Shown one piece after another: positions 1 through 64,000 of a DNA stretch of 64,000 nt. Numbering within the stretch: the first letter of the stretch is position 1; every line of letters starts with the position of its first letter. The translations under genes were made by a program, and so were the position numbers. The DNA is from Planctomycetaceae bacterium (lineage in GTDB: Bacteria > Planctomycetota > Planctomycetia > Planctomycetales > Planctomycetaceae). The stretch is taken from NCBI GenBank assembly GCA_021732845.1, contig JAKFUF010000077.1, positions 62,001-126,000 of the forward strand, in the 5' to 3' direction. Below the pieces are notes generated by a model. That model was not told the DNA's origin, searched no databases, and saw only the letters and a list, made by a program, of their open reading frames with translations.

Positions 1-24
1 CCTCCGTTGTCGAAGGATGGATTC

Positions 25-840
25 ATGGGCCACCGGAGTTCCTGCACCCTCCTGATGGGGGTATTGTGTTGCCTTCTGGCGTGTGTGGCCGGCTCAAACG
101 CACACGCGCAAGGGACAGCTCCGGCGCCGCGCCGGGCACCGCAGCTTTTGGTTGTCCTGATCGGCGGCATGGATTCGGACCCGACGGCCGCCCAGATCGC
201 CGGGACGGCGAAGCGCAGCGAAGGGAACAGCGGCCTTTATCAGTTGCAGCAGGATCTGCAGGAGCCCAATGTCCGCTGTGAGTATTTCAACTGGAACGGG
301 ACGCGGGCGGGTCAGATCCGCGATCCGCACCCGCCGCGGACGGAGCCGATTGCCAGCGTGATCCGCGCTTCTTTGCGCGAGCAGCCACGCGATCGGGTCG
401 CCATCGTGGGGAACAGTTGGGGCGGGCACACCGCCCTGGAAACCGTCTGCCGTCTGCACGACTGCGCGACTCCGCTGCAACTGGATCTGGTGGTGTTTCT
501 CGACCCCTCTTCGACCGGCCGCGGCAAGCGGCCCAAGGGACTGCCGGCCAACGTCGGGTCGGCGGTGAATTTTCACACGCGCAACGCCTTCGTGTGGGGG
601 ACCATCAAGGATGATCTCAGCGACCGGATTCTCAATTTGGATCTGGGACATCCCGACACCGGGTATCTCTCCAAGGGCGGCCCCGCCTACGATTCACCCT
701 TCAATTTTCCCGCGCATGTGGCTGCCGAGTGGGATCCGCGGATCCATGCCAACATCCGCAACCGGCTGCTCGATCTGGCCCCCAAAAGCATTGCCCCAGA
801 CGCCTCCCAGCCCACGCCTTCAACCGCCCGGACTCCATGA
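25..840 (+). CDS. Exported alpha/beta-hydrolase-like protein
   Basis: A 271-aa protein with an N-terminal signal peptide (about residues 1-29, hydrophobic core LLMGVLCCLLACVAG, AHAQ end). GNSWGGH places a likely nucleophile Ser131 in a G-x-S-x-G elbow, and the preceding strand LLVVLIGGMDSD fits an alpha/beta-hydrolase core. The acid and the catalytic His are not certain. The ATG at 25 is chosen because an AAGGA lies 8 nt upstream and the signal peptide starts there; the frame is open to the window edge, so a longer form cannot be excluded. Its stop overlaps the start of the cardiolipin synthase gene (ATGA), so the two are probably translated together. Substrate unknown; a periplasmic lipase or esterase would fit the neighbour but is inference. 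Confidence 0.75.
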   Translation: MGHRSSCTLLMGVLCCLLACVAGSNAHAQGTAPAPRRAPQLLVVLIGGMDSDPTAAQIAGTAKRSEGNSGLYQLQQDLQEPNVRCEYFNWNGTRAGQIRDPHPPRTEPIASVIRASLREQPRDRVAIVGNSWGGHTALETVCRLHDCATPLQLDLVVFLDPSSTGRGKRPKGLPANVGSAVNFHTRNAFVWGTIKDDLSDRILNLDLGHPDTGYLSKGGPAYDSPFNFPAHVAAEWDPRIHANIRNRLLDLAPKSIAPDASQPTPSTARTP

Positions 841-2264
841 GCAGCCTTTGGGGATTTCTGGTTCTCGAAGGTTACCTGCTCACCCTGCTGCTGGTGCCGT
901 GGGTTTTCTTCCAGCGGAAGAAGACCTCGACCGCGGTCCTCGCCTGGATCATGGCGATCATCATGCTGCCGTATGTCGGTGGCTTCCTGTTCCTGATATT
1001 TGGCACGAACAACGTCCGCCGCCGGCAGGAGCGCAAGCGGGATGCGGCCGCAAAAATCAACCGCTACATGCCAGGCATCCCGCAGTATGAACTAATGCTG
1101 GATGAGGTGGCCCCCCAGGTCCGGCGGCTGACGCGGCTGGCTGAACGGGTGGGCGGCAACAAGGCGAGCGCCGGCAACCGGGTCGAGCTGATCAACGACA
1201 CAAACCGGGCGTTTGGGCTGATCGAGCAGGCGATCGGCCAGTCCACGCGCTCCATCAACCTCGAATACTACATCTGGCAGCCCGACCGCACCGGCACGCG
1301 GCTCCGCGATCTGCTGATCGAACGCGCCAAAGCCGGAGTGCAGATCCGATTCCTGTATGACGGTTTTGGCTCCATGCGGATCCGCCGCCGCTTCCTGCAG
1401 CCGATGCACGACGTGGGGATCCGCACGGCGGCGGCGATGCCCGGAGCGTCGTTCCGCGAGCGCTGGTCGATCAATTTTCGCAACCACCGCAAGATTGTCC
1501 TTTGCGACGGCCAGGTCGCCTTTACCGGCGGCATGAACGTCGGCGACGACTACCGGGGGCTCAACCCCCGCATCGGCTTCTGGCGGGACACCCACCTGGG
1601 CCTTCGCGGTCCCGCCGTGCTGCAGTTGCAGCAGGTGTTCGCCGAAGACTGGTTTTATGCCACGGGTGAGGAACTCTCCGGGCCGGAATGGTACCCCATC
1701 CCCGAGTCCATGGGCGACCACATGGCGCAGGTCGTTCCCGGCGGACCGTACGGCGGGGCCGACGCCTTCCATCACCTGTTCTTCGCCGCCATCAACGAAG
1801 CCGAGAATCGCATCACGCTCGCCACCTCGTTTTTCGTGCCGACGCCACCGCTCGTCACCGCTCTGGAAACCGCGGCCTACCGTGGGGTGAGCGTCCGGCT
1901 CATGCTGGCGGGCAAGCCCGACATTCGGGGAATGCTGACCGCCGGCCGGGCGTTCTACGACACCCTGCTGGAAAGCGGCGTCGAAATCTACGAGTACCAG
2001 GAAGGCCTCCAGCATGCCAAAACGCTGACCATCGACGGCCGCTGGTCGCTCGTCGGCAGCCCAAATTTTGACAGCCGCAGCGTGCTGCTCAACTTCGAAG
2101 TGGCCGTCGCCTTCGACAGCCCGGCACTCGCCGAGCAGTTGGAAGACCATTTCGTCCGCGACTGCCTGCGGGCCAAAAAGATCGACCCCGCCACCTGGAA
2201 CCAACGCGGCATGATCCCCAAAATCGCCGAACAGGCCATCCGCCTGTTTTCGCCGATCCTGTAA
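837..2264 (+). CDS. cls: Cardiolipin synthase (phospholipase D family)
   Basis: A 475-aa inner-membrane enzyme that condenses two phosphatidylglycerols to cardiolipin. Two N-terminal membrane segments (about residues 5-24 and 33-55) precede two PLD domains. The HKD motifs are complete: His217-Lys219-Asp224 in NHRKIVLCDG and His393-Lys395-Asp400 in QHAKTLTIDG, each followed by the expected G-S/G-x-N region. The ATG at 837 overlaps the stop of the upstream hydrolase; a longer reading frame from 729 would run inside that gene and is rejected. Length is typical of bacterial Cls (about 480 aa). Confidence in family is high; in vivo substrate is inferred from the family. Confidence 0.95.
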   Translation: MSSLWGFLVLEGYLLTLLLVPWVFFQRKKTSTAVLAWIMAIIMLPYVGGFLFLIFGTNNVRRRQERKRDAAAKINRYMPGIPQYELMLDEVAPQVRRLTRLAERVGGNKASAGNRVELINDTNRAFGLIEQAIGQSTRSINLEYYIWQPDRTGTRLRDLLIERAKAGVQIRFLYDGFGSMRIRRRFLQPMHDVGIRTAAAMPGASFRERWSINFRNHRKIVLCDGQVAFTGGMNVGDDYRGLNPRIGFWRDTHLGLRGPAVLQLQQVFAEDWFYATGEELSGPEWYPIPESMGDHMAQVVPGGPYGGADAFHHLFFAAINEAENRITLATSFFVPTPPLVTALETAAYRGVSVRLMLAGKPDIRGMLTAGRAFYDTLLESGVEIYEYQEGLQHAKTLTIDGRWSLVGSPNFDSRSVLLNFEVAVAFDSPALAEQLEDHFVRDCLRAKKIDPATWNQRGMIPKIAEQAIRLFSPIL

Positions 2265-2276
2265 CCCCCCCGTAGC

Positions 2277-2292
2277 ATGGGCTTCAGCCCAT
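2277..2292. repeat. Short hairpin (7-bp stem) after cls
   Basis: ATGGGCT-TC-AGCCCAT forms a perfect 7-bp hairpin directly after the cls stop. No T-run follows, so it is a weak terminator candidate. The surrounding GTAGCATGGGCTTCAGCCC type of element is repetitive in character. The rest of 2293-2513 shows nothing recognisable. Confidence 0.5.
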
Positions 2293-2513
2293 CATTTCGA
2301 CTCACGCTTCCCAGCACGCCCCCGGGCACGAACCTCACCGTCCCCCTTCTCGTTGTCTAACTAACTAAGATCAGCCTTCGGTCAGCTCCGCGGCCCTCCG
2401 CGATCTCCGCAATGTCACATCCAGCCCGAAGAACTGCCGCTGACTTGAATCCTTCCCGCCCCGTTGCGGGTATACTGGGCGACAACCGTCCTCCCGCCAT
2501 TCCCAAAAGCGCC

Positions 2514-4643
<2,130 letters not shown>

Positions 4644-4881
4644 CGCAGGCGAGGGGAACGCTTCGACGTTGCCTTGTCGAAACAGCCAATGCGATAAAAC
4701 CGCTGAACAGGCCAGTTCCAACGACCGCGCCACGCGAACGACGTTGCAAAACAGGAAGAAGTGACAGACGACGAAAGCCACGATGAATCCGGTCCACCAT
4801 GTCTCACGCCACACCACGGCCATCAGCGCTGCGAGGTCCAAGGGGACAGGCGAAATCCCGGTCTGAACTCGATGGTCTTAT

Positions 4882-6672
4882 TCACGAGCCCCCCACAACC
4901 TCAAACTGCGCGGCCGAACCCTCCGGCTTGGTCACCTCGACCTTCAATTCCGGCGCTTCATGGTCTGAAACTTCCACGCGGATTGTGAGGGTGTGTCGTC
5001 CCGGTTCGAGCTGGAGTTCAAACTCCCGCTGGGTCTCAAACGCTTCCGCATCCAGCCAGGCTTGCAAGCGTTCGGTGCAGTCGATTTTGAAGGCCACTTT
5101 GCCCGCTTCGTTCACTTGAAGTTCACCCTGCAGAATCTGGACGGCGGGCGTGTTCCCGGCACGCAGCTCGGCCAGGGGCAATCCTCCCCCGACCTTGCCA
5201 TACACCGACGCCCAGTGGGTGGGTTCGCTGCCCAGAACATGCTGCCGGATATGCTCCAGATGGGGCACTTCGTCCGTCAGTTCCGTCGGTGGCCTCACAA
5301 GCAAATGCCAGCGCTGAATTGTCGGGATCTTGCGGATTTCATATTCGCCCGGCTTGCCCAGTTCCGACACGAACTTGGCCAGGTCGATGACTTCCTCGTG
5401 CGTCAAAAACTTGGTCAGACCCTGCGGCATCAGCGACTTGCCTTCAACCTCTTCTTCAATGTCCGCGCGGGGAATGATCACCGTCTTGTTCTGCGCATCA
5501 CGGATGCGGACACGGTTCTCGTCGCGGTCGATGACGACGCCGGTCAGCGCGGTTCCGTTGGCCAGGGCAAAGATCTTGGTGACGTACTGTTCCTTGACGG
5601 CGAGGTTCGGATTGAGAATGGAGTTCACCACGTAGTCCACCGGCGACGATCCGCCCAGCGCACTGAGTTCCGGGCCAACCTGCCCGCCGGCGCGGCTCAC
5701 GCTGTGGCAGCGCATGCAGCTCACATCCGCCCGCCGGAAGATCTTTTCGCCGCGGGCGGCATTTCCTTTGGCGATGACCTCGTTCACCAGTTCCGCCACC
5801 TCGGCGGGAGTCGGTGGGACAGGGTCGCTGGCGACGCCTGCCGCCTCGCTAAGCACCGCCGACAATTCCGCATCGCTGCGGCCGACGGAATACATGTACC
5901 GCAACGCGGTTTTGGCGACATCCTTCGCGAGCTTCTGCTCTTTCAAGGCTGCGGCGAGCAGGTCCACACCTTCTTTGCGGTTGAAAAAGGCATCCAGCAT
6001 CGCACTGAATTCATCCTGCGGCGTGGCTTCACCCAGGACTTTTGCCGCTTGAACCGCCGCGACTCTTGCGTCCAAAGCCACCAGTCCCGCAACGGCATTC
6101 GCGCGGAGCGCGATCGGTCGCGTAGAGCCCGCCAGCTTCAACAGGGTTGCCTGGCTGCCCGCATCGCCGACTGCCGAGAGCCCGTCAATGGCAGCCAATT
6201 GGAGTTCCGGAGGAGTCTTCTCGTCGGCCAGCAGCGCCTCAAGTGCCTTGGAAATCGCCGCCTCTTTCCAGACCGAGGCGAGGCGGATGGCGGCCAACTG
6301 CAGCTTGGAATCCTTGTCCGTCACGAATTGGTCAATCGAGGCCAGGCTGCCCGTCGGCTTGACCTTGCGCGTCGTGGCTGCTTCCGTGAGCCACGCCATC
6401 GCCTTGATTCGCAGGTCATTTGGAAATCCGTCACTCTTCAGAGCTTGGTCGTACACCACGCGCAGGTCGTGTTCGTTGCCGCGGGTGCAGATCATCTCCA
6501 CCACGGCGGGCAGACGGGCCGGCGGGAGCCGACCGCTTTGAAACAGTTTGAGAACCGGACCAACGGCACTGGGTGGCACCGCGTCCTCACCATGCACCTC
6601 AGGCACGATCGCCGGCAGACTGCAGAGGACGATCAAAGTAAAGCTGGCAGCGGCACGCACGGCAGCGGTCAT
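4882..6672 (-). CDS. Exported HEAT-repeat c-type haem protein (PVC CxxCH family)
   Basis: A 596-aa protein with signal peptide (about 1-28). Residues about 30-290 are alpha-helical HEAT-like repeats (repeated L-AAI-L and D-LA-KALE patterns). A haem site CMRCH lies near residues 319-323 in the arrangement of the Pirellula/Verrucomicrobium haem-binding domain (GEKIFRR before, GPELSALG and YVVNSILNPN after), ending with the typical SLMPQGL and VIDLAKFVSEL. The final 130 residues resemble a beta-sandwich. It is likely a periplasmic electron carrier or scaffold; no partner dehydrogenase domain is present in this polypeptide. Single gene, monocistronic as far as the sequence shows. Confidence 0.85.
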   Translation of the reverse strand: MTAAVRAAASFTLIVLCSLPAIVPEVHGEDAVPPSAVGPVLKLFQSGRLPPARLPAVVEMICTRGNEHDLRVVYDQALKSDGFPNDLRIKAMAWLTEAATTRKVKPTGSLASIDQFVTDKDSKLQLAAIRLASVWKEAAISKALEALLADEKTPPELQLAAIDGLSAVGDAGSQATLLKLAGSTRPIALRANAVAGLVALDARVAAVQAAKVLGEATPQDEFSAMLDAFFNRKEGVDLLAAALKEQKLAKDVAKTALRYMYSVGRSDAELSAVLSEAAGVASDPVPPTPAEVAELVNEVIAKGNAARGEKIFRRADVSCMRCHSVSRAGGQVGPELSALGGSSPVDYVVNSILNPNLAVKEQYVTKIFALANGTALTGVVIDRDENRVRIRDAQNKTVIIPRADIEEEVEGKSLMPQGLTKFLTHEEVIDLAKFVSELGKPGEYEIRKIPTIQRWHLLVRPPTELTDEVPHLEHIRQHVLGSEPTHWASVYGKVGGGLPLAELRAGNTPAVQILQGELQVNEAGKVAFKIDCTERLQAWLDAEAFETQREFELQLEPGRHTLTIRVEVSDHEAPELKVEVTKPEGSAAQFEVVGGS

Positions 6673-6744
6673 CGAAAAACACCTGATTGAGTGCTGACTT
6701 CTGGGCCATTCGTCGAATTCCAGGAGCCACTGACGAAGAGCGGA

Positions 6745-7062
6745 TTACACGGAGGAAGGAGGCTCAGCCTTGGGGGATGACGGCATCGCCCCCGGCGGCG
6801 GCGTGCCGTGGCCCGCCTGGATGTAGGCCGCGCGTTGCGCGGAGTATTCGGCAGGCGTCATCGATTCACTGCCAGCCGCCTGGCCACAGGCCGCATCCTC
6901 AAAATAACGCTTCAGATACGGGACGCACCATCCACAACCCGTTCCCGCACCGCCACATTCGCTGATCTGGCTCGCGACACGCGGCCGGTGCAGCCGGATG
7001 AAGTTCAGAATCTTGCGTTTGGTCACATGGAAGCAGTAACAGATCGTGTCGGCGGACTCCAT
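6745..7062 (-). CDS. Bfd-like [2Fe-2S]-binding protein
   Basis: A 105-aa protein whose first 60 residues hold the Bfd-type cluster ligands: CYCFHVTKRK at the start and GCGWCVPYLK at about 45-54. The C-terminal 45 residues are Ala/Pro/Ser-rich and probably disordered. Family members act as small ferredoxins (e.g. iron release from bacterioferritin). Start choice is uncertain: the ATG at 7062 puts the first Cys at the usual place, but an ATG at 7143 has a better ribosome site (GAGG 9 nt upstream) and would add 27 residues. No bacterioferritin gene is present in the window. Confidence 0.8.
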   Translation of the reverse strand: MESADTICYCFHVTKRKILNFIRLHRPRVASQISECGGAGTGCGWCVPYLKRYFEDAACGQAAGSESMTPAEYSAQRAAYIQAGHGTPPPGAMPSSPKAEPPSSV

Positions 7063-7237
7063 GTAAAATTTCCGGTCCAGCAGGGTTGGTCTTGTCCCAG
7101 TATACTGCCCGCAAACTTGATGTGGCAACTTTGCAGTCAGCATTGCTTGTCCTCGAAACAGTCTCTAAACTCTTGGTTTCCGCAGAATTTGGGTTCAGTC
7201 GCCGGGCAATTCCCGGCGAACAGTTGGGAGCAGTTCC

Positions 7238-7531
7238 GTGACGATTGATCGCAGTCTCAAACGCAAGGGGCGCCTCGCCCGCTCGCGCAACGTCCTGAAG
7301 CGTGTGGAACGCATCGCGCAGATGAAGTCGCAGGACAAGTGGGTCGACGGCCAAAGCCCCATCGGGCTGGCGAAAACCCGCGTCATCAAGGCGGCCATCG
7401 GGAAAAAGAAAAAGAAAGCGGCAGCGGAAGACGATAAAGCTGCGGGAGGCAAGCCCGCCAAGGGTGCGAAGGGAGCGGCCAAAGCACCTGCCGCCAAAGC
7501 ACCTGCCGCCAAGGCTCCCGCGAAAAAGTGA
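7238..7531 (+). CDS. Small basic protein (planctomycete/chlamydial/verrucomicrobial family) with Lys-Ala tail
   Basis: A 97-aa protein. The first 55 residues (MTIDRSLKRKGRLARSRNVL, then KRVERIAQM) match what I know of the small basic protein family shared by Planctomycetes, Verrucomicrobia and Chlamydiae, often taken to be ribosome- or nucleic-acid-associated. After IGKKKKK the protein continues with an Ala/Lys/Pro-rich tail containing the direct repeat KAPAAKAPAAKAPAKK, like a histone H1 tail. GTG start at 7238 is supported by TTGGGAG 7 nt upstream. Function is not known from the sequence. Confidence 0.85.
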   Translation: MTIDRSLKRKGRLARSRNVLKRVERIAQMKSQDKWVDGQSPIGLAKTRVIKAAIGKKKKKAAAEDDKAAGGKPAKGAKGAAKAPAAKAPAAKAPAKK

Positions 7532-7568
7532 TGGATCACGTCCGCGAACAGCCATGATTTGGAGCTTT

Positions 7569-7589
7569 CCGCAGGCCTCTCGCCTGCGG
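7569..7589 (+). terminator. Hairpin downstream of small basic protein gene
   Basis: CCGCAGGC-CTCTC-GCCTGCGG is a perfect 8-bp GC-rich stem with a 5-nt loop, 38 nt after the stop codon. The following ATCTTCAATTC is only moderately T-rich, so it is a probable but not canonical Rho-independent terminator. Nothing else is recognisable up to 7700. Confidence 0.5.
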
Positions 7590-7734
7590 ATCTTCAATTC
7601 TGGTACTCGGCGAATCTTTGCCATTTATCGCAGTCTCCCAAGTGTTAAAGAGAATTCTAGTTGCCGATGGCACCCAGGACTCCTAATCTAACACTGCGGT
7701 GATCTACGCCCTTCCCTTTGGAGAGCGGTCTGCG

Positions 7735-9435
7735 ATGTTGGCGACTTTGCGGTATTTCGGCGGTGTCTTCATCCGGCAGCAAATGCGCCGCGAAGTGGCT
7801 AACTTTCGCCGCCAAACTCAGGATTGCCGAGAAACCCAGCAGGCTGTACTCGCGGACCTGCTGCGGCTCAATGCCGACAGCGATTTCTCGCGAACCCATA
7901 AATTAGCCGAAGTCCGAACCTCTTCGGACCTTCGTGCGCACGTGCCGGTCGCGGATTTTGAATACTATCGCCCGTACGTTGACCGCCTGAAACAGGGCGA
8001 AGTCTCGGCATTGCTCGGGTCGAAGCAAAAGCTGCTGATGTTCACCCTGACGAGCGGAACCACCGCCGACAGCAAGTCGATCCCCATCACACAGCGGTTC
8101 TTGGAAGACTACCGCCGTGGCTGGAAGATCTGGGGCATCCAGGCCTACGACGCCCACCCGGCGCTGTTCGTGTCAGACATCGTCCAGTTGGTGGGCGATC
8201 ACCAGCAGTACAACACGCCTGGCGGCCATCCCTGTGGCAACATCACGGGACTCGTCTCCGCAATCCAAAATCCGCTTGTGAAGACGATGTACACCGTGCC
8301 GGACCTGGTCGCCAAGATCAAGGATCCTGACGCGCGGTACTACACGGCCCTGCGCTGCGCGGTGGCCAATCCGCGGGTGGGCATGGTGATGACCGCCAAC
8401 CCCAGCACGCTGGTTCATCTCGCGAAACTCGGCGATGCCCACAAGGCCGAGTTGATTCGCGACATTGCCGATGGAACCTTGAATTCCAAGTATCAGTTTC
8501 CGTCCGCATTGTGCCGGCTCTCGTCGATTCGCCGGAAGGACCCGCGGCGTGCGCGGGAATTGGAGCGGATGGTGAGCCATAGTGGCGGGCTTTATCCTCG
8601 CGATTACTGGCCGGGATTGGCTCTGCAAGCCGTGTGGATGGGCGGCAGCGCCGCGTGCTACCTCGCGGATCTCAAAGAGTATTATGGCGATGTGCCGATT
8701 CGCGACCATGGGCTGTCAGCCAGCGAAGGCCGGATGACGATTCCCTGTGCGGACGGCACGACGGACGGCATTTTGGATGTGGGGACACACTACTTCGAGT
8801 TCATTCCCGAAGCAGAAGCCGAATCGACCCGTCCGGTGGTGTTGGAGGCCCATGAGCTGGAGCCGGGTCGCAACTACTTCATCCTGCTGACCACGTCCTC
8901 GGGTTTGTATCGCTACAACATCCGCGATGTCGTGCGCTGCACCGGCTTCTTCGGCACCACGCCCACCCTGGAGTTCCTCAACAAGGGGGCGCACATCTCA
9001 AGCCTGACCGGCGAGAAACTCAGTGAATCGCAGGTTGTCTCCGCCGTCCGCAGCGTGGCTCACCCCTTGGGAATTCGCCTGTCGTTCTTCACGGTCGCCC
9101 CGCACTGGGGAAGCCCACCAGGTTACAAGCTGCTGGTCGAAGGCCGGGACCTCGGCAATCTGTCGATGGGGTCGTGGCTCGCCCAAAATGTCGACACCGC
9201 CCTGCAGCAGATGAACTGCGAGTACGGCGACAAACGCCGTTCCGGCCGACTCTCTCCACTCGCCCCCGTCGTGTTGGCCGATGGCACCTGGCAACGGTTT
9301 GCCCGCTCCCGGCAGTCGCGCCCGGGCGCGAGCCTGGAGCAGTACAAGCACCCCTGCCTGTCCCCGGACCTGGCATTCTGTGACAATTTGGTGCAACAAT
9401 TCGGCACGAACTCCGCTGTCAAAGCCGCCTCCTAA
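7735..9435 (+). CDS. GH3-family adenylate-forming acyl-amido synthetase-like protein
   Basis: A 566-aa protein of the GH3 superfamily, related to plant auxin/jasmonate amido synthetases. Signature stretches are LMFTLTSGTTADSKSIPIT near residue 103 (phosphate-binding loop), GLSASEGRMTIP near 328, and the C-terminal YRYNIRDVVRCTGF with LTGEKLSESQV, all typical of ATP-dependent acyl-adenylate formation. The ATG at 7735 is preferred over a GTG at 7699 because GGAG lies just upstream and the N-terminus then matches family length. It precedes a glycosyltransferase gene by 60 nt. Bacterial substrates of GH3 proteins are mostly unknown. Confidence 0.88.
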   Translation: MLATLRYFGGVFIRQQMRREVANFRRQTQDCRETQQAVLADLLRLNADSDFSRTHKLAEVRTSSDLRAHVPVADFEYYRPYVDRLKQGEVSALLGSKQKLLMFTLTSGTTADSKSIPITQRFLEDYRRGWKIWGIQAYDAHPALFVSDIVQLVGDHQQYNTPGGHPCGNITGLVSAIQNPLVKTMYTVPDLVAKIKDPDARYYTALRCAVANPRVGMVMTANPSTLVHLAKLGDAHKAELIRDIADGTLNSKYQFPSALCRLSSIRRKDPRRARELERMVSHSGGLYPRDYWPGLALQAVWMGGSAACYLADLKEYYGDVPIRDHGLSASEGRMTIPCADGTTDGILDVGTHYFEFIPEAEAESTRPVVLEAHELEPGRNYFILLTTSSGLYRYNIRDVVRCTGFFGTTPTLEFLNKGAHISSLTGEKLSESQVVSAVRSVAHPLGIRLSFFTVAPHWGSPPGYKLLVEGRDLGNLSMGSWLAQNVDTALQQMNCEYGDKRRSGRLSPLAPVVLADGTWQRFARSRQSRPGASLEQYKHPCLSPDLAFCDNLVQQFGTNSAVKAAS

Positions 9436-9495
9436 TGATTTGAGAGACCGGCCTGGCAGCCATCGTCCGCGGCCGCGCCAAGAAGGGGAGGGACT

Positions 9496-10641
9496 ATGGC
9501 TGACGTGGTCCAACAACCGGCACCCCCACGCGCCCGGCCGATTGCCTTCTGCATCACCGACCTCGATCCCGGCGGGGCGGAGCGGGCTCTGGTGCAAATC
9601 GTCCTCAGGCTCGACCGGGCGGTCTGGCAGCCACATGTCTACTGCCTGTCGAGGCGTGGCTCACTCGTCGACGACCTGGAGCAGGCCGGCGTTCCCGTCA
9701 TGTGCCTGGCGATCACACGCTGGAACCTGCCGGCTGTGATGCTGAAATTATACACAGAATTTAGACGCATTCGCCCGGTTGTGCTGCAGACGTTCCTGTT
9801 TCACGCGAACATGCTGGGACGCCTGGCGGGAACGCTGGCGCGGGTACCGCACATCGTCTCGGGAATCCGCGTGGCTGACCGCCGTGGACTGTGGCGGCTG
9901 CGCGCCGATCGATGGACCGAGTGGATGGTGGACCGTCATGTATGCGTCAGCCAAGCCGTGGCTGACTACTCGATTCAAATCGGAAAACTGAATCCCCACA
10001 AGGTGCAGGTGATTTCCAACGGGGTCAATGTGCGACGGTTCAGCGAAGCGAAGCCCGCGGACTTGTCGCCGTTCGGCATCCCCACCAATGCCAAGACACT
10101 GATTTGCGTCGCCCGTCTCGATCCCCAGAAAGGGTTGCTCGACCTGTTGGACGCAATGCTGACCTTGTGGCCGACGAACCCCGACATTCATCTGCTGGTG
10201 GTGGGCGAAGGCCCACAACGGGCGGAACTCGAAACTCGGCTGGCGGTGCCCGCGTATGCGCGGGCGCATCTGGCCGGATGGCGCAGCGACGTTCCATCCC
10301 TGCTGAAGGCCTGCCAAGGCCTCGTGCTGTCCTCGTGGTGGGAGGGGATGCCCAACGTGATTCTGGAAGCGATGGCCGCCGGTCTCCCGGTCATCGCGAC
10401 ACGTGTGGAAGGGGTGCCGGAACTGGTTCAGCCGGGGGTCACGGGGTGGCTCGTGCCGGCGCGCTCCCCAGACGCGCTGGCCGCCGCCATCATGGCCTGG
10501 TCCGCCTCTTCACAACAGGCCATGGAATTCGGGAAAAAGTCACAACAAATTATTAAGAGAGACTTTACGCTCGAAGCTGCGTCTTACGCCTATGATCATT
10601 TGTACAAGGAACTCGCCTCCGGGTTGGAAGCCGCACCCTGA
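9496..10641 (+). CDS. Glycosyltransferase family 4
   Basis: A 381-aa GT-B enzyme of the GT4 type. The N-terminal half opens with the glycine-rich LDPGGAERALVQI. The C-terminal half carries the GT4 signature EGMPNVILEAMAAGLPVIAT (E-x7-E) followed by VEGVPELV. Start ATG at 9496 has an excellent AAGGGGAGG site. It probably adds a sugar from a nucleotide donor to a surface polysaccharide or lipid, by family analogy; acceptor unknown. It may be co-transcribed with the GH3 gene. Confidence 0.9.
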   Translation: MADVVQQPAPPRARPIAFCITDLDPGGAERALVQIVLRLDRAVWQPHVYCLSRRGSLVDDLEQAGVPVMCLAITRWNLPAVMLKLYTEFRRIRPVVLQTFLFHANMLGRLAGTLARVPHIVSGIRVADRRGLWRLRADRWTEWMVDRHVCVSQAVADYSIQIGKLNPHKVQVISNGVNVRRFSEAKPADLSPFGIPTNAKTLICVARLDPQKGLLDLLDAMLTLWPTNPDIHLLVVGEGPQRAELETRLAVPAYARAHLAGWRSDVPSLLKACQGLVLSSWWEGMPNVILEAMAAGLPVIATRVEGVPELVQPGVTGWLVPARSPDALAAAIMAWSASSQQAMEFGKKSQQIIKRDFTLEAASYAYDHLYKELASGLEAAP

Positions 10642-10770
10642 AATTGGACCGCAGAAAATTTTGCAACAATCTCCAATTTCTTACAGGACTATGACCTGCG
10701 CCGATGCGCGCGACCAGCACGGCTGAAGAGACAGGAAAGAGGCTTGACCAACCGTCGCTTAAAGGTGATT

Positions 10771-10808
10771 ATGGGGACCTGTGGGGAGCAGTGGGGAAAA
10801 GTGGAAGC
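10771..10808 (+). promoter_or_regulatory. MraZ operator: four boxes at 10-bp spacing
   Basis: Directly before the mraZ start codon, the pentamer TGGGG occurs at 10772, 10782 and 10792, with a degenerate fourth copy TGGAA at 10802, exactly one helical turn apart. In E. coli, MraZ binds TGGGN repeats separated by 5 nt upstream of its own gene; the same geometry is seen here. The boxes also overlap the ribosome-binding region, so binding could block translation initiation or early transcription. Confidence 0.85.
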
Positions 10809-11249
10809 ATGGCGCTCACCGGGACATATACGCGAACGCTCGACGAAAAACAGCGTGTCGCAGTGCCGAAGCGACTGTGGGAGGAGTTTGGCGAGACCGA
10901 TCTCCGCAGCCTCTACATCTCCCCCGGTACGGACAAGTCATTATCGCTCTATTCACCTCGCGGATTTGAGACGTTGACGGCTCGGATGGCGGAGCAGTCC
11001 ACCACACGGGTCGATGTGCGCAACTATTTGCGTCTCTTGTACTCACGATCAGAAAAAGTCGATCTGGACGGCCAGGGGCGAATTCGCATCCCCGAACGAC
11101 TGGTCGAGTTTGGCAGCCTGCAGCGCGACATCGTGCTGCTGGGTGTGCATGACCACGCAGAGATTTGGGATGCCGGCGCCTGGGAGCAATTCCTGGCGAA
11201 GAACAGCGCGGAATTCGATGAAATGGCCTCCCGGGCCTTCAATCCCTAA
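10809..11249 (+). CDS. mraZ: MraZ, transcriptional repressor of division/cell-wall genes
   Basis: A 146-aa protein with two SpoVT/AbrB-like halves, each with the conserved loop: DEKQRVAVPK (about 13-22) and DGQGRIRIPE (about 84-93). Length matches MraZ (about 150 aa). The ATG at 10809 is set by the family N-terminus MALTGTYTRTLD and by the operator lying just upstream. In most bacteria mraZ heads the dcw cluster; here rsmH, ftsL, ftsI and mur genes are absent and the next gene is convergent. Planctomycetes lack FtsZ, so its regulon must differ. It most likely autoregulates. Confidence 0.95.
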   Translation: MALTGTYTRTLDEKQRVAVPKRLWEEFGETDLRSLYISPGTDKSLSLYSPRGFETLTARMAEQSTTRVDVRNYLRLLYSRSEKVDLDGQGRIRIPERLVEFGSLQRDIVLLGVHDHAEIWDAGAWEQFLAKNSAEFDEMASRAFNP

Positions 11250-11382
11250 CGATTGAAGCCGGGAGATGGCGACGCACTCAGTGTGGACTCGTGCACCGCT
11301 GGCACCGGAGCGCGATACAGGTGGCACGGAAGCCGCCCAGGAAGGCGATGTTGACCGCGTGTCGGTCGCATCGTGATTGCCT

Positions 11383-11417
11383 TGCCCAATGGGGTGGAAA
11401 GGATTCCACCCCGGGCA
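11383..11417 (+). terminator. Strong hairpin after mraZ
   Basis: GGGGTGGAA-AGGA-TTCCACCCC (11391-11412) is a perfect 9-bp stem, extended outward by TGCCC/GGGCA after a 3-nt bulge. It lies 135 nt after the mraZ stop and about 75 nt before the end of the convergent gene. No clear T-run follows (GGTAATCCCTCTTATTC), so it may be a bidirectional stop or an RNA-stability element. Confidence 0.5.
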
Positions 11418-11493
11418 GGTAATCCCTCTTATTCTTATGGTTAACTCTCGTTGCTTCTCAATTCGTTTGATCTGGTTTCGAACCACTCACCTT

Positions 11494-12051
11494 TTAGCAT
11501 GAAGTGAGTTGCACGAAGCGGAACAAGGAGAGACAAGCTTCGTCATCTTTCCAACCGTAAGTCCCGTGTTCTAACCCGTAAGTTCCGGGGTCAAGTCGGA
11601 CCTCAAACCAGTCTGGCTTTCGTCCTGCCCCGCCATGATCACAGGCGTTGAGCAGCACAAATTCCGAATCCTCCGTAATCCAAACCAACTCTCGCTCCCA
11701 CTCAACCTGCTTGAGCTTTGCCAGATCGGGAAGTCGTCCGCCGTTGATGACCATCCTTTCTTCTTCCCACCAGCCAAGAGAGTCCAGTGTTGTTCCAATG
11801 ACCATCCCCTGACCCTTGCCAACTGGGATCAGTGCGAAAGCTTTGGCACCAATCGCGGCGCACGCCCGATCGTAATCCGTCTTTGGGTTTTCAAAGTCAA
11901 AATCTGAGCAGATGCGATACGCTTGCCCATCCACTTCCAGGTCAGGGCTTAAATTTTGGGTTGGCAAAAAGAACCCCTGCCAGTGCCTCAAAACATTCTG
12001 CGACAGCAGAATTGGTGCGGCGCCAGAATAATCTTCGAATCGAGGCGTCAT
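11494..12051 (-). CDS. Imm21-like immunity protein
   Basis: A 185-aa soluble protein. The N-terminal pattern APILLSQNVLRHWQG, followed by TDYDRACAAIGAKAFALIPV and a residue run ending MVIGTT, resembles the Imm21 family, which protects against polymorphic toxins. The rest is acidic and Trp-rich, as is common in immunity proteins. No toxin gene, Rhs/PT-HINT domain or secretion gene is nearby, so it appears as an orphan. ATG at 12051 is chosen because residues encoded upstream (to 12192) overlap the next gene and lack family character. GC is lower than its neighbours. Family assignment is by recall, not by search. Confidence 0.6.
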   Translation of the reverse strand: MTPRFEDYSGAAPILLSQNVLRHWQGFFLPTQNLSPDLEVDGQAYRICSDFDFENPKTDYDRACAAIGAKAFALIPVGKGQGMVIGTTLDSLGWWEEERMVINGGRLPDLAKLKQVEWERELVWITEDSEFVLLNACDHGGAGRKPDWFEVRLDPGTYGLEHGTYGWKDDEACLSLFRFVQLTSC

Positions 12052-12113
12052 GATCCTGGACTCGCCAAAGATGCTGCGACGATCCCTTGGGCGGATGTAT
12101 TCTGAGAAGTGAC

Positions 12114-12542
12114 TCAGGCTGGTGGCGTGGCAACCGTCACCATCCACGCCAGTCCGAAGCGATCGGTCAGCATCCCAAATTTGGGCGACCAAAACGTCTT
12201 GCCCATCGGCAGGTCGATCTTCCCGCCTTCGGCCAGCGCGGCAAATGCCCTGTCAGCCTCAGCTTCAGTGGACACGGCCAGAGACAGCTTGAAGCTGTTG
12301 AATCCCGGCCCTTCGCCACATCCGTCCGACGCCATCAGTGCGGTCGCACCGATGTGAAACGAGGCGTGCATGACCTTGTCTTCGAAGCCTGCCTGCAGCA
12401 TCCCCGGAGGTGTGGGATCCGGGCTGTCCTTGAACCGCATCAGCATGTCGACCTGCGCGCCGATTGTTGTGCGGTAAAACTCGAGGGCCTCCTCGCACCG
12501 GCCATTGAAAAACAAATACGCCTGAACCTGCGCCGCCGCCAT
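12114..12542 (-). CDS. VOC superfamily protein, PhnB/YjdN type
   Basis: A 142-aa protein with the PhnB-like layout: AYLFFNGRCEEALEFYR at the start, a long loop, HASFHIGATALMASDG in the middle and FWSPKFGMLTDRFGLAWMV at the end. Members share the glyoxalase/dioxygenase fold but have no agreed activity. ATG at 12542 has AAGGA 7 nt upstream; an ATG five codons earlier (12557) is possible. Confidence 0.88.
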   Translation of the reverse strand: MAAAQVQAYLFFNGRCEEALEFYRTTIGAQVDMLMRFKDSPDPTPPGMLQAGFEDKVMHASFHIGATALMASDGCGEGPGFNSFKLSLAVSTEAEADRAFAALAEGGKIDLPMGKTFWSPKFGMLTDRFGLAWMVTVATPPA

Positions 12543-12633
12543 CGTGAATTCCTTCATACTGACAGATGTCTGAGACCCAAAAACCGAGGCAAGGGGATGA
12601 TCCGTCGAAACTGTGGGGTCTGCGAAGATGAAA

Positions 12634-12707
<74 letters not shown>

Positions 12708-12941
12708 AAGCTGTTCAGTGCGAAGCGGCTTGCGTCGATGTATGCAAAGGTTCAAAGGGTTCGTGAACTGGGTTTGCGATCCCCGAGACGGGTGTCCGCT
12801 CGGGAACTGCATCATGGCGAAGGGGTGGAAGCCAATCAAGCGGCGTCGCCATTTCAGCCATCAATGGCCATGGGACACGGCAAACCTGGAAAGGTTTCAC
12901 GATTTCAGCAATCGGAAGTCCCAGGTGGCGACGCGCGCAGG

Positions 12942-13838
12942 TTAAGTGGGCACGGTGGAAATCTGTTGTGCCACCGTATGCCACGCCAGCAGGGTGTCGC
13001 GCGTGGCGGCGACGTCATGTACGCGAATGATGTCGGCGTGCTGTTGGGCCAGGGCGACGGATACGCCGGCGGTTCCGTAGGAGCGTTCGTCCAAAGGACG
13101 CTTGAGAATCGACTTGAGAAACCGCTTGCGGGAATGACCGATGCAGACCGGACGCCCCACGGCGCGCAGCGCGCCGAGATGCGAGAGCAAGGCGAGGTTG
13201 TGCTCGGCCGTCTTGCCAAAGCCGATTCCCGGGTCGAGGCAAACGCGCTGCGGTTCAATTCCCCGTTCCGCCAGTTCGTCCAGCCTGCGGGACAGCCATT
13301 CAATGACTTCCGTCACGACATCATCATAGGCTGGCGCGGCCTGCATGGTTTGGGGCGTGCCCTGAATATGCATGCACACCACTCCGGCGTCGGAGCCAGC
13401 ACAGACCCGCACCATGTCGGGGTCGAAGGTTAAACCGGAGATGTCATTGACGATGGTGGCTCCCGAGGCCAGGGCGGCGACAGCCACGCGAGCCTTGGTG
13501 GTATCTATGGAGAGCGGTACCGAAACCTGCCGTGACAGCTCTCGAATCACGGGGATCACCCGGCGGAGTTCTTCGACTTCGTCGACAGGTTCGGCGCCGG
13601 GACGCGTCGACTCGCCGCCAATGTCGAGAATGTCCGCCCCTTGAGCCACGAGTTCGCGGGCATGCGCCAGGGCCTTGTCCAATTCGATGAATGAACCGCC
13701 ATCGGAAAAGCTGTCCGGGGTGACATTCACGATGCCCATGATCAACGGGAATCGTCCCGTGATGAGTTCCGCATTCGCCAGGCGCCAGGTGCGAGTGATC
13801 TCGGGTTGGTTCGCGGCGGAATCAAGCGGCGGCGTCAT
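12942..13838 (-). CDS. folP: Dihydropteroate synthase
   Basis: A 298-aa TIM-barrel enzyme that joins p-aminobenzoate to the pterin diphosphate. Motifs are complete: MGIVNVTPDSFSDGG near the N-terminus, DIGGESTRPGA (about 80), SIDTTKA (about 117), NDISGL (about 138), DPGIGFGKT (about 215) and the C-terminal GHSRKRF. Start ATG at 13838 fits family length; an in-frame start at 13901 would add 21 unlikely residues. It lies 230 nt from the tRNA, in which interval nothing else is visible. Relevant to folate and possibly to tetrahydromethanopterin balance (see the beta-RFAP synthase gene at 33.4 kb). Confidence 0.96.
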   Translation of the reverse strand: MTPPLDSAANQPEITRTWRLANAELITGRFPLIMGIVNVTPDSFSDGGSFIELDKALAHARELVAQGADILDIGGESTRPGAEPVDEVEELRRVIPVIRELSRQVSVPLSIDTTKARVAVAALASGATIVNDISGLTFDPDMVRVCAGSDAGVVCMHIQGTPQTMQAAPAYDDVVTEVIEWLSRRLDELAERGIEPQRVCLDPGIGFGKTAEHNLALLSHLGALRAVGRPVCIGHSRKRFLKSILKRPLDERSYGTAGVSVALAQQHADIIRVHDVAATRDTLLAWHTVAQQISTVPT

Positions 13839-13883
13839 AGTCGGTAAAGTCCCTGCATCAGGAAAAGTTTTTGCCTGCGTCGT

Positions 13884-13911
13884 TTGACATCCAACAATCA
13901 ACTGGTATTCT
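13884..13911 (+). promoter_or_regulatory. Strong sigma-70-type promoter for the Cys-rich gene
   Basis: TTGACA at 13884-13889, 16-nt spacer, TATTCT at 13906-13911, on the plus strand 130 nt before the Cys-rich protein gene. Both hexamers are close to consensus, which is unusual in this GC-rich window, and suggests high expression. It is divergent to folP. Confidence 0.65.
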
Positions 13912-14041
13912 AGCTCCCGCGATCGGCAGATCCCCTCAAGACTCTCTATTTCAACATGCGTGGCGCTTTTGCCAATTGAGCATTATGCTCACCCGGAAAC
14001 TGCGTTGGAACGCAGGCGAACCTACTTCTTCGGAGACACTG

Positions 14042-14446
14042 ATGAATCGTTTGATGTTTGTGGTGGCGGCGATTGTGGCTGTCATGGCTGTGACGATGAG
14101 CGACACCCGCGTTCAGGCTGGCTGGGGCAACTGCAATTCCTGCAGCATCTCCGCCTGTGATTCCTGTGGCTCGTGTGGCGGTGGATGGTGTGGCAAGGTG
14201 AAGCGCGTGAAGCACCGTCGGAACTGCTGCAACACCTGCAACGCCGCACCAACCTGCTGTGCAGCTCCGGCTCCCTGCTGTGTTGCTGCTCCGGCTCCCT
14301 GCTGCGTTGCCGCGCCGGCTCCCTGCTGCGTCGCCGCGCCAGTTTGCTGTGCACCCGCTCCGGCCCCAGTTTCCTGCTGTGCTCCCGTGGCGACTTGCTG
14401 CAAGCCAGCACGCCGTCACTGTGCTCAGACTGTCTGCTGCAATTGA
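14042..14446 (+). CDS. Exported Cys-pair-rich protein 1
   Basis: A 134-aa protein with signal peptide (MNRLMFVVAAIVAVMAVTMS, cleavage near VQA-GWG). The mature part has over 25 Cys, first as CNSC/CDSCGSC groups, then a basic stretch KVKRVKHRR, then regular CC pairs spaced by Ala/Pro/Val (four near-identical units of type CCVAAPAP). At DNA level these units are imperfect 24-bp direct repeats. Start is set by the signal peptide and by similarity to the next gene. Proteins of this kind are frequent in planctomycetes; function unknown (metal binding or a disulfide-linked surface structure are possibilities). Confidence 0.82.
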   Translation: MNRLMFVVAAIVAVMAVTMSDTRVQAGWGNCNSCSISACDSCGSCGGGWCGKVKRVKHRRNCCNTCNAAPTCCAAPAPCCVAAPAPCCVAAPAPCCVAAPVCCAPAPAPVSCCAPVATCCKPARRHCAQTVCCN

Positions 14447-14519
14447 TCCCGTGAATCTGTCGCGTTCCGCGGCAATGTGAGTACACCGAAATCTTCCAAT
14501 TCGGTTCATAATGGTGGCA

Positions 14520-14564
14520 AAAACCGGAACAGGGGCGATCAGTCGATCACTTCTGTCCGGTTTT
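14520..14564 (+). terminator. Terminator hairpin between the two Cys-rich genes
   Basis: AAAACCGGAACAG at 14520-14532 pairs with CTGTCCGGTTTT at 14553-14564 (one bulged A), with inner GATC/GATC pairing in the loop. It ends in TTTT. It lies 73 nt after the stop of the first Cys-rich gene and would separate the two transcripts or give partial read-through. Confidence 0.65.
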
Positions 14565-14633
14565 GCGTCAATCGCAGGCCGCCACATGGAAGTCGTTGGA
14601 GAATGAACGTCCCATAACCCAGGAGTTACGTCA

Positions 14634-15017
14634 ATGAATCGTTTGATGGTTGTGTGTGCAGCAGTTGCCATGGCTCTGGCAGTGACCACCTCCGCTGAAG
14701 CTGGCAAGTGCTGCAAAGTCCGTCGTAGCAAAACCTGCTGCGGTGCCCAAGCGAGCTGCTGCGCTCCCGCTGCAAGCTGCTGTGCCCCAGCCGCTCCGAC
14801 CTGCTGCGCTCCAGTCGCGAGCTGCTGCCAGACCAACGCCTGTGGCGCTCAGGCCACCTGCTGCGGTGCCGCTCCTTGCGCTGGCGGTGCCTGCGACAAG
14901 CCAGAGATGGCTCCCGCTGCTGCACCTGGCGTCATCGAAGCCCCGAAAGTCGAAGCCGCTCCGGCACCGAAGGACGACGCTCCGGCTGCCGCGCCTGAAG
15001 CTGCTCCGAAGGCCTGA
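14634..15017 (+). CDS. Exported Cys-pair-rich protein 2
   Basis: A 127-aa paralogue of the preceding protein. Signal peptide MNRLMVVCAAVAMALAVTTS with cleavage near AEA-GKC. Mature part: KCCKVRRSKTCC, then repeated CC pairs spaced by Ala/Pro/Ser/Gln (CCAPAAS, CCAPAAP, CCAPVAS), then a Cys-free acidic Ala/Pro/Lys tail of about 40 residues that protein 1 lacks. AGGAG lies 8 nt before the ATG. The shared MNRLM start and Cys-pair architecture show tandem duplication followed by divergence. Function unknown. Confidence 0.85.
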   Translation: MNRLMVVCAAVAMALAVTTSAEAGKCCKVRRSKTCCGAQASCCAPAASCCAPAAPTCCAPVASCCQTNACGAQATCCGAAPCAGGACDKPEMAPAAAPGVIEAPKVEAAPAPKDDAPAAAPEAAPKA

Positions 15018-15063
15018 TTTCGACCGCCTTTGGGCGGGAGAAATGCGAGCAGACCAAAATCGG

Positions 15064-15099
15064 ACAACGCCATGTTCCTTGGAACTTGGCGTTGTTTTT
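15064..15099 (+). terminator. Rho-independent terminator after Cys-rich gene 2
   Basis: ACAACGCCA (15064-15072) pairs with TGGCGTTGT (15087-15095), and inside it GTTC pairs with GAAC; TTTTT ends the structure at 15099. It is a canonical intrinsic terminator 46 nt after the stop codon. Confidence 0.85.
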
Positions 15100-15273
15100 A
15101 TTTGGCCGCAGGATGATCGATGTGTCCGACAAAAGCTAGGGTTGATGTTGATTCAATTACCTCGGCATGAAATTTACTTACTTCACCGCTGAGCGATCAG
15201 AACGGCTCTGCGGAGTTCCCGATGCGGCCCCGACGTTGCTTGAGTCAAAGTCATATCGGTCGTCCTCGCGCGG

Positions 15274-15376
15274 TTTCGTGTTCTTCGTGCCTTTCGTGGT
15301 TATTCCTTCACGGAATGATGGTCGAGATTTCGTTCACTTGGTGAACTGAACCACGAAAGGCACGAAGAACACGAAA
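15274..15376. repeat. Perfect 28-bp inverted repeat of the CACGAA family
   Basis: Positions 15274-15301 are the exact reverse complement of 15349-15376 (right arm begins AACCACGAAAGGCACGAAG). Within each arm CACGAA recurs every 9-10 nt. The spacer is 47 nt. The surrounding gene-free stretch 15104-15658 holds no other feature I can support. Related elements are at 37281-37383 and 61785-61897, with a lone arm near 36812-36833. Confidence 0.85.
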
Positions 15377-15658
15377 GGTCGAACCGCGAGTCACACAATC
15401 TTCCTCGAATGAGAAAGCGCCGAGTTCAGGTTAAAGGTTCCCGGGTCGATTTCGCCGTGCGATTCTTTCATGCCAGGGTAATAGCCACCGCAATTGTGGT
15501 TGGCATGCCCACCTGAGGATTTTTAAACAGAAGGAAACGAAGGGAACGAAGAATGATGCGTCAAAGTCGTCTCAAACTTGACGCGTCCGGGAAGATTTTT
15601 GTGGGAATCGCCGATTTGAGATTCACATCAACACCAGATCGAACTTTTGTAGGACAGG

Positions 15659-16624
15659 TCAAATCTGAGATCCTTGCCCCTGCGACTTGAACTCAATCGC
15701 CAGGTCACGCAGCTCATCAAGAGCGTGCAGGACCAATTGCCGGACGCGTTCCTTGCTGAGGCCGAGATCACCGGCAATTTCCGAGAGTGTTTGCGCAGCG
15801 CCCTGGTCATTGAGGCCGAAGCGCGCCCGCATCACTTGTTGATCGCGGGGGGCCAGCCGCGTCAGCAACTCGGTCATCCATTGCCGCTGCCGCTCGAGTT
15901 CGTGATGTGTCGCCTCGCTGCCAGCCACATGTGATGGCTGCGCCAGTTCACCATGCTCCTCCAGCCCAATCGGTTCCCCGCCGCGCGCCTGCAGGCTGAC
16001 AAAGCGTGCCAAGTGGTTGCGCACCGCCCATGTGGCGTACGTGCTGAATCGATTTCCCAACCCGACATTGAAGAGTTCGGCGGCACGGATCAGCGGCAGG
16101 TGCCCCTCGCTGACGAGTTCGTCGAATCCGTGTCGGGTGGTGACAAACTTCTTGGCGATCGCCACCAAAAGGCGCAGGTTAGCCCTCACGATTCGATTCC
16201 GAACGAGTTCGGACAGTGACAAGAACTGGCGGGCAGCCTGCTCTCTGGCGGTCTTGAGTGTCCCTGCTCCTGACGACCTGAGTCGTTCGGCACACAGCCG
16301 GAAGAAATTCATCCGCAGGAACAATTCCGCTTCTTCGGATTTTCCCAAGAGCGGAACGGTGTAAAGGCTGGCGACATAGGCTGGCAGGGCTGACGAAGGA
16401 GCCTTTGTGGAATCGCGAACGACCGGCAGCGGCCCAAGCAGTTCCTGGGAGCGCTGCGGGCACTTGAAGTCTGGGTGATCGAAGTAGGGAATTCGCTCCC
16501 CGGTGAGCGTGTGCCGCGACAGATCGGCCTCTTCGAGTGTCATCTCATGCAACCGCCGGGCGGCTTTGATCAACTCGCGAACTGGAACTTCCCGCGTCTG
16601 GGTTTTGGATTCGGTTGTCTGCAC
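15659..16624 (-). CDS. RNA polymerase sigma-70 family factor (group 2/3-like)
   Basis: A 321-aa sigma factor. Region 2 is seen at about 150-215 (RANLRLLVAIAKKF, then GHLPLIRAAELFNVGLGNRF and STYATWAVRNHL), where the usual DLxQEG is replaced by ELVSEGHLPLI. Region 4 with a helix-turn-helix lies at about 250-312 (MRARFGLND, LSEIAGDLGLSKERVRQLV). Region 3 is short. An N-terminal 90-residue extension is not recognised. GTG start at 16624 is supported by GGGAGG 9 nt upstream. It is a stand-alone gene with no anti-sigma partner visible. Likely an alternative factor redirecting polymerase in stress or stationary phase. Confidence 0.9.
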   Translation of the reverse strand: MQTTESKTQTREVPVRELIKAARRLHEMTLEEADLSRHTLTGERIPYFDHPDFKCPQRSQELLGPLPVVRDSTKAPSSALPAYVASLYTVPLLGKSEEAELFLRMNFFRLCAERLRSSGAGTLKTAREQAARQFLSLSELVRNRIVRANLRLLVAIAKKFVTTRHGFDELVSEGHLPLIRAAELFNVGLGNRFSTYATWAVRNHLARFVSLQARGGEPIGLEEHGELAQPSHVAGSEATHHELERQRQWMTELLTRLAPRDQQVMRARFGLNDQGAAQTLSEIAGDLGLSKERVRQLVLHALDELRDLAIEFKSQGQGSQI

Positions 16625-16746
16625 GGAGTGTCCTCCCGAGTCGGCGTGGCACGCTGCCTTGGGTTAGAACCGCACACACTCGGGAGCATTAACTGCAACT
16701 TTCGAACACTGCTGAGATGTTCAGCCCAGACGAAAGCCTGCCTGTT

Positions 16747-16980
16747 TTAGCGGATCTTGGAAAAAGCCTTCGACAGGAGTTCAATCTCCTCAGGAGTCCA
16801 ATTTCGACACTGTGCGAAAGAAATTTCCGGATTGTGCTTCCGGGCAAGGGCAATGGCGACTGCCTCCGCCGTCAGATTCTCTGGATCGCCGAGCGTCTCC
16901 AGAAATGCGTCGAGCTGAGGCTTGTTCATCCTGCCGCTCTGAATAAGTTTTTTGATGAACCGACGGAGATCTGGTTTCAT
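16747..16980 (-). CDS. Small conserved-looking basic protein, unknown
   Basis: A 77-aa soluble, mostly helical protein (MKPDLRRFIKKLIQSGRMNK, later EEIELLSKAFSKIR). No Cys, no membrane segment. ATG at 16980 has an excellent AAGGGG 7 nt upstream, which makes it a real gene in spite of its size. It is 120 nt upstream of the sigma-factor gene on the same strand and could share its transcript. I do not recognise the family. Confidence 0.65.
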   Translation of the reverse strand: MKPDLRRFIKKLIQSGRMNKPQLDAFLETLGDPENLTAEAVAIALARKHNPEISFAQCRNWTPEEIELLSKAFSKIR

Positions 16981-17160
16981 GCGAGGCCCCTTTAAATCGC
17001 ATTGATCAACAAATAATCTCACAGCGGTCCTTCGAAATCCACACGCCACTGCGGTTTTGATCCCACTCGAAGATCACGCTGAGCCTCTGTTTCTGTGAAA
17101 ACGCGCGGATTCGTGTAGAATCGCGGCATCTTGTCCGGCACTCGATCCCCAGGTCGACAC

Positions 17161-20100
17161 ATGCGCGCGATTCCCACGGCTTTGGTGGCTGCAGTCTCTC
17201 TATTCCTCTTGGCCTTTGCCTTGGCAGCTCCGGCGCAGGATCCAAAAGCTCCGGCCACCGAAAAGGGAGCGGGGCAGCCCCCCATCCTGCTCCGCCCGCT
17301 CAACAGCGAGGGCAAGCCGCTCAACCTCGATTTCGAAGCGGGCGACCTCAGCGATTGGACAGTCGAGGGCGAAGCGTTTGCGAAACAACCGATCGAGGGC
17401 GACACGGTCGCCAAGCGGCGGCAGGACATGAAGAGCGGCCACCAGGGGAAGTATTGGCTCGGTGGCTACGAACAGCTTTTGGATGCACCGCAAGGGACGT
17501 TGACCTCGGTGCCGTTCAAAGTCACGCATCCCTGGGCGAGCTTTCTGGTTGCCGGCGGACCGCACGAGACCACCTGTGTGGAGATCGTCAGCAAGGTCGA
17601 CAACAAACTCCTGTTGCGGGCCTCCGGGCGAGAGTCGGAAGAGCTGTACCGGGTGTCCGTCGACTTGCGGGAATACATCGGCAAGGAGATCTTGATCCGC
17701 GTTGTCGACAGGCACAGCGGGCACTGGGGGCATGTCAATTTTGACGATTTCCAGTTCCACACCGACAAACCCAAGGTCGAAGCCAAGTCTGCCGGCGAAC
17801 TGCAGGAGTTCGCCGGACTGAGCCCCGACGATGCGGCGAAGGCCATGAAAGTTCCGGAAGGATTTAAGGTCACCGCCTTCGCCGGCGAACCCGATATCGT
17901 TCAGCCGATTGCCATGACGATCGACGACCGCGGCCGATTGTGGGTCGCCGAGGCTTACTCCTATCCGGTCAAGGTTCCGGCCGCCGAGGCGCGCGACCGG
18001 ATCGTGATTCTCGAAGATGCCGACAACGACGGCAAATTCGACAAGCGGACGGTGTTCGCCGAGAAGCTCAACCTCATCAGTGGCTTGGAAGTCGGCTTTG
18101 GCGGGGCCTGGGTGGGCGCTGCTCCCGAGTTATTGTTCATCCCCGACCGCAATGGCGACGACATTCCAGACAGTCCTGCCGAAGTCATCCTGGACGGTTG
18201 GGGCATGGAAGACACGCACGAGACCTTAAACTCATTCATCTGGGGGCCGGACGGGTGGCTGTACGGCTGCCACGGCGTGTTCACCAAGTCTCTCGTGGGC
18301 AGGCCTGGCACCCCTCCCGAAAATCGCAAGGAGATCAATGCCGGGATCTTTCGCTTCCACCCGACGCGGCGCGAATTCGAAGTCTTTGCCTACGGGACCA
18401 GCAACCCGTGGGGCGTTGATTTCAACGACCATGGCCAGGCCTTCCTGTCCTGCTGCGTGATTCCCCACTTGTTCCACGTCATCCAGGGCGCGCGGTACCA
18501 GCGGCAGGCCGGCGAACACATGCAGCCATACACCTACGCCGACATCCCCACCATTGCCAAACACCGGCACTGGGTGGGAAACCAATGGAACGAAGGTGAC
18601 CGGGCGAAATCGGATGCCAACGGCGGTGGCCACGCCCATGCGGGAGCGATGATCTATTTGGGCGGACGCTGGCCGCAGCAGTATCGCAACCAATTGTTCA
18701 TGAACAACATCCATGGCGCGAGGATCAATGAAGACGTGCTGCTTCGCGATGGATCCGGCTATGTGGGCGATGCGGCCCCCGACTTCTGTTACGCGAATGA
18801 CCGCTGGTCGCAGATTCTGTACTTGCGGTACGGACCCGACGGCGGCGTCTACATGATCGACTGGTACGACGCCAACCAATGCCATCACCGCAACACCGAC
18901 GGCCACGACCGCACCAACGGGCGAGTTTTCAAGATCACCTATGAGCCCAAGACTGTTGAGGAATCCGTCGTCTGGAAGCCCGTGGATCTGCAGAAACTGA
19001 GCGACCGCGAGCTGATTGAGAATCAATTGCACCCCAACGACTGGTTTGTCCGTGGCTCACGCCGCGTGCTGCAGGAACGCGCCGCCGCGGGAAAACTCGA
19101 CAAGGACACGCATCAGGCACTGACGCAACTCGCCTTCGGCCATGAAGACGAAACCCGCCGTCTGCGTGGATTGTGGGCACTGCATGTCACCAGCGGGCTG
19201 ACGGAAGAACTGCTGGACCGCGCGCTTGAACACGAAACCGAATTCGAGCGTGCCTGGGCCATCCAGTTTGCCTGTGAGAAAGGTGTCCCCTCGGACAAGA
19301 TTCTGGGGCATTTCAGCACGATGTCGCGGACCGATGTCTCGCCGGTTGTCCGGCTGTATCTGGCCAGCGCGTTGCAGCGAATTCCTGTCGACAAGCGGTG
19401 GGAAATTCTGGTCGGCTTGCTGAGCCACGGTGAGGATGCGGCCGACCATAATCTGCCGTTGATGCTCTGGTATGCGGCTGAGCCACTGGCGGTGGGTGAA
19501 CCGGTCAAGGCCCTGGAACTGGCACTGGACGGATTCGTTCCGGTGGTGAAGACCCACATGGTACGACGGCTGGCGGCAATGGGCACCCCCGAATTGCTTT
19601 CCGCGATTGTCGCCGAACTGGCCCGTCCCGGGGAACCGGGCGAACCCGAGCGGATTCTCAATGGTCTGCAGGCAGGCCTTCGCGGCAGGCGGCAGGTACC
19701 CATGCCGGCGGGTTGGGAGGCCTCCGTCGAAAAACTGAAAACCAGTGACTCGCCAGAGATCCAGCGGATGCTTGAAGGCCTGTCGGTGACGTTCGGCGAT
19801 CCGGCGGCGATTGCCCGGCTGAGAACGCGCATGGCCGACACGGCGACACCCCTGGATCAGCGGAAGGATGCGCTGGCCACGCTGCTGGCGGCAAAGGATG
19901 CGTCGCTGCTGCCATTGCTGAAGGCCTTCTTGGATCAGCCGCCAATGCGGAATGACGCGTTGCGGGCTCTCGCGGCCTACGACGATGCCGAAACGCCTTC
20001 GCTCATCTTGGGCAAGTATCCCGAGTTGACCGGCGACGAACGGCGGAGTGCCTTGAATACGCTCGCCTCCCGTGCGAGCTACGCACAGCCGATGCTGGAA

Positions 20101-21291
20101 GCGGTCGCCCGGAAGCAGATTCTGGCAACAGACCTCACGGCCGATCTCGTCCGGCAGGTCCGCAACTTGAAGCAGCCGGCCCTCGACACGCTGATTACCG
20201 AGCACTGGGGCGTATTGCGCGACACGCCCGAAGAGAAGGCCAAGCTGATTGCCGAGTACAAAGACCGTCTCGGCAAGCGTGGCTCACCGCCCGACGTGGC
20301 TCTCGGCCGGGCGTTGTTTCAGAAGACCTGCGCCCAGTGCCACACGTTGTTCGGCGTTGGCTCCAAGGTGGGGCCGGAGCTGACCGGCTCGAATCGTGGC
20401 AACCTCGATTACCTGCTGTCGAACGTCCTCGACCCCAGCGCCGTCGTGGGGAAGGACTATCAGCCCACGATTTTTTCCACGAACAATGGCCGTACGATCA
20501 CTGGGCTGATCAAGATGCGGGACGAAAATTCGTACACGATTGTGACGGCGACCGAGACTCTCGTGCTGCCCAAGTCCGAGATTGACGAGCAAAAGATCTC
20601 GGACAAGTCGATGATGCCGGATGACCTGCTCAAGGCATTTTCAGAACAAGAGGTGCGGGCGCTGGTCGCTTACCTGGCGAGTCCCACACAAACACCGTTG
20701 CGGGCAACGGCGGAAAATGCCGTCGAATTCTTCAACGGCCGCGACCTGAAGTTTTGGGAAGGGGACGAGTCGCTGTGGAAGGTCGAGAACGGCGAGCTGA
20801 TTGGCACGAGCCCCGGACTCAAACGGAATGAATTTCTGCGGAGCCACTTCTTGGGAGACAACTTCCGCCTCACATTCGAGGTGAAACTCACCCCCAATGC
20901 CGGCAACAGCGGCGTTCAGTTCCGCAGCCAGCCGTTGCCGGACGGCGAGATGCAGGGTTATCAGGCCGACATCGGGGCAGGATGGTGGGGCAAGCTCTAT
21001 GAAGAGAACGGCCGAGCCCTGCTGTGGAAACTGCCGGGCGACGCGCATGTGAAGCCGGATGAATGGAACCAGTATGAGATCCAGTGCGAAAACGACCATG
21101 TGCGCACAGTGATCAACGGCAACCTGTGTGTCGATCTCAGCGATCCGAAGGGAGCCAGGTCGGGAATTTTCGCGCTGCAGTTGCACTCCGGCGAACCATT
21201 CACCGTGCGGTTTCGGGCGTTGAAACTGGACGTGTTGAACATGAAACCGAACCGCGAGGCGACTCTGAACAAACTGTTTCGAGGGGAATAG
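17161..21291 (+). CDS. Giant exported PVC-type protein: beta-propeller, HEAT, CxxCH haem, DUF1080
   Basis: A 1376-aa exported protein. Order: signal peptide (1-24); beta-sandwich resembling a carbohydrate-binding fold (about 40-205); PQQ/sorbosone-dehydrogenase-like beta-propeller of the membrane-bound dehydrogenase type (about 225-590; starts PEGFKVTAFAGEP, includes FDKRTVFAEKL and GMEDTHETLNSF); HEAT repeats (about 610-1020); haem domain with CAQCH at about 1057-1061 and the family sequence KVGPELTGSNRGNLDYLLSN; finally a DUF1080 jelly-roll (about 1190-1375; FFNGRDLKFWEG), a family now linked to 3-keto-disaccharide hydrolysis. Such proteins are thought to oxidise or cleave polysaccharide-derived sugars in the periplasm; the exact substrate is unknown. 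Confidence 0.92.
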   Translation: MRAIPTALVAAVSLFLLAFALAAPAQDPKAPATEKGAGQPPILLRPLNSEGKPLNLDFEAGDLSDWTVEGEAFAKQPIEGDTVAKRRQDMKSGHQGKYWLGGYEQLLDAPQGTLTSVPFKVTHPWASFLVAGGPHETTCVEIVSKVDNKLLLRASGRESEELYRVSVDLREYIGKEILIRVVDRHSGHWGHVNFDDFQFHTDKPKVEAKSAGELQEFAGLSPDDAAKAMKVPEGFKVTAFAGEPDIVQPIAMTIDDRGRLWVAEAYSYPVKVPAAEARDRIVILEDADNDGKFDKRTVFAEKLNLISGLEVGFGGAWVGAAPELLFIPDRNGDDIPDSPAEVILDGWGMEDTHETLNSFIWGPDGWLYGCHGVFTKSLVGRPGTPPENRKEINAGIFRFHPTRREFEVFAYGTSNPWGVDFNDHGQAFLSCCVIPHLFHVIQGARYQRQAGEHMQPYTYADIPTIAKHRHWVGNQWNEGDRAKSDANGGGHAHAGAMIYLGGRWPQQYRNQLFMNNIHGARINEDVLLRDGSGYVGDAAPDFCYANDRWSQILYLRYGPDGGVYMIDWYDANQCHHRNTDGHDRTNGRVFKITYEPKTVEESVVWKPVDLQKLSDRELIENQLHPNDWFVRGSRRVLQERAAAGKLDKDTHQALTQLAFGHEDETRRLRGLWALHVTSGLTEELLDRALEHETEFERAWAIQFACEKGVPSDKILGHFSTMSRTDVSPVVRLYLASALQRIPVDKRWEILVGLLSHGEDAADHNLPLMLWYAAEPLAVGEPVKALELALDGFVPVVKTHMVRRLAAMGTPELLSAIVAELARPGEPGEPERILNGLQAGLRGRRQVPMPAGWEASVEKLKTSDSPEIQRMLEGLSVTFGDPAAIARLRTRMADTATPLDQRKDALATLLAAKDASLLPLLKAFLDQPPMRNDALRALAAYDDAETPSLILGKYPELTGDERRSALNTLASRASYAQPMLEAVARKQILATDLTADLVRQVRNLKQPALDTLITEHWGVLRDTPEEKAKLIAEYKDRLGKRGSPPDVALGRALFQKTCAQCHTLFGVGSKVGPELTGSNRGNLDYLLSNVLDPSAVVGKDYQPTIFSTNNGRTITGLIKMRDENSYTIVTATETLVLPKSEIDEQKISDKSMMPDDLLKAFSEQEVRALVAYLASPTQTPLRATAENAVEFFNGRDLKFWEGDESLWKVENGELIGTSPGLKRNEFLRSHFLGDNFRLTFEVKLTPNAGNSGVQFRSQPLPDGEMQGYQADIGAGWWGKLYEENGRALLWKLPGDAHVKPDEWNQYEIQCENDHVRTVINGNLCVDLSDPKGARSGIFALQLHSGEPFTVRFRALKLDVLNMKPNREATLNKLFRGE

Positions 21292-21360
21292 ATCTTCGCT
21301 GGCGGATGCCTCGCAACGGATGACGACCGTTCCGACCGAGTCTGGGAGAGCATTGCACGG

Positions 21361-22878
21361 ATGAGCCTGAAACCCGGAATCTTTCGTATTCTGCTGCCGA
21401 CAATCATTGTCAGCAGTCTGCTGCTGGCGGTGGGCGGAGGAGGAGCATGGTATGTGCAGCGGCTGCAGCGGCAATCGAACACCATCCTGGCGGTGAATGT
21501 CGCCAGCATCCGCGCCGCTGAAGAACTCGAAATCAGCGTCCGCGAGATCCGCTCGGTTGTCAGCAGCTTCCTCTTGACCGGAGACATGAATCACCTCAAT
21601 GCGCTGCCGAGTCTGCGGAAAGATGCGGAGCAATGGTTCGGCGAGGCCGAACGGGCCTCCATCTCGCCAGAGGAAAAGCGGCTGATTCGAAGCATTCAAG
21701 AAGGTCTGCAGCATCTCTACCGCGAGATTGACGAACTCCCCGAAGAGGCTCGGCATGGAACTTCCCGGGCCGAAGCCCGCAGGCTGGCCTTGGATCTCAT
21801 GCCCAACGAGATTCTGGTCCACACCAAAGAGTTCCTGGATTTCAACGAGCGGGAACTGGCCCATAGCAATGTCGAGAATCAGAAGCTGGCGGACCGTCTG
21901 GTGCTTGGGTTGCTGCTGCTGGGTTCCTGTGGCTGCGTCGCGGGGCTTTCCGCGGGCTATGGTCTCGCGCGGGGGTTGAGCCGCGGGATTGTACGGCTGA
22001 CGGTACCGATTCGTGATGTGGCCGGAACTCTGGAAGAAGTCGTCGGACCCATGACCGTGGAGGGCTCGCCGGATTTGAACGATTTGGAGGCGGTCATGCA
22101 CGGGATTGCCGACCGGGTGACCACCGTCGTCAGGCAGTTGCAGCAAAGCCAGAGAGAGGCCCTTCACGCCGAACAACTGGCATCGCTTGGGCAGTTGGCC
22201 GCCGGGCTGGCCCATGAACTGCGAAACCCGCTGATGAGCATGAAGATTTTGGTGCAGGCCGCCGCCGAAGAGGTGCCCTCCGGGGTGCTGGAGGGCAAGG
22301 ATCTGAAGGTGCTGGAAGACGAGATGGACCGCATGGAAGGTCTCGTCCAGTCGTTTTTGGATTTTGCCCGCCCGCCAACACCCAACCGCAGGCGGGTCCA
22401 GTGGCAGCCGCTGGTAGAGCAGACACTGGAATTGCTGTCGTTTCAGATCCGCCGCGGGAGTGCCACGCTGGTCACGAACTTTCCGGCTGAGCCACTGTGG
22501 GTTTCAGCGGACCCCGGACAGTTGCGGCAGCAGATGCTGAATCTGGTGCTCAACAGCCTGGATGCCATGCCAGATGGCGGGCGGTTGACCATCACCCTGC
22601 GACGTGAGTTCGGCGGCGAAAATGCGGCGGTCGCCGGAGCCACGCTGAGCGTCACCGACAGCGGCCTTGGGATGACCCCGGCGGTGGCCGAAAAGGCGTT
22701 TGAGCCGTTTTTCAGTACGAAGACGACAGGTTTGGGACTGGGTCTGGCAGTTTGCCAGCGGATTAGCGAGGCTCATGGAGGGCGGATCTCGGTTCGTGAA
22801 GGGCCGGGCCACGGTGCGGAATTTGTCGTGTGGCTACCGTTGGCGGATGCCGGGGATACAGCTTCGGGAGAGACGTGA
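21361..22878 (+). CDS. Membrane sensor histidine kinase
   Basis: A 505-aa kinase. Membrane segments at about 8-28 and 181-203 flank a periplasmic helical sensor with a pattern like four-helix-bundle sensors (about 30-175). After a HAMP-like linker comes the dimerisation domain with phospho-acceptor His285 in LAHELRNPLMSMK, then the ATPase domain: N box NLVLNSLDAMPDGG, G1 box DSGLGM, F box FEPFFSTK, G2 box GLGLGLAVCQ. It overlaps by one base (TGATG) the response-regulator gene, a strong sign of a cognate pair. Resembles the NtrB/ZraS class. Confidence 0.95.
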   Translation: MSLKPGIFRILLPTIIVSSLLLAVGGGGAWYVQRLQRQSNTILAVNVASIRAAEELEISVREIRSVVSSFLLTGDMNHLNALPSLRKDAEQWFGEAERASISPEEKRLIRSIQEGLQHLYREIDELPEEARHGTSRAEARRLALDLMPNEILVHTKEFLDFNERELAHSNVENQKLADRLVLGLLLLGSCGCVAGLSAGYGLARGLSRGIVRLTVPIRDVAGTLEEVVGPMTVEGSPDLNDLEAVMHGIADRVTTVVRQLQQSQREALHAEQLASLGQLAAGLAHELRNPLMSMKILVQAAAEEVPSGVLEGKDLKVLEDEMDRMEGLVQSFLDFARPPTPNRRRVQWQPLVEQTLELLSFQIRRGSATLVTNFPAEPLWVSADPGQLRQQMLNLVLNSLDAMPDGGRLTITLRREFGGENAAVAGATLSVTDSGLGMTPAVAEKAFEPFFSTKTTGLGLGLAVCQRISEAHGGRISVREGPGHGAEFVVWLPLADAGDTASGET

Positions 22879-24356
22879 TGTCGAAGCTGCTGGTGGTCGA
22901 CGATGAACCAAACGTGCTGTATTCGCTGCAAAAGGGCCTGCAGTCGGAGACGGTGACCGTCATCACCGCGGAGACTGGCCATGCGGGCATCGAACAGGTC
23001 CGCAGCCAGCGGCCTGACGCGGTCGTGCTGGATGTGCGCCTGCCAGACATGTCGGGGTTGGAGGCGCTGGCTCACATTCGGCAAATCGACTCGCAGATAC
23101 CGGTGATTGTTGTCACCGCCTTCGCCACCACGGAGACCGCCATTGAGGCGATGAAGCGCGGCGCGTTTGAATACCTGCTCAAGCCGGTGGCCCTGAAGCA
23201 ACTGCGAGAAGTCGTGCAGCGGGCGCTCGACTTGAGCCGGTTGCGGCATGTGCCGGCGGCATTTGGCAAGGATCCAGAGACGCCCGGAGGCGAACGAATC
23301 GTCGGCCAATCGGCCGCGATGCAGGAGGTTTACAAGACCATTGGCCGCGTGGCTCCGCAGGATGTCTCGGTACTCATCCTGGGCGAGAGCGGCACCGGCA
23401 AGGAACTGGTGGCCCGCGCGCTGTATCAGCACAGCCAGCGGCAATCCACGCCGTTCCTCGCCCTCAACTGTGCTGCGCTGCCCGAAACGCTCTTGGAAAG
23501 TGAATTATTTGGTCACGAGCGCGGAGCGTTTACAGGGGCCGACCACCTGCGCATCGGGAAATTCGAGCAGGCGAACCACGGCACGCTGTTTCTCGATGAA
23601 CTGGGTGACATGACACTGGCCACGCAGGCGAAAGTCTTGCGGATCCTGCAGGATGGGACGTTTGAACGCGTGGGGGGAAACCACACGCTCAAGACCAACG
23701 TGCGGATCATCGCCGCCACCAATCAGCAACTGGAATCGATGGTGGAGAAGGGCCAGTTCCGCCGCGACCTGTTCTTCCGCCTGAACGATGTGATCATCCG
23801 CCTGCCCAGCCTCCGCGAGCGGATGGAAGATCTGCCGCTGCTCGTCGAGTATTTCGTCCGGATGTACAACGTGTCGCTCCACAAGGACGTGCAGTCTGTG
23901 GCTCCGGAAGCGATGCGGCTCTTGGAGACTCATGTCTGGCCGGGGAATGTTCGCGAGTTGCAGGGCGTGATCAAATCCGCGCTGATCCAGGGAACCGGAC
24001 CGGTCCTGACGCGGGAGATGATGCCCAGTACCTTTTGGACGCCGACGATCGAGTCAGCCACGGAATCGCCCGCGTCCCTGGATGTCAAAGCATTAGTCGG
24101 CGAACTGATTCGCGCTGGCGAGCAGGAGATTTATTGGAAGGTGATGGCTGAGGTGGACCGGGTGATTTTGGGCGAGGTGCTGGCCGCCGTGCAGGGCAGC
24201 CAAGTGCAGGCCAGTGAAGTTCTTGGCATCTCGCGGACGACTTTGCGCCACAAGCTCGCCAGTCTCGGCCTGACCGTGTCCAAGCAGGTGCTGACAGATT
24301 CTGCCCAGCCTGTCCAGAATCTGCACAATGCTCCGCGTGACCGTCGCGACGAGTGA
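22878..24356 (+). CDS. NtrC-family sigma-54-dependent response regulator
   Basis: A 492-aa regulator. Receiver domain (1-120) with phosphorylatable Asp52 in VVLDVRLPD and Lys in LLKPV. AAA+ domain (about 140-375) with Walker A GESGTGKE (about 169) and the sigma-54 contact loop GAFTGA (about 217), Walker B GTLFLDELGDM. C-terminal Fis-type helix-turn-helix (about 440-475; LGISRTTLRHKLASLGL). All residues needed for ATP-dependent activation of sigma-54 polymerase are present. A -24/-12 promoter starts 124 nt after its stop codon, upstream of the efflux genes. Confidence 0.96.
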   Translation: MSKLLVVDDEPNVLYSLQKGLQSETVTVITAETGHAGIEQVRSQRPDAVVLDVRLPDMSGLEALAHIRQIDSQIPVIVVTAFATTETAIEAMKRGAFEYLLKPVALKQLREVVQRALDLSRLRHVPAAFGKDPETPGGERIVGQSAAMQEVYKTIGRVAPQDVSVLILGESGTGKELVARALYQHSQRQSTPFLALNCAALPETLLESELFGHERGAFTGADHLRIGKFEQANHGTLFLDELGDMTLATQAKVLRILQDGTFERVGGNHTLKTNVRIIAATNQQLESMVEKGQFRRDLFFRLNDVIIRLPSLRERMEDLPLLVEYFVRMYNVSLHKDVQSVAPEAMRLLETHVWPGNVRELQGVIKSALIQGTGPVLTREMMPSTFWTPTIESATESPASLDVKALVGELIRAGEQEIYWKVMAEVDRVILGEVLAAVQGSQVQASEVLGISRTTLRHKLASLGLTVSKQVLTDSAQPVQNLHNAPRDRRDE

Positions 24357-24386
24357 ACCGGGGCGTTTCAATCCAGTGCACTGCGC

Positions 24387-24402
24387 GGTGTTCATAAACA
24401 CC
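24387..24402 (+). promoter_or_regulatory. Candidate activator-binding inverted repeat
   Basis: GGTGTT-CATA-AACACC is a perfect 6-bp inverted repeat. Its centre is about 112 nt before the start site predicted from the -24/-12 element, the usual distance for an NtrC-type upstream activating site. A second short palindrome, AGTGCACT, is at 24375-24382. Binding by the adjacent regulator is inference. Confidence 0.5.
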
Positions 24403-24480
24403 TTCGCACGCCTGCGTTTACCGCGCGTTTCATCAAGCTTTCCGATTTGTCAACGACTGCGGATCAGTCGCTTCAGACAT

Positions 24481-24496
24481 CGGCACGCACTTTGCC
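24481..24496 (+). promoter_or_regulatory. Sigma-54 (-24/-12) promoter of the efflux operon
   Basis: CGGCACGCACTTTGCC carries the invariant GG (24482-24483) and GC (24494-24495) exactly 10 nt apart, and matches TGGCACG-N4-TTGC at all but the first base. The predicted start is near 24507, 43 nt before the small membrane-protein gene. Its place directly after an NtrC-type activator gene makes chance unlikely. Confidence 0.78.
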
Positions 24497-24549
24497 GTTC
24501 AGTCCTCGCGCGGTTGCTTCCGCATTCGATTCCGGGGGGAGTCAAAGTC

Positions 24550-24717
24550 ATGAACGAACAGTCCACAAAAGTAGCGTCCCCCAAAAAAGTTCAGATCTCA
24601 GCTCAGTGGCTCGACCAAGAACGGCGGAGCGAGCGCTACTTGCGCTGGTCGCTCAACATTCTGGTGGCGAGCTGTGCTGTTCTTGCACTGATGTTTTGGT
24701 GGATCCTCCTGCATTAG
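24550..24717 (+). CDS. 55-aa single-pass membrane protein
   Basis: A small protein: 30 polar, mostly basic residues (MNEQSTKVASPKKVQ..., later ERRSERYLRW) then one membrane helix (LNILVASCAVLALMFWWILL) to the end. ATG at 24550 follows GGGGGGAGTC. It is the first gene after the sigma-54 promoter and 83 nt before the adaptor gene. Small membrane proteins that modulate RND pumps are known in other bacteria (AcrZ with AcrB); a similar role here is inference from position. Confidence 0.65.
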   Translation: MNEQSTKVASPKKVQISAQWLDQERRSERYLRWSLNILVASCAVLALMFWWILLH

Positions 24718-24800
24718 TGTCTGAACACCGAAATCCAAGCCGGACATGGATGTCCGGTCCAGATCTCTCGAGATCTGCCAAAAAAGGCCTACCCCTCGCA

Positions 24801-26342
24801 ATGATCCGAACTGCCATGTCCCGCATTCCTCGAGCTGTACGTATTATTGCCACCGTGGCGTTCGTGATCGCCTGTGTTCTGGCACCGCTGAAAGCGGTGC
24901 CGCTCGTGCATGGCTGGTGGCAGGCACACGAGACCCAGGTGGCTGTTGCGAAGGAATTGCCCGTCGAGCCACCGCTGGTCGTGCTGGCTTCGGCACCGGA
25001 TACACTGCAGCTTGTCCCCGGCGCGACCGAGAAGCTAGGGTTGGAGCTGACTGAGGTCGCCGCCGCCCCGGCCCCCGAGCCGCTCCGGCTGGACGGAACG
25101 CTCTTTCTTGATGCGAACCGGATGGTCAATGTCCGCTGCCGCTTTAATGGCGATGTGATTGCCGTGGGAGAAGTGGCTGACAACGACCCCGGCGACGAGA
25201 GTGCTGGGCAACCTGTGCGGATGCGATCTCTGCGCTATGGCGACATCGTCAAGCCGGGGCAACTGCTGCTGATTGTTTCCAGCAAGGATCTCGGCGAAAA
25301 GAAAAGCGAATTTGTGGATGCCCTGTTGTCGCTGCAGACCACGCGGGAACGACTGGAGCGGTTGGAGAAGCTTCTTAAACAGCAGGCGGTCCCGGAGAAA
25401 AGCGTCTTGGAGTCACGCCGCGAACTGGCCGGGGCCGAGGTCGCGGCCACACGCGCCGAACGAACGCTCCGTTCCTGGGGCATGGCCGATGCCGACATGC
25501 AGGGCCTGCGAAAAGAGGCCGACGAGATGCGGCAGAAAAACTGGGTCTCACACCCTGATGAAGAGCTGAACTGGGGGCGGGTCGAAATCCGTGCCCCAGC
25601 CGCCGGGACCATTGTGGAAAAGAACGTGGTTGTGGGTGAGATGACCAGTGATCGGACGCTGTTCAAAATCGCTGACCTGTCACGGCTGGATGTGATGGCT
25701 CACGTTTATGAAGAAGATCTGCCCGACCTCGAAAACCTCGCGTCGCAGCAGCGGCACTGGACGATCCAGTTGAAGTCCGAGCCGAAGGCGCTGGCGCTTC
25801 GTGGTTGCTTCAACCGCATCGGCAGCATTATCGACCCCAGTCAGCACACCGCGCTGGTGATGGGCTCTGTCGACAATTCACAGGCCCGGCTGAGGGTCGG
25901 ACAGTTCATCACCGCCCGGATTGAATTGCCACACGTTTCCGGCGAACTGGCGGTCCCGGCCACGGCCGTCGTCGACAAGGATGGCGAGAACTACGTACTC
26001 GTGAAGTCGGCGGAACAGCCGCTGCAATTTCGTCTCACGCGGGTCTCGACAACGCGTCGCTGCGAGAGCAAAGTCTGCTTGAACGGGGCGGCCACTTCAG
26101 CCCCGGACTTGCATGAAGGAGACGTGATTATTGTTCGCGGGGCGGTCGAGATGATTGCCGAACTCGATCGGTTGAAGGCGAACGCGGTGAAACCGGCAAC
26201 CAGCCCAGCCCCAGGGCCGAGCGATGCCGTACCGGCACCCGCGGCAGCGGCCGCTGTCACCCCGTCCAACGATCAATCGATGCGGACCACCTGGGACGCA
26301 CTGCGTCGAATCGCGATGTGCGTTCCCCGGCGGAGAGGCTGA
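24801..26342 (+). CDS. RND efflux periplasmic adaptor (membrane fusion protein)
   Basis: A 513-aa protein of the HlyD/CusB/CzcB type. N-terminal anchor at about 10-35. Barrel-sandwich halves flank a long alpha-hairpin (about 165-255; ETERLERLEKLLKQQAV-like heptads and KSVLESRRELAGAE). The second lipoyl half IRAPAAGTIVEKNVVVGE (about 265) is followed by the beta-barrel FKIADLSRLDVMAHVYEED and a C-terminal membrane-proximal domain with a Pro/Ala tail. It bridges the inner-membrane pump to an outer-membrane channel. Start at 24801 (or 24816). No TolC-like gene is in the window. Confidence 0.9.
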   Translation: MIRTAMSRIPRAVRIIATVAFVIACVLAPLKAVPLVHGWWQAHETQVAVAKELPVEPPLVVLASAPDTLQLVPGATEKLGLELTEVAAAPAPEPLRLDGTLFLDANRMVNVRCRFNGDVIAVGEVADNDPGDESAGQPVRMRSLRYGDIVKPGQLLLIVSSKDLGEKKSEFVDALLSLQTTRERLERLEKLLKQQAVPEKSVLESRRELAGAEVAATRAERTLRSWGMADADMQGLRKEADEMRQKNWVSHPDEELNWGRVEIRAPAAGTIVEKNVVVGEMTSDRTLFKIADLSRLDVMAHVYEEDLPDLENLASQQRHWTIQLKSEPKALALRGCFNRIGSIIDPSQHTALVMGSVDNSQARLRVGQFITARIELPHVSGELAVPATAVVDKDGENYVLVKSAEQPLQFRLTRVSTTRRCESKVCLNGAATSAPDLHEGDVIIVRGAVEMIAELDRLKANAVKPATSPAPGPSDAVPAPAAAAAVTPSNDQSMRTTWDALRRIAMCVPRRRG

Positions 26343-26484
26343 GTGCGCCGCCTTCCGGTGCGCTGAACAGCGTGAAACTCCTACTGCTGCTTCCTCACAA
26401 CGCTTCATGCGGCTGTTGTCATCGCCGCGCGCTCGTACCCTTTGATGATCCGCACGGATTGCGGAATTGTTCGGGAGAACTGCC

Positions 26485-29400
26485 ATGTTCGGTCGCCTGC
26501 TGAACTGGGCCGTCAACAACGTGTTTCTCGTTGTGCTGATGGCGGTCACGCTGGCTGTCGTCGGGGGCTACGCGTTCACCCGCGTCAACATCGAAGCCTA
26601 TCCCGACCCTGCCCCAGCCATCATCGAAGTCGTGGCTCAATACCCAGGGGCCTCCGCCGAAGAGGTCGAACGCCAGGTCACCATCCCGTTGGAAATCTCC
26701 CTGGCAGGGATGCCGGGGCTCAAATACACCCGCAGCAAATCGATGTTCGGGCTGGCCCACCTGCGGAACCAGTTTGAGTATGGCATCGAGTATGCCCAGG
26801 CGAAGCAGGAGGTCCTGAACCGGCTGGCGGGTGTCAAACTTCCCAGCGGGGTCGACCCTCAGATTTCCCCCGCGTCGCCCATCGGCGAGATCTACCGCTA
26901 CATCCTCAAGAGCCCGCGTGACGGACTGGGCCGGCCGATCTATGCCCTCAATGACCTGAAGGCCCTGCAGGACTGGACACTGGAGCGCGAGTTCCTGCGG
27001 ATCCCTGGAGTGGCCGGAGTGGTCAGCTCGGGTGGCACCGTCAAAATCTACGAGATCCGGCCCGACCCGGAACGGATGCGGGAATTTGGGATCACTCTCG
27101 ATCAGCTTGAGAAGGCTGTCTCCGAAAGCAATGCGAACGTCGGCGGCAACTTCGTGGTCCAGGGGGCCAATGTGCAGGTCGTCCGCGGGATCGGGTTGAT
27201 CGGCGGCGGCAATGATCCCATGGTCCGCGCCATGAACCTGTCGACGTCGGAGGCGGCCGCCGCCTACCTGCGCAAACAGGAGCAGCGGCGCATTCGTGAG
27301 ATCCGCCAGATTGTTGTGGCGGCGACGGACAACATCCCCGTCCGGGTGGGACAGCTCGTCGAAGGTGGATCCGTCCGGTCGGACGACGAACTGGGGCGCG
27401 ATGGCGTCGTGGTGGGTTATCAGACGCGGCAGGGTCAGGTGGGGATCACCCGCCCTGTTGGCGAAGCAGCCGAAAGTGAAGGGCACGCGGTCGTCAGTGC
27501 CGAGCCCCGCAAACTGGTGGACGAGGATGACGTGGTGCAGGGGATCATCCTGCTCCGTAAGGGCGAAAAATCGATTCCAGCGCTGGAAGCCGTCCAGGCC
27601 AAAATCGCGGAACTGAACGACAAGGCCGGCAAGCTGCTGCCCGGCGTCCAGATCGAACCATACTACAACCGAGCCTCACTGATCGAAGTGACCACGCACA
27701 CGGTGCATCACAACCTGGTCGTGGGGATGTTCCTGGTGACGGTCATCCTGCTGATGTTTCTCAGCAATGTGCGGAGTGCGTTGATCGTGGCCATCAACGT
27801 GCCGCTGGCCCTGCTGTTCGCCTTCGGGGTGCTGTATTTTCGCGGCAAGTCCGCCAACTTGCTCTCCATCGGTGCTGTCGACTTCGGCATCATCGTCGAC
27901 TCCACGGTGATCATGGTGGAAAACATTTTCCGCCGCATCAGTTCCGGCGACAGCGCCGAACTGCCATTTCAGGAGCGGATTCTGCGGGCTGGCCGGGAAG
28001 TCGAGAAGAGTCTGTTCTACTCGACCCTCATCATGGTCTGTGCCCTGTTGCCACTGTTCACGATGCAGGGTCCCGAAGGCCAGATCTTTGGTCCGATGGC
28101 CGACACCTATGCCTTTGCCCTGGGTGGTGCCCTGCTGCTGGCACTGACTGTTTCTCCGGTGCTGGCGTGCATCTTCTTTCGCAAGCTCAAACCGACCAAA
28201 GACAACTTTATGGTGCGGTGGCTCAAAAACTCGGTGCTCTGGCAATTGAACTTCCTGTTGGATCATCGGTGGGTCGGGCTGGGCTTCATGGCGCTGCTGG
28301 TGGGGATCACGGCTGGTGTCCTGCCCTACCTCGGGCGGGAATTCATGCCGGAACTCGAAGAGGGCAACATGGTCGTCCGGGCGACCTTCCCGGTGAACAT
28401 GTCGATGGAGGAAGCGGCGCGCAACGCCCACACGATGCGTGGCATCATCAGCAAGTACCCCGAGACAAAGCTGGTGGCCAGCCAGGTGGGGCGGCCGGAC
28501 GATGGCACCGACCCCACCGGCTTCAATGAGGTCCAGTGCTTCGTCCCGCTGCAAAATCCGCAGGAATGGCCAAAAATCGCCACGCGGGGCCGGTCACGAT
28601 CCAAGCCAGAGCTAGTCGCCGAGATGAGCGACGAACTGTCACGGGCGATTCCCGGTGTGAACTGGGATTTTTCGCAGATCATCCGCGACAACGTGATGGA
28701 ATCCTTGTCGGGTGTGAAGGGTGAAAACTCGGTCAAGATCTTCGGCCCCGATCTGGATGAGCTGGAGCGGCTGGCCGCCAAATTCAGCTCGACACTAGGG
28801 CAGATTCAAGGCGTGCGGGAGCCGGGCGTGTTCCGCATCAACGGGCAGACGAGCCTCGCCTTCCCCATTGACCGCGCCAAGTGCGCGACATGGAATGTGA
28901 ACGTCGACGATGTCGAACATGTGATCGAAACTGCGGTTGGCGGCCGCACGCTGACCGAAATGATCGAAGGCGAGAAGCGGTTCGGAATCGCCCTGCGCTG
29001 GCCCGCACGGCTGCGAAGCAATGCCGATCAGATCCTGGAAATCCCTGTCGAGGTTGTCAAAAACACCATGAGCGGCAACCTGGCGGGCCTCAACGAGACG
29101 CCGCAAAGCGGAGCGAGTACCGGACTGTCGCGCACCGGTTCCAGCCTCTCAATGCCCGCCCTGACGGGCAGCAGCGAGAACGCCACGTTGAACGACCTCG
29201 CCCGTGTCCCGCGCCGTCGCCTGCGGGACCTGGTGACGCCCGTCGATGCCGATGGCTATCCCGATCCCGAAGGCAGCTTCGTGCAACCGGGAGCCGCGGT
29301 CATCAGCCGCGAGCAGGGACGGCGGCTCATCGCCGTCAAATTCAGTGTGCGTGATCGCGACCTGGCCGGCACAGTTGCCGAGGCTCAAGCCACCACCGGG

Positions 29401-29982
29401 CCGCTGCTCAAGGCCCCGTACGAAAGTACTTGGAGCGGCGAATTTCAGCAGATGCAGGAAGCCGAACACCGCATGCTGGTCGTGGTGGTGATCGCCCTGA
29501 TTCTCATCTTCGTCCTGTTGTATCTGGCGTTCTATTCGCTGCTGGACGCCCTGCTCGTCTACTCCAACGTGGTGGCGATGTCGCTCGGCGGGCTGTGGGC
29601 TCTATTGGGTGCGGGGCTGAACTTCAACATCTCGGCGGCGGTGGGGTTCATCTCCATTCTCGGTGTGGCGGTGATGAACGGCCTGCTGATGGTCTCGTCT
29701 TACAACAGCCTCCGTGCCCATCAGGTTCCGCTGCGGGAGGCGATCCTGCAAGGAACAGAAAAGCTGGTGCGGCCGGTGACGATGACCGCCCTGGCCGCCA
29801 TCCTCGGCCTGTTGCCCGCTGCCTTTTCCACCCAGATCGGCTCGCAGTCGCAACGCCCGCTCGCCATCGTGGTGGTGGGCGGCATGATGACGACGCTGAT
29901 GTTGTTCAATCTCGTTCCCCTTCTGTACAGCTTCTACGGGCACCGTGAACCGAACAAACATGCGGGTGAAATGGCACACTGA
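26485..29982 (+). CDS. RND efflux permease, heavy-metal (CzcA/CusA) type
   Basis: A 1165-aa proton-driven pump with 12 membrane helices and two large periplasmic loops. The fourth helix keeps the proton-relay signature DFGIIVDSTVIMVEN: both Asp and the Glu at +13 match CzcA, placing it in the heavy-metal branch. It is about 120 residues longer than typical members; the extra sequence lies in the periplasmic loops (a Ser/Gly-rich stretch near 870-900 and one near 255-275). ATG at 26485 follows GGGAG. With the adaptor and a regulator pair upstream it forms an inducible export system; the metal or other substrate cannot be read from the sequence. Confidence 0.94.
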   Translation: MFGRLLNWAVNNVFLVVLMAVTLAVVGGYAFTRVNIEAYPDPAPAIIEVVAQYPGASAEEVERQVTIPLEISLAGMPGLKYTRSKSMFGLAHLRNQFEYGIEYAQAKQEVLNRLAGVKLPSGVDPQISPASPIGEIYRYILKSPRDGLGRPIYALNDLKALQDWTLEREFLRIPGVAGVVSSGGTVKIYEIRPDPERMREFGITLDQLEKAVSESNANVGGNFVVQGANVQVVRGIGLIGGGNDPMVRAMNLSTSEAAAAYLRKQEQRRIREIRQIVVAATDNIPVRVGQLVEGGSVRSDDELGRDGVVVGYQTRQGQVGITRPVGEAAESEGHAVVSAEPRKLVDEDDVVQGIILLRKGEKSIPALEAVQAKIAELNDKAGKLLPGVQIEPYYNRASLIEVTTHTVHHNLVVGMFLVTVILLMFLSNVRSALIVAINVPLALLFAFGVLYFRGKSANLLSIGAVDFGIIVDSTVIMVENIFRRISSGDSAELPFQERILRAGREVEKSLFYSTLIMVCALLPLFTMQGPEGQIFGPMADTYAFALGGALLLALTVSPVLACIFFRKLKPTKDNFMVRWLKNSVLWQLNFLLDHRWVGLGFMALLVGITAGVLPYLGREFMPELEEGNMVVRATFPVNMSMEEAARNAHTMRGIISKYPETKLVASQVGRPDDGTDPTGFNEVQCFVPLQNPQEWPKIATRGRSRSKPELVAEMSDELSRAIPGVNWDFSQIIRDNVMESLSGVKGENSVKIFGPDLDELERLAAKFSSTLGQIQGVREPGVFRINGQTSLAFPIDRAKCATWNVNVDDVEHVIETAVGGRTLTEMIEGEKRFGIALRWPARLRSNADQILEIPVEVVKNTMSGNLAGLNETPQSGASTGLSRTGSSLSMPALTGSSENATLNDLARVPRRRLRDLVTPVDADGYPDPEGSFVQPGAAVISREQGRRLIAVKFSVRDRDLAGTVAEAQATTGPLLKAPYESTWSGEFQQMQEAEHRMLVVVVIALILIFVLLYLAFYSLLDALLVYSNVVAMSLGGLWALLGAGLNFNISAAVGFISILGVAVMNGLLMVSSYNSLRAHQVPLREAILQGTEKLVRPVTMTALAAILGLLPAAFSTQIGSQSQRPLAIVVVGGMMTTLMLFNLVPLLYSFYGHREPNKHAGEMAH

Positions 29983-30040
29983 GCGACAGGATGGAGGTCT
30001 ATTTTCATCGGTCACGTAAAGCTTGAATGCGGGTCCAAAA

Positions 30041-30733
30041 CTAGTGGGTGCCCGCCGCTCTTCTGGTCTCAAGGAAATTGAGCCACGCCTCCATCCCCTG
30101 GCCGGTTTTGGCGGAGAGTTCCAAAATCGGCATGCCGGGGCGGACGGCGTGGATGCTCTGGCGGGCTGCCTCCAGATCGAATTCGACGGCCGCTGCCAGT
30201 TCAATCTTGCTGATCACCGCGAGGTCCGCCGTGTGAAAAATCGTCGGGTATTTGCGGGGCTTGTCCTCGCCCTCGGTGACGGAGAACAACACCAGCCGCA
30301 GATCTTCGCCCAAGTCATACGACGCCGGGCAGACGAGGTTGCCGACATTCTCCACGAACAGAATATCGAGATCATCCAGGTTCCAGTCGGCCAGGGCCTC
30401 CTCGACCATTTGGGCCTCCAGGTGGCAGACGGTTCCGGTGACGATTTGCTTGACGGGGACCATGGCGCGGGCCAGCCGCGCGGCGTCGTTGTCGGTGGCG
30501 AGGTCTCCGACGAGCGCAGCCACGCGGCATTGAGTGCGGAGCCGTGACAGGGTCTGTTCGAGGAACAACGTTTTGCCCGCTCCAGGACTGGAAACAAGGC
30601 TCACGACATAGACGCCGTGCCGCTGAAATCGTTCCCGCAAAGCCCGGGCAACCAGATCATTTTGTTTCAGAATCTTGGTTCGGACTTCGACCATCCGTGT
30701 TTGACTTTTGGCCGAAGGGGGCGGCGTGGACAT
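30041..30733 (-). CDS. hypB: Hydrogenase nickel incorporation GTPase HypB
   Basis: A 230-aa SIMIBI GTPase that delivers nickel to [NiFe] hydrogenase. Walker A SSPGAGKT (about 49-56), LVGDLATDNDAARL, metal-site region GTVCHLEAQMVEEAL (Cys-His) and ENVGNLVCPASYDLGED are all present, as is the guanine motif ISKIELAA. The His-rich or Cys-rich N-terminal nickel store found in some HypB is absent. It follows hypA by 34 nt in an operon. No hydrogenase structural gene or hypCDEF is in the window. Confidence 0.95.
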   Translation of the reverse strand: MSTPPPSAKSQTRMVEVRTKILKQNDLVARALRERFQRHGVYVVSLVSSPGAGKTLFLEQTLSRLRTQCRVAALVGDLATDNDAARLARAMVPVKQIVTGTVCHLEAQMVEEALADWNLDDLDILFVENVGNLVCPASYDLGEDLRLVLFSVTEGEDKPRKYPTIFHTADLAVISKIELAAAVEFDLEAARQSIHAVRPGMPILELSAKTGQGMEAWLNFLETRRAAGTH

Positions 30734-30767
30734 GGCTCAAGTTTCCGGAGTTCAAATTTCAGACCCG

Positions 30768-31190
30768 TCATGGCTCAAGAAAAATGTCAGATTGAAGTTT
30801 TTGGCAATCCTGGTTTGAAGCAACAGTGCGGTCGTCGGTCTCTGCCTCCACGATTTCCAGGGCAAGGATTTCCAACTCGCGTCCCTGAAGCACGTCGCCG
30901 CACGGTGTGTCGCACACCGGGCAGCACAATTCCTGCACGCTGGCGATTGTCCGCTCCTGCTGACAAATCGGACAAAAGGCCAGCAGCGGCACATCTTCGA
31001 TGACCAGTTCAGTTTCCGCCAAATGAGTGTCCTCGCGTGCCAGTTGAAACGCGGAAAGCAGGGCCTCGCGGACCACACCCGCCAGCGGACCCAATCGCAA
31101 ATGTACTGCCAGCACTGCCGCGCCGCCGCGCCTATCCGACTCCTCGGTGGCGACATCAATCAGGCTCAGGGCGATGGAAAGTTCGTGCAT
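30768..31190 (-). CDS. hypA: Hydrogenase maturation nickel metallochaperone HypA
   Basis: A 140-aa protein. N-terminal MHELSIALSLI carries the nickel ligand His2, so the ATG at 31190 is required, not the upstream in-frame one at 31241. The zinc site is CPIC (about 74-77) with CCPVC (about 91-95). The C-terminus is about 20 residues longer than usual and polar. HypA hands nickel to HypB, its downstream neighbour; the pair also serves urease in some bacteria. Confidence 0.95.
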   Translation of the reverse strand: MHELSIALSLIDVATEESDRRGGAAVLAVHLRLGPLAGVVREALLSAFQLAREDTHLAETELVIEDVPLLAFCPICQQERTIASVQELCCPVCDTPCGDVLQGRELEILALEIVEAETDDRTVASNQDCQKLQSDIFLEP

Positions 31191-31409
31191 GGGAAGCTCT
31201 TGCGGTGAAACAACAGTAAGGCCCAACCGTCCGTCATGCAATTGGCGCGCTCAAGCCACCAAACCCCCAACACTCACCACTCACTTCGCGTCAAGTTCAG
31301 GATTCGCTATAACTTGCCAGCTTACGGCAGTGACGCGGGACTCGATCAGGGTTGATTGGGCCTGCCGACGATCCTCATACGGTGAATTTTGTCAGGAATT
31401 GCTTCAGGG

Positions 31410-33362
31410 ATGCCGGGCGTGACCACGCGCGATCCGGCGGTGACGCTGGGTTCCAGAACCTTTATCGGGCTGCTGCTCGCCCAGTTCACCGCGACATTCA
31501 ATGACCAGGCGACGCATATGGTGGCGATTTTTTTCGCCTCCGATCTGCTCACGCGCTATATTCAGTCGCCGTTCATCGACAAGAAAGCCGTGGTGGCGAT
31601 TGTCACCGCCTGCTTCATGGCACCGTTTTTCGTGCTGTCGCCGCTCTCCGGGACACTGGCCGACCGGTACAGCAAGCGGTCGATCATTGTTTTCTGGAAG
31701 GTCTTCGAAGTTCTCGTGATGGTCCTGGCTCTGGGCGGACTCGCAATTCCGGCCCTCGTCGGCGAGCCCGGACCGAGCCCGGCGCTGGCCACGCTGGCCG
31801 CCGTGATCATGATCGCCACGGTGTTCCTGATGGGGCTGCACAGCACCTTTTTCGTGCCGGCCAAATACGGCATCATGCCGGAAATCCTTGACCCCTCAGT
31901 CCTTTCGCGTGGCAATGGATTTCTCGAAGGCACCAGTTTCATGGCGCAGATCTTTGGCACCTCTGCCGGAGGGATCCTGTACGCCTTCCTGAAGTCCAAG
32001 ATTTCGCCAGGATCGATGGTTCCCGGCGAAGAATGGGTGATCGGCCTGTTGCTGCTGATTCTGGCCATGATTGGGACGGGCACAGCCGCACTGATGGCCC
32101 CCGTTGCGGCCGCGGCACCCGACCAGAAGATGACCCGCGAATGGTGGGGGCCGTTACGCACTAATCTTGGAATCCTGCTGGGAGCCAAGCCACTGACCCT
32201 GGCGCTGATCGGTGTCACGTTCGTGGCCTTCATGACCCTGTTCCTGCGGCAGACGTTGTTGTACGAAGCCGAGTTGCGGCAGGATATTCAGGACATGAAG
32301 ACCCGCATCGTGGCGGAGGCCGAGGCGAAGTCGAAGCCTCCGGTCAAAACGGTCACGACCGCGAAGAAGGGGCGGGGAAAAAGCAAAGTCGAAGTCGGCA
32401 AAGAACTGACCTGGCGGGAGAAACTGACCGAGGCTCTGCAAGAGTCGGAACTGCAGGTCGCGCTGTTGATCGCCATCGTCGGATTTGGCGTGGGGGTTGG
32501 CAGCGTCGCCGCCGGTTACGTTTCTGGGGATCATGTCGAGTTGGGCATGGTGCTGCCTGGGGCCGTGGGGATGATCATCCTGACGGGTTTGATGACGCTG
32601 TGGATGGCATCCCCGAAGACTCTGGTTCTGGTCTTGCTCCTGCTGGGCACCTCGGCCGGGTTTGTGCTCGTGCCGCTCTACACCCAGTTGCAGCATCGCG
32701 CCCCCAAGGAGAGCAAGGGGAACGTCATTGCCGCCGCGAATTTCGTCTATGTCTGCGCGGGGCTGGTGGCAGTGGTGCTGTTCTATGTGTCTACATTTGT
32801 CCTTGAACGAGTGTTTGGCCAACTTGACGCCCAGATGCGTGTGCCCCGCGTCCTGATGTTCATGACCTGTGGCTTCACCGTGCTCATGCTCATCGCGTTG
32901 TGCCTGCGGCAGCCGGATCTGCTGCTCCGCACCGCGCTGTGGATCCGCCGTTCCTGCTGGAGAACTCCCGCGGTCCGTGGCTGCGAACATCTGCCCGCCC
33001 GCGAACCGGTGATCGTCTCCGCCAGGGTCTGCTCGGTGCTGGATGCACTGCAGATCTCGGTCACGGGCGACCGCTACAACCAGCTCGTGGTCATCGAATC
33101 GGCGGCCGCCCCCGGCACGTGGGCGATGCGGCTCATGGCCCGCCTGGGCGGGGTCCTGGTCCTGCGGGAAACGGCCTCGGCCGCGGCCTGGCAACAGGCG
33201 ATGCACCGCGGCAGCCAGGCACTGGCCAATGGCGACCTGACAGGCGTGGCGTGGTGCCCCCAGGAGACCTCCGCCGCTGTCACCACACAAGTTCAGGCCA
33301 TGTTGGATCATTGGCGGAATGGACGCCCGGGGATTGCGGTCATTGATGTCTCGGCGGGATGA
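31410..33362 (+). CDS. MFS transporter with degenerate acyltransferase-like C-terminus
   Basis: A 650-aa protein. Residues about 10-510 form a 12-helix major facilitator like LplT/Aas lysophospholipid transporters (FTATFNDQATHMV, SPLSGTLADRYSKR). A charged loop of about 70 residues with Lys-rich stretch (KTVTTAKKGRGKSK) sits between the seventh and eighth helices. The final 130 residues look like a shrunken PlsC acyltransferase: VIVSARVCSVLDAL aligns with the HX4D block but the His is Val, and the later LTGVAWCPQE stands for the FPEG block. The domain is probably catalytically dead. It overlaps no gene but is 6 nt from the next, so an operon is likely. Confidence 0.82.
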   Translation: MPGVTTRDPAVTLGSRTFIGLLLAQFTATFNDQATHMVAIFFASDLLTRYIQSPFIDKKAVVAIVTACFMAPFFVLSPLSGTLADRYSKRSIIVFWKVFEVLVMVLALGGLAIPALVGEPGPSPALATLAAVIMIATVFLMGLHSTFFVPAKYGIMPEILDPSVLSRGNGFLEGTSFMAQIFGTSAGGILYAFLKSKISPGSMVPGEEWVIGLLLLILAMIGTGTAALMAPVAAAAPDQKMTREWWGPLRTNLGILLGAKPLTLALIGVTFVAFMTLFLRQTLLYEAELRQDIQDMKTRIVAEAEAKSKPPVKTVTTAKKGRGKSKVEVGKELTWREKLTEALQESELQVALLIAIVGFGVGVGSVAAGYVSGDHVELGMVLPGAVGMIILTGLMTLWMASPKTLVLVLLLLGTSAGFVLVPLYTQLQHRAPKESKGNVIAAANFVYVCAGLVAVVLFYVSTFVLERVFGQLDAQMRVPRVLMFMTCGFTVLMLIALCLRQPDLLLRTALWIRRSCWRTPAVRGCEHLPAREPVIVSARVCSVLDALQISVTGDRYNQLVVIESAAAPGTWAMRLMARLGGVLVLRETASAAAWQQAMHRGSQALANGDLTGVAWCPQETSAAVTTQVQAMLDHWRNGRPGIAVIDVSAG

Positions 33363-33368
33363 GCAGGC

Positions 33369-34355
33369 ATGCCGGCATATGTGATCCAGACCGGTGCCCG
33401 CCTGCATTTCGGGCTGCTCGCCGTCGACCCACCCGTGGGACGAAGCTTCGGCGGCGCGGGGGTGATGATCGACAACCCCGGATTTGACGTCCGCTTTGAA
33501 GCGGCACCCGAGGCCTTCGCGGACGAAATTGTCGCTCCCGCAGACTGGTCGGGCCGGATCCAGGAGTTTGTCCATCGGTATCGCGCTCACAGCCCCGCTG
33601 GATTCCCGCTGAACAAGGTTCGGATTGAACTGCGAAGGTCCGCGCCAAGTCACACGGGTTTGGGCTCCGGCACACAACTCGGGTTGGCGGTGGCCGCCGG
33701 GCTCGCGTTGCTTTCCGGAGAAGCCCGGCAGGTGACCGTCGATCCGCTGGCCCTGGCCGCCCGCGTCGGGCGTGGCTCACGCTCCGCCATCGGCCTGAAT
33801 GGGTTTTTCCAAGGCGGCCTGCTCGTCGAAGGCGGAAAGCGGACCCTCGACCAAATCAGCCCGTTGATCTGCCGCCAGCCGTTTCCCGCAGAGTGGCGGT
33901 TTCTGCTGTCCCGGCCAAAATCCGGTGCCGGCCTCTCAGGCGAAAGTGAATGTCAGGGGTTCACGCGACTCGGCCCCATGCCCACGGCCACCACCGAGCG
34001 GTTGTGCCGAGTCCTCTTGATGGAACTGCTGCCCGCACTGCGGGAGCAGGACTTCATCGCCTTTAGCGCTGCCCTGGAAGATTTCGGCCAGACCGAGGGC
34101 AGCTACTTCGCGCCCGTTCAAGGTGATGTCATCGCCGCTCCCCGCATGCGGGAACTGGCCGCGTGGCTCCGCACCCGCCACCTCCACGGCACCGCCCAGT
34201 CCTCTTGGGGACCGATGATTTTCACGGTGCTGCCGAACCCAAAATCGGCCGAGCAACTGTGCCACGAGTTGCAGGCGGATGGCGCATGGGCCGACTGCGA
34301 GTTTCAAATCGCCGCCCCGTTGAATCAGCCCGCCCAGTTGCGGTTTGAACCGTGA
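33369..34355 (+). CDS. Beta-ribofuranosylaminobenzene 5'-phosphate synthase (methanopterin pathway)
   Basis: A 328-aa GHMP-fold enzyme that condenses PRPP with an aminobenzoate in the first committed step of tetrahydromethanopterin synthesis. Recognisable by ARLHFGLLAV at the N-terminus, the glycine loop SHTGLGSGTQLGLAVAAGL (about 95-113), VGRGSRSAIGLNGF (about 136) and SSWGPMIFTV near the end. Planctomycetes are among the few bacteria with this cofactor, used in formaldehyde/C1 oxidation. It starts 6 nt after the MFS gene. No other H4MPT gene is in the window. Confidence 0.9.
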   Translation: MPAYVIQTGARLHFGLLAVDPPVGRSFGGAGVMIDNPGFDVRFEAAPEAFADEIVAPADWSGRIQEFVHRYRAHSPAGFPLNKVRIELRRSAPSHTGLGSGTQLGLAVAAGLALLSGEARQVTVDPLALAARVGRGSRSAIGLNGFFQGGLLVEGGKRTLDQISPLICRQPFPAEWRFLLSRPKSGAGLSGESECQGFTRLGPMPTATTERLCRVLLMELLPALREQDFIAFSAALEDFGQTEGSYFAPVQGDVIAAPRMRELAAWLRTRHLHGTAQSSWGPMIFTVLPNPKSAEQLCHELQADGAWADCEFQIAAPLNQPAQLRFEP

Positions 34356-34406
34356 GGCATCGCCACCTGGGGGCTGCGTTGAGGATGTCCGCGATCGGGG
34401 CGGATC

Positions 34407-36704
34407 TCAGTTGCCCAGATCCGCCACTGCGTCGGCTTCGTCCAAAATGTCCGTCGTCTCCACCGCATGATGTCCACCCTTGACCATGCGGCGGGTGACA
34501 AACAGCTCTGCGGCGAGGATCAAGAGCAGCGCCAGCATCAGAAACCGCCAGACTTCCGCGCGGGGGGCATCGGTCGACATCTTGGAGGCGAGTTCCGGCG
34601 TTGTCTGGACAAACGTCAGCCGCTTTTCCTTGGCGAGCAGCGTGCGGTCGACATCCTTCAAGGGCGTCAGGTCAGACTCGGCACGGTCGAAATTCACCAC
34701 GAACTGTTCCAACTTCTTGATGCCCGCATCGGCTTTGGGCCGCAGCGTGTAGACGCCCGGCAGGCTGGTCTCGCCGTACTCGAACACGGGATGAACGTCG
34801 TCGCCGCTGAGCGCGGGGACACCCTCCTGTTTCTGCGGAGTCTCAATGACAAATGCGTCCGGCTTGCTGTCGGGGGGCATGGCCAGCAGCAGTGGTTCGC
34901 CCACCTGAACATTGCGCGAAGGCGCGGCTCCGCCCGCCAGATGAAACGCCAGTTCGTGCAGCAGGGGCACAAAGTCTGACTTCGCCGGGAGTGTGCTCCA
35001 GTCGGAGTCGAGGGGGAAGGCGAGTTGAGCCACGCGGCCCCGGCCATAATTTCGGAGCACGATGGCCGCATCGAGTGTCGTCAGCCGGGCGGCGACAATC
35101 GGCTCGGACGCCTTGGGGGCATCCCCCGCCGGTTCGTCGGCGGGTCCGGCCAGAAACAGCCGCCACCACTTGGAGAACCGCGCATCCGTAAAGCCGCCGT
35201 CGTTCTCCCGTTTGAGTTGAGTGACCAGGGGCAGCGTCAGGCTGGAATCTTGGATGGTCACTCCCGCCGGCGGTGGCTCATCCTTTTTGGGAATGAACTC
35301 ATCCAGCGCGATCTTTTCCAGCTTGGCCGGCAGCACGCGCTGGCCGGTCCCAAACAGCAAGTCGTTGTAAGACTTGGCCTGGACCTTGTCGCCGGGAGCC
35401 ACCAGCAGGCCGCCGCCCGCCGCCACGTACGACATGACGGCATCCGCCTGGGCCGGCTTGAGTTCGGGAACATTCATCAGGCACACCACCTGCAGCGGTG
35501 CCAGTTTCTCGGGCGTCAGGTCCGCGGCCGTCAGCACGGTGGCCTGCACCAGCGGCGCATCGTTGTCCGTGGCACTGTACGCCACCTGGGCGAAGAAAGA
35601 TTCACTGCGTGTGCGGTCCAGATGCGGGTCGCCATCGACGAGCCCGATGGGAATCGCCGCGGCAACGGTCACCGCGGCATCGGCGCGGTTGTCGCCGGGG
35701 AGATTGTCGGCATCGATCACCACGCTCAAGAGGTGGGAACCGGGAGTGGTGAAGCGGTGTTCGAACTCCAGGCTGAATTCTCCGCCGGGTGGCATCATCG
35801 GCGTATTGACGGTGGCATTCCCCAGCCGCTGGCCATCGACCTCCAGGTGAACTCCGCGCTGGAGGGAAGCCACGCCTCCGGAGTATTTCAGCTTGGTCTT
35901 GATCCGCACGGGAAGATTGACCGCGGCGAACTCGCGCGACAACTGCAGCCGGTCGAGGCTGAAATTCGTGCGGTCGCCGGCCCCCGCGTCGGCGTCGTTG
36001 ACGTTGATCACCCAGATGCGGGGCTTCACCGTTTGTTGCTGCTGCAGATCGTCCAGCAGTTCCCACCGGCCGGCATCGTCGGCCGACCAGCCCCGGCGCT
36101 GCCCATCGGTGAGCAGCACCACTTCGCGGCTGGGATGCGTTCCCTTGGCCACCACGCGAATTCCAGAGATCAAGGCCTCCAACAGGTCCGAACTTCCCGT
36201 CGGCGGCGGGAGTCCGTCCAGTTCCCGGCGGGCCAACGCCACATCGTGAACGGGGGGATCGATCACGTTGCGCACCTGGTCGCGGGCGTCGAGCAGGGCC
36301 ACCGTGTCGCCCGGTCCCAGATCATCCAGCATCCGCTGCGCCCACTGCACGGCGGCCGCATGCGGAGTGATGGCTTTCCCTTCCCAGCCCATGCTGTAGG
36401 AACCGTCAATCACGATCACCACATCCCGCGACTGCCGGGCCAACCAGTTTCCCAGCACCCCGCCGGCAATCCAGGGCCGGGCCAACGCGGCGGCAATCAG
36501 GGCGATGATCGCCATCCGCAGCAGGAGCAACAGCAACTCTTCGAGACGGATGCGGCGGCGGGTTTTGTAACCCAGTTCGAGGAACTGCATCGCCCCCCAC
36601 TGGATCACGTCGTATTTCCGCCGGCTGATGAGGTGCGCCAGAAGCGGCAGAGCCACGCCGGCCAGGCCGAGCAGCATCAGTGGGTTGAAGAAGGGAAGAA
36701 ACAC
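34407..36704 (-). CDS. BatA/VWA-domain membrane protein
   Basis: A 765-aa protein. N-terminal BatA segment with two membrane helices (about 5-25, 58-78) joined by LISRRKYDVIQWGAMQFLEL, the typical aerotolerance-regulator start. Then a von Willebrand A domain with complete MIDAS start DGSYSMG (about 99-105), a long beta-rich periplasmic region with a glutamine-amidotransferase-like part near 400-440, and a C-terminal helix (about 725-745). Planctomycetes have many such proteins near MoxR/DUF58 operons; none of those partners is next to it here. Convergent with the beta-RFAP synthase gene. Confidence 0.88.
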   Translation of the reverse strand: MFLPFFNPLMLLGLAGVALPLLAHLISRRKYDVIQWGAMQFLELGYKTRRRIRLEELLLLLLRMAIIALIAAALARPWIAGGVLGNWLARQSRDVVIVIDGSYSMGWEGKAITPHAAAVQWAQRMLDDLGPGDTVALLDARDQVRNVIDPPVHDVALARRELDGLPPPTGSSDLLEALISGIRVVAKGTHPSREVVLLTDGQRRGWSADDAGRWELLDDLQQQQTVKPRIWVINVNDADAGAGDRTNFSLDRLQLSREFAAVNLPVRIKTKLKYSGGVASLQRGVHLEVDGQRLGNATVNTPMMPPGGEFSLEFEHRFTTPGSHLLSVVIDADNLPGDNRADAAVTVAAAIPIGLVDGDPHLDRTRSESFFAQVAYSATDNDAPLVQATVLTAADLTPEKLAPLQVVCLMNVPELKPAQADAVMSYVAAGGGLLVAPGDKVQAKSYNDLLFGTGQRVLPAKLEKIALDEFIPKKDEPPPAGVTIQDSSLTLPLVTQLKRENDGGFTDARFSKWWRLFLAGPADEPAGDAPKASEPIVAARLTTLDAAIVLRNYGRGRVAQLAFPLDSDWSTLPAKSDFVPLLHELAFHLAGGAAPSRNVQVGEPLLLAMPPDSKPDAFVIETPQKQEGVPALSGDDVHPVFEYGETSLPGVYTLRPKADAGIKKLEQFVVNFDRAESDLTPLKDVDRTLLAKEKRLTFVQTTPELASKMSTDAPRAEVWRFLMLALLLILAAELFVTRRMVKGGHHAVETTDILDEADAVADLGN

Positions 36705-36893
36705 AGTTCAGTTCGCCGGCCAGCGTGAAGACAGTTTCTTCGAGTCTAACAAACTGGCACGCGCCGTGGAGTCAAATGCACGACATCAATTGCAGACGGG
36801 AATCGAATAACCAGGAAAGGCACGAAGAGCACGAAACTGTTTAGAACCACTGGCAAGGATTGCACAACAACGACTGGGGCAACACAAATTCGC

Positions 36894-37020
36894 CGAGTCA
36901 CTCCGTGACTCGAAGCTTCGCTTTATTGACGGCTGGCAGTCCCCAAACAAGCGGTACGGCGCAAGCCGTCTGGTGAGCCACGCGGGTCGATCCACACTCA
37001 CCGGCTTGCGCCGTTCCGCT
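36894..37020. repeat. Outlying hairpin modules of the 37.5-kb array
   Basis: CGAGTCAC-TCC-GTGACTCG at 36894-36912 is a perfect 8-bp palindromic module identical to one in the downstream array. 36950-36977 (AGCGGTACGGCGCAAGCCG...) and 36997-37020 (reverse complement, ending CCGTTCCGCT) form a larger imperfect hairpin of the second module type. No gene is seen from 36705 to 39787. Confidence 0.75.
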
Positions 37021-37280
37021 AAAATGGAAGCGGCAGGGTTCGCGCCCAACCTTTTGATGGTGCATTGTCGTGAAAAACACCGGGAATTCCGGACTTCAGC
37101 GTCTTTCGACGCTGGATCCAGGTGGCCGGACTCTTAAGAAAACCCGGAGTTTCCCGCTGTTTTCACACCTTCAAAAGGCTGGGCTCGCGCCCTCCGGTGT
37201 TTCACACAAGCCGGCGGAACTGCGGACGAGTTCCACGGGGTACATGACAAGAACATGTGTCTCGCCTGCCAAGGCAGCCG

Positions 37281-37383
37281 ATTCGCGTCGATTCGCGTTC
37301 ATTCGCGGTTCCGAAATTCAACTGGCCGACAGCGGTCAACAGACATGCGGGCAGAAACCGCGAATGAACGCGAAGTGACGCGA
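37281..37383. repeat. 29-bp inverted repeat of TTCGCG units
   Basis: Left arm 37281-37309 (TTCGCGTCGATTCGCGTTCA...) and right arm 37355-37383 are reverse complements with two mismatches, spacer 45 nt. Inside each arm CGCGAA recurs every 9-10 nt, the same architecture as the CACGAA inverted repeats at 15274 and 61785 but with different sequence. Confidence 0.8.
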
Positions 37384-37543
37384 ATAAATGCTGTTGGTTC
37401 GGCTGCCGGATCGGGAGCGAGGCAAAGAGCAACTCCAGATGCATGTGCCAGCCAATGTTGTCAGGACAGCGTAAAGTCGTCTTTTGCTCCGAGCCTGTGA
37501 TTTCTGCCCCCACCGAGTTTAACTCCGTAAGGCGGCGACCATC

Positions 37544-39681
37544 ACAGGCGTGGCAAGGACCGGTGGCGGCGGCCTTGAGTCACAAAGTAGGCGAGTCACT
37601 CCGTGACTCGAACCCAGCCGGAGTGACCGGGCGACGGTGAGACTCACCAGAGAGCTTGCGCCCTGCCGCGCGCTTTGGTGGGCAAGCCGTCGAGCAAGCC
37701 ACGATGCGAGTCACGGAGTGACTCGGCGACTTTGTGTTGCCTCTCGCTCTGCGAGAGGACGCGGGCGTGGTCCGGTTCACGCCGTCTTGATAGCGGAACG
37801 GCGCGAGCCGTCCGGTGATCGGCTTCGCTCTTTGTAGTTCACCGGAGGGCTTGGCCCTCGTTGTTACACACAAGTCGACAGGGGCATTGGCCACGCGGCA
37901 AATGGTAGGTTTTGATTCCATGTCGATGTGGCGGGAGGGCGAAGCTCCTGCTGAGCCGCGGTCAACAGTGCGTGCCCGCTTCTCGCCGCCTTTCCCTCAC
38001 GAACGGGGCCAGATTCGCCGTAAAGACCGTGTGTTTTCTTGCTCGCGGTTCGGCAGGAGCCGCGCCCGCCGCGTCCTCCCGCCACGTCGCCCTATGGGTC
38101 GGCACCATGAAATCCCCGATGCCGGCAACTTTCAGGGTGCCCCGCGGCCGGTTGTGCGACACCGCAACCCCACTGAGCTTGCCTCGGTGGATTCGGTGGG
38201 GTCGTGGAGGACACAGGCGTGGCCAGGACTGGTTGCGGCGGTCGTGAGTCACACCGTAGGCGAGTCACTCCGTGACTCGAACCCGGCCGGGGTGACTGGG
38301 CGACTGTGAGACTCACCGGAGAGCTTGCGCCCTGCCGTTCGCATTGGAGGGCAAGCCGTCGAAGAGGCCACGATGCGAGTCACGGACTCGGCGACTTTGT
38401 GTTGCCTCTCGCTCTGCGAGAGGACGCGGGCGTGGTCCGGTTCACGCCGTCTTGATAGCGGAACGGCGCGAGCCGTCCGGTGATCGGCTTCGCTCTTTGT
38501 AGTTCACCGGAGGGCTTGCGCCCAGCCGCTACTTTCAGGGTGCCCCGCGGCCCCGTGCCGGTTGTGCGACACCGCAACCCCACTGAGCTTGCCTCAGTGG
38601 ATTCGGGCCTCTGCACTACGTCAATCGCCGGCGCGCGGCGTAGTGGAGAGGCCCGTTCACCACCGAGATGAACTCGGTGGGGTCGTGGAGGACACAGGCG
38701 TGGCAAGGACCGGTTGCGGCGGCCGTGAGTCACAAAGTAGGCGAGTCACTCCGTGACTCGAACCCAGCCGGAGTGACTGGGCGACTGTGAGACTCACGGG
38801 AGAGCTTGTGCCCTGTCGCGCGCGTTGGAGGGCAAGCCGTCGAGAAAGCCCCGATGCGAGTCACGGAGTGACTCGGCAACTTTGTGTTGCCTCTCGCTCT
38901 GCGAGAGGACCCGGGCATGGTCTGGTTTACGCCGTCTTGATAGCGGCACGGCGCGAGCCGTCCGGTGATCGGTTTCGCAGTTTGTGGCTCACCGGAGGGC
39001 TTGCGCCCAGCCGCTACTTTCAGGGTACCCCGCGGCCCCGTGCCGGTTGTGCGACACCGCAACCCCACTGAGCTTGCCTCAGTGGATTCGGGCCTCTGCA
39101 CTACGTCAATCGCCGGCGCGCGGCGTAGTGGAGAGGCCCGTTCACCACCGAGATGAACTCGGTGGGGTCGTGGAGGACACAGGCGTGGCAAGGACCGGTT
39201 GCGGCGGCCGTGAGTCACAAAGTAGGCGAGTCACTCCGTGACTCGAACCCAGCCGGAGTGACTGGGCGACTGTGAGACTCACCAGAGAGCTTGCGCCCTG
39301 CCGCGCGCTTTGGTGGGCAAGCCGTCGAAGAGGACGCGGGCGTGGTCCGGTTCACGCAGTCTTGATAGCGGCACGGCGCGAGCCGTCCGGTGATCGGTTT
39401 CGCACTTTGTGGTTCACCGGAGGGCTTGCGCCCAGCCGCTACTTTCAGGGTGCCCCGCGGCCCCGTGCCGGTTGTGCGACACCGCAACCCCACTGAGCTT
39501 GCCTCAGTGGATTCGGGCCTGTGCACTACGCCGAACGCCGGCACGCGGCGTAGTGCACAGGCCCGTTCACCACCGAGATGAACTCGGTGGGGTCGAAAAG
39601 ATCATGGCGGCACGGCGCGAGCCGTCCGGTGATCGGCTTCGCACTTTGTGGTTCACCGGAGGGCTCGCGCCCAGCCGCCAA
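37544..39681. repeat. Tandem array of ~483-bp units built from hairpin modules
   Basis: The phrase ACAGGCGTGG(C)(C/A)AGGAC starts units at 37544, 38213, 38694 and 39179; the last two periods are 481 and 485 bp, the first unit is 669 bp because about 190 bp (about 37925-38100) is inserted, and a partial fifth unit runs 39605-39681. Each unit holds a fixed chain of palindromes: GAGTCAC-TCC-GTGACTC; CCTCTCG-CTCTG-CGAGAGG; a GC-rich pair around GCGAGCCGTCCGGTGA and TCACCGGAGGGCTTGCG; CACTGAG-CTTGC-CTCAGTG; a GCACTACG/CGTAGTG stem; CCACCGAG-ATGAA-CTCGGTGG. Units are 90% or more alike. Reading frames across it encode repeats of each other and are not genes. Confidence 0.88.
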
Positions 39682-39719
39682 AAGTGAATGACGAAATACA
39701 AATTCTGCCGTTTTTGTGT

Positions 39720-39759
39720 TTGACTTCGACAGGACCGGCCGGTAACGTATTTGATACGT
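39720..39759 (+). promoter_or_regulatory. Putative promoter with palindromic operator
   Basis: TTGACT (39720-39725), 17-nt spacer, TAACGT (39743-39748) is a fair sigma-70 promoter. Overlapping its -10 is ACGTAT-TTG-ATACGT (39745-39759), a perfect 6-bp inverted repeat, 28 nt before the next gene. This fits an autoregulatory operator for a DNA-binding product, which is inference. Confidence 0.5.
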
Positions 39760-39787
39760 GGGTACATTGCTTGTTGCGAGATGAATT

Positions 39788-41014
39788 ATGGATGTTTTTA
39801 TTCAGGATTCGGTGGCCCCCCAAACTCCTCCAGGCGTGGCTCCGTCCAGCGAGGGGCGGGCGCGGAAGGAGCGGGCGGATTGCAAGGTGACGGACGAGGG
39901 TTTGTACCACGCCATCGTGGCTCATCTCGGAGTCCTGTCGTATGTGGCGATCGCGGTGGGGATCAACCGTTCGGCGCTGTACAAGCGGATCGACCGCGCG
40001 CCCGCACTGCAGGCGGCGCGCGATGGGGCGCGGCGGATGCTGTTGTCGCGGGCGACCTACCATTTGCGCAAGGCACTGTACGCGGGGATTGACTGGGCGG
40101 TCCACTACGTCATGTGCCGCGAGAACCAGCTCTGGACGCCGTTCAACGAGCCACAGCCGCCGACGGAAGCGCAGGCCAACAGGGCTCCGCGCGAGCCGAA
40201 ACTGGAGGAGGCGGAGGAGGTCGAGGAACAACCGGAGCGGGCGGGCAAGTCGCTGCGGCGGTTGATCCGCGCGGTGGAGCGCGGGGAGCCGTGGGCGGTC
40301 AAGTACTGTTTGAACCATCTGGACCCGCGCGGCCGGTATGCGAAGAAATCCTGCGGCCGAAAGGCGGAAGCCACGGTTGGACAGGTTCCGCCCGTGGCAC
40401 CACCAGTCGTCATTGATGAGGTCGCGGCCGAGCTGGCGAAGGCGGTCTTTGATGCGGAACGCGGCCGCGGGACAGACCAACGCCAAACGCAAGCTGCGCC
40501 GCCTGTCTTGGCGTCGGACAACCGACCGGCGGACGAGCCCACAACAGTCGTCGAGACCGCGCAAGAAAACGCTTCGCCCGCGTCGGTGTTGATGTCAGAG
40601 GCGGCTTGCCAGGAAGAAGCGCTGACCTCTTCGGCACACGCTCAACAGCCCCTGGTTTCCGCGCCCACCCTCGAAATAGAATCAGCGCCCACTGTTTCAG
40701 TGAACGGACAGAATCTGAGCCACGACTTCGCGCCCACCTTGGATGTCGGGTTCACGCGCAACTCCACTTCTCGACTGCCGACCGCCGCGCCGCTCCTCAC
40801 GGCGACCGCGCCTGAACCGTTCGCGCCCACCCTTGAACCAGCGCCCACTTTGCACGCCGCACCACTTCCAAACAGCGCGCCCACCAAGTGTTCGCCCTCG
40901 CCGAAGCGCAAGCAACAAAAACCTCAATCCCGCGACCGCACCCGAAAACGGCGTGTGCGGCCCCTCTCAACGAAAAAACGCAGCCACGTGCGCCGGTCAC
41001 TTTCGAAGCCGTAG
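39788..41014 (+). CDS. Putative DNA-binding protein (terminase-small-subunit-like HTH) with basic tail
   Basis: A 408-aa protein. Residues about 35-110 contain a helix-turn-helix-like unit (LSYVAIAVGINRSALYKRI) followed by RRMLLSRATYHLRKALYAGI-DWAVHYV; a second LRRLIRAVERGEPWAVKYCL lies near 158-177. This A-V-x-x-x-L after G-x-x-W pattern is seen in phage terminase small subunits and relatives. The middle is Glu/Pro-rich and has repeated APTL/APTV motifs (about 295-365). The last 45 residues are extremely basic (RKQQKPQSRDRTRKRR-like, STKKRSHVRR). The stop codon lies within a repeat element. It is the only gene beside the array. Not a recognised family; function unknown. Confidence 0.65.
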   Translation: MDVFIQDSVAPQTPPGVAPSSEGRARKERADCKVTDEGLYHAIVAHLGVLSYVAIAVGINRSALYKRIDRAPALQAARDGARRMLLSRATYHLRKALYAGIDWAVHYVMCRENQLWTPFNEPQPPTEAQANRAPREPKLEEAEEVEEQPERAGKSLRRLIRAVERGEPWAVKYCLNHLDPRGRYAKKSCGRKAEATVGQVPPVAPPVVIDEVAAELAKAVFDAERGRGTDQRQTQAAPPVLASDNRPADEPTTVVETAQENASPASVLMSEAACQEEALTSSAHAQQPLVSAPTLEIESAPTVSVNGQNLSHDFAPTLDVGFTRNSTSRLPTAAPLLTATAPEPFAPTLEPAPTLHAAPLPNSAPTKCSPSPKRKQQKPQSRDRTRKRRVRPLSTKKRSHVRRSLSKP

Positions 41015-41141
41015 GATGGCCTTCCGAGGCCGTCCCGATGAACGGTTGATGTTCCCTTCGCCCATCGATTTGGCAAATCCCAACGTTTTTCGGCGAGAGG
41101 GCGTCAACCGCCCACCGAACGGCCTAGGAAGGCCATTCTAC
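41011..41141. repeat. 25-bp inverted repeat (GTAGGATGGCCTTCC element)
   Basis: 41011-41035 and the reverse complement of 41117-41141 match at 22 of 25 positions, both starting GTAG(A/G)ATGGCCTTCC. The 81-nt spacer has no coding sign. The left arm supplies the TAG stop of the upstream gene. Further right, 41180-41310 carries single copies of array modules (CACCGGAGGGCTCGCGC, CGAGTCACGGAGTGACTCG, CCTCTCGCTCCGCAAGAGG). Confidence 0.8.
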
Positions 41142-41383
41142 GAACACTTTTCGTTTGCGGCGGGCGTGGACGGCTTTAAGATTCACCGGAGGGCTCGCGC
41201 TGCCGCTTGTTTTGGATCGCTCGCCATCGAACAAGCCAAGATGCGAGTCACGGAGTGACTCGGCAACTTTGTGTGGCCTCTCGCTCCGCAAGAGGCTGCG
41301 GGCGTGGTCTGACGCTGGCAGGGACTGGTGTGGGGCGTGTCGACACCCACTGGTCAATTGTTGGCATGTCGAGGCGGGGCGAG

Positions 41384-41614
41384 TCAACCGACCGTCCAGC
41401 GGTAGACCGCGTACAGGCAGGCAATGACACCCAGAATGACCCACCACGGCTTGCGTTCTGGCGGAGCGTCCTCGTCAGAAATGTAGCGGTGGCAGTAGGG
41501 ACAGCGCGGGGCGTCTTCCGGAACCTGGCGGCGGCAATACGGACAGGGAACGGTTTCCATGCTGTCATCTTCGGAATCCCACTCCGCATCGTCATCATCC
41601 ACAACACGCGGCAT
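41384..41614 (-). CDS. Small zinc-ribbon membrane protein
   Basis: A 76-aa protein: acidic start (DDDDAEWDSEDD), a zinc ribbon CPYC (about 24-27) with CPYC (about 38-41), then one membrane helix near the C-terminus (WWVILGVIACLYAVYRW). Such short ribbon-plus-helix proteins are common in planctomycetes, without known function. Start ATG at 41614 is the only in-frame choice. Confidence 0.8.
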   Translation of the reverse strand: MPRVVDDDDAEWDSEDDSMETVPCPYCRRQVPEDAPRCPYCHRYISDEDAPPERKPWWVILGVIACLYAVYRWTVG

Positions 41615-41726
41615 GCCTCAACTCCGTCAGCGGTATGGCTTGATGAGCGTCAACCCGATGGTAGAGCATCGCCTTGGCGGACCGCCAGCAGATGGAATCA
41701 TGGCGATTGGCTGAATGGCCAAATGA

Positions 41727-41757
41727 CAACATTTCCATGACGTTCATGGAAATGTTG
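41727..41757 (-). terminator. Perfect 14-bp hairpin between two minus-strand genes
   Basis: CAACATTTCCATGA at 41727-41740 is the exact reverse complement of 41744-41757, with a CGT loop. It lies 30 nt beyond the stop of the minus-strand exported-protein gene, in the right place for a terminator. On the minus strand it is followed by TCATTTGG, a weak T-tract. Confidence 0.6.
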
Positions 41758-41787
41758 CCAAGGTCGAACTCATCGAATCGAACTGGA

Positions 41788-42336
41788 CTAGAATGGCGGG
41801 GTCATCGGCTGCCAGGTTGGAACACGACGTCCGTAGAACCCTTTTTGGGTGGTGTCAGTCGGCCAGTAGACCATCGGTGGCTGCGGCCCCGAGGCGTCGG
41901 CCGTGCCACGCATCGTGTAGGGGGTGGTCGGCTGGTAGCGGTCATACACGTCGTAAACGCGTGTCAGCCGCGACGAGGGGAGGCCCCAGCCGTAGTTGTA
42001 CTGGTGGCGGACCACCGGCGCGAGCGGCACGCTGACGGGCACGCCATATCCCTGCGCCGAGTAATAGACGGTGTCGCGGGGGTCGACGTAGCCGGGTGTC
42101 GCCGCCACGAGGCGCGGGCAGTAGAAGATCCGCTTCAACCAGCTCCCCAGCGTGCAACGGCAGCCATTGTCACACCACGATCCGTCAGCCGATGTGGTAT
42201 ATCCGCCGGGAGGACAGGCGTAGCTGCCTTGTACCACCTCCCCTTGATACTCTCCCCCGATCACGGGGAGAGCCGACGTGGTGAGGAAGATGGCAAAGGC
42301 CGCCATCGTCCCCACATTCCATCCTGGACGCGTCAT
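41788..42336 (-). CDS. Exported protein of unknown function
   Basis: A 182-aa protein with signal peptide (about 1-27, AAFAIFLTTSALPVIGG). The mature part has an N-terminal Cys group (CPPG, CDNGCRCTLG, YCPR) and is rich in Tyr, Pro and Gly (repeated YDVYDRYQPTTPY style). It shares this Tyr/Pro/Gly-rich, surface-protein-like character and strand with the next exported gene, but not sequence. No recognised domain. Confidence 0.75.
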   Translation of the reverse strand: MTRPGWNVGTMAAFAIFLTTSALPVIGGEYQGEVVQGSYACPPGGYTTSADGSWCDNGCRCTLGSWLKRIFYCPRLVAATPGYVDPRDTVYYSAQGYGVPVSVPLAPVVRHQYNYGWGLPSSRLTRVYDVYDRYQPTTPYTMRGTADASGPQPPMVYWPTDTTQKGFYGRRVPTWQPMTPPF

Positions 42337-42742
42337 GGGATTTCCTTGCTAATTAACCTTGCCGGTTTGGCACGCTGGACGGCGCCTGTGGCGGGTCCAG
42401 AACTGTGCCAAATCCTGCAACTGAATGTCGGATGTGCATGCGGGTTCGAGTGGCGGGCCACGGCCCAAGTTTGGATCTGGTCTATGACTCGCTGTCAGGG
42501 TTCCACGATGGAGTGCGTCAATAGGCGGCGGGATGAATCGCGTGGCGCCAGCCAATTTCAAATTTCAGATCTCAAATTTCACAGTACGAAGTCGTTCGTG
42601 AGGTCATCGTTTCTTGGACAGGCGATTCGCCGGGGTATTTTCAATCCGAAGCGATCTGAGCCACTGTGAAATTTGACGTGCGAAACCTGAAACTCACGCT
42701 GTCTGCGACGGGGTTGATTGGTGTCCTTGTGATCCGCGAGGA

Positions 42743-43249
42743 CTAGTTGGGTGGGAGCCAGCCGGCGAACAGGGGCACTTGTGAGCGGTACTTCACGTTG
42801 ACTTCGGTGCCGATCAGGCGGACGTCGTGGGGCAGCCGCCGCCGACAGGCGGGATCGCCCTGGTAGTACATCACGGTTTTCTTGCACCGCAGCCACGGGA
42901 ACAGGCCGGTCCGCTTGAAGTAGAACGGGCCATAGAGGGCGTGATACTCATGGGACCACAGCATCTCCTGGGGATTGAAGGCGGGATTGGTCACCATTGT
43001 CGATCCAACCTCGCGAGGGACGTACTGGACCGGCGAGGGGTACAGCGGCGGGTCCAGGCGGGTGGAGCCGTGTCCATGAGGCTCAACGCCAACCCAGGCA
43101 TTGGCCATTCCGGTGTGGGCTGGTCCGTAGGCCAGGGGCTGGCCGTAGGCATTGTAACCCTGGTACTGCCCCGGATCGCCCGCGTGAGCCAGGCTGCATG
43201 GAACCATCAAAGCGGCGAGCAGGGATACCCTGCACAACAGGCGTGACAT
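42743..43249 (-). CDS. Exported protein of unknown function
   Basis: A 168-aa protein with signal peptide (MSRLLCRVSLLAALMVPCSL, cleavage near AHA). The mature part is Tyr/Gly/Pro-rich and ends KYRSQVPLFAGWLPPN, typical of a small planctomycete exported family I know only as hypothetical. ATG at 43249 has a perfect GGAGGG 6 nt upstream, so the longer frame to 43444 is rejected. The 400-bp gap before the previous gene (42337-42742) shows no gene. Confidence 0.78.
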   Translation of the reverse strand: MSRLLCRVSLLAALMVPCSLAHAGDPGQYQGYNAYGQPLAYGPAHTGMANAWVGVEPHGHGSTRLDPPLYPSPVQYVPREVGSTMVTNPAFNPQEMLWSHEYHALYGPFYFKRTGLFPWLRCKKTVMYYQGDPACRRRLPHDVRLIGTEVNVKYRSQVPLFAGWLPPN

Positions 43250-43739
43250 CTGCACCCTCCCTGGGTCTGATTCGGTCTGTTGAAGAATCTGGAACAGCCC
43301 TCGCGGTGGCAAAACAACCGCAACGACATGGCGTTCAGGTGACCTCCGGGCTCCATCCGCTGGCTGCCCGCTGAGAAGTCCCGGCATGGAGGCCGGTTTC
43401 AGTCGTGAGGTTGAGACCTGCCAGACAGTGTCAAAATTCGGCAAAAAGGGAGGGTGCGATTGACCCTATTCATGCCACGTGGAGCGCATTGGCATGCTGT
43501 TCCGAATGCTCGTCCGGCACAGGCGTTACAGACGGAACGACCCACCCTTGCAACTGCTATCCGCGGCACATCTGGAAGGCTCGGAACAATCGACAAATCC
43601 CGCAGAGGCGGTACAGCTTCCCATACACAGTCCAGCGAAAATCAACCACCGAAAATCGAAAATCGACCTCCCACCCGGTACCATTGTCCCATCGACTGCG
43701 TTCGATGCGTGCTGCTGGGTTCTTCATTCGGGACAAGTT

Positions 43740-45953
43740 ATGCGTGGTATCCGTTGCCTGATCACGGTTGGCATGGTCGCGTGGCTCTGCCTTTCAGCGG
43801 CAGCCGCCGAGCCGGAAGCGCCCTACGGGTTGTCCCAGCGAATTGCCTGGACCACTTCACGGGTCGTGGGATCGCCTGAGCCACCGCTGCCGTACCGTTC
43901 AGCCCCGGTGTTCGCGGCGATCAAGTTCGACCACCCGCTGTATGTATTGGCTGAACCGGGGGCCAACCGGATGTTCGTCATTGAGCAGAAAGGGAAGATT
44001 CTCGAATTCCCGAACGATCCGGCGGTGAAGGTGGCCGAAGCGTGGCTCACACTCGCCGACCGGGACACGTACGGGATGACGTTTCATCCGGGCTACGCCC
44101 AAAACCGGTTCGTCTACATTTTCAGCAATGGGCCGAATTCGGAGAAAAGCAAACTCAACCGGATCTCGCGGTTCACCGTCGCCCGCGAAGCCCCCTTTCG
44201 GCCCGATCCTAAATCCGAACTGATTGTCATCGAATGGGTTTCGAACGGTCACAACGGCGGCGACATGGCGTTTGGACCGGACGGGATGCTGTATGCTTCC
44301 GCTGGCGACGGAACCAGCGATTCTGACACGAACATTACCGGCCAAGACATTTCCGACCTCGTCTCGGGCATGCTGCGGATCGATGTCGACCACCCAGAAC
44401 CAGGCAAGAACTACGCCGTGCCGCCGGACAACCCGTTCTTGAACATCCCCAAGGCCCGGCCCGAATTGTGGGCCTATGGCTTTCGCAACCCATGGCGAAT
44501 TCACATCGACCCGGCTGGACGTCTGTGGTGCGGCGACATTGGCCAGGACCAGTGGGAGATGATCGAGATTGTGAAAAAGGGCGACAATTACGGCTGGAGC
44601 GTCGTCGAGGGCGGGCATCCGTTCTATCTGGAGCGGCAGACAGGACCCACGCCGATTGCCAAGCCACTGATTGCTCATCCGCATTCCATTGCCCGTTCCA
44701 TCACCGGCGGCGTGACCTACCGTGGCTCAAAGTTTCCGCCCCTCAAGGACGCCTACATTTACGGCGACTACGGCACGGGAAAGATCTGGATGGTGCGCGT
44801 CGACGGCGACACGATCACCGAACATCGCGAGATCGCTGACACGCCGTTTTCACTGATTGGCTTTGGCCTCGACCCGCAGGGCGAATTGTATTTCGCCGAC
44901 TACAACGGCGGGCTGCACACGCTGGAGCCCGCGCCCGCGCAGACCTCCGTGCAGGAGTTTCCCCGTCTGCTCAGCCAGACGGGGTTGTTTGAATCGGTGG
45001 GGGACAACAAGCCACGGCCGGCACTGATTCCCTATGAGGTCAACTCGCCGCTGTGGTCCGACGGAGCGGTCAAGGAGCGGTTCCTCGCTCTGCCGGAGTT
45101 ATCGCAGATCGAATTCAATGAGAGTGCCGCGTGGAAGTTTCCAGAACGCACGGTGCTGGTGAAGACGTTTTCGCTTCCCACGGGTGAGGCCGGCGCGCTG
45201 CGCCGAATCGAGACCCGATTGATGGTGCTCCAGCAGAATGAGTGGGTGGGCTACACCTACGTCTGGAATCCCGCGCAGACCGACGCCGAATTGGTGGATG
45301 CGGCCGGACGGGATCAGGCCTACGAGGTGGCGGATCCCACGGCGTCGAATGGGAAGCGAATGCAGATTTGGCACTTCCCCAGCCGGACCGAGTGCATGGT
45401 CTGCCACAGCCGGGCGGCCAGTTATGTCCTGGGGCTCACCACGGCGCAGATGAACCGCGCCCATGCCTACGGCCCGGTGACTGACAATCAATTGCGGACG
45501 CTGGCCCATATCGGCGTCTTCAAAGCACCAGGGGCCAAGGCCGCCGAGCCGGCAAAGACAATAGCGGCGTTTCCACTCCCCAAAGCGGTGGCAGAATTGC
45601 CAAGACTCCCCGATCCGCAGGATCCTGCGGCCGCCCTCGAGACCCGCGTCCGTTCGTATCTGCATGCCAACTGTGCGCAGTGTCATGTGGATGCCGGCGG
45701 CGGCAACTCCGCCATCGACCTGGCGTTTCTCACCGCCCGTGAGAAAACGAAACTCCTGGATGTTCCGCCGCTGCATGACAAGCTGCAGATTGAGAATGCA
45801 CGTCTGGTGGCCCCTGGCGATCCTGCACGATCGGTGCTGCTGAAACGGTTGTCAACCCGCGGCCGCGGCCAGATGCCCCCGCTGGCCACGTCGGTCGTCG
45901 ATCAGGCTGCGGTCAAGCTGATTGAAGAGTGGATTCAGAGCGTCAAGCCGTAG
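43740..45953 (+). CDS. Exported sorbosone/glucose dehydrogenase-like propeller with two c-haem sites
   Basis: A 737-aa protein. Signal peptide 1-22 (VAWLCLSAAAAEPE). A PQQ-type six-bladed propeller (about 45-400) shows NRFVYIFSNG, NGHNGGDMAFGPDGMLY, GQDQWEMIEIVKKGDNYGW and LKDAYIYGDYGTGKIW, as in glucose/sorbosone dehydrogenases (Hhip-like). The C-terminal part has CMVCH (about 552-556) and CAQCH (about 645-649), where electrons could pass. Start ATG at 43740 is set by the signal peptide. Likely a periplasmic sugar oxidase; the substrate is unknown. It stands alone between divergent and parallel neighbours. Confidence 0.9.
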   Translation: MRGIRCLITVGMVAWLCLSAAAAEPEAPYGLSQRIAWTTSRVVGSPEPPLPYRSAPVFAAIKFDHPLYVLAEPGANRMFVIEQKGKILEFPNDPAVKVAEAWLTLADRDTYGMTFHPGYAQNRFVYIFSNGPNSEKSKLNRISRFTVAREAPFRPDPKSELIVIEWVSNGHNGGDMAFGPDGMLYASAGDGTSDSDTNITGQDISDLVSGMLRIDVDHPEPGKNYAVPPDNPFLNIPKARPELWAYGFRNPWRIHIDPAGRLWCGDIGQDQWEMIEIVKKGDNYGWSVVEGGHPFYLERQTGPTPIAKPLIAHPHSIARSITGGVTYRGSKFPPLKDAYIYGDYGTGKIWMVRVDGDTITEHREIADTPFSLIGFGLDPQGELYFADYNGGLHTLEPAPAQTSVQEFPRLLSQTGLFESVGDNKPRPALIPYEVNSPLWSDGAVKERFLALPELSQIEFNESAAWKFPERTVLVKTFSLPTGEAGALRRIETRLMVLQQNEWVGYTYVWNPAQTDAELVDAAGRDQAYEVADPTASNGKRMQIWHFPSRTECMVCHSRAASYVLGLTTAQMNRAHAYGPVTDNQLRTLAHIGVFKAPGAKAAEPAKTIAAFPLPKAVAELPRLPDPQDPAAALETRVRSYLHANCAQCHVDAGGGNSAIDLAFLTAREKTKLLDVPPLHDKLQIENARLVAPGDPARSVLLKRLSTRGRGQMPPLATSVVDQAAVKLIEEWIQSVKP

Positions 45954-46068
45954 AACAATGACCTGTGTGATTTGTGAAAGCACCGCCGCAACAGGCGGTA
46001 AGGATCGCAGCAACAATCAGGGGGATTTTGCTTGCGCGATGGCTGGCAGATGTGAACGAATCCATGAG

Positions 46069-46102
46069 CCGGAACGCGTTGGCGCGCGTTGGCGTCCGGT
46101 TC
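46069..46102. repeat. GC-rich 34-bp repeat, copy 1
   Basis: CCGGAACGCGTTGGCGCGCG followed by TTGGCGTCCGGTTC. An inverted copy with a few changes is at 50451-50484, on the other side of glnE. The interval 45954-46332 otherwise shows no gene; an open frame runs through it in phase with glnE but has no protein-like character. Confidence 0.7.
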
Positions 46103-46332
46103 CCGCAGTCGTAAACCCGGATGCCAATGGTGGAACGGTTCGCGCACGGCTGGCCGCTCTCTCCACCGGCGGAAATGTCCGACTGGTACTCGCCGATTGG
46201 GGCGAAGGGGTACACCAGCTTCCCCGCGTACAGCGTCAGTGGATGAAGAAACGTCCACCCGGGTTCTCGCCTTCAAGCGGCGGGGAGCATATAACGCAGG
46301 GAGTGGATGATATTCCTCCCTGCGTTGATTTC

Positions 46333-49300
46333 ATGCTGTCGTTGCCAAATCTCCCGGCCCTGTTGGACTTGCCGCCAGGGGATCCGCTCGTCGCCGAAAC
46401 GTTGAAGCTGGTCGGCTTCAAGCGCCTGCGCGAGGCTCACTCCCAGTTTCACCGGATTGCTGGTGACGGCACAGAACGTGTCCTGTTCGGCGACACGCTG
46501 CAGGTCCTGTTGATTCTGCTCTCGGAGCATGCCCAGCCCGACCATGCGCTGGTGAACTTCGAGCGGCTCACGCAGACGGTCAGTTCGCGTTCCGATCTGT
46601 TTCTCTACTTCGGCGAGAATCCGCGGGCGGTGGAGATTCTGGTCCGGCTGTTTGTCGGCAGCCAGTTCCTGACAGAAATCGTGCTGCGCAACCCTGGCTA
46701 CATTGAACGCCTGACCCAGCATCAGCGGCTGTCGGAAATCAAAAGTGTTCAGCAGTTGACCCAGGAGTCCGAAGCCTCCATGCAGGGCTGTGCCACCCTT
46801 GATGAGCGGCATGACGCCCTGCGGCGGTTCCAACAATGGGAACTCTTGCGGATCGGCACGTGCGACTTCTTTGGCCTGCTGGACCTGCGGCGTGTGACTG
46901 TGCAACTGTCGCTGCTGGCGGATGCGCTGGTCCAGTCTTGTCTGAACGTCGCCCGGGAGGACTCGGGAGCCCCGGAGGGGGGATTTTCAATTCTGGCGAT
47001 GGGCAAGCTGGGGGGCGAAGAGCTGAATTACAGCTCGGACATCGACCTGGTGTTTCTGGCCGAGGACAACGGCCCGCTCTACTGGCGGCTGGCGCAGCGG
47101 CTGATCAAAGGACTGACCACAGCCACGGGCAACGGGTTTCTGTATCGCGTCGACATGCGTCTGCGGCCGTGGGGGGCCTCGGGAGAACTGGTCAGCCTGC
47201 GGGAAAGCTATCTGGCGTATCTGCAAAGCAACGCGCAAAGCTGGGAAAAACAGGCTCTCTTGAAAGCCCGCGTGATTGCCGGGGACCGCAAACTGGGCCG
47301 CGCATTTTTGAAGGAAGCCGAAGGCCTGGTGTTCAACGAACCCGCCGATGTGCTTCGCGAAAGTGTGCGGGGCATGAAGCTCAAGATCGAGGCGGGGCTG
47401 CAAAAGAAGGGCCGGCAGTGGGGCGAGGTCAAGCTCGGCGAGGGCTCCATTCGCGATGTCGAGTTTGTCTGCCAGTACCTGCAACTGCGACACGGCGGAC
47501 AGGTGCCGGAAGTTCGCAGTTTCAACACGCTGGATGCGCTGGTGCGGCTGACGGACATGGGGATGCTGCATGCCGACGAATACCGCCTGCTGACCGACGG
47601 CTACTGCTTTCTCCGGTCCGTCGAACACTCACTGCAACTGATGCACAACAAGCAGACACATGCACTCCCACAGGAGCCCGAAGAGCTGACGTATCTCGCC
47701 CGTCGGCTCGATTTTTCCGGAGGTCCCGAGTTCCTCGCCCACTATCGGCAGCACTGCACTGCCATTCGCATGGTGTTCGACCGATACCTCGGCTCGCGCG
47801 ACAAGGTGAAGGAGTCGCGTGCGCAGGATCTTGCCCAAGAGTCGAAGCATGCGCTTGCTGAGAGTCCTGCGGGGACGGGACGAAACAGTCCGGGGGTGAC
47901 GCGGCATCTGGCCCGTTTGGAGCGTTCCTACGCCGAGACCTTCAGCGAACCCGACATTGAAATCCATGCCGGACTGGCCGAGCGGATCAGCGATGAAGAG
48001 CAGATCATTGTCGAAGTTTTGCCACTGTCGCTGCCCGATGGCACCACTTCCGGAGACTGGCGGGTCACCATCGTCGGTTTCGATTTTCCGGGCGAGCTGT
48101 CGCACATTTGTGGCCTGATGCTGGTGCATGGCCTGAATATTCTGGACGGCCAGGTCTTCACGTATGAGCCGGCCAGCACGGAGCCGGAGCATCCATCGAA
48201 GTCGCCAAAAGCCGCTGGTCATTCGGAACAGCGGCGGCGCTCGACCCGGCGGCCCGGGCGCAGCGCCCGCGAAGCTGGCCCTGTTCTTCCGCCTGAGGAT
48301 TCGCCAGACCTGCGACAAAAAATTGTCGATGTGTTCACCGTCCGTCCAGAGCGCGGCGCCGCCACGCCGGAACTGTGGAAGCAGTACACCGAAGACCTGC
48401 GGAAGCTGGTGCGGCAACTGGCCAGCGGGCACGCCAAGGAGGCGCAGGGCAGCCTGGTGAAACGCGTGGCTGCCGCGCTCCGCCAAAACCCCGACGCCCC
48501 CACCGGCACGCTGTACCCCGTGCAGATCCAGATCGACAACCTCGCCTCCGAGCATTACACCGTTTTGCAGATCGAAACGCGGGACACGATTGGCTTTCTC
48601 TACGAGCTGAGCAACGCGCTGACGCTCAACGGGGTCAATGTGTCGCGGGTTAGTGTGCAGTCAGCCGGCAATCACATTCGGGACACGCTGTACGTCACCG
48701 ACGAGCAAGGCAAGAAAATCACGGATGCCAACCGCCAGTGGGAACTCCAGGCGGCGCTGGTCCTCATCAAGCATTTCACGCATCTGTTGCCGCATTCTCC
48801 CAACCCCGAAACCGCTCTGCTGCATTTTCGCGAATTTCTAGCCCAACTGTTCCTGCAGCCGGAATGGGCCGACGAGATCGCCACTCTTGAACGCTCCGAT
48901 GTGCTGGACGCCCTGGCCCGCCTGCTGGGTGTCAGCGATTTTCTGTGGAACGATTTTCTGCGAATGCAGCATGCCAATTTGTTCCCCGTCGTGCGGGACA
49001 TCGACAAGCTGGCCACCACCCGGTCCAAGGCCGACCTTGTTGAGGAACTGGCAGCGCTGATGGCGGCGGCAGATTCTCCGGCAAACAGACGGGAGGAACT
49101 GAACGCCTTCAAGGACCGCGAGATGTTCCGTGTGGACATGCGGCACATCTTGGGGCACTCGCAGTCCTTCAGCGATTTTTCCCAGGAACTGACCGACATC
49201 GCCGAAGTGGTCGTGGCTGCGGCGGTCCAGATGGTGGATGCCGAACTGCGGGAGCTGCATGGTGAGCCACGGCTCGGAGTGTCGGAAACGGTCTGCCCTA

Positions 49301-50187
49301 TGGCGGTCTGTGCCCTGGGGAAATGCGGCGGGCGAGAACTAGGGTTTGCGTCCGATATCGAACTGATGTTCGTCTATGCCGGCGAGGGCACGACAACTGG
49401 AGCCACGGTGACCGGGCGGACTGTGGGACCGCAGCCGCTGGGCCGGCATCTGCTCTCCACAGGAGAATATTATGTGAAGCTGGTGGAGGCCGTTTCCCAT
49501 GCCATTCGCGCCCGGCGGGAAGGGATCTTTGAGATCGACCTGCGGCTGCGTCCCTATGGGCGGGCCGGCAGCGCGGCGGTCTCGTTGGAGGCGTTCGAAG
49601 AGTACTTTGCCCCCGATGGTCCCGCCTGGCCGTTCGAGCGCCAGGCGTTGGTGAAGCTCCGGCCGATTGCCGGCGATGCCGTCCTGGGGCGGAAGGTGTC
49701 CGACCGGCGTGACGCCTACCTCTACGCCGGCAAGCCGTTCGACGTGGCGGCCATGCGGGCCATGCGGGAGCGACAGATCCGCCAGCTTGTCACCCCCGGC
49801 CGGTTCAATGCCAAGTTGAGCGCCGGCGGACTGGTGGACATCGAGTACCTCGTGCAGGGGATGCAGATCTCGCATGGCCACGCCCATCCTCATCTGCGGC
49901 ACCCCAACACGCTGCAGGCGATGTCGGCCCTGGTGGTCACGAAACATCTGACAGCGGCTGATTTCAACAGCCTGGCGGCAGCATACCTGTTCATGCGAAA
50001 GCTCATCGGAGCCCTGCGGATTGTCCGTGGCAATGCCCGCGACCTGACGGTGCCCACTCCCGAAAGCGAGGAGTTTTCGTTCCTCGCCGCGCGCCTTGGA
50101 TATGAAGCCTCGTCCGCCCAACTCGCGGCCGAGATCCAGGAGCATGCGGCAAGCGTGCTGGAGATCAGCGAGCGGCTGTTGGGGTGA
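46333..50187 (+). CDS. glnE: Glutamine synthetase adenylyltransferase with inserted ACT domains
   Basis: A 1284-aa enzyme, against about 950 aa for E. coli GlnE. First nucleotidyltransferase half: AMGKLGGEELNYSSDIDLVF (about 222-241). Second half: ALGKCGGRELGFASDIELMF (about 994-1013). Both keep the G-x-x-E-L and SDI(D/E)L metal sites, so both removal and addition of AMP on glutamine synthetase should work. Between them lies about 200 extra residues with two ACT-like units, VTIVGFDFPGELSHICGLML (about 578) and LQIETRDTIGFLYELSNALT (about 745), as in GlnD. ATG at 46333 is the first with family character. The ACT pair suggests direct sensing of glutamine. Confidence 0.93.
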   Translation: MLSLPNLPALLDLPPGDPLVAETLKLVGFKRLREAHSQFHRIAGDGTERVLFGDTLQVLLILLSEHAQPDHALVNFERLTQTVSSRSDLFLYFGENPRAVEILVRLFVGSQFLTEIVLRNPGYIERLTQHQRLSEIKSVQQLTQESEASMQGCATLDERHDALRRFQQWELLRIGTCDFFGLLDLRRVTVQLSLLADALVQSCLNVAREDSGAPEGGFSILAMGKLGGEELNYSSDIDLVFLAEDNGPLYWRLAQRLIKGLTTATGNGFLYRVDMRLRPWGASGELVSLRESYLAYLQSNAQSWEKQALLKARVIAGDRKLGRAFLKEAEGLVFNEPADVLRESVRGMKLKIEAGLQKKGRQWGEVKLGEGSIRDVEFVCQYLQLRHGGQVPEVRSFNTLDALVRLTDMGMLHADEYRLLTDGYCFLRSVEHSLQLMHNKQTHALPQEPEELTYLARRLDFSGGPEFLAHYRQHCTAIRMVFDRYLGSRDKVKESRAQDLAQESKHALAESPAGTGRNSPGVTRHLARLERSYAETFSEPDIEIHAGLAERISDEEQIIVEVLPLSLPDGTTSGDWRVTIVGFDFPGELSHICGLMLVHGLNILDGQVFTYEPASTEPEHPSKSPKAAGHSEQRRRSTRRPGRSAREAGPVLPPEDSPDLRQKIVDVFTVRPERGAATPELWKQYTEDLRKLVRQLASGHAKEAQGSLVKRVAAALRQNPDAPTGTLYPVQIQIDNLASEHYTVLQIETRDTIGFLYELSNALTLNGVNVSRVSVQSAGNHIRDTLYVTDEQGKKITDANRQWELQAALVLIKHFTHLLPHSPNPETALLHFREFLAQLFLQPEWADEIATLERSDVLDALARLLGVSDFLWNDFLRMQHANLFPVVRDIDKLATTRSKADLVEELAALMAAADSPANRREELNAFKDREMFRVDMRHILGHSQSFSDFSQELTDIAEVVVAAAVQMVDAELRELHGEPRLGVSETVCPMAVCALGKCGGRELGFASDIELMFVYAGEGTTTGATVTGRTVGPQPLGRHLLSTGEYYVKLVEAVSHAIRARREGIFEIDLRLRPYGRAGSAAVSLEAFEEYFAPDGPAWPFERQALVKLRPIAGDAVLGRKVSDRRDAYLYAGKPFDVAAMRAMRERQIRQLVTPGRFNAKLSAGGLVDIEYLVQGMQISHGHAHPHLRHPNTLQAMSALVVTKHLTAADFNSLAAAYLFMRKLIGALRIVRGNARDLTVPTPESEEFSFLAARLGYEASSAQLAAEIQEHAASVLEISERLLG

Positions 50188-50738
50188 GGCAATTTTCGAT
50201 TTTCGATGATTGATTTTCGATTGGGTAGGTAGGTAGATGGGAGCAGTCCCCGCAGGGTATCACCCATCCCGTTCGAGCTTGTCTCGATGGATTCGGGCCT
50301 TCGCATTACGAGCCTTTTTTCGACAAATCGGACAAAGTGATTCTTAGGACGGCGGCAAGAATAACTGTCGATTTTTGACGAGCCGCACAGCCAATGAGCC
50401 GGAGGGCCTTAGCCCCCGGTTGGAGGATGATCGGAAGACGCCAACGCCACGAACCGGACGCTAACGCGCGCTAACGCGTGCCGGCTGATGAATCTGCCCT
50501 CAATCGGCGTCCATCCCAAGCAACTTCACCATGTTATTGTTGCCGCGACCCTTAGGCGTGGTGGTCGCCCCGTGTCGGGCTCCGTCATCTGAATCAAGGT
50601 GTCGGTCATGCCGGCATGAGAAAAACCAGCAGCATTCGACGACGACGATGGCCTCTGACATTGCGCGGCAGGCTGATATGATTCTTCGGTGAGCAACGCT
50701 CACCGCCTTTTTACTCCACCGTTTTTTCGATCGCACCC
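50188..50738. repeat. Repeat-rich gene-free interval
   Basis: No gene is supported here. 50271-50310 is a diverged copy of the array module (TTCGAGCTTGTCTCGATGGA then TTCGGGCCTTCGCATTACG). 50398-50422 is a CCGGAGGGCCTTAGCCCCCGG hairpin. 50451-50484 is the inverted second copy of the 34-bp GC-rich repeat found at 46069. A 78-codon minus-strand frame at 50500-50736 lacks protein-like composition. Confidence 0.7.
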
Positions 50739-51734
50739 ATGGCCGTCAACGCTCCGCCGCAGTATTTCAAAGCCGAGGAAGAGTACCGCCGCGCGGGAAC
50801 GCTTCAGGAACAGGTCGACGGCCTTGAGAAGATGCTGGTCCTGCTGCCCAAGCACAAGGCGTCAGAGAAGGTTCAGGCCGATCTGAAGTCGCGGCTCAAG
50901 GATGTCAAAGCCCAGCTCCAGGTTGAAAAATCCACGCCCAAGAAGGTCAAGACCTTCCGCTTTCCGCGACAGGGCGCGGGGCAGGTGATGCTGATCGGCG
51001 GTCCCAACGGCGGCAAGAGCCGCATTCTCAAGGAACTGACAAACGCCGAACCGGAGGTCGCCCCGTATCCGTTCACCACGCGCGAGCCGATGCCCGGCAT
51101 GATGCCGTGGGAGGACATCGTCGTGCAGTTGATCGACACACCACCGATCACCGACAGCCTGTGCGAGCCGTACATGCCGAACCTGATCCGGTCGACGGAT
51201 GCGGTCCTCTTGTGCTTCGACGGCAGTTCGGATGACGCCCCGGAACACACCGCCGAGGTGATCAAGCAGATGGCCGACCGGAAAACCCTGCTGTCCAGCC
51301 AGACCGGCTTCGTCGAAGACGATTTTTCCATGGTCCGCGTCCGCACCCTGCTGACAATCACCCGTGCCGATGATCCCGGCCTGGCCGATCGGCTGGCGTT
51401 CTTTGAAGAGATCTGCCCAGAACAAAAGGACCTGCAACGGGAGCTGGTGGAATTGGATCGCCCCGAATCCGTGGCTGCCCTCAAGAACCGGATCTACGAG
51501 CTGCTCGGCGTGATGCGGTGCTATACCAAGGCCCCCGGAAAACCTGCCGACTACTCGTCGCCGTTCACACTGCCCATTGGCAGCAAAGTTGTGGACCTGG
51601 CAGAAAAAGTGCATCAGGAAATCGGCGAAAAGCTGAAATTCGCCAAGATCTGGCCCTTCGGCAAATCCGACATGAAGACCGTCGGCCGTGACGATGTGCT
51701 GCAGGACCGGGATCTGGTGGAACTTCATACCTGA
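50739..51734 (+). CDS. DRG/Obg-like GTPase with TGS domain
   Basis: A 331-aa protein. N-terminal coiled coil (about 8-60), then a TRAFAC GTPase core: P-loop GGPNGGKS (about 84-91), switch-I region EVAPYPFTTREPMPGMM with the Thr, G3 QLIDTPP (about 127-133) where the canonical DxxG is DTPP, and a C-terminal TGS domain (about 265-331; VVDLAEKVHQEIGEKL). The NKxD motif is replaced by TITRAD-like sequence, so nucleotide choice is uncertain. Resembles archaeal/eukaryotic DRG proteins linked to translation. Confidence 0.88.
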   Translation: MAVNAPPQYFKAEEEYRRAGTLQEQVDGLEKMLVLLPKHKASEKVQADLKSRLKDVKAQLQVEKSTPKKVKTFRFPRQGAGQVMLIGGPNGGKSRILKELTNAEPEVAPYPFTTREPMPGMMPWEDIVVQLIDTPPITDSLCEPYMPNLIRSTDAVLLCFDGSSDDAPEHTAEVIKQMADRKTLLSSQTGFVEDDFSMVRVRTLLTITRADDPGLADRLAFFEEICPEQKDLQRELVELDRPESVAALKNRIYELLGVMRCYTKAPGKPADYSSPFTLPIGSKVVDLAEKVHQEIGEKLKFAKIWPFGKSDMKTVGRDDVLQDRDLVELHT

Positions 51735-51735
51735 A

Positions 51736-51897
51736 GAATGACCCAATGACCAATGAAACAATGACCAATGGAAAAGCGATGCCTCGTTGATCTCGTTTCT
51801 GAAGCAGCGACCAATTTGTCATTTGTCATTTGTCATTTGTCATTTGTCATTTGGATTTCCCCATTGGTCATTAGGACATTGGTCATTGAGTCATTTC
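51736..51897. repeat. 36-nt inverted repeat enclosing five ATTTGTC heptamers
   Basis: 51736-51771 (GAATGACCCAATGACCAATG...) pairs with the reverse complement of 51861-51897. Between them ATTTGTC is repeated five times head-to-tail (51814-51848). A related element is at 61618-61700 (CAAATGGCAAATGGCAAATG). These are non-coding; they fill the space before the VOC gene. Confidence 0.85.
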
Positions 51898-52341
51898 ATC
51901 CGCTATGCCCACACGAACGTCGTCGCCAACGACTGGCAAAAGCTCGCCGACTTTTACTGCACGGTCTTCGCCTGCGAACCAGTCAGCAGCGAGCGTGACC
52001 ACCAGGGGGATAAGTTCGAACGCCTCACGGCAACGCCTGGGGCACATGCCACCGGACGTCATTTGCGTCTGCCAGGCCATGGCGAACATGGTCCGACCCT
52101 GGAAGTGTTTCAGTTTCATCCCAACCACGCCCCGCAGACGCCGAGCCTGATGCGGCCCGGCCTCGCACACCTGGCCTTTGAAGTTTCCGACATTGCGGCG
52201 AAGCGCGCCGAGGTTCTTGAGTGGGGCGGTCGGGATTATGGCGAACAAGTGACGCTGGAAATTCCCGGTGCCGGCAGACTGACGCTGATCTACATGTGCG
52301 ACCCGGAAGGGAACATCATTGAATTGCAGACGTGGGGCTGA
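51886..52341 (+). CDS. VOC superfamily protein (glyoxalase/bleomycin-resistance fold)
   Basis: A 151-aa protein with paired betaalphabetabetabeta units: FIRYAHTNVVANDWQKLADF at the N-terminus and GLAHLAFEVSDIAAKRAEVL in the second half, ending MCDPEGNIIELQTW with the typical metal-ligand Glu. The only start consistent with the family N-terminus is TTG at 51886. Upstream in-frame codons back to 51787 translate the ATTTGTC repeat and are rejected. The specific reaction is unknown. Confidence 0.82.
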   Translation: MSHFIRYAHTNVVANDWQKLADFYCTVFACEPVSSERDHQGDKFERLTATPGAHATGRHLRLPGHGEHGPTLEVFQFHPNHAPQTPSLMRPGLAHLAFEVSDIAAKRAEVLEWGGRDYGEQVTLEIPGAGRLTLIYMCDPEGNIIELQTWG

Positions 52342-52450
52342 GGCTTCTGATGAACGCCACTCGATGCGATCGCCGCATTGATTGCAAAAGCCCCGAACCA
52401 CCGGGATGATGGCGGGTCATGCTTTGCAGTTCACTCATGGGGCGGTTTCG

Positions 52451-53422
52451 ATGGCGCGTTGTCTGGTCACCGGCGGAGCCGGCTTTATCGGGAGTCATCT
52501 CACCGAGTCGCTGCTGGCGTCCGGTCATGAGGTGGTCGTTCTCGACAACCTGTCCACAGGCGCGCCGGATAACCTGAAGGGGGTCAGGGGGCACTCCAAG
52601 CTGGAAATCCGCATCGGGTCGATTACCGATCCGGTGCTGTTGGCGGAAGTGTCGCGCGGTGTCGACCGGATCTATCACCTTGCGGCGGCGGTGGGCGTGA
52701 AGCTCGTCGCCGACGATCCCGTCCGCACGATTGAAACCAATATTTATCCCACGGAACTGCTGCTGCGGCTGGCGGTGCAGGGGAAGACGCGGTTTTTCCT
52801 GGCGTCGACCAGCGAAGTCTACGGCAAGAACTCCAAGGAAGTCTGGACCGAGGACGACGACCTGCAGTTTGGCCCCACCGCCCGGCCGCGCTGGGCCTAC
52901 GGCTGCTCCAAGGCCATCGACGAGTTTCTGGCACTGGCTTACCACCGCAAGTTCGGACTGGAAGTGGTGATCGGCCGGTTCTTCAATGTCGTGGGGCCGC
53001 GGCAGGTGGGCCACTATGGCATGGTTGTGCCACGCTTTGTCGACCAGGCGCTGGAAGGCGGACCGCTGATCGTGTACGACGATGGCGAACAGGTGCGCTG
53101 CTTCGCGCATGTCGCCGAAGTCGTCGACGCCGTGGCTTCACTCATGGAGACGCCCGCCGCCTTCGGCAAGGTCTGCAATATCGGCAGCGACAAACCGGTC
53201 TCCGTCCGACAACTGGCCGAAGCCGTGGCTGAACTGGCCGGCAAAAATGTCGGTCTAAAGTACATTCCCTACACCGAAGCCTACGGGCCGGACTTTGAGG
53301 ATGTTCGCCGCCGTGTGCCGGACGTTTCCCGCCTGAAGGAACTGCTGGGACGGGTGCCGACCATGTCGTTGAAGGCGATTCTGGAAGACATCATCCGGCA
53401 CAAGCGCTCGCAGAAACACTGA
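52451..53422 (+). CDS. NAD-dependent nucleotide-sugar epimerase/dehydratase (extended SDR)
   Basis: A 323-aa Rossmann enzyme. N-terminal [14 protein letters not shown] (GxxGxxG), catalytic Ser-Thr in ASTSEVYG and YxxxK in YGCSKAIDE, and [10 protein letters not shown] typical of UDP-glucuronate decarboxylase/UDP-glucose 4-epimerase relatives. ATG at 52451 starts right before the core; an upstream ATG at 52382 is not family-like. It lies 4 nt before the TrhO-RluA gene and may be co-translated with it. Role: sugar precursor for surface glycans, inferred. Confidence 0.92.
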
Positions 53423-53426
53423 CGCA

Positions 53427-55214
53427 ATGCTCCCCGTCGTCAACATTGCCGCCTACAAGTTTGTCGCTCTCGAAGGGTTGCCGGAGCTGAGGGAGGAACT
53501 GCGCGAACTCACGCGGGTTCAGGAGCTGCGCGGCACGATTCTGCTAAGCCACGAGGGGGTGAACCTGTTCGTGGCTGGCTCGCGGGCGGGCATCGACATC
53601 CTGCTGGCGCGGCTGCGAGCAATCGCCGGAGTGGAGGACCTGGAGGTCAAGGAGAGCCACAGCCAAAAGCAGCCGTTCAACCGGATGCTGGTCAAAATCA
53701 AGGCCGAGATTATCGCCTTTGGTGTGGAAGGGATCGACCCGCGGCGGCAAACGTCGCGCCGCGTCTCCGCACGCCAGCTCAAACAGTGGCTCGATGAGGG
53801 CCGGCCGGTCACGCTGCTGGACACCCGCAATGACTTCGAGGTCGAGACCGGCACATTCAAGCAGGCGCTGGCGATCGGCATTGACGACTTTCGCGAGTTT
53901 CCGCAGGCGGTCAAAGAGTTGCCCGCGCATTTGAAGCAGCAGCCGGTCGTGACGTTTTGTACTGGCGGCATCCGCTGTGAGAAGGCGGCCCCGTATCTGG
54001 AACGCGAAGGCTTTGCTGATGTTTATCAGCTTGATGGCGGCATCCTGAAGTATTTTGAGGAATGCGGCGATGCCCACTACGACGGGCTGTGCTTTGTCTT
54101 CGACCAGCGCGTGGCTCTCGACGCCAAGCTGCAGGAGCGCGAACTCAAGGTCTGCTTTGTCTGCCAGGCGATCGTGCCGGTGATGGACCAACGCTCGTTC
54201 AAGTATGTCGCAGGCCAGTCCTGTCCGGCGTGCTACCGGTCGGCAAAGGAAACACAGGAAGAGTTGCAGCGCAGGCGGCAGGCCGCGATTCACGCGCTGA
54301 TGTCGCCCCTGCCCGGCAGCGCGCCGTATGAAAACATCCGCCCGTTGAGCGTTCCCCTGCGTCTGGATGGCAGCGAACTGCTGGATTTTCTGGAGTCGAT
54401 GCGGACGCACTACACCCGCGAAGACTGGCGGCAATCGTGTCTGGAAGGCCGCCTGCTGCTGAAGGACGAGCTGGTCCTGCCAGGCCGGATCGTGCGCTCT
54501 GGAGAGCGGTTCTATCACAAGACTCCGGCGGCCAGTGAACCGGATGTCGCCGCCAATATCGAGATCCTGCATGAAGACGACGCGATCGTTGTCCTCAACA
54601 AGCCTGCGCCGCTGCCGATGCATCCCTGCGGCCGGTTCAACCGCAATTCGCTGACGTATGTCCTCGAGCAGGTCTACCGACCACTCAAACCCCGTCCGGC
54701 ACACCGTCTCGACGCCGACACATCGGGCGTCGTCGTGTTCAGCAAGACGCGCGAGGTCGCCCGCGTGCTGCAGCCACAGTTTGAAGCGGGGGAAGTTCGC
54801 AAGACGTACGTGGCGCGTGTGCATGGACGGCCACCCGAAGCGGCCTTTGAGTGTCATGCCCCGATCCAAATGGACCCGGGGCCGGAGGGCGTGCGAATTC
54901 CCGATGAAGCGGGTGTACCCGCGAGCACCCTGTTCCGTGTCATTCCCGATGGTCCGGACCGTCCCGACGACGGCACAACCCTCTTGGAAGCGCGGCCGCT
55001 CACGGGCCGCACCAACCAGATCCGCGCCCATCTGTGGCATCTCGGTTTTCCCATCGTGGGGGACCCGATCTACCGGCAGAACCAGCAACTCGGCACATTG
55101 CGGACACTGTCGATCGGCGACCCGCCGTTGTGCCTGCATGCGGCCAGGCTGGAGTTTGTTCATCCCTTGAGTGGCGAGCAGGTGGAATTCACCGCACCTG
55201 CGCCTGTTTGGTGA
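53427..55214 (+). CDS. Fusion of TrhO-type rhodanese (tRNA U34 hydroxylase) and RluA-type pseudouridine synthase
   Basis: A 595-aa protein. Part 1 (1-285): acylphosphatase-like start ILLSHEGVNLFVAGS, rhodanese domain LLDTRNDFEVETGTF with active loop CTGGIRC (about 178-184), and a Cys cluster CFVC...CPAC, all features of TrhO/YceA, which forms 5-hydroxyuridine at tRNA position 34. Part 2 (about 300-595): S4-like segment, then RluA catalytic HRLDADTSG (about 427-435, Asp is the nucleophile) and GRTNQIRAHL. Both active sites look intact. Start is 4 nt after the epimerase stop. A dual RNA-modification enzyme is the straightforward reading; RNA targets of part 2 are unknown. Confidence 0.92.
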   Translation: MLPVVNIAAYKFVALEGLPELREELRELTRVQELRGTILLSHEGVNLFVAGSRAGIDILLARLRAIAGVEDLEVKESHSQKQPFNRMLVKIKAEIIAFGVEGIDPRRQTSRRVSARQLKQWLDEGRPVTLLDTRNDFEVETGTFKQALAIGIDDFREFPQAVKELPAHLKQQPVVTFCTGGIRCEKAAPYLEREGFADVYQLDGGILKYFEECGDAHYDGLCFVFDQRVALDAKLQERELKVCFVCQAIVPVMDQRSFKYVAGQSCPACYRSAKETQEELQRRRQAAIHALMSPLPGSAPYENIRPLSVPLRLDGSELLDFLESMRTHYTREDWRQSCLEGRLLLKDELVLPGRIVRSGERFYHKTPAASEPDVAANIEILHEDDAIVVLNKPAPLPMHPCGRFNRNSLTYVLEQVYRPLKPRPAHRLDADTSGVVVFSKTREVARVLQPQFEAGEVRKTYVARVHGRPPEAAFECHAPIQMDPGPEGVRIPDEAGVPASTLFRVIPDGPDRPDDGTTLLEARPLTGRTNQIRAHLWHLGFPIVGDPIYRQNQQLGTLRTLSIGDPPLCLHAARLEFVHPLSGEQVEFTAPAPVW

Positions 55215-55365
55215 TTATTCTGGCAATCAATGATGTCGTCTTGTGATATGAACAAGGATGAATTTCACAATTAGACGGCGATCATTTTGTCCCGCCTCGC
55301 TTGTCGAAGTGGTTGACGACCGTTGCACCACGAAAGCCTGCGCCCGTAGTGCATAGGCCCGGCAA

Positions 55366-55386
55366 CCACCGAGATGAACTCGGTGG
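55366..55386. repeat. Array-type hairpin CCACCGAG/CTCGGTGG
   Basis: CCACCGAG-ATGAA-CTCGGTGG, identical to a module of the 37.5-39.7 kb array; it follows a CGTAGTGCATAGGCCC remnant of another module. It lies 31 nt before the glycosyltransferase start. The interval 55215-55416 has no gene. Confidence 0.8.
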
Positions 55387-55416
55387 GGGAGCCAAAAATC
55401 AAGTTTGAGATCCGAT

Positions 55417-57327
55417 ATGCAGTATCAGTGGCTCATTGTGCAGGCCTGCGAGTTTCAGGCCGATGGCGACGCCGTCCATCGCTTTCACGCTCCGAGCCAC
55501 GCCCTGAGCGAACTGCCCGGCGTCTGCGTGATTGATGTCTGCCTGAACCATCGGCGGCTGCCCGAACTGATGCAACAGGCCGATGTGCTGATTCTCGCCG
55601 GCTTCGATGCCGACCTGGTGCCGTTCGTGGAACAGCGGCGGTCGCAGGGCAAGATCACGATGTTCGAGGCCAACGATTATTACTACGACATCCAGTCGTG
55701 GAATCCGCTGGCGACCCGTTGGTATGACCGGGCTTTACAGGCCGCCTGCCGGCAGGGGTTGGAATTGTGCGACGCCGTTCAGACCAGCATGCCGGAACTG
55801 GCGCGGCAGTGGCGGCTGCGGACCACGCGGCCCGTGGTCGCCTTTCTCAACCAGTTGGGTGAGGTCCCCCCGCTTGAGCCACGGCCGAACCGGCCGCTGA
55901 CAATTGGCTGGGGTGGCTCACCGGGACATTTTGCCGACTGGTTTCACTTGGCTCCCAAGTTGCAGCGTTGGCTGGAGAAAAATCCGCAGGTCCATCTGGC
56001 GGTGATGAATTCGGAGTTCGCCCGCTCATTCATCCAACTGAGCCCAGAGCGATACCACTACACACCGTTCGGATCTCTCGCCGATTACCTGGCGTTCTTG
56101 AAGCGGCTGGACATCGGGCTCGCGCCGCTTCTGCCCAGCGATTACAACCGCTGCCGGTCCGATGTAAAGTTCCTGGAGTACGCCTCGCGCGGTGTGGTGG
56201 GGATCTATGCCGAACTTGAGCCGTACCGCGACTCGGTGGTCCACGGCGAAACGGGGCTCGTCTATCGGACGGACGAGGAGCTGTTTTCCCATCTGGATTG
56301 CCTCGTCAGTGATGCCGCCTTGCGGAACCGGCTGCGTCAGCAGGCTCATGCGTATGTTGTCGGCAACCGGCAGCTCCGCCAAAACATCCAGACCCGCTGG
56401 GACTTTTACCGGTCGCTGTTGCCTGCTGAGCCACGCGGGGGCGAAGTCTCGGCCGGGGTGCTGGCTCTGGCCGAGCGGAATGGCCGCTACCTGCAGTTGC
56501 GGGCGCAGGAGCCGGAACAGACTCTGACCAAGATCCAAAAGACGCCGACGAGCGCGGAGTCGTTGAACAGCCTGCGGAATTTGGTCGAGCAGCATCCCGA
56601 CTATCTGCCCGCGCTGCAGACGTTGGGCTACCAGTGGAATGACCAGCGGCAGCCACAGGCGTTGAACTGCTTGGAACGCGCGAGAAACCTCTATCCCCAA
56701 AGTGCCCGCACGCTGGCCGAAATTGCCCGCTGCCACTTTCGCAATGGCCGCGCTCAAGACGGCCTGGAGATGCTGAAGCGAACGGTCGAAATGAACCCCC
56801 ATTCGCTGACGGCCTGGCAATACCTGCTCAAGCTGCTGCAGGCGGCGAAAGCCACGGATGGTGCGGCGTGGGCCGCCAAGTCCCGTGAATTTCATCCCGA
56901 AAACTATGGGCTGGCCCTGCTGGGTGCGCGGCTCTATCCGCTCGGCGAAGCGATTCCGCTGCTTCAAAATCTGGTGGAAACCCACGCTCCGACGCTGGCC
57001 CCGGAAGAACTGGCAACGGCGAGCGCCGCGTTCAGTGAGGCGATTCGCGAAATCGTTTCGCCGCACTTGGCAACACCCGTCGCTCTGAGCCTGCTGACCG
57101 TGGCAAGCCGGGCCTTTCCCCACTCTGCCCTTCTTTCCAATCTGCACAGCTTCGCGCTCCGCGCTGCGGGACGACTGGAAGACGGCTATCGCGAAGCAGT
57201 CCGGGCGCTGGAACTCCGGCGTGCGGCGCAGACTTTTCGCCTCGAGTTTCCCCGCGACGACGGAATCTTTTTTTACGGACAGTTTTCCGAACAGATTCTG
57301 GGGCATACGTCGCACGAAACCAATTGA
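55417..57327 (+). CDS. Glycosyltransferase (GT4-like) with TPR-like C-terminal half
   Basis: A 636-aa protein. Residues 1-340 form a GT-B type transferase: QADVLILAGFD, FEANDYYYD, TIGWGGSPGHFADW (second domain start), and the acceptor/donor segment LAPLLPSDYNRCRSDVKFLEYASRGVVGIY (broken at about 235-264). Residues about 370-600 are helical repeats of TPR character (NCLERARNLYPQSARTLAEI, later GLEMLKRTVEMNPHS). ATG at 55417 is chosen over a TTG at 55405. It may act with the epimerase and other transferase in glycan assembly; acceptor unknown. Confidence 0.85.
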   Translation: MQYQWLIVQACEFQADGDAVHRFHAPSHALSELPGVCVIDVCLNHRRLPELMQQADVLILAGFDADLVPFVEQRRSQGKITMFEANDYYYDIQSWNPLATRWYDRALQAACRQGLELCDAVQTSMPELARQWRLRTTRPVVAFLNQLGEVPPLEPRPNRPLTIGWGGSPGHFADWFHLAPKLQRWLEKNPQVHLAVMNSEFARSFIQLSPERYHYTPFGSLADYLAFLKRLDIGLAPLLPSDYNRCRSDVKFLEYASRGVVGIYAELEPYRDSVVHGETGLVYRTDEELFSHLDCLVSDAALRNRLRQQAHAYVVGNRQLRQNIQTRWDFYRSLLPAEPRGGEVSAGVLALAERNGRYLQLRAQEPEQTLTKIQKTPTSAESLNSLRNLVEQHPDYLPALQTLGYQWNDQRQPQALNCLERARNLYPQSARTLAEIARCHFRNGRAQDGLEMLKRTVEMNPHSLTAWQYLLKLLQAAKATDGAAWAAKSREFHPENYGLALLGARLYPLGEAIPLLQNLVETHAPTLAPEELATASAAFSEAIREIVSPHLATPVALSLLTVASRAFPHSALLSNLHSFALRAAGRLEDGYREAVRALELRRAAQTFRLEFPRDDGIFFYGQFSEQILGHTSHETN

Positions 57328-57679
57328 ACCGCCTTCAATCGAAACGTGGATTTGAACCGCAGAGGACGGGGAGTTCCGCAGAGTCGTTTCCCCCGTGGCC
57401 GGACGGACACCATTCCACTGCGACTCTCCGCGTACTCTCCGGTGCCCCCATGCTTGCAGTTGAGATGCAGAGAACTTGGATGAATTCTGGTTTCACGATA
57501 CCCTTAGCGGTCTTGCGGGATTCCAGAATGCCTTCGCTGAATCCGGATCGAATGGATGCACGACAGGTGTTCCGGACTCCTGCAAAAATAGACGCCGACG
57601 CTGGCGGGGATCGCCAGGCTGCGTCACGCGCTCCCAAGCGCGCGTGGTCTATCACACTCCATTGGATGAGCGACCGAGA
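57328..57679. other. Gene-free leader before serS
   Basis: 352 nt between the glycosyltransferase stop and the serS start. I see no gene, no clear promoter and no T-box or riboswitch-like pairing. The reading frame of serS is open through it back to 57476, but the residues lack synthetase character. Confidence 0.6.
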
Positions 57680-58954
57680 ATGCTCGACCTGCAATACATT
57701 TGTGACAATTCCGCCCTCGTGGCTGAGAACTGCCGGAACCGGGGCGTCACGGTCGATCTGGACGGACTGCTGGCCCTGCAGCAGCAGCGGCGGGAGCGGA
57801 TCGTCAAGATCGATACCCTGCGGGCTGAAGGGAACGAACTGTCGGCGCGGATCCCCAAGGAGAAGGACGCCGCACAAAAGCAGACGCTGATCGCGCGGGG
57901 AAAAGAGCTGCGCGAACTCGCCCAGGCGGCGGATAATCAGCTCAAGGAGACCGAAACCGCCCTGCGCGAACTGCAGGCCCGCATCCCGAACATGACGCAT
58001 CCCGACGCACCCATCGGGAAGCTGGCGGAAGACAACAAAGTGGTCCGCCGCTGGGGCGAGATCCCCAAGTTTGACTTCAAGCCACTGGACCATGTGACGC
58101 TCATGGAGAAGCACGACCTGCTCGACCTAGAGGGCGGCGCACGGGTCGGCGGGCATGGCTTCTACTTCCTCAAAAACGAGGCGGTGCTGCTGGAACTGGC
58201 GCTGATCCAGTATGCCATGCAGAATGTCCGCGCGGCGGGCTTCACCCTGCACACCACGCCCGACCTGGCCAAGGACGAAGTGCTCGAAGGGATTGGCTTC
58301 AACCCCCGCGGCCCGGAGACGCAGGTCTACTCGATTCAAGGATCGGATTTGAGCCTCGTGGGGACGGCGGAAATCACGCTGGGCGGCATGCTCCGCGACC
58401 AGATTTTGGACAGCGCCAAACTGCCGCTCAAATGCGCCGGTCTGTCACACTGCTTCCGCACGGAAGCCGGCGCTCACGGCAAGGCGACGCGCGGCATTTA
58501 CCGCGTGCATCAATTCACCAAGGTCGAAATGTTCGCCTTCACCACGCCTGAGCAGTCGGAAGCGGTCCACAACGAAGTCGTGGCGGTCGAAGAAAAGATC
58601 TTTCAGGGCCTGAAAATCCCCTACCACGTCCTCGACACCTGCACCGGCGATCTCGGTGGCCCGGCGTATCGCAAGTACGATCTCGAAGCCTGGATGCCCG
58701 GCCGTGGCTCAGCCGGCGAGTACGGCGAGATCACCTCGGCCTCGAACTGCACCGACTACCAGTCCCGCCGCCTCGGGATCCGCTACAAGCCCGCCGAAAA
58801 GAAGGGCACACAGTTCGTCCACACCCTCAACGGCACCGCCGTCGCCTGCACCCGCGCGATCATCGCCATCGTGGAGAACTACCAGCAGGCCGATGGCAGC
58901 ATTGTTGTGCCTGAAGTTTTGCGGCCGTGGGTAGGGTGCGAAAAGATCGGGTGA
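57680..58954 (+). CDS. serS: Seryl-tRNA synthetase
   Basis: A 424-aa class II synthetase. N-terminal long antiparallel coiled coil (about 25-110) for tRNA-Ser binding. Motif 2 FRTEAGAHGKATRGIYRVHQ (about 258-277) and motif 3 GEYGEITSASNCTDYQSRRL (about 352-371) complete the active site, with TAEITLGG for serine. ATG at 57680 matches the family start MLDLQYI. Length is normal. The next gene starts 3 nt after its stop. Confidence 0.97.
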   Translation: MLDLQYICDNSALVAENCRNRGVTVDLDGLLALQQQRRERIVKIDTLRAEGNELSARIPKEKDAAQKQTLIARGKELRELAQAADNQLKETETALRELQARIPNMTHPDAPIGKLAEDNKVVRRWGEIPKFDFKPLDHVTLMEKHDLLDLEGGARVGGHGFYFLKNEAVLLELALIQYAMQNVRAAGFTLHTTPDLAKDEVLEGIGFNPRGPETQVYSIQGSDLSLVGTAEITLGGMLRDQILDSAKLPLKCAGLSHCFRTEAGAHGKATRGIYRVHQFTKVEMFAFTTPEQSEAVHNEVVAVEEKIFQGLKIPYHVLDTCTGDLGGPAYRKYDLEAWMPGRGSAGEYGEITSASNCTDYQSRRLGIRYKPAEKKGTQFVHTLNGTAVACTRAIIAIVENYQQADGSIVVPEVLRPWVGCEKIG

Positions 58955-58957
58955 CAA

Positions 58958-59425
58958 ATGAGCGGTGAGCTTGCTGAGGCATTCCCCCCGGATAGTGCGA
59001 TCTTCTGTGCGCGCTGTGCCGAACTGACTCGCGAGTTGACCTACGATCCCTCGGCAGAGCCAAGGCCCGAAATAATGTCTGGGGCGTGTCGTTGGTCAGA
59101 CGAGTGTCACCGCGAATGGTGTTGGGATTGCATTAACAATATGCGAAGTGTTCTCAATTGGCGATATCGAATCACAGTTGGTGAGCCGGTGACACCTGCG
59201 ATCGTAGTATTCCTGAAAGTTCTGAAGCAGAGTTTTCCAAACTGGCCTTTATTACGGCCGGAGCGATCTTCGCCCGAGATCGCAGGAACCATCCGCCACC
59301 TGGTCCGTCGGGCCACGCGTAGGTTTTATGTCGATTGCGAGCGGCTTGAGCGGAAACTTCAAGCTGGCGACGAAAAGTCTACGAGTGCGAAGCTTGAATC
59401 TAACTCACCCAACGATTCGCGCTAG
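58958..59425 (+). CDS. Hypothetical Cys/Trp-rich protein
   Basis: A 155-aa soluble protein. The first 65 residues have Cys pairs (CARC; later C-R-W-S-D-E-C, EWCWDC) that could bind zinc; the rest is basic and helical (TIRHLVRRATRRFYV). GC content is visibly lower than in serS. The ATG lies 3 nt after the serS stop, suggesting translational coupling, though the different base composition points to a younger or transferred gene. Family not recognised. Confidence 0.6.
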   Translation: MSGELAEAFPPDSAIFCARCAELTRELTYDPSAEPRPEIMSGACRWSDECHREWCWDCINNMRSVLNWRYRITVGEPVTPAIVVFLKVLKQSFPNWPLLRPERSSPEIAGTIRHLVRRATRRFYVDCERLERKLQAGDEKSTSAKLESNSPNDSR

Positions 59426-59456
59426 CCTGCGGCATTCGACCATTACTTCCAAACCG

Positions 59457-59975
59457 TCACGGCTTTCGCGGCTCCAACTCATCCCCCGACCGTGACCCGG
59501 TGCCCTCTTTTCGCGAGCGGGCCTCGCGGATCATGGGCGTCAGCTCCTCCACGAAGTCGTTTACGTCTTTGAATTCACGGTAGACGGAGGCGAAGCGGAC
59601 GAAGGCGACCTGGTCGATCTCGCGAAGCAGGTTGAAGACCCTTTCGCCGATGTAGCGGGAGGGGACTTCGCGGTCGAACTCGCGGTGGACATCGGCCTCG
59701 ACCTGGTTGATGATCAGGTCGATGGTGCCGGCACTCACGGGTCGCTTGTAGCAGGCTTTTTCCAGGCCGGCCTGGATCTTTTTGCGGTCGAAGGGGACGC
59801 GGGTTCCGTCCTTCTTGATGACCTTGAGCGGGACTTCCTCGATCTCTTCGTAGGTCGTGAACCGCCGGCCGCAGCGCTGATTGAGGCATTCGCGGCGGCG
59901 GCGAATGATGTAGTCTTCGCTGGCGCGGGAGTCGATGACTTTCGTCTCTCCCGTGCGGCAATATGGACAGAGCAT
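59457..59975 (-). CDS. nrdR: Transcriptional repressor NrdR of ribonucleotide reductase genes
   Basis: A 172-aa protein. N-terminal zinc ribbon CPYC (3-6) with C-L-N-Q-R-C (31-36) and GRRFTTYE, then an ATP-cone (about 50-140; [20 protein letters not shown]). Length is standard with a short polar tail. NrdR senses ATP/dATP and represses nrd operons; none is in the window. It is convergent with the Cys-rich gene at 58958. Confidence 0.96.
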
Positions 59976-60012
59976 TGCTTACCCCGGTTGCCGGTGCCAG
60001 TTGTCAAAAAGC

Positions 60013-60043
60013 TGAGCCACGGGCGCTAATGGCCCGTGGCTCA
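60013..60043 (-). terminator. Terminator formed by an inverted pair of the GTGGCTCA motif
   Basis: TGAGCCACGGGC (60013-60024) and GCCCGTGGCTCA (60032-60043) form a perfect 12-bp stem with a 7-nt loop. On the minus strand the stem is followed by GCTTTTTG, a canonical T-tract (60010-60006), 10 nt beyond the stop of the DUF1080 gene and before nrdR. Each arm contains the over-represented octamer of this genome, so the terminator is built from two facing copies. Confidence 0.88.
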
Positions 60044-60052
60044 AAAACACAC

Positions 60053-60679
60053 TCAATCCGCCAGCGGCTTGACCTTCAGATTGCGGAACCTGACGACGCT
60101 TTTCGGGTCGTGGCCCTGCAACGCGAACGATCCCTTGCCCAGGCGGCGGGGAATGGTCAGCCCTTCCGGTTCGATGTAGTCGATGACGACTTTACCGTTC
60201 ACCTTGGTCTGCACAGACTTGCCTTTGACGCTGATTTCGATTGTGTACCACTCGTTGTCCTTGGCATTGGGCACGAGGCTGTGCGTCACGCCCCACAGGC
60301 TGCCGTTTTTGCGGACATCACCGTGGGTACAGTTGACCTGGCATTCGTAGCCGTGCGTGGGGAAAGTCTCTTCATAGGCGGTGTGAATGTAGATTCCCGA
60401 GTTGCTCCCGGGCTCCGTCATCACTTCGGCCTTGAACTCAAAATTCTTGAATTCCATTTCGGTGAACAGGTGTGACCGCTGCGGTGGGGTGACAATCGCG
60501 CCGTCGACCACCTTCCAGTCGCCCTTCTCGCTGATCTTCCAGCCGGTCAGATCCTTGCCATTGAACAGGCTGACCCAGCCTTCGTCGGCCTTGTCTTTGG
60601 CCTTGTCTTCCGCCTGGCCGAAGGGAGTAACTGCCAGCAGCAGGGAAATGGCGAGCAACAGTTTGGGGGTGCGACGCAT
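60053..60679 (-). CDS. Exported DUF1080 (3-keto-disaccharide hydrolase-like) protein
   Basis: A 208-aa protein with signal peptide (LLLAISLLLAVTPFGQA) and a single DUF1080 jelly-roll: SLFNGKDLTGWK at the start, NFEFKAEVMTEPGSNSGIYI in the middle and FALQGHDPKSVVRFRNLKVK at the end. This family is abundant in planctomycetes and has been linked to hydrolysis of 3-keto sugars or to glycan binding. Start ATG at 60679 follows GGGATCCCCC-like purine-poor leader, so initiation may not need a Shine-Dalgarno. Confidence 0.9.
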   Translation of the reverse strand: MRRTPKLLLAISLLLAVTPFGQAEDKAKDKADEGWVSLFNGKDLTGWKISEKGDWKVVDGAIVTPPQRSHLFTEMEFKNFEFKAEVMTEPGSNSGIYIHTAYEETFPTHGYECQVNCTHGDVRKNGSLWGVTHSLVPNAKDNEWYTIEISVKGKSVQTKVNGKVVIDYIEPEGLTIPRRLGKGSFALQGHDPKSVVRFRNLKVKPLAD

Positions 60680-60739
60680 GGGGGATCTCTGGGTGCGAAT
60701 GGAAACGAGGAACTGGAGTCTGGAATAATCCGTAGGAAC

Positions 60740-61474
60740 TCAGCGGCCGGCGATCTGAACCTTGAGGGCTCCAAGCATCTTCATCAGATTCCGTTCCTTG
60801 GTGTTGATCCGCATCACGTTGTCCAAAACGATGGTGCGGTTTTCATCGTGGGGATGCAGGATGAGACGGCCCGAGCCGAGCAGCAGGTTTTCGAAGACGT
60901 CGTTGATCTCCTTGTCAATCCGCATGTTGGCCGAGGGAAACCGCTTCATGTCGGACATCATCCCGTGGTGGTGCAGCAGTTCATTGGGGGTGACTTCCCA
61001 ATAATCAAACTGCACGCTCACCAGCACGAAGAGGTAGATGATCCCCAGCAGTGAGGCGATCGAGAAGAAGAATGTGGCATTGGCGGCCGGGTGATAGGCT
61101 GCGAGAACTTCCGTAATCCACGGTCCCAGCAGTGCGTAACTGCGGAGCAGCAGCATCATTCCGAAGACGATCGCGATCACGAAAGCCGCGAGTGCGAGCG
61201 AGGTTTCGCGGGGGAAGTCGAAACTGAAGACCATCAAATTGAGTGCGAGGACGATCATGAAGATCGACGAGATCAAATACGACTGATTTGTCTCCAGTTG
61301 CGGATAGATGGCCATGGCGATCCCCGCCGCCAGCGCCGCCAAAAACGTCGGGTACAGGAAGACGATCTTCGGATAGGCGACCAGGATCACCCGCTGGGGA
61401 ATGGGATCCTTCTTGTGAACCACTGGGGCAGGCGCAGCAGGCTGCGCCGGTGGGGTAGGCGGGACAGTCGACAT
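60740..61474 (-). CDS. Four-helix membrane protein with cytosolic C-terminal domain
   Basis: A 244-aa protein. Pro/Ala-rich start, then four membrane helices (about 38-56, 66-84, 90-111, 130-154) followed by a soluble alpha/beta domain (about 155-244; EVTPNELLHHHGMMSDMKRF and LILHPHDENRTIVLDNVMRI), resembling a PH-like fold. I know it only as a conserved planctomycete membrane protein without function. It lies 60 nt upstream of the DUF1080 gene on the same strand, possibly one transcript. Confidence 0.8.
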   Translation of the reverse strand: MSTVPPTPPAQPAAPAPVVHKKDPIPQRVILVAYPKIVFLYPTFLAALAAGIAMAIYPQLETNQSYLISSIFMIVLALNLMVFSFDFPRETSLALAAFVIAIVFGMMLLLRSYALLGPWITEVLAAYHPAANATFFFSIASLLGIIYLFVLVSVQFDYWEVTPNELLHHHGMMSDMKRFPSANMRIDKEINDVFENLLLGSGRLILHPHDENRTIVLDNVMRINTKERNLMKMLGALKVQIAGR

Positions 61475-61967
61475 GATTCAGAGGTTCTCTGAGTGATTGA
61501 TGCGCGGGGATTCATTATCGCCGCACGGCCAGCGTGCGGTGGTGATGAATATTACGGTCAGACACGCTGTGCTGCCAGCGTGGTGGGAACGTGGCTGACG
61601 CCGGAAAGGATCAGCGGGAAATCCAAATGACAAATGGCAAATGGCAAATGGGTCGCTGATTGAGATGGTTTCCGGGTGACTCAGAGGATTGTCATTTGTC
61701 GACGAACACTGGGACATCGAATGAAGGTGTTGGTCAAGTCGGCATGTCCCGCAGAGTGGTCGGTGGATCGTACGGTTAGAAATTAACCACGAATGTTCAC
61801 AAATCCTACGAATTTCACGAATGATCAACCGGCATCGCATTGCGGGCGATGGAATCTTTCTGGTTGTAAATTCGTGATATTCGTCTGATTCGTGGTTCCC
61901 CTTCGCGTTGACTAGAACCGGCGTTCGGCCAGCACGTTGAAGAGCACGCGGATGGCCTGGCACGCAA
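61475..61967. repeat. Gene-free interval with two inverted-repeat elements
   Basis: 61618-61700 holds CAAATG(A/G)CAAATGGCAAATG copies with a facing TGTCATTTGTC, related to the heptamer element at 51.8 kb. 61785-61897 is a CACGAA-family inverted repeat: left arm starts AACCACGAATG, right arm ends GATTCGTGGTT. No gene is visible. Confidence 0.75.
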
Positions 61968-62858
61968 TTACACGCGGGGGCGGTTTTCGATTCCCTGATG
62001 GATCACCCGCAGGACTTCCTCGCGTTCAGCCCCAGAGAGCGGCAGACGCGGGCCGCGGACATGCTCCCTGCCGAGGCCGACTTCCTGCACCGCCAGTTTG
62101 ATGTACTGGACGAATTTGATGTGCGTGTCGAGTTTCAGCAGCGGATAGAACCAACGATACATCTCGCGGGCCTCGTCCCAGCGCCCGGCGCGGGTCAGTT
62201 CCCAGAACTGTTGATTTTCCCGAGGAAACGCGATGCCTGATCCGGCCACCCACCCGTCGATTCCCAGAATCGAACTCTCGAGGATCAGGTCATCGACACC
62301 CACAAACAACTGGTAGCGGTCGCCCACCGCGAGCCGCAGTTCGGTGATCCGCCGGGGATTGGCTGAGCTTTCCTTGATCGCCACGAGGTTGGAAATGTCC
62401 GACAGTTCCCGGAAGTGGGCGGGCGTAATGTCGACGGGGTAAGCCACGGGGTTGTTGTACAGCATCCACGGCAGCCGGGTGGCGGCGGCAACAGCCCGGA
62501 AGTACGCCATCGCCTCGCGTGGCTCAGCCTTGTAGACCATCGCGGGCATCACCATGAATCCGTCCGCGCCGAGTTCCTGGCATTCGCGAACGTAGCGGCA
62601 GGCGGCGGCGGTGCTCATTTCGGCCACGCCGCTCAGCACCGGAACGCGGCCACGGGCCACTTCAATCGCCTGCTTCACAACCACTCGTTTTTCATCGGGC
62701 TCGAGCTGCTGGTTCTCGCCCAGCGACCCACAGACGATGAGCCCCGTGACGCCAGAATCGATCAGCGCCTCCCAGTGCTTTGCCGTGGCTTCCAGATCCA
62801 GCGACAAGTCGGCATGGAACTGCGTCGTCACTGCCGGAAACACACCGTTCCAAGACAT
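61968..62858 (-). CDS. DapA/NAL-family lyase or aldolase
   Basis: A 296-aa TIM-barrel class I aldolase. Key residues: GSLGENQQL (pyruvate carboxylate site in place of GTTGE), Tyr in MLYNNPVAYPVD, and the Schiff-base Lys in NLVAIKESSANPRR (about 161). The family includes dihydrodipicolinate synthase, N-acetylneuraminate lyase and keto-deoxy sugar acid enzymes; without lysine genes around, a sugar-acid or hydroxyproline-type substrate is as likely as DapA function. Monocistronic. Confidence 0.9.
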   Translation of the reverse strand: MSWNGVFPAVTTQFHADLSLDLEATAKHWEALIDSGVTGLIVCGSLGENQQLEPDEKRVVVKQAIEVARGRVPVLSGVAEMSTAAACRYVRECQELGADGFMVMPAMVYKAEPREAMAYFRAVAAATRLPWMLYNNPVAYPVDITPAHFRELSDISNLVAIKESSANPRRITELRLAVGDRYQLFVGVDDLILESSILGIDGWVAGSGIAFPRENQQFWELTRAGRWDEAREMYRWFYPLLKLDTHIKFVQYIKLAVQEVGLGREHVRGPRLPLSGAEREEVLRVIHQGIENRPRV

Positions 62859-63060
62859 GTTCGGGATCCCAATGAATGTGGAGAAGCGTTGCAGGGGATA
62901 ATCGATTCCCGACCATCGATTTGCAATCGTGGCGTGGGCACGCGGACCAAAGCCTGCGGAATTTCAGCGCGGCTCACGGCGATGAGTCAAGCCCGCGCTC
63001 CAACCACTTGCACGGCGACTGAATGCGGAAAACTCGTGCTGTGGACGCGTCCCGCCACCT

Positions 63061-64000
63061 TCAAGGCAGATAAATCTCAAGCCACTGCGCGAGCCCCTGC
63101 GGGATGAGCGCCGGCTCTGGGCTTGAGGCCCCCACGAGAAGTGTCTCGCCACACTGGAGCCGTTCGACCTCCGTGCCGCTGTGCACGGTGGCCCGCCCTT
63201 CCAGCACCATCAGGGCGCGGAAGCGGCCATCCTGTTCAAGGCGGACAGGCACCGTGCCGGTATGCCGGCGGATCACGAACCAGGGCGAATCGACTAACAG
63301 CTCAAGACGCGATGGCGTTTCTTCCAACAGCCGTGGCGGGAGCCTGTGGACCGGACCGCGGGCGAAATCGATGCAGGCCAGCGCCCGCTCGATATGCAGT
63401 TCACGCGGGCGGCCATCGCTGCCCAGACGCATCCAATCGTACAGCCGGTACGTCTGGATGCTGGGCTGCTGAACTTCCGCCAGCAGCAATCCGGGGCTCA
63501 GGGCATGCACGGTCCCCGCCGGAATCAGCAACACGTCACCTGTCCGCACCGGTTCCGCATGCAGCAGTTCCGTGATCTGTCCGGTGGCCAGTGCCTGCCG
63601 CAGGTCGGCTTCAACAACACCCTGTTTCAACCCGGCAAAAACCTGGCAGTGGGCGGGAGCCTCCAGAATAATCCAGGCTTCGTTCTTGCCGACTTCACCC
63701 GGCACAATGCGGGCGGCCTGCTCATCATTGGGATGGACCTGAACTGACAGATAGTCCTGTACGTCCAGATATTTCAACAGCAGGGGAAAGCGGCCGAGCG
63801 CGGCATGCCGCCCGAGAATTTCGGCCCGCCGCAGATTCAGCAGGTCGTGGAGGGTTGTGCCACGCCACGGACCGTTTTGCACGCGGGTCTGATCGGCAGG
63901 GTGGTCGCACAGCTCCCAGCTTTCGGCGACATCGCGGGCATCGCCAATGGGCTTGCGAAACCGTTCGCCGAGGAGCGTTCCGCCCCACCGAATGCGCTTC
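63061..64000 (-). CDS. manA: Mannose-6-phosphate isomerase, class I (N-terminus cut by window)
   Basis: About 313 codons are in the window; the start lies just beyond 64000. The minus-strand frame continues upstream of the first GTG at 63882 as KRIRWGGTLLGERFRKPIG and AESWELCDHP, the usual class I PMI N-terminus, so only about 10 residues are missing. Zinc ligands are seen in VQVHPNDEQA (Gln, His), KNEAWIILEA (Glu) and IPAGTVHAL (His). It interconverts fructose-6-phosphate and mannose-6-phosphate, feeding GDP-mannose for glycans. Confidence 0.92.
   Translation of the reverse strand, partial: KRIRWGGTLLGERFRKPIGDARDVAESWELCDHPADQTRVQNGPWRGTTLHDLLNLRRAEILGRHAALGRFPLLLKYLDVQDYLSVQVHPNDEQAARIVPGEVGKNEAWIILEAPAHCQVFAGLKQGVVEADLRQALATGQITELLHAEPVRTGDVLLIPAGTVHALSPGLLLAEVQQPSIQTYRLYDWMRLGSDGRPRELHIERALACIDFARGPVHRLPPRLLEETPSRLELLVDSPWFVIRRHTGTVPVRLEQDGRFRALMVLEGRATVHSGTEVERLQCGETLLVGASSPEPALIPQGLAQWLEIYLP

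Follow-up and report, generated by a model that had tools for sequence, protein, structure and literature searches.

The window, by which we mean the whole 64-kb stretch of DNA analysed here, contains at positions 60013-60043 two facing copies of the octamer GTGGCTCA, and the question raised by this locus is whether the pair forms a Rho-independent terminator and whether it represents a genome-wide class of such terminators, as proposed in a first-pass annotation. The features of the locus, in order of coordinates, are given below.

59457..59975, minus strand: nrdR gene, codirectional with the DUF1080 gene (Pfam PF22811 and PF03477)
60006..60010, minus strand: T5 tract (the U-tract of the minus-strand RNA; AAAAA on the plus strand), 2 nt past the stem, with tail GCTTTTTGA
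60013..60043, minus strand: predicted intrinsic-terminator stem of the DUF1080 transcript, a 12-bp hairpin with a 7-nt loop and the octamer in both arms (sequence and fold)
60013..60020, minus strand: octamer GTGGCTCA, copy 1 (sequence match)
60036..60043, plus strand: octamer GTGGCTCA, copy 2, facing copy 1 (sequence match)
60053..60679, minus strand: DUF1080 / 3-keto-disaccharide hydrolase gene, 208 aa, 5' of the hairpin (ORF; Pfam PF06439, E 1.2e-45)

On the plus strand, positions 60013-60043 read TGAGCCACGGGC-gctaatg-GCCCGTGGCTCA, a perfect 12-bp inverted repeat with a 7-nt loop (13 pairs when the outer G.U is included), in which the outer eight bases of each arm are the octamer; the sequence and coordinates given in the first-pass annotation are right. 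Its placement of the pair right after the DUF1080 gene was also accurate: the stem starts 9 nt past the stop of the PF06439 gene, and the order on the minus strand is DUF1080 stop, 9 nt, stem-loop, GC, TTTTT, 30 nt, nrdR ATG, making 77 bp from the DUF1080 stop to the nrdR start. The five Ts said to follow the stem on the minus strand are present, but two nucleotides (GC) intervene. On its plus-strand side the stem is followed by AAAA, with no Ts; therefore, only minus-strand termination is plausible. The hairpin had an MFE of −26.2 kcal/mol, compared with −13.4 for shuffled sequences (z −4.9), and none of 200 shuffles folded as well. An Rfam search gave no match above the gathering score. By eye, the T-tract can be seen to share bases with a perfect sigma-70 −35 hexamer, TTGACA (60002-60007, minus strand), a short way upstream of nrdR; no good −10 was seen by eye after it, and a scan reported none.

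Across 2.06 Mb of this genome we then took a census of hairpin-plus-T gene ends, using home-made gene calls that gave 1219 gene 3' ends and requiring a perfect stem of at least 7 bp followed by a T-run of at least 4. This combination occurred at 20 of the 1219 gene ends but at 0 of 1219 mid-gene positions and 0 of 1219 shuffled sequences; therefore, the hairpin-plus-T architecture is a real class here. Perfect stems of at least 12 bp with loops of 3-10 numbered 43 in the 2.06 Mb (40 of them intergenic), relative to 0 in Markov-2 sequence of the same size. A 120-nt search span raised the census to 22 sites, with stems of 7-14 bp and T-runs beginning 0-5 nt past the stem. The 60013-60043 hairpin (stem 12, T5 after 2 nt) is a typical member of this set, several other members likewise having 1-3 nt between stem and T-run, but at none of the other 21 sites is a codirectional gene as near as nrdR is here (77 bp). 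From its fold, its position, and its likeness to other gene-end hairpins we infer that the DUF1080 gene on the minus strand probably ends in an intrinsic (Rho-independent) terminator, or failing that in a 3'-end hairpin, which contains the octamer by coincidence. It resembles known intrinsic terminators in its GC-rich perfect stem, short loop, sense-strand T-tract, and location immediately after a stop codon; it differs from them in its short tract of five Ts, which lies 2 nt away from the perfect stem and could make termination partial, and in that a codirectional gene is very near. In the mechanism we propose, the nascent minus-strand RNA would fold into the 12-bp stem just past the stop of DUF1080, and the U5 tract that follows the stem after 2 nt would allow release of the polymerase. 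The hairpin would thus be one of the genome's small general set of hairpin-plus-T gene ends, one arm of which would by chance have held an abundant octamer, with base-pairing imposing the inverted second copy. As a perfect stem that holds the octamer once must hold its inverse too, the pair amounts to one coincidence; the number of octamer-bearing terminators expected by coincidence genome-wide is 0.22.

A different reading, in line with the first-pass annotation, is that the inverted pair is an uptake-sequence terminator belonging to a genome-wide class of the Neisseria and Pasteurellaceae type, kept because it both ends transcription and promotes DNA uptake. The octamer is indeed abundant, strict, and genus-specific like the DUS and USS of those organisms, the pair does form a terminator-like hairpin, and the stem, like DUS/USS-pair terminators (PMC1852404, PMC2397512), consists of a short genome-abundant word that faces a second copy of itself. 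When the whole genome (9.25 Mb, 262 contigs) was searched for pairs with a gap of 5-20 nt, 14 facing pairs were found, or 10 once repeats were collapsed, where independent placement predicts 6.5. At least seven of the 14 were well inside coding genes, six were copies of two repeated sequences, and only the pair at 60013-60043 combined a T-run with a position at the 3' end of a gene, so that the first-pass annotation's own ground for refutation, a sole inverted pair, applies in substance. Three of the facing pairs were identical repeat copies on contigs C80, C126, and C184; three near-identical facing pairs about 2.2 kb apart on contig C15 (L034 17739 and 19912; L035 2148) lie in a tandem cassette array. 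In 1.9 Mb not chosen for having a facing pair, there were none with a gap of 3-20 nt, compared with 1.6 expected. Everted pairs numbered 25 at 5-20 nt (and 4 at 0-4 nt); 15 of the 25 came from one repeated element, and about 11 remained after collapse. At the same spacing and with repeats collapsed, then, about 10 facing pairs stood against about 11 everted ones, and facing pairs were not in excess. The repeated element has GTGGCTCAACCGGTYGSGCAGRGTGAGCCAC-like sequence, occurs at about 15 places (C1:460, C10:80950, C11:51925, C34:31953, C58:13195, and ten more), and apparently lies in a long intergenic or mobile stretch. The terminator census gave the same answer: the octamer was present in only 1 of the 22 terminator-like sites in 2.06 Mb, the one at 60013-60043, whereas in Neisseria about 55% of the high-confidence terminators contain the uptake word, and in Pasteurellaceae 17-29% do so (PMC1852404). 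What is a common class there is a single instance here, with no pair enrichment. On the pair counts and the census together we rejected a class of DUS-pair terminators; the whole-genome counts largely refute the uptake-sequence-terminator reading, which we regard as very improbable. What survives of the original proposal is a terminator-like hairpin at a gene end and a real genome-wide octamer; inverted octamer pairs acting as a class of terminators are not supported.

The proximity of nrdR raises another alternative, in which DUF1080 and nrdR share one transcript and the hairpin is a stem in a 3'-UTR or between the cistrons, where it would protect or process the upstream message or lower nrdR expression by partial attenuation. 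With nrdR only 77 bp downstream on the same strand, termination at the hairpin means that nrdR must either have its own promoter within about 30 nt or depend on read-through; the interval contains no convincing nrdR promoter, and the U5 tract is weak and spaced from the stem, all of which would suit a single transcript. Weighing on the other side, the T-tract and position agree with the terminator-like class of this genome, and DUF1080 and NrdR are not known to share a pathway. We consider this alternative rather unlikely overall, although the short, spaced T-tract and the nearness of nrdR leave room for partial termination or an intercistronic stem. An origin of the hairpin as one copy of a REP- or MITE-like dispersed repeat is scarcely credible: dispersed repeats do exist in this genome, and some carry the octamer, such as the everted element at 15 places and the three identical facing-pair copies described above, but the inner sequence GGGCGCTAATGGCCC occurs in no other facing pair and the flanks differ. 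Our preferred reading thus remains the DUF1080 terminator with a coincidental octamer, and the pair adds no evidence of selection on the octamer, contrary to what had been suggested. The over-representation of the octamer is real and is a separate matter.

In the 9.25-Mb genome the octamer occurs 3,879 times, with 1,947 and 1,932 copies on the two strands, compared with 439 for the reversed control; this is 9.4 times the Markov expectation, or about one copy per 2.4 kb, and the 64-kb window alone contains 35 copies relative to 3 expected. The word is strict. Most single-mismatch words were near background; those that exceeded it were chiefly variants of the last two positions (GTGGCTTA at 5.4 times, and GTGGCTCC, GTGGCTCG, and GTGGCTCT at about 2.8 times), together with a few further exceptions that were weaker or low in count, such as GTAGCTCA, GTGGCTAA, and GAGGCTCA. 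The flanks showed a mild preference for C at −1 and −2 and no consensus beyond, and with flanks so little conserved we rejected a dispersed long repeat as the source of the octamer. Genic and intergenic DNA had it at equal density (0.440/kb and 0.415/kb, respectively). The copies in coding sequence numbered 731, relative to 78 under synonymous-codon shuffling, and occurred in all five allowed frames, results that led us to reject codon or amino-acid usage as the cause. Counts per 20 kb were somewhat overdispersed (variance/mean 1.6), and low-GC genes had a lower density of copies. No over-representation of the octamer was found in 169 other genomes of the family or in about 270 further members of the phylum (roughly 440 in all). 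Eight relatives, each sampled over 100 kb, had no other octamer with so strong an over-representation: the top octamer reached z 11.5 in one of them and 5-8.5 in the other seven, compared with 12.9 and 16.0 for GTGGCTCA in samples of the same size from its own genome.

Other repeats were observed in the window and the genome. A tandem array at 38193-39329 (485-bp unit, 2.4 copies, 93% match) contains GAGTCACTCCGTGACTC palindromes that recur in the genome, and CACGGAGTGACT has about 53 copies in 2.06 Mb, on both strands. At 51814-51895 there is a heptamer tandem repeat, ATTTGTC/ATTGGTC, and the related words AAATGACAAATG and CAATGACCAATG rank with the genome's most enriched 12-mers. At 36974-36998 and 38984-39008 the octamer precedes CCGGAGGGCTTGCGCC-type sequence, a word that is dispersed in this genome; the window has six occurrences of GCCCTCCGGTGA.

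What the octamer might do can be approached through the genes present. The genome encodes ComEC, the only uptake component found, and AddA- and AddB-like nuclease-helicases, whose matches (to partial proteins) fell below the family models' own cut-offs; with these genes present, an uptake word and a Chi word are both possible. Like DUS and USS, the octamer has thousands of copies, a strict core, equal strands, and both coding and intergenic locations, and it is absent from relatives of a genome that has ComEC; in contrast to them, it is an 8-mer whose flanks lack consensus beyond the mild C preference, it has no terminator class, and it has no proven receptor. Like Chi, it is a non-palindromic octamer, present about once per 2.4 kb in a genome with AddA- and AddB-like genes. 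Strand polarisation is a recognised feature of Chi (PMC8022716), but we found no strand bias of the octamer along contig stretches of 80-220 kb (chi-square about 10 for 10 contigs, calculated per contig); this absence of polarity counts mildly against Chi. A literature search found nothing linking a DNA uptake sequence with planctomycetes, and among the matches listed for the octamer string, all were unrelated. We tentatively suggest, as a possibility and nothing firmer, that GTGGCTCA serves an undescribed genus of planctomycetes as its word for DNA uptake (or for Chi-like recombination), the 60013-60043 terminator being an isolated capture of the word in a stem.

Taken alone, the hairpin would be a routine terminator. 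That its octamer pair is a lone coincidence removes an argument that would have tied the octamer to a Neisseria-type uptake system, and it sharpens the oddity that is left: a strict octamer, about 9 times commoner than expected and evenly present in and between genes, in one of roughly 440 phylum genomes checked. The octamer is a genuinely unusual genome-wide feature, separate from the probable terminator. If it does prove to be an uptake or Chi-like word, it would be the first reported in the planctomycete phylum, as far as the literature searched shows, and would add a new lineage to those with self-recognising DNA exchange.
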